Positions 1 to 7,844 of a stretch of DNA of 7,844 nt are shown here, piece by piece. How positions within the stretch are numbered: position 1 is the first letter of the stretch; every line of letters starts with the position of its first letter. The notes beneath the pieces were generated by a model. It was not told the origin of the DNA, did not search any database, and worked only from the letters and a program-made list of their open reading frames with translations. The DNA lies in assembly GCA_003132645.1 (NCBI GenBank), contig PKYM01000033.1:163-8006 (forward strand). The letters run 5' to 3'. Source of the stretch: Actinomycetota bacterium (GTDB lineage Bacteria; Actinomycetota; Thermoleophilia; UBA2241). A program made the translations under genes and the position numbers.

Positions 1-26
1 CAATTGGCCAAGATCTTGGCCAATTG
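1..26. promoter_or_regulatory. Perfect 26-bp palindrome, probable antitoxin operator
   Basis: The two 13-base arms (left arm CAATTGGCCAAGA) are exact reverse complements with no spacer. The site contains two copies of the self-complementary octamer TTGGCCAA separated by GATC. It ends four bases before a strong AAGGAGG ribosome-binding site. In type II toxin-antitoxin loci, palindromes at this position usually bind the antitoxin or the toxin-antitoxin complex for autoregulation. The palindrome is seen directly; the operator role is inferred. It begins at the window edge, so it may be longer than what is visible. Confidence 0.6.
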
Positions 27-29
27 TTC

Positions 30-36
30 AAGGAGG
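30..36 (+). promoter_or_regulatory. Strong Shine-Dalgarno site without a canonical start codon at normal spacing
   Basis: AAGGAGG is a near-perfect anti-16S match. Six bases downstream, in frame with the antitoxin, the codon is GTA (43-45), not GTG or ATG. The first in-frame ATG is at 70, which is 33 bases after the site and too far for normal initiation. A start at 43 would give a ribbon-helix-helix protein of normal N-terminal length. This suggests either a mutated GTG start or non-canonical initiation. Confidence 0.55.
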
Positions 37-69
37 CGCGAAGTAGACCCGCTCGTCCACATCCATTTC

Positions 70-288
70 ATGATCATGCGCAGTCAGAAGGCCCGGCTCC
101 GCGAGCTGTCGGCTCGCGACGATCTGTCGATGGCGAGCTTCGTCCGCGAGGCCATCGACCTCTATCTGCGGGTCGCCGCCGGGCCGGCGGCGAACCAGTT
201 GCGCAATCAAATGCTCGAGTCCGTGGGATCGCTGCCCGTCCTCGCCGACGGCGAGGTCGACGGCGCCGAGCCGCGGGGGTACTGGTGA
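70..288 (+). CDS. VapB-like ribbon-helix-helix antitoxin, start uncertain
   Basis: This is a small protein of about 72 residues from ATG 70, or about 82 if translation begins near 43. The visible core is an N-terminal strand (VHIHF, encoded from about 55), a first helix (SQKARLRELSARD) and a second helix (MASFVREAIDLYL). This is the strand-helix-helix order of RHH antitoxins, which dimerise through the strand and bind operator DNA. The C-terminal half is acidic and ends in YW, as expected for a tail that wraps a PIN toxin. The stop at 286-288 is directly followed by the toxin start at 290, as in vapBC operons. The ATG at 70 has no ribosome-binding site and would drop the DNA-binding strand, whereas a strong site sits upstream before a GTA codon. 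The gene may therefore be damaged. The family call is moderately sure; the start is not. Confidence 0.55.
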   Translation: MIMRSQKARLRELSARDDLSMASFVREAIDLYLRVAAGPAANQLRNQMLESVGSLPVLADGEVDGAEPRGYW

Positions 289-289
289 G

Positions 290-652
290 ATGAGCCCCGC
301 AGCGGCGTTCATCGACGCGGCTCGACTCGTCGCCCTGCTCGACCGCGACGAGCCCGAGCATGGAATCACCGAGAACCTGCTGCGGATCGAACTCAACGCT
401 GGGGCCGCCCTTGTGACATCAAACTACGACGTCGTGAAGGCTTCGCTTGAACTGCAGCGGCGGTACGGGATCGAGGGGCCGCGCCTGCTCCTGCACGGGC
501 TCGTGCCCTGTCTGCACGTCGAATGGTGCACGCGTCGCGACCATCTCGCGGCAGTCGAGGCCCATCTCGCCGACGCGAGCGGCACCAAGGACCTGGTCGA
601 CTGCGTCGCGGGCGAGATCGTGCGCCGGGTCGGAGTCACTCCGATGTTCTGA
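290..652 (+). CDS. PIN-domain (VapC-like) toxin, possibly inactive
   Basis: This protein of 120 residues starts at ATG 290, one base after the antitoxin stop, so the two are likely translationally coupled. VapC toxins are Mg-dependent ribonucleases with a carboxylate cluster of about four acidic residues. The first is visible as Asp9 in FIDAARLVALLD, and another as Asp104 in DLVDC. The segment LVTSNYDVVKASLELQRR matches the family helix where a glutamate is usual, but Lys50 stands there. The chain ends in GVTPMF, where homologues continue with a phrase like F-D-R-H-F containing the last acidic residue. The TGA stop falls at about that Asp position, and the next codons read Gly-His. The catalytic site thus looks incomplete, suggesting a decayed or altered toxin. 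The PIN call rests on motif resemblance only. Confidence 0.6.
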   Translation: MSPAAAFIDAARLVALLDRDEPEHGITENLLRIELNAGAALVTSNYDVVKASLELQRRYGIEGPRLLLHGLVPCLHVEWCTRRDHLAAVEAHLADASGTKDLVDCVAGEIVRRVGVTPMF

Positions 653-778
653 GGCCACCGAGCGCAGCAGGGACGGTGACGAGAGTGCTGGCGGGGGGAG
701 TGCCGGCGAGGGGAGCGGGGCGGGAGCGCGGGGCGGCAGACGAGCGGGGGGAGAGGGCGGGGCGGGCGGCAAAGCCGC
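653..778. other. Convergent gap, G-rich, with potential G-quadruplexes on the plus strand
   Basis: No gene is supported here; open frames in this stretch are low-complexity shadows rich in Pro/Arg/Gly. The plus strand carries nine runs of three or more G between 693 and 766. Two sets meet the short-loop quadruplex pattern: runs at 710-713, 717-720, 722-724 and 730-733 (loops 3, 1, 5), and runs at 746-751, 755-757, 759-762 and 764-766 (loops 3, 1, 1). The gap separates the plus-strand toxin gene from the minus-strand methyltransferase gene. A quadruplex could therefore form in the toxin 3' UTR or in the non-template DNA and help stop converging polymerases. Confidence 0.5.
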
Positions 779-788
779 CTACCCCGCC
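756..788. terminator. Long GC hairpin enclosing the stop codon of the MttB-like gene
   Basis: A 7-bp outer stem (756-762 with 782-788) and a 6-bp inner stem (765-770 with 774-779) are separated by a 2x2 internal loop and closed by a 3-base loop. On the minus strand the UAG stop codon (781-779) lies in the internal loop and at the base of the inner stem. No U-tract follows on either strand, so this is not a classic intrinsic terminator. Its position between convergent genes still fits a bidirectional transcription or RNA-end stabilising element. Confidence 0.45.
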
Positions 789-2269
789 GGCTTCTCGCTT
801 GCCGCGGTGGCGATGATCTCCTCGATGCGCTGGGGGGCGCCGTCGGGGAGCGGCAGGGGGTGGTGGCTGGCGAGGATCTCTTCGATCCTCTCCACCGCCC
901 GCTGGGTCTCGTCGCGACCCTCGGTCTGCCAGGCGTCGTAGGAGCCGCGCACGAAGGCACGCGGCATGAGGAGCTCGCCGTTGCGCAGGTAACGACGCGT
1001 CTCGCGCTCGGCGAGAAAGTGGCCGCCCGGACCGATGCGGCGCGTCACGTCGGCCATCACGTGCTCGTCGTCTAAGGCCACGCCGGCCACGAGGCGGTGG
1101 CCCTGGCGGATGATCTCGGCGTCGAGCACCAGCTTGGGCAGGTAGAGCAGCTGGGCCGAGTCGAGCATTCCGGCGCCGGTCAGCAGATCGGCGCCGGCGA
1201 GCATCGTGGCGAGCGCCATGGGCGCGCCGTCGGAGCCTGCCTGGACGCAAAGCTCCTTGGCGTCGGTGCTCAGGCCGCAGCTCAGCACCGGAAAGCCGTA
1301 GTGGCGGCCCATCTCGGTGAGCGCCAGGTTGAGCAGGATCTCCTCGGGCCCGGCGGTGGCGTAGGTCGAGGTGCGCATGTCCATGACGCCGGCGTTGCCG
1401 ACGTAGACCAGCGGGCAGCCCGGCACGGCGAGCTGCAGGATGGCAAAGGCGGCGAGCTCTTCGGCGTTGGTCTGGACGATCGTGCCGGCCTGGGTGATGG
1501 GCGCGGTAGCGCCGGCCAGGGCCAGGCTGTAGACGGTGATCGGCACGCCCTGCTCGGCGAGCAGGATGGCCGCCTCAAGGCTGTCGGCGTCGTGCTGCAG
1601 GGGGCTCACCGGGCAGTAGACGATCGAGAAGATGGGCCGCTCGGGCCGCCAGAGCCCGCCGGGGCTGGCGGCCGCCAGCATCTCCATCACGTAGGGCACG
1701 TCGGCCGGGTCGGTGACCTCGCCCTCGACGTGCTTGCCGCTGCCGGCGAGCATCGCCTGCAGGCCGCGCAGAGACTGCAGGCGAGGATCCTCGTCGCAGG
1801 GGTAGGCGGTGTACCACAGGACGCCGATCTCATCGAGCGCGTCGGCGACGATCATCGCCTCGAGCAGGTCCTGGGCGGTCGACGGGCGGCGCTCGCCGGT
1901 GCGGTGGTCTAAGCACATGGCGCCCATGCCGTCGTGGGTGGCAAACGAGCGGGTGTGGTCGAGCAGGGCGTCCTTGCCGGGTTCGCGGGCCGCGAGCAAC
2001 ACTGTTTTGGGCGCGCGGGCGATCGCCGACTCGATGAGATCGTCCGGGAACCGGACGATCCGAGTCTCGTCGTCGACCAGGGCGCCCGCGTCTTTGAGCA
2101 GCGCCTGGGCCCGGGCCAGCGGCACGCGCACGCCGACCTCGGCGAGCAGGCGCAGGGACTGCTCGTGGACGTACTCGATGGCGGCCGCGTCGAGCATGCT
2201 CAAGCGCGGCCGCAGCGCGTCGCCGGCAAAGTCGCTCGGCTGCGGCTGCGTCGCGTTAAGGCTGCTCAT
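779..2269 (-). CDS. MttB-superfamily corrinoid methyltransferase without pyrrolysine
   Basis: This 496-residue protein is homologous along its full length to the trimethylamine methyltransferase at 6168-4699. Shared blocks include YCPVSPLQHDA, LAGATAPITQAGTIVQTNAEEL and the C-terminal AGADLLTGAGMLDSAQL. The Pyl site of MttB aligns with Ser334 in CGLSTDAK. The gene therefore belongs to the Pyl-free branch, whose characterised members demethylate quaternary amines (glycine betaine MtgB, proline betaine MtpB, carnitine MtcB). The exact substrate cannot be told from sequence. The likely role is methyl transfer from such an amine to the Co(I) corrinoid protein encoded upstream. The start ATG at 2269 overlaps the permease stop (ATGA). 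There is no good ribosome-binding site before it, so translation is probably coupled. Upstream in-frame starts reaching 2530 would lie inside the permease gene and lack homology. It is the only gene here that ends in UAG. Confidence 0.9.
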   Translation of the reverse strand: MSSLNATQPQPSDFAGDALRPRLSMLDAAAIEYVHEQSLRLLAEVGVRVPLARAQALLKDAGALVDDETRIVRFPDDLIESAIARAPKTVLLAAREPGKDALLDHTRSFATHDGMGAMCLDHRTGERRPSTAQDLLEAMIVADALDEIGVLWYTAYPCDEDPRLQSLRGLQAMLAGSGKHVEGEVTDPADVPYVMEMLAAASPGGLWRPERPIFSIVYCPVSPLQHDADSLEAAILLAEQGVPITVYSLALAGATAPITQAGTIVQTNAEELAAFAILQLAVPGCPLVYVGNAGVMDMRTSTYATAGPEEILLNLALTEMGRHYGFPVLSCGLSTDAKELCVQAGSDGAPMALATMLAGADLLTGAGMLDSAQLLYLPKLVLDAEIIRQGHRLVAGVALDDEHVMADVTRRIGPGGHFLAERETRRYLRNGELLMPRAFVRGSYDAWQTEGRDETQRAVERIEEILASHHPLPLPDGAPQRIEEIIATAASEKPAG

Positions 2270-3882
2270 TCGACCACTGCGGACGGTCCGGGCTCGGTCC
2301 CAGGCGCCGGCTCGATCCCCAGCGCCACGCCGGTCGCAGGCGCCGGAGTCGCGACCGCCAGCAGGTCGCTTTCGCCGACGACGCCCTTCGCCAGGTTGCG
2401 CTTGCCGACCCACCAGAAGACCGTCGCCATGATGATCACGAGGGCGAGTGTGCCGAGCGTGACTTCCTCGAAGAAAGCCCGCGAGGTGCCCCAGTTTGTC
2501 TGCATGTCGTAGCTGCGACCGAGCGACCACTCAAGGGCCCCCGGCCAGAGGAGCGCGATGGCCGTGAGGATGATGATGAATTCGGTGGCGATGACGCACA
2601 ACCACATGACGACGGCGCCGCCCGGAATGCGGTAGGGCCGCGGTCGGTCCGGGTACTTCTTTCGCAGCATGATCACCGACGGCATGATCAGCAGATACTG
2701 CAGTGCCGTCAGGGAGACGACGATCGACAGCATGACGCCGAAGAAGCTGGCGAGGCTGCCGCTGGCCATCGTGAAGACCATGATCACGAAGGCGGAACCG
2801 ACGATGGCGGAGACGATGTTCATGGCGAGGGGTGTGCCGGCCTTGGAGAACTTGCCCAGCCAGAGCGGCGCGGCGCCGTCGAGACCGGCCACCGCCTGGG
2901 TGCGAGCGGCGCCTTGCAGCCACACGCCGCCCGAGCTGAGCAGCGTCAGGATGATCAGGATGCCGAGGATCCAGCCGATTACACCCTGGGCTCCGCCGAG
3001 GACTCCGCTGACGGCCGCGTAGGCGTCGGGAAAGCCGGTGGCGTTGGCGAGCTTGTCGCCAGGGAGGATCAGCAGGATGCCGAAGATGAACGCCAGGGCG
3101 ATGAGCGTCGAATAGATGCCCGAGCGCAGGATCATGGCCGGCACGTCGCGCTTGGGGTTGTGCATCTCCTCAGAGGCGTTGCTGGCCAACTCGAAGCCCA
3201 CAAAGAGGAACTGAATGAGGCCGATGACCGCGAGGAAGCCGGTCAGCGTCGGCGCCATGTCGCTCCAGGTCACCGCCCCCGCGGGCTTGCCGTTCTTGAT
3301 GAGAAACCAGGCCACAAGGATCATGAAAAGGGCCAGAGTGACGATCCTGACGGCGGTGCCGATGATGCCGGTCCAGCGGCCCCATTTGACCTCGATGATG
3401 GACAGGCCGACGATCGCCCACACGACGATGACGCCGATGACGATCGACCAGAATGTACCGATCGTCGTGTGGAACATCAGACCGCTCGAGAGGGTGCCCA
3501 CCGTGACGGCGGCGAGCGTGCCGCCCATCCACGTGGGGTTGGCCATCCAGTAGAAGGTCGCCGTCAGGGCGCCGGCGTAGCGGCCGAAGGCCATGCGGGT
3601 CCACGAGTAGGGTCCGCCTTCCACCGGGAACGCCGCGCCCAGTTCGGCCGAGATCAGGCCGCTGGGCACCAGGTACAGGATCAACCCGAAGACGATCCAG
3701 ACCACGACCTGACCGCCGCCGTAGGCGGCGGTCACCGCATAGGTGTCGAGAGCGATGAACGCGGAGATGGTGAAGCAGATAAGGTCGAAGCGCGACAGCA
3801 CTTTCTTGAGCTTCTTGCGCTCCTTGCCCATGGCGTGGGCCAATGGCGCGGACCCCCCGGACGTCGTGACCTCGCTAGCCAT
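2266..3882 (-). CDS. APC-superfamily amino acid/amine permease
   Basis: This is an integral membrane protein of 538 residues with about 12 hydrophobic segments (first near 34-52, last near 472-491) and a charged cytoplasmic N-terminus (KERKKLKK). Family marks are the first-helix region FDLICFTISAFIALDTYAV, the loop EGGPYSWTRMAFGRYAG near 88-104, and the motif GFELASNASEEMHNPKRDVP near 229-248. These place it in the amino acid-polyamine-organocation group of secondary transporters. It lies between the corrinoid protein and the MttB-like gene and overlaps the latter by ATGA, so it probably imports a methylated amine or exports the demethylated product. It does not look like the archaeal MttP/MtbP permeases. 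The ATG at 3882 has AGGGGG seven bases upstream. The C-terminal tail after about 505 is Ala/Pro-rich and poorly conserved-looking. Family is sure; substrate is inferred from context. Confidence 0.85.
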   Translation of the reverse strand: MASEVTTSGGSAPLAHAMGKERKKLKKVLSRFDLICFTISAFIALDTYAVTAAYGGGQVVVWIVFGLILYLVPSGLISAELGAAFPVEGGPYSWTRMAFGRYAGALTATFYWMANPTWMGGTLAAVTVGTLSSGLMFHTTIGTFWSIVIGVIVVWAIVGLSIIEVKWGRWTGIIGTAVRIVTLALFMILVAWFLIKNGKPAGAVTWSDMAPTLTGFLAVIGLIQFLFVGFELASNASEEMHNPKRDVPAMILRSGIYSTLIALAFIFGILLILPGDKLANATGFPDAYAAVSGVLGGAQGVIGWILGILIILTLLSSGGVWLQGAARTQAVAGLDGAAPLWLGKFSKAGTPLAMNIVSAIVGSAFVIMVFTMASGSLASFFGVMLSIVVSLTALQYLLIMPSVIMLRKKYPDRPRPYRIPGGAVVMWLCVIATEFIIILTAIALLWPGALEWSLGRSYDMQTNWGTSRAFFEEVTLGTLALVIIMATVFWWVGKRNLAKGVVGESDLLAVATPAPATGVALGIEPAPGTEPGPSAVVE

Positions 3883-3978
3883 TCCTCTACCCCCTGGTGT
3901 GGTGGGACGGCATGCGCCCCATCGTCGAGTTCCGCCGGATCCTTGCAGATGCGCGAAGGCTCGTGGATCCTTGAATGC
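3883..3978 (-). repeat. Intergenic spacer with a 9-bp direct repeat
   Basis: The 96-base gap between the corrinoid protein and permease genes holds two copies of GGATCCTTG (plus strand 3937-3945 and 3965-3973) at a 28-base period. The core GGATCC is itself palindromic. No terminator with a U-tract and no clear promoter is visible. It may be a protein-binding site, an RNA-processing site or a chance repeat. Confidence 0.35.
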
Positions 3979-4620
3979 TCATGCCGTTGCCGCCTGTGCG
4001 GCGAGTGCTTTTGCCCTATCGACCGCCATGCCGGCGTTGGCCCCGTAGCCGTCGGCGCCGAGCTCGTCGGCGAAGGCCTGCGTGACGGGCGCCCCGCCGA
4101 CCATCACCTTGACCTGCTCCCTGAGTCCGGCCGCTTTGAGGGCGGCCAGCGTCTCCGCCATGTGGGGCAGGGTAGTGGTGAGCAGGGCGCTCATGCCGAC
4201 GATCGCCGGCGCGTGCTCCTTGACCGCCTCGACGAACTGCTGCGTCGTGACGCCGGTGCCGAGGTTGACGACCTCGAAGCCGGCGCCCTGCAGGAGCATG
4301 CCGACCAGATTCTTGCCGATGTCGTGCAGGTCGCCTTCGACCGTGCCCAGCACGACCGTGCCCAGGCCGGCGCCCTCGCCCTCGCCGAGATGCGGCTTGA
4401 GGATGTCGAGGGCGCCCTGCATGGTGCGTGCGCTGAGCAGCACCTCGGGAATGAAGCACTCGCCGGAGCGCATGCGCGCGCCGACCACCTCCATGCCGGG
4501 CAGCAGGGCGTCGTCTAAGATCTCGCGGGCCGGCGTGCCGGCGGCCAGCAGCGCCTGGGTGAGGGCGTTCACCAGGTCGGCGTTGCCGGCGATCAGGGCC
4601 TGCGTGAGTTGCTCCTTCAT
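3979..4620 (-). CDS. mttC: Methylamine corrinoid protein (MttC/MtbC type)
   Basis: This is a 213-residue cobalamin-binding methyl carrier. Residues 1-85 form the helical cap domain, with the typical stretch SGECFIPEVLLSA near 52-64. Residues from about 88 form the Rossmann-like B12 domain. The DxHxxG signature is present as D97-L-H99-D-I-G102, where His99 is the expected lower cobalt ligand. The downstream family marks MSALLTTT (143-150) and GGAPVT (175-180) line the nucleotide tail pocket. The protein accepts methyl groups from the methyltransferases of the operon and presents methyl-Co(III) to a second methyltransferase that is not in the window. It is the only corrinoid protein here, although three methyltransferases surround it, so it may be shared. 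The ATG at 4620 is preceded by AAGGGG at normal spacing. MttC is chosen because it follows mttB; MtbC cannot be excluded. Confidence 0.9.
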   Translation of the reverse strand: MKEQLTQALIAGNADLVNALTQALLAAGTPAREILDDALLPGMEVVGARMRSGECFIPEVLLSARTMQGALDILKPHLGEGEGAGLGTVVLGTVEGDLHDIGKNLVGMLLQGAGFEVVNLGTGVTTQQFVEAVKEHAPAIVGMSALLTTTLPHMAETLAALKAAGLREQVKVMVGGAPVTQAFADELGADGYGANAGMAVDRAKALAAQAATA

Positions 4621-4698
4621 GTGTCCCCTTTCGGGCGTCTGTCCGAGTCGCGCGTCGGTGCCATGCGGTCCTTCGGTGTCGTTCAGGCCGCGCCCTCC

Positions 4699-6168
4699 TC
4701 AGGCGACGCCGACGAGGCGGTCGGTCTCTTCGACGATGGCGTGGATGCGTTGTTTGACATCGTCGTCTAACTGCACCGGCTGGTAGTCGGCCAGCACCTC
4801 GCGGGCCTTGGCCAGACAGCGGGCGTGCAGGTCGGTGGCGCCGCGCTCCTCCCATTCCTCGCGCACCCGGCGGTCGAGGAACTCGGGCTGGGAGAGCTCG
4901 CGCATGTGGCGCAGGGTGGCGTCCAGCGAGAGGAAGTCGCCGAAGGCGCCCACCTGGGCGATGTCGTCGACAGCCAGCGTCTCGTCTGAGACCGCGATGC
5001 CGCCGACGCAGTGCTTGATCATGCGCGCGAACTCGTTGTCCATGACGAACTGCCCGCAATCAAAGGTGACGCCCGACTCGATCATCCCCGAACCGTAGAT
5101 CAGGTTGGCTCCTGCCAACGCTGCCATGATGCCGGTGAGGGTCTTCTCGTGGCCGACCTGCGCGTCACCGAGTTTGGAATCTGCCTACAACCCGGCGACG
5201 AAGCTCGGCAGCAGGTAGCGTCTGGCCATCTGGGCCACGGCGGCGCTGATCATGGCGAGCTCGGGCGAGCCCACGCAGGCAGCCGCGAGCTTTAAGTCCA
5301 TGGCCGTGGTCGAGCTTCCGTAGATGCAGGGCGTGCCGCGCTCGGTGAGCTGGGCCAGGGTGATGCCGGAAAGCACCTCGGCGTTGTGGGTGACCAGCGT
5401 GCCGGCCAGTGTGACCGGCGACGAACCGCCGGCCATCGCCATGCTGAGGATGTTGTTGGGGATGCGCCAGCGGGCCGTCTCGATGATCACCTCGGTGGCC
5501 TCGTGAGGCAGCTTGAGCGGACTCACCGGGCAGACGCCGTTGTAGACGATCGGCCGGCGGCGCAGCTCGTCCTCGCCGCCGACTATCTCGGCCGCCATGC
5601 GGAAGATGGCGCGGGTCTCGATGCGCGAGAGCGGGCCGATGCCGATCGGCTTGGTGGTGTTCAGGTACTGCGCCTCGGCATTGTGCACGGCGCAGGTCTC
5701 GGGCGGCACGTCCCTGGCGCCGACGGCGATCTCATGCGTGTCGATGTCGGACAGATAGTCGTTGAGGCGGGCGATGTCGGCGACGTCTGCCTTGGTCGAG
5801 TCGCGCAACTCGCCGGTGTACGGGTCGACCACCCTGATGCCCTCGCTGAAGTTGGTGAAGGCGACCCGGCCGGGTTCGAGCACGATGTCGTTCTTGGGAT
5901 CACGGCCGCAGAGCACGAACTTGCTCGGCGCCGAGCGCAGGGCGTCTTCGACCACGTGCGGCGGCAGGCAGACGATATGGCTCTCGCGGTCGACGTCGCA
6001 GCCGCCGTCGGCGAAGATGTCGAGCGCCTCGTCGGCCTCGACGAACACCCCGGTGCGCTCGAGCACCTCGAGGCTGGCGAGATGGATGTCGCTGAGCTCG
6101 GACTCGGTGAAGACGTTGAGGCTCAGGCCGCCGCTGCGCGGCCGCCCGGCGAACAGGTTGCGTTTCAC
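4699..6168 (-). CDS. mttB: Trimethylamine methyltransferase with in-frame UAG (pyrrolysine 328)
   Basis: The 489-residue product, reading one UAG as pyrrolysine, matches the usual MttB length of about 490-500. The enzyme is a TIM-barrel protein that transfers a methyl group from trimethylamine to a Co(I) corrinoid protein, releasing dimethylamine. The UAG (5187-5185) is codon 328. It sits in the family phrase GL-O-ADSKLGDAQVGHEKT, after which homology continues to the natural TGA stop. The first ATG after the UAG is at 5127, so a separate downstream gene would lose conserved residues. Upstream blocks include PVSPLKLPHEATE and AMAGGSSPVTLAGTLVTHNAE. The start is GTG at 6168, overlapping the mtbB stop as GTGA, with GGAGG seven bases before it inside mtbB. 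A 78-base gap follows before the corrinoid gene. Pyrrolysine is inferred from family and position; the UAG is seen directly. Confidence 0.95.
5185..5187 (-). other. In-frame UAG, predicted pyrrolysine codon 328 of MttB
   Basis: The codon is TAG on the minus strand with context GCC GGG TTG TAG GCA GAT. It coincides with the family's catalytic pyrrolysine (residue 334 in Methanosarcina barkeri MttB). The UAG is a clean substitution at one site, with no frame change on either side. Confidence 0.93.
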
Positions 6169-7610
6169 GCGGAGACCTCCGGTCGGGGACTCACGACGCC
6201 GGCGCCGACCGACCGCGCGGCGGCGCGGGGGGCGATGTGTTCGGTGAACTTCTGGACGGAGTTGATCGGCACGTCGAACACCTCGCTGATGTGGAACTTG
6301 GCTTCGATCGCGCCGGGTTCGCTGGGATAGGTCAGCTCCTGCACGGGGATCAGTCCCAGCCCGAACTCGCGGCGTACTTCGTGCATGATGAGCGGGTCGG
6401 AGAGGTCGGCCGTGCTTACGCCAAGCCGCCCGGCCACGTGTGCCTTTGCCTGCTCCAGACGCATCCCTCGGGTCATCTGCATGCGGGCCACCAGATCTCC
6501 AGCGGTTCGCATTCCACCCATGCCCGAGGCGAGCGCATGGCTGCAGGCCATGCCCAGCGGGTCACCGACACCCACCTACAACCCGTCGAGCCGCCCGACC
6601 TGGCGCATGGCGCGCGACACGCGGGCGACCGCGTCGACGGGCGGATACGGGGTCATGGGCACCCCGCCGACGCCCATGCCGACGTTCATGTGCACGGGGA
6701 TCTCGGCCTCGGCGACGCACGGCTTGACGATGGTCAGCGCGCGCGCCACGTTCCAGGCGACCGACTTCGTGGTGTTGACGTTGACGGCCGGCCCGAACAT
6801 GGTCACGCCGGCTTCGGCGGCGACCTTGACCAGGTCGCGCGGCCACATGCCGGCCAGGCGCCGGCCGTGGAACTCGAGCTGGCCGTGCATGCCGAGCACG
6901 AACTCGCTCGCCATGCCGAGCTCGATGCCGATGTCGGGATGTCGGCTCTTGATTTCCTCGACGGCCCGCAGGGCGGCGAGAAGGTCGGCGTCGCCGGCGG
7001 CGCCGGCGGTGTCGAAGTCGAGACCGTCGGCGCCGGCCTCGATCATGCCCTCGGCGACGAAGACCATGTCGCGGACGGCGTGCTCCATGGCCTCTTCCTG
7101 GGCCGCCCGGGCTTCGTCGATGCGGCCCAGCGGCATGAGCTCGGACCAGTTGGGCACGGGGCCGTCGGGCTGCGAGTAGCGGCCCAGGTCGGGCATCGCG
7201 CCATATTGCAGCGGCGCCACCAGATTGAGCTGCGCCGACTTCATGGTCTGGGTCTCGAATGAGAGGATGGTCTTGATCGCCTTGTAGGAGTAATCGATGT
7301 GGTAGAGCTCGATGATGTCGGCGCCGCGGTGGCTCTGGTAGCTGTAGAGCTCGTCGAGCCGCGTGCCCGAGTCGAGGTTGCCCGAGCCGTCGCACGACAG
7401 GATCAGCTCGTCGCCCACGTCGACGGCGCTGAACTTGGCATTCGAAGCGAAGATCTCGAGCAGCTGGTCGAGATCTTCGGGCGCGAGCGGCTCGGTCTTG
7501 GCCTTCTTGGCGCCCAGCGCCGTGGCCTCTTCGAGGTCGGCGCGGATCTCACTCGGCGTCATGCGGATGAGCGAACCGTCGCCCAGGCGCGTCATCACGC
7601 TGTGCTCCAT
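6165..7610 (-). CDS. mtbB: Dimethylamine methyltransferase with in-frame UAG (pyrrolysine 345)
   Basis: The product is 481 residues when the single UAG is read as pyrrolysine, close to the roughly 467 of archaeal MtbB. The enzyme demethylates dimethylamine to monomethylamine and methylates a corrinoid protein. Visible family blocks are ELYHIDYSYKAIK, PLQYGAMPDLGRY, GADGLDFDTAGAAGDAD, GIELGMASEFVLGMHG and MNVGMGVGGVPM. The phrase LDGL-O-VGVGDPLGM spans the UAG (6578-6576), then GMGGMRTAGDLVARMQ. The Pyl residue is 356 in M. barkeri. The start is ATG 7610 with AGGAGG five bases upstream; the TTG at 7667 has no such site and adds a non-homologous Arg-rich stretch. A C-terminal tail of about 25 residues after TEHIAP looks like an addition and overlaps the mttB ribosome-binding site. 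It is the first gene of the operon. Confidence 0.94.
6176..6180 (-). promoter_or_regulatory. Internal ribosome-binding site for mttB
   Basis: GGAGG lies seven bases before the GTG at 6168, within the last codons of mtbB. It decides the mttB start and shows that mttB can initiate on its own besides coupling through the GTGA overlap. Initiation here cannot supply the protein after the mttB UAG without amber decoding. Confidence 0.8.
6576..6578 (-). other. In-frame UAG, predicted pyrrolysine codon 345 of MtbB
   Basis: The codon is TAG with context GAC GGG TTG TAG GTG GGT. It falls exactly between the conserved D-G-(L/I) and VGVGDP segments that flank pyrrolysine in MtbB proteins. Family residues continue in the same frame for 136 further codons. 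Confidence 0.93.
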
Positions 7611-7615
7611 AGGAC

Positions 7616-7621
7616 CCTCCT
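7616..7621 (-). promoter_or_regulatory. Ribosome-binding site fixing the mtbB start
   Basis: AGGAGG sits five bases before ATG 7610. It selects this start over the longer in-frame TTG at 7667. Confidence 0.85.
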
Positions 7622-7670
7622 GGCCTTCTGTCCGCCGGCGTCGACCGCCTCCCCGGTGAGCGGACAATTA

Positions 7671-7690
7671 AGTCATTCGGATAAATGACT
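7671..7690. promoter_or_regulatory. Inverted repeat at the start of the mtbB transcript
   Basis: The dyad AGTCATT-N6-AATGACT has exact 7-base arms. It lies just downstream of the predicted -10 box, about +2 to +21 of the mtbB transcript. It could be an operator at which a repressor blocks initiation, or a 5' mRNA stem-loop that protects the message. The AT-rich composition stands out from the surrounding sequence. Confidence 0.55.
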
Positions 7691-7698
7691 CGCGTGGT

Positions 7699-7729
7699 AT
7701 TCTATGTGGCGCGAGCCGGGGGGTGTCAA
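7699..7729 (-). promoter_or_regulatory. Methylamine operon promoter, TTGACA-N19-TAGAAT
   Basis: A consensus -35 (TTGACA, 7729-7724) is separated by 19 bp from a good -10 (TAGAAT, 7704-7699), reading toward mtbB. The start point would be near 7692, giving a leader of about 80 bases. A 19-bp spacer is two bases longer than optimal and is characteristic of promoters that MerR-family proteins activate by distorting the spacer. Only a weak dyad (GGC-N4-GCC) is visible inside the spacer. Confidence 0.6.
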
Positions 7730-7742
7730 GTGGCGGCGGCGG

Positions 7743-7771
7743 TTCGGATGCAACCACCGGCCACGTAGATA
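7743..7771 (+). promoter_or_regulatory. Weak promoter for the divergent regulator gene
   Basis: TTCGGA (7743-7748) and TAGATA (7766-7771) are spaced 17 bp apart, with an alternative -10 TATACT at 7770-7775. Transcription would begin near 7778, just before the GGAGGG ribosome-binding site. The match is modest. Confidence 0.35.
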
Positions 7772-7801
7772 TACTGCGGTGCCGAAACGAGGAGGGTCGC
7801 T

Positions 7802-7844
7802 TTGCCACGCGAGACCAAGACCACGCGCCGCTGGGAGGTTGGCG
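7802..7844 (+). CDS. Start of a divergent gene, probable MerR-family regulator (partial)
   Basis: Only 14 codons are in the window, reading MPRETKTTRRWEVG from a TTG start at 7802. GGAGGG (7791-7796) lies five bases upstream. The W-x-V-G phrase after a short basic lead matches the beginning of MerR/TipA-type proteins, in which it opens the first DNA-binding helix. The gene is divergent from the methylamine operon, whose promoter has the 19-bp spacer that MerR activators act on, and this supports the guess. The product would then be a local activator responding to an amine, a cobalamin or another signal. Fourteen residues are too few for a firm family call. Confidence 0.45.
   Translation, partial: MPRETKTTRRWEVG

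What the first reader, a model, noticed from the sequence alone, without database searches (positions are those of the whole stretch)
6576..6578. Amber codon read as pyrrolysine in a bacterial-type mtbB
The frame from 7610 is interrupted by one UAG at codon 345, with MtbB family sequence continuous on both sides. Standard gene calling would give a truncated 344-residue protein plus a false 136-residue ORF. If the host is a high-GC bacterium, as its ribosome-binding sites suggest, this adds to the fairly small set of Pyl-using bacterial MtbB enzymes.
Basis: partly seen in the sequence, partly recalled or inferred. Interest (0 to 1): 0.75.

Follow-up and report, generated by a model that had tools for sequence, protein, structure and literature searches.

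The report
Pyrrolysine codon with conserved RNA signals

Summary
Confirmed and extended. The frame 7610-6165 (-) is a full-length MtbB interrupted only by UAG at codon 345 (6576-6578). All 48 related mtbB copies that cover the site carry UAG there. The assembly holds pylSn, pylSc, pylB, pylC, pylD and a tRNA-Pyl(CUA), seven UAG-bearing mtbB copies and two UAG-bearing mttB genes, one next door in the window. Relatives are Thermoleophilia; Pyl-type mtbB/mttB in Actinobacteriota is already in print (PMC10805028).
Less expected: UAG also ends about 31% of called genes here (89 of 287), yet the Pyl codons sit in a fixed RNA context. In 88 mtbB genes the leucine codon just before UAG is always UUR (85 of 85) and the glycine codon 26 codons later always GGA (87 of 87), inside a covarying hairpin. 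mttB has an analogous invariant hairpin whose codons non-Pyl homologues lack: the UUG-GCA pair is in 47 of 50 Pyl genes and 0 of 15 others with the same two amino acids. I read these as cis signals that favour pyrrolysine over termination; that function is inferred, not tested.

The parts
6165..7610 (-). mtbB, dimethylamine methyltransferase, 481 residues with UAG read as one residue
   Evidence: Pfam PF09505 555 bits, NCBIfam TIGR02368 420 bits
6576..6578 (-). in-frame UAG, codon 345, predicted pyrrolysine
   Evidence: TAG in 48 of 48 relatives
6579..6581 (-). UUG leucine codon directly 5' of the UAG; UUR in 85 of 85 leucine cases among 88 mtbB genes
6479..6578 (-). Rfam PYLIS_2 match (66.2 bits, gathering 36)
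6485..6508 (-). covarying hairpin 68-91 nt after the UAG, loop AGAU at 6495-6498; invariant GGA codon 371 at 6498-6500
4699..6168 (-). mttB, trimethylamine methyltransferase with UAG at codon 328; its GTG start overlaps the mtbB stop by 4 nt (6165-6168)
   Evidence: TIGR02369 697 bits, cut-off 525; codon 328 aligns with the non-standard residue X of 7xcl, named Pyl334 in PMC9842639
5185..5187 (-). in-frame UAG of mttB, codon 328, preceded by UUG (5188-5190)
5088..5187 (-). Rfam PYLIS_3 match (75.3 bits, gathering 38)
5104..5119 (-). mttB hairpin GUUGGC-AGGA-GCCAAC, 66-81 nt after the UAG
3979..4620 (-). cognate-type corrinoid protein (MtbC/MtgC-like)
   Evidence: B12-binding domains; below the NCBIfam cut-offs of MtbC, MtgC and TIGR02370
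2266..3882 (-). APC-type amino acid/amine permease, substrate unknown
   Evidence: PF13520 158 bits
779..2269 (-). MttB-superfamily protein without Pyl (serine AGC at the aligned site); its own stop codon is UAG (779-781)
   Evidence: TIGR02369 381 bits, under the 525 cut-off

Best explanation
The UAG at codon 345 is likely translated as pyrrolysine, which would give a full-length dimethylamine methyltransferase (MtbB), and the UUR codon fixed just before it together with a conserved hairpin 68-91 nt after it is predicted to favour pyrrolysine insertion over termination. Shown: conserved UAG, complete pyl gene set in the draft genome, near-invariant synonymous sites, covarying mtbB hairpin, absence of the mttB codon signature in non-Pyl homologues. 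Inferred: charging of tRNA-Pyl by PylSn+PylSc, decoding of UAG, and use of pyrrolysine to hold dimethylamine for methyl transfer to the corrinoid protein encoded downstream (established knowledge for the methanogen enzymes). Inferred and untested: that UUR and the hairpin raise the ratio of insertion to release-factor termination, which matters because UAG is also a common stop here. Because mttB starts inside the mtbB stop codon, pyrrolysine insertion in mtbB may also be needed for coupled translation of mttB (inference).
For: UAG in 48/48 relatives and one TAG in each of the 105 pieces in 20 genomes that reach the site, of 115. pyl genes and tRNA. PylSn in 19 of 21 MtbB-bearing genomes and 0 of 378 others in the class sample. 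In 88 mtbB genes UAG-1 is UUG 71, UUA 14, UAC 3 and never CUN, although UUR is 10.4% of 3226 other leucine codons; UAG+26 is GGA in 87 of 87 with a residue there, against 10.1% of 3670 other glycine codons. On a tree these two columns have 3 and 0 synonymous changes, median 22 over 110 columns. 33 of the 88 were fetched after the pattern was seen (all from the window's class, nucleotide identity to the nearest earlier gene 63-93%): GGA 33/33, UUR 31/31 leucines. Hairpin: 93.9% of cells paired, covariation 0.313 against 0.112 shuffled (0 of 500 reach it) and at most 0.113 when slid; the covarying pairs join third codon positions. mttB (53 genes): UAG+23 UUG 49, UAG+24 GCA 48. Non-Pyl MttB homologues in the loci scanned (61 genes): UUG 1 of 35 with leucine at +23, GCA 0 of 26 with alanine at +24; UUG-GCA together 0 of 15 against 47 of 50 Pyl genes with the same Leu-Ala. 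Own genome: 9 of 9 Pyl UAGs carry PYLIS_2 or PYLIS_3 above gathering; UUG precedes 7 of 9 Pyl UAGs and 1 of 89 stop UAGs. UAG ends 31% of genes (89 of 287), not depleted against non-Pyl class members, and back-up stops are not enriched after UAG (10 of 87 within 10 codons; UGA 28 of 159).
Against: No protein data. pylSc lies on another contig than pylSn/B/C/D/T, and the genome is a 370-contig draft. The 5' codon is not universal: 14 mtbB use UUA (13 of the 33 later ones, nearly all in the second family), three use UAC, and 34 of 53 mttB have Ala, Gly or Thr there. One of five covariation measures for the mtbB hairpin (number of pairs with a double change, 3) is reached by 232 of 500 shuffles, and folded alone its energy is unremarkable (z -1.4). 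The mttB hairpin is nearly invariant and shows no covariation beyond shuffles, and PYLIS_3 draws other pairs there. The hairpin is further from the UAG than a ribosome covers (recalled), so how it would act is open. By passages read, PYLIS is not essential in mtmB though it raises the full-length product (PMC2933860, PMC3639795), and a review says PYLIS is little conserved between species (PMC9499178).
Confidence: 0.75

Rival explanations
1. Pyrrolysine is inserted by plain amber suppression with no cis signal; the fixed nucleotides serve something else, such as mRNA stability or regulation of the operon.
For: Published work read in passages: a UAG introduced into uidA was translated at an apparent 20-30% in Methanosarcina, and PYLIS replacement in mtmB did not abolish insertion (PMC2933860). 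The hairpin lies 66-91 nt away.
Against: The two least-changing of 110 conserved columns of mtbB are UAG+26 and UAG-1; non-Pyl MttB homologues with the same residues lack the codons; UAG is a stop for about 31% of genes here.
Confidence: 0.3
2. The UAG is a real stop or a recent nonsense mutation; mtbB is a pseudogene or makes a truncated product.
For: Database entries end there.
Against: Same codon in every relative that covers the site, family match beyond it, pyl genes present.
Confidence: 0.02
3. The UAG is read through with a standard amino acid by near-cognate tRNA.
For: Not excluded by DNA.
Against: Complete pyl set with tRNA-Pyl(CUA); PylSn only in MtbB-bearing genomes of the class sample; the mttB UAG aligns with the Pyl position of 7xcl.
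Confidence: 0.03

Closest known systems
Methanosarcina barkeri MtbB (dimethylamine:corrinoid methyltransferase, Pfam PF09505)
   Same: same family over the full length, single conserved UAG (PMC2933860, passages), companion mttB and corrinoid gene
   Different: host is a high-GC bacterium with split PylRS; seven UAG-bearing mtbB copies in one draft genome; UAG stays a common stop
Pyl-type mttB/mtbB of Actinobacteriota MAGs from Stordalen Mire (PMC10805028)
   Same: same phylum, same genes, expression reported there
   Different: the word Thermoleophilia does not occur in its main text, and the passages read say nothing about codon context; one mtbB locus found here (L016) carries the isolate name palsa_647
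Rfam PYLIS_2 (mtbB) and PYLIS_3 (mttB), RF02509/RF02510
   Same: window matches both above gathering; the covarying mtbB hairpin is the second hairpin of PYLIS_2
   Different: the first PYLIS_2 hairpin is not predicted from 54 sequences; the mttB hairpin described here is not the pairing drawn in PYLIS_3; the UUR codon 5' of UAG is outside both models, which begin at the UAG
Sifarchaeia Pyl system (PMC9723677)
   Same: UAG-bearing MtbB with frequent UAG stops (21% there); authors leave open how the two are told apart
   Different: archaeon; about 31% UAG stops here, and a candidate answer in the mRNA context

Membership tests
MtbB (PF09505 / TIGR02368) | full-length family match above the equivalog cut-off | tested here: met
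   555 bits Pfam; 420 bits against cut-off 369
MtbB (PF09505 / TIGR02368) | single in-frame UAG at the family's conserved position | tested here: met
   TAG in 48 of 48 relatives covering codon 345
MtbB (PF09505 / TIGR02368) | demethylates dimethylamine onto a corrinoid protein | not testable with these tools
   needs an assay; a corrinoid gene lies two genes downstream
Pyl-MttB (TIGR02369) | above cut-off, with UAG at the Pyl position of the solved enzyme | tested here: met
   697 bits against 525; aligned with X of 7xcl
Pyrrolysine coding system | tRNA-Pyl(CUA), PylS, PylB, PylC, PylD in the genome | tested here: met
   on two contigs of the draft
Pyrrolysine coding system | Pyl residue present in the protein | not testable with these tools
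   mass spectrometry needed
PYLIS_2 / PYLIS_3 (Rfam) | match at or above the gathering score directly at the UAG | tested here: met
   66.2 (36) and 75.3 (38); the seven other own Pyl sites
PYLIS_2 / PYLIS_3 (Rfam) | base pairs supported by covariation | tested here: inconclusive
   mtbB second hairpin supported on four of five measures, first hairpin not predicted; the mttB hairpin named by me has no covariation beyond shuffles; the pairs drawn in PYLIS_3 were not counted
MttB superfamily without Pyl (third gene) | MTTB family match, no UAG at the Pyl position | tested here: met
   275 bits PF06253; AGC at the aligned site; substrate not assignable

The most novel reading that the evidence does not exclude
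Bacterial pyrrolysine insertion is mRNA-programmed: a two-part cis signal (UUR codon in the P site plus a hairpin with an AGAY or AGGN loop 66-91 nt downstream) marks sense UAGs, so that cells can keep UAG as a stop for a third of their genes. A trans-acting reader of the hairpin, in the way SelB reads SECIS, remains to be found.
Probability: 0.35. Interest if true: 0.88.

Novelty: new variant of a known kind. Interest (0 to 1): 0.66.

Why it matters
How Pyl-using cells with many UAG stops avoid reading pyrrolysine into other proteins is stated as unknown in print (PMC9723677, passage), and reviews hold that PYLIS is not needed and poorly conserved (PMC9499178, PMC2933860, passages). The synonymous-site record across Thermoleophilia, deltaproteobacterial, Desulfosporosinus-type and Spirochaete mtbB, with non-Pyl MttB homologues as a natural control, names exact nucleotides to mutate and makes the question directly testable. 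It also shows multi-copy, Pyl-dependent mtbB as a family-wide trait (MtbB in 15 of 15 held genomes of the window's family; PylSn in 14), with proteins that databases hold truncated (120 of 120 listed).

Tried and rejected
Global recoding of UAG: rejected, UAG ends 89 of 287 called genes (31%) after removing the nine Pyl sites and is not lower in Pyl-bearing (15-52% in six genomes) than in Pyl-free class members (23-52% in five); samples are 31-205 genes each by a home-made caller. Back-up stops as the safeguard: not supported. Further Pyl families: of 24 UAG-ended called genes in 467 kb with a coding-like in-frame continuation, nine were mtbB/mttB; I looked at all 15 others and took them, by eye and without a homology test, for same-frame neighbouring genes or non-coding continuations. 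A TGA-interrupted MttB (C265) is a normal gene end. UAG-bearing mtmB in this genome: none found; two MtmB homologues have Tyr and Ile at the Pyl site, a kind already noted in Bilophila (PMC7593587) and in PMC2933860 (passages). One UAG mtmB exists in 15 family genomes (G044); it also has UUG before UAG, but PYLIS_1 scores 48, under its cut-off of 70. Long-range pairing of the UUG-UAG region: none predicted in -48..+140. Viral contigs and plasmids gave no MtbB relative, so archaeal genes were not tested for the UUR codon. No MtbB relative in PDB by sequence; the AlphaFold model (pLDDT 88) puts residue 345 on a strand (343-346), and the 50 Foldseek rows shown are other TIM barrels with TM by query about 0.2-0.35; MtmB and MttB are not among them. 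z-scores treat sequences as independent; the tree count was made for that reason. Rows dropped: tblastn rows under 150 bits, rows without TAG at the site (mttB; all mtbB rows seen had TAG) and identical rows; alignments hold 54 of 55 mtbB and 52 of 53 mttB for want of flank.

Full report
Observation. The frame from 7610 on the minus strand carries one UAG, codon 345 (6576-6578). Read through, it is a 481-residue MtbB by Pfam and NCBIfam. It is followed, with a 4-nt GTGA overlap (6165-6168), by mttB with its own UAG at codon 328 (5185-5187), which aligns with the non-standard residue of crystallised M. barkeri MttB (7xcl; named Pyl334 in PMC9842639, passages read). Then come a corrinoid protein, an APC-type permease and an MttB-superfamily gene with serine at the Pyl position.

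Pyl machinery. The window lies in contig 346 of a 3.24-Mb, 370-contig draft (88% complete). Contig 71 holds pylSn, pylB, pylC, pylD and a 73-nt tRNA-Pyl(CUA) with a cloverleaf and 5-nt D loop; contig 169 holds pylSc. The genome has seven mtbB genes or pieces with one UAG each plus a fragment ending before the site, two UAG-bearing mttB among 28 MTTB matches, and two MtmB homologues without UAG. In 399 genomes of the class, MtbB occurs in 21 and PylSn in 19, all of them within those 21; the two lacking PylSn are 84% and 76% complete. Named relatives of the closest mtbB type are Thermoleophilia or Actinomycetota MAGs. The mttB locus fetched from same-family genome G008 (L211) is an exact stretch of L013, a contig titled uncultured Thermoleophilia, which places the window's family.

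How UAG is otherwise used. With a codon-usage gene caller on 467 kb, UAG ended 98 of 296 called genes, nine of them the Pyl sites, i.e. 89 of 287 (31%). In five Pyl-free class members it was 23-52% and in six Pyl-bearing ones, own included, 15-52%. So UAG has kept its stop meaning, as PMC9723677 says of Pyl bacteria and Sifarchaeia, whose authors write that the means of telling the two apart is unknown (passages).

RNA context. I asked which synonymous positions of mtbB are frozen. In 55 genes (40 named loci plus own genome) the two most extreme of 139 columns were the leucine codon just before UAG (UUG 53 of 54) and a glycine codon 26 codons after (GGA 54 of 54). Both stayed the top two in 28 actinobacterial and 27 other genes taken apart, while four-fold-type third positions more than 35 codons from the UAG differ by 57% on average over 1471 pairs. 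A later set of 33 genes, all from the window's class, gave GGA 33 of 33 and, before UAG, UUG 18, UUA 13, UAC 2, no CUN. In total 88 genes: UAG-1 UUG 71, UUA 14, UAC 3; UAG+26 GGA in all 87 with a residue there; elsewhere in the same genes UUR is 10.4% of leucine and GGA 10.1% of glycine codons. By parsimony on a protein tree these columns have 3 and 0 synonymous changes against a median of 22. Around codon 371 RNAalifold finds one hairpin in the whole -48..+140 stretch, with covariation between third codon positions on both arms above shuffled and slid controls on four of five measures. It is the second hairpin of Rfam PYLIS_2, which the window matches.

mttB. The same analysis singled out UAG+23 (UUG) and UAG+24 (GCA) in 21 genes, and in 32 later ones 30 and 32 of 32. 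In 53 genes there are 49 UUG and 48 GCA. The four without UUG are two Desulfosporosinus-type genes (L036, L046) and two from the window's family (L212, L213); the five without GCA are L036, L041, L046, a Spirochaete (L038) and one gap. The block forms GUUGGC-AGGN-GCCAAC (92% of cells paired, no covariation because it hardly varies) and lies within the PYLIS_3 match, though PYLIS_3 draws other pairs. Control: among 61 non-Pyl MttB homologues in the scanned loci, UUG occurs in 1 of 35 with leucine at +23, GCA in 0 of 26 with alanine at +24, and both in 0 of 15 with Leu-Ala, against 47 of 50 Pyl genes. In one contig (L234) a Pyl gene with GCG UUG GCA sits beside a non-Pyl one with GCG CUC GCG for the same Ala-Leu-Ala. 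So the codons follow pyrrolysine, not the protein. When leucine precedes UAG in mttB it is UUG in 19 of 19, and in the one UAG mtmB of the family it is UUG too.

Reading. That this UAG encodes pyrrolysine is about as certain as sequence alone can make it. That the UUR codon and the hairpin raise insertion over termination is inference from constraint; published experiments, read here only in passages, found PYLIS helpful but not essential. A further inference: coupled translation across the GTGA overlap would tie mttB output to pyrrolysine insertion in mtbB.

Prior art. Pyl-type mttB and mtbB expressed by Actinobacteriota MAGs are in print (PMC10805028, passages). A search for pyrrolysine with Thermoleophilia gave one paper, on serpentine soils, which I did not read. 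In the ten searches made and the passages read I saw no report of the 5' UUR codon or of Pyl-linked synonymous constraint; most subscription papers are not in that library. PMC3639795 predicted a consensus structure for the mtbB region and cites a study in which synonymous changes in a PYLIS sequence lowered the yield, so the idea of a cis effect is not new. New here, as far as seen, are the 5' codon, the breadth of invariance, the covariation and the non-Pyl control.

Noticed in passing
own genome C97:13888-13981 (L086): tRNA-Sec (72.8 bits, gathering 47; ARAGORN also calls SeC, anticodon tca): a candidate for dual Sec and Pyl coding. L048, a named Thermoleophilia locus with mtbB, also has tRNA-Sec.
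   Followed up: partly
L075:6294-7661 (-) and L074:4611-5993 (+) (own C25, C42): Two MtmB homologues without UAG; Tyr and Ile align with Pyl202 of 1l2q. The first lies directly after a corrinoid protein gene that ends in UAG.
   Followed up: partly
own genome, 28 PF06253 matches: Large expansion of MttB-superfamily genes without an in-frame UAG (26 of 28 matches, fragments included), suggesting wide use of quaternary amines.
   Followed up: no
window 4-652 (+): Two small adjacent ORFs that look like an antitoxin-toxin pair (ribbon-helix-helix-like, then PIN-like, by eye); no Pfam hit.
   Followed up: no
L008:4078-5535 and 9983-12295 (own C71): A B12-binding radical SAM gene sits beside tRNA-Pyl, and a ferredoxin-like gene and an aldehyde ferredoxin oxidoreductase homologue lie near pylB.
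   Followed up: no
L078:1801-1806 (-) (own C147), L191, L192: Three mtbB genes have UAC (Tyr) instead of Leu(UUR) before the UAG: the only departures among 88, still with U at -3.
   Followed up: no
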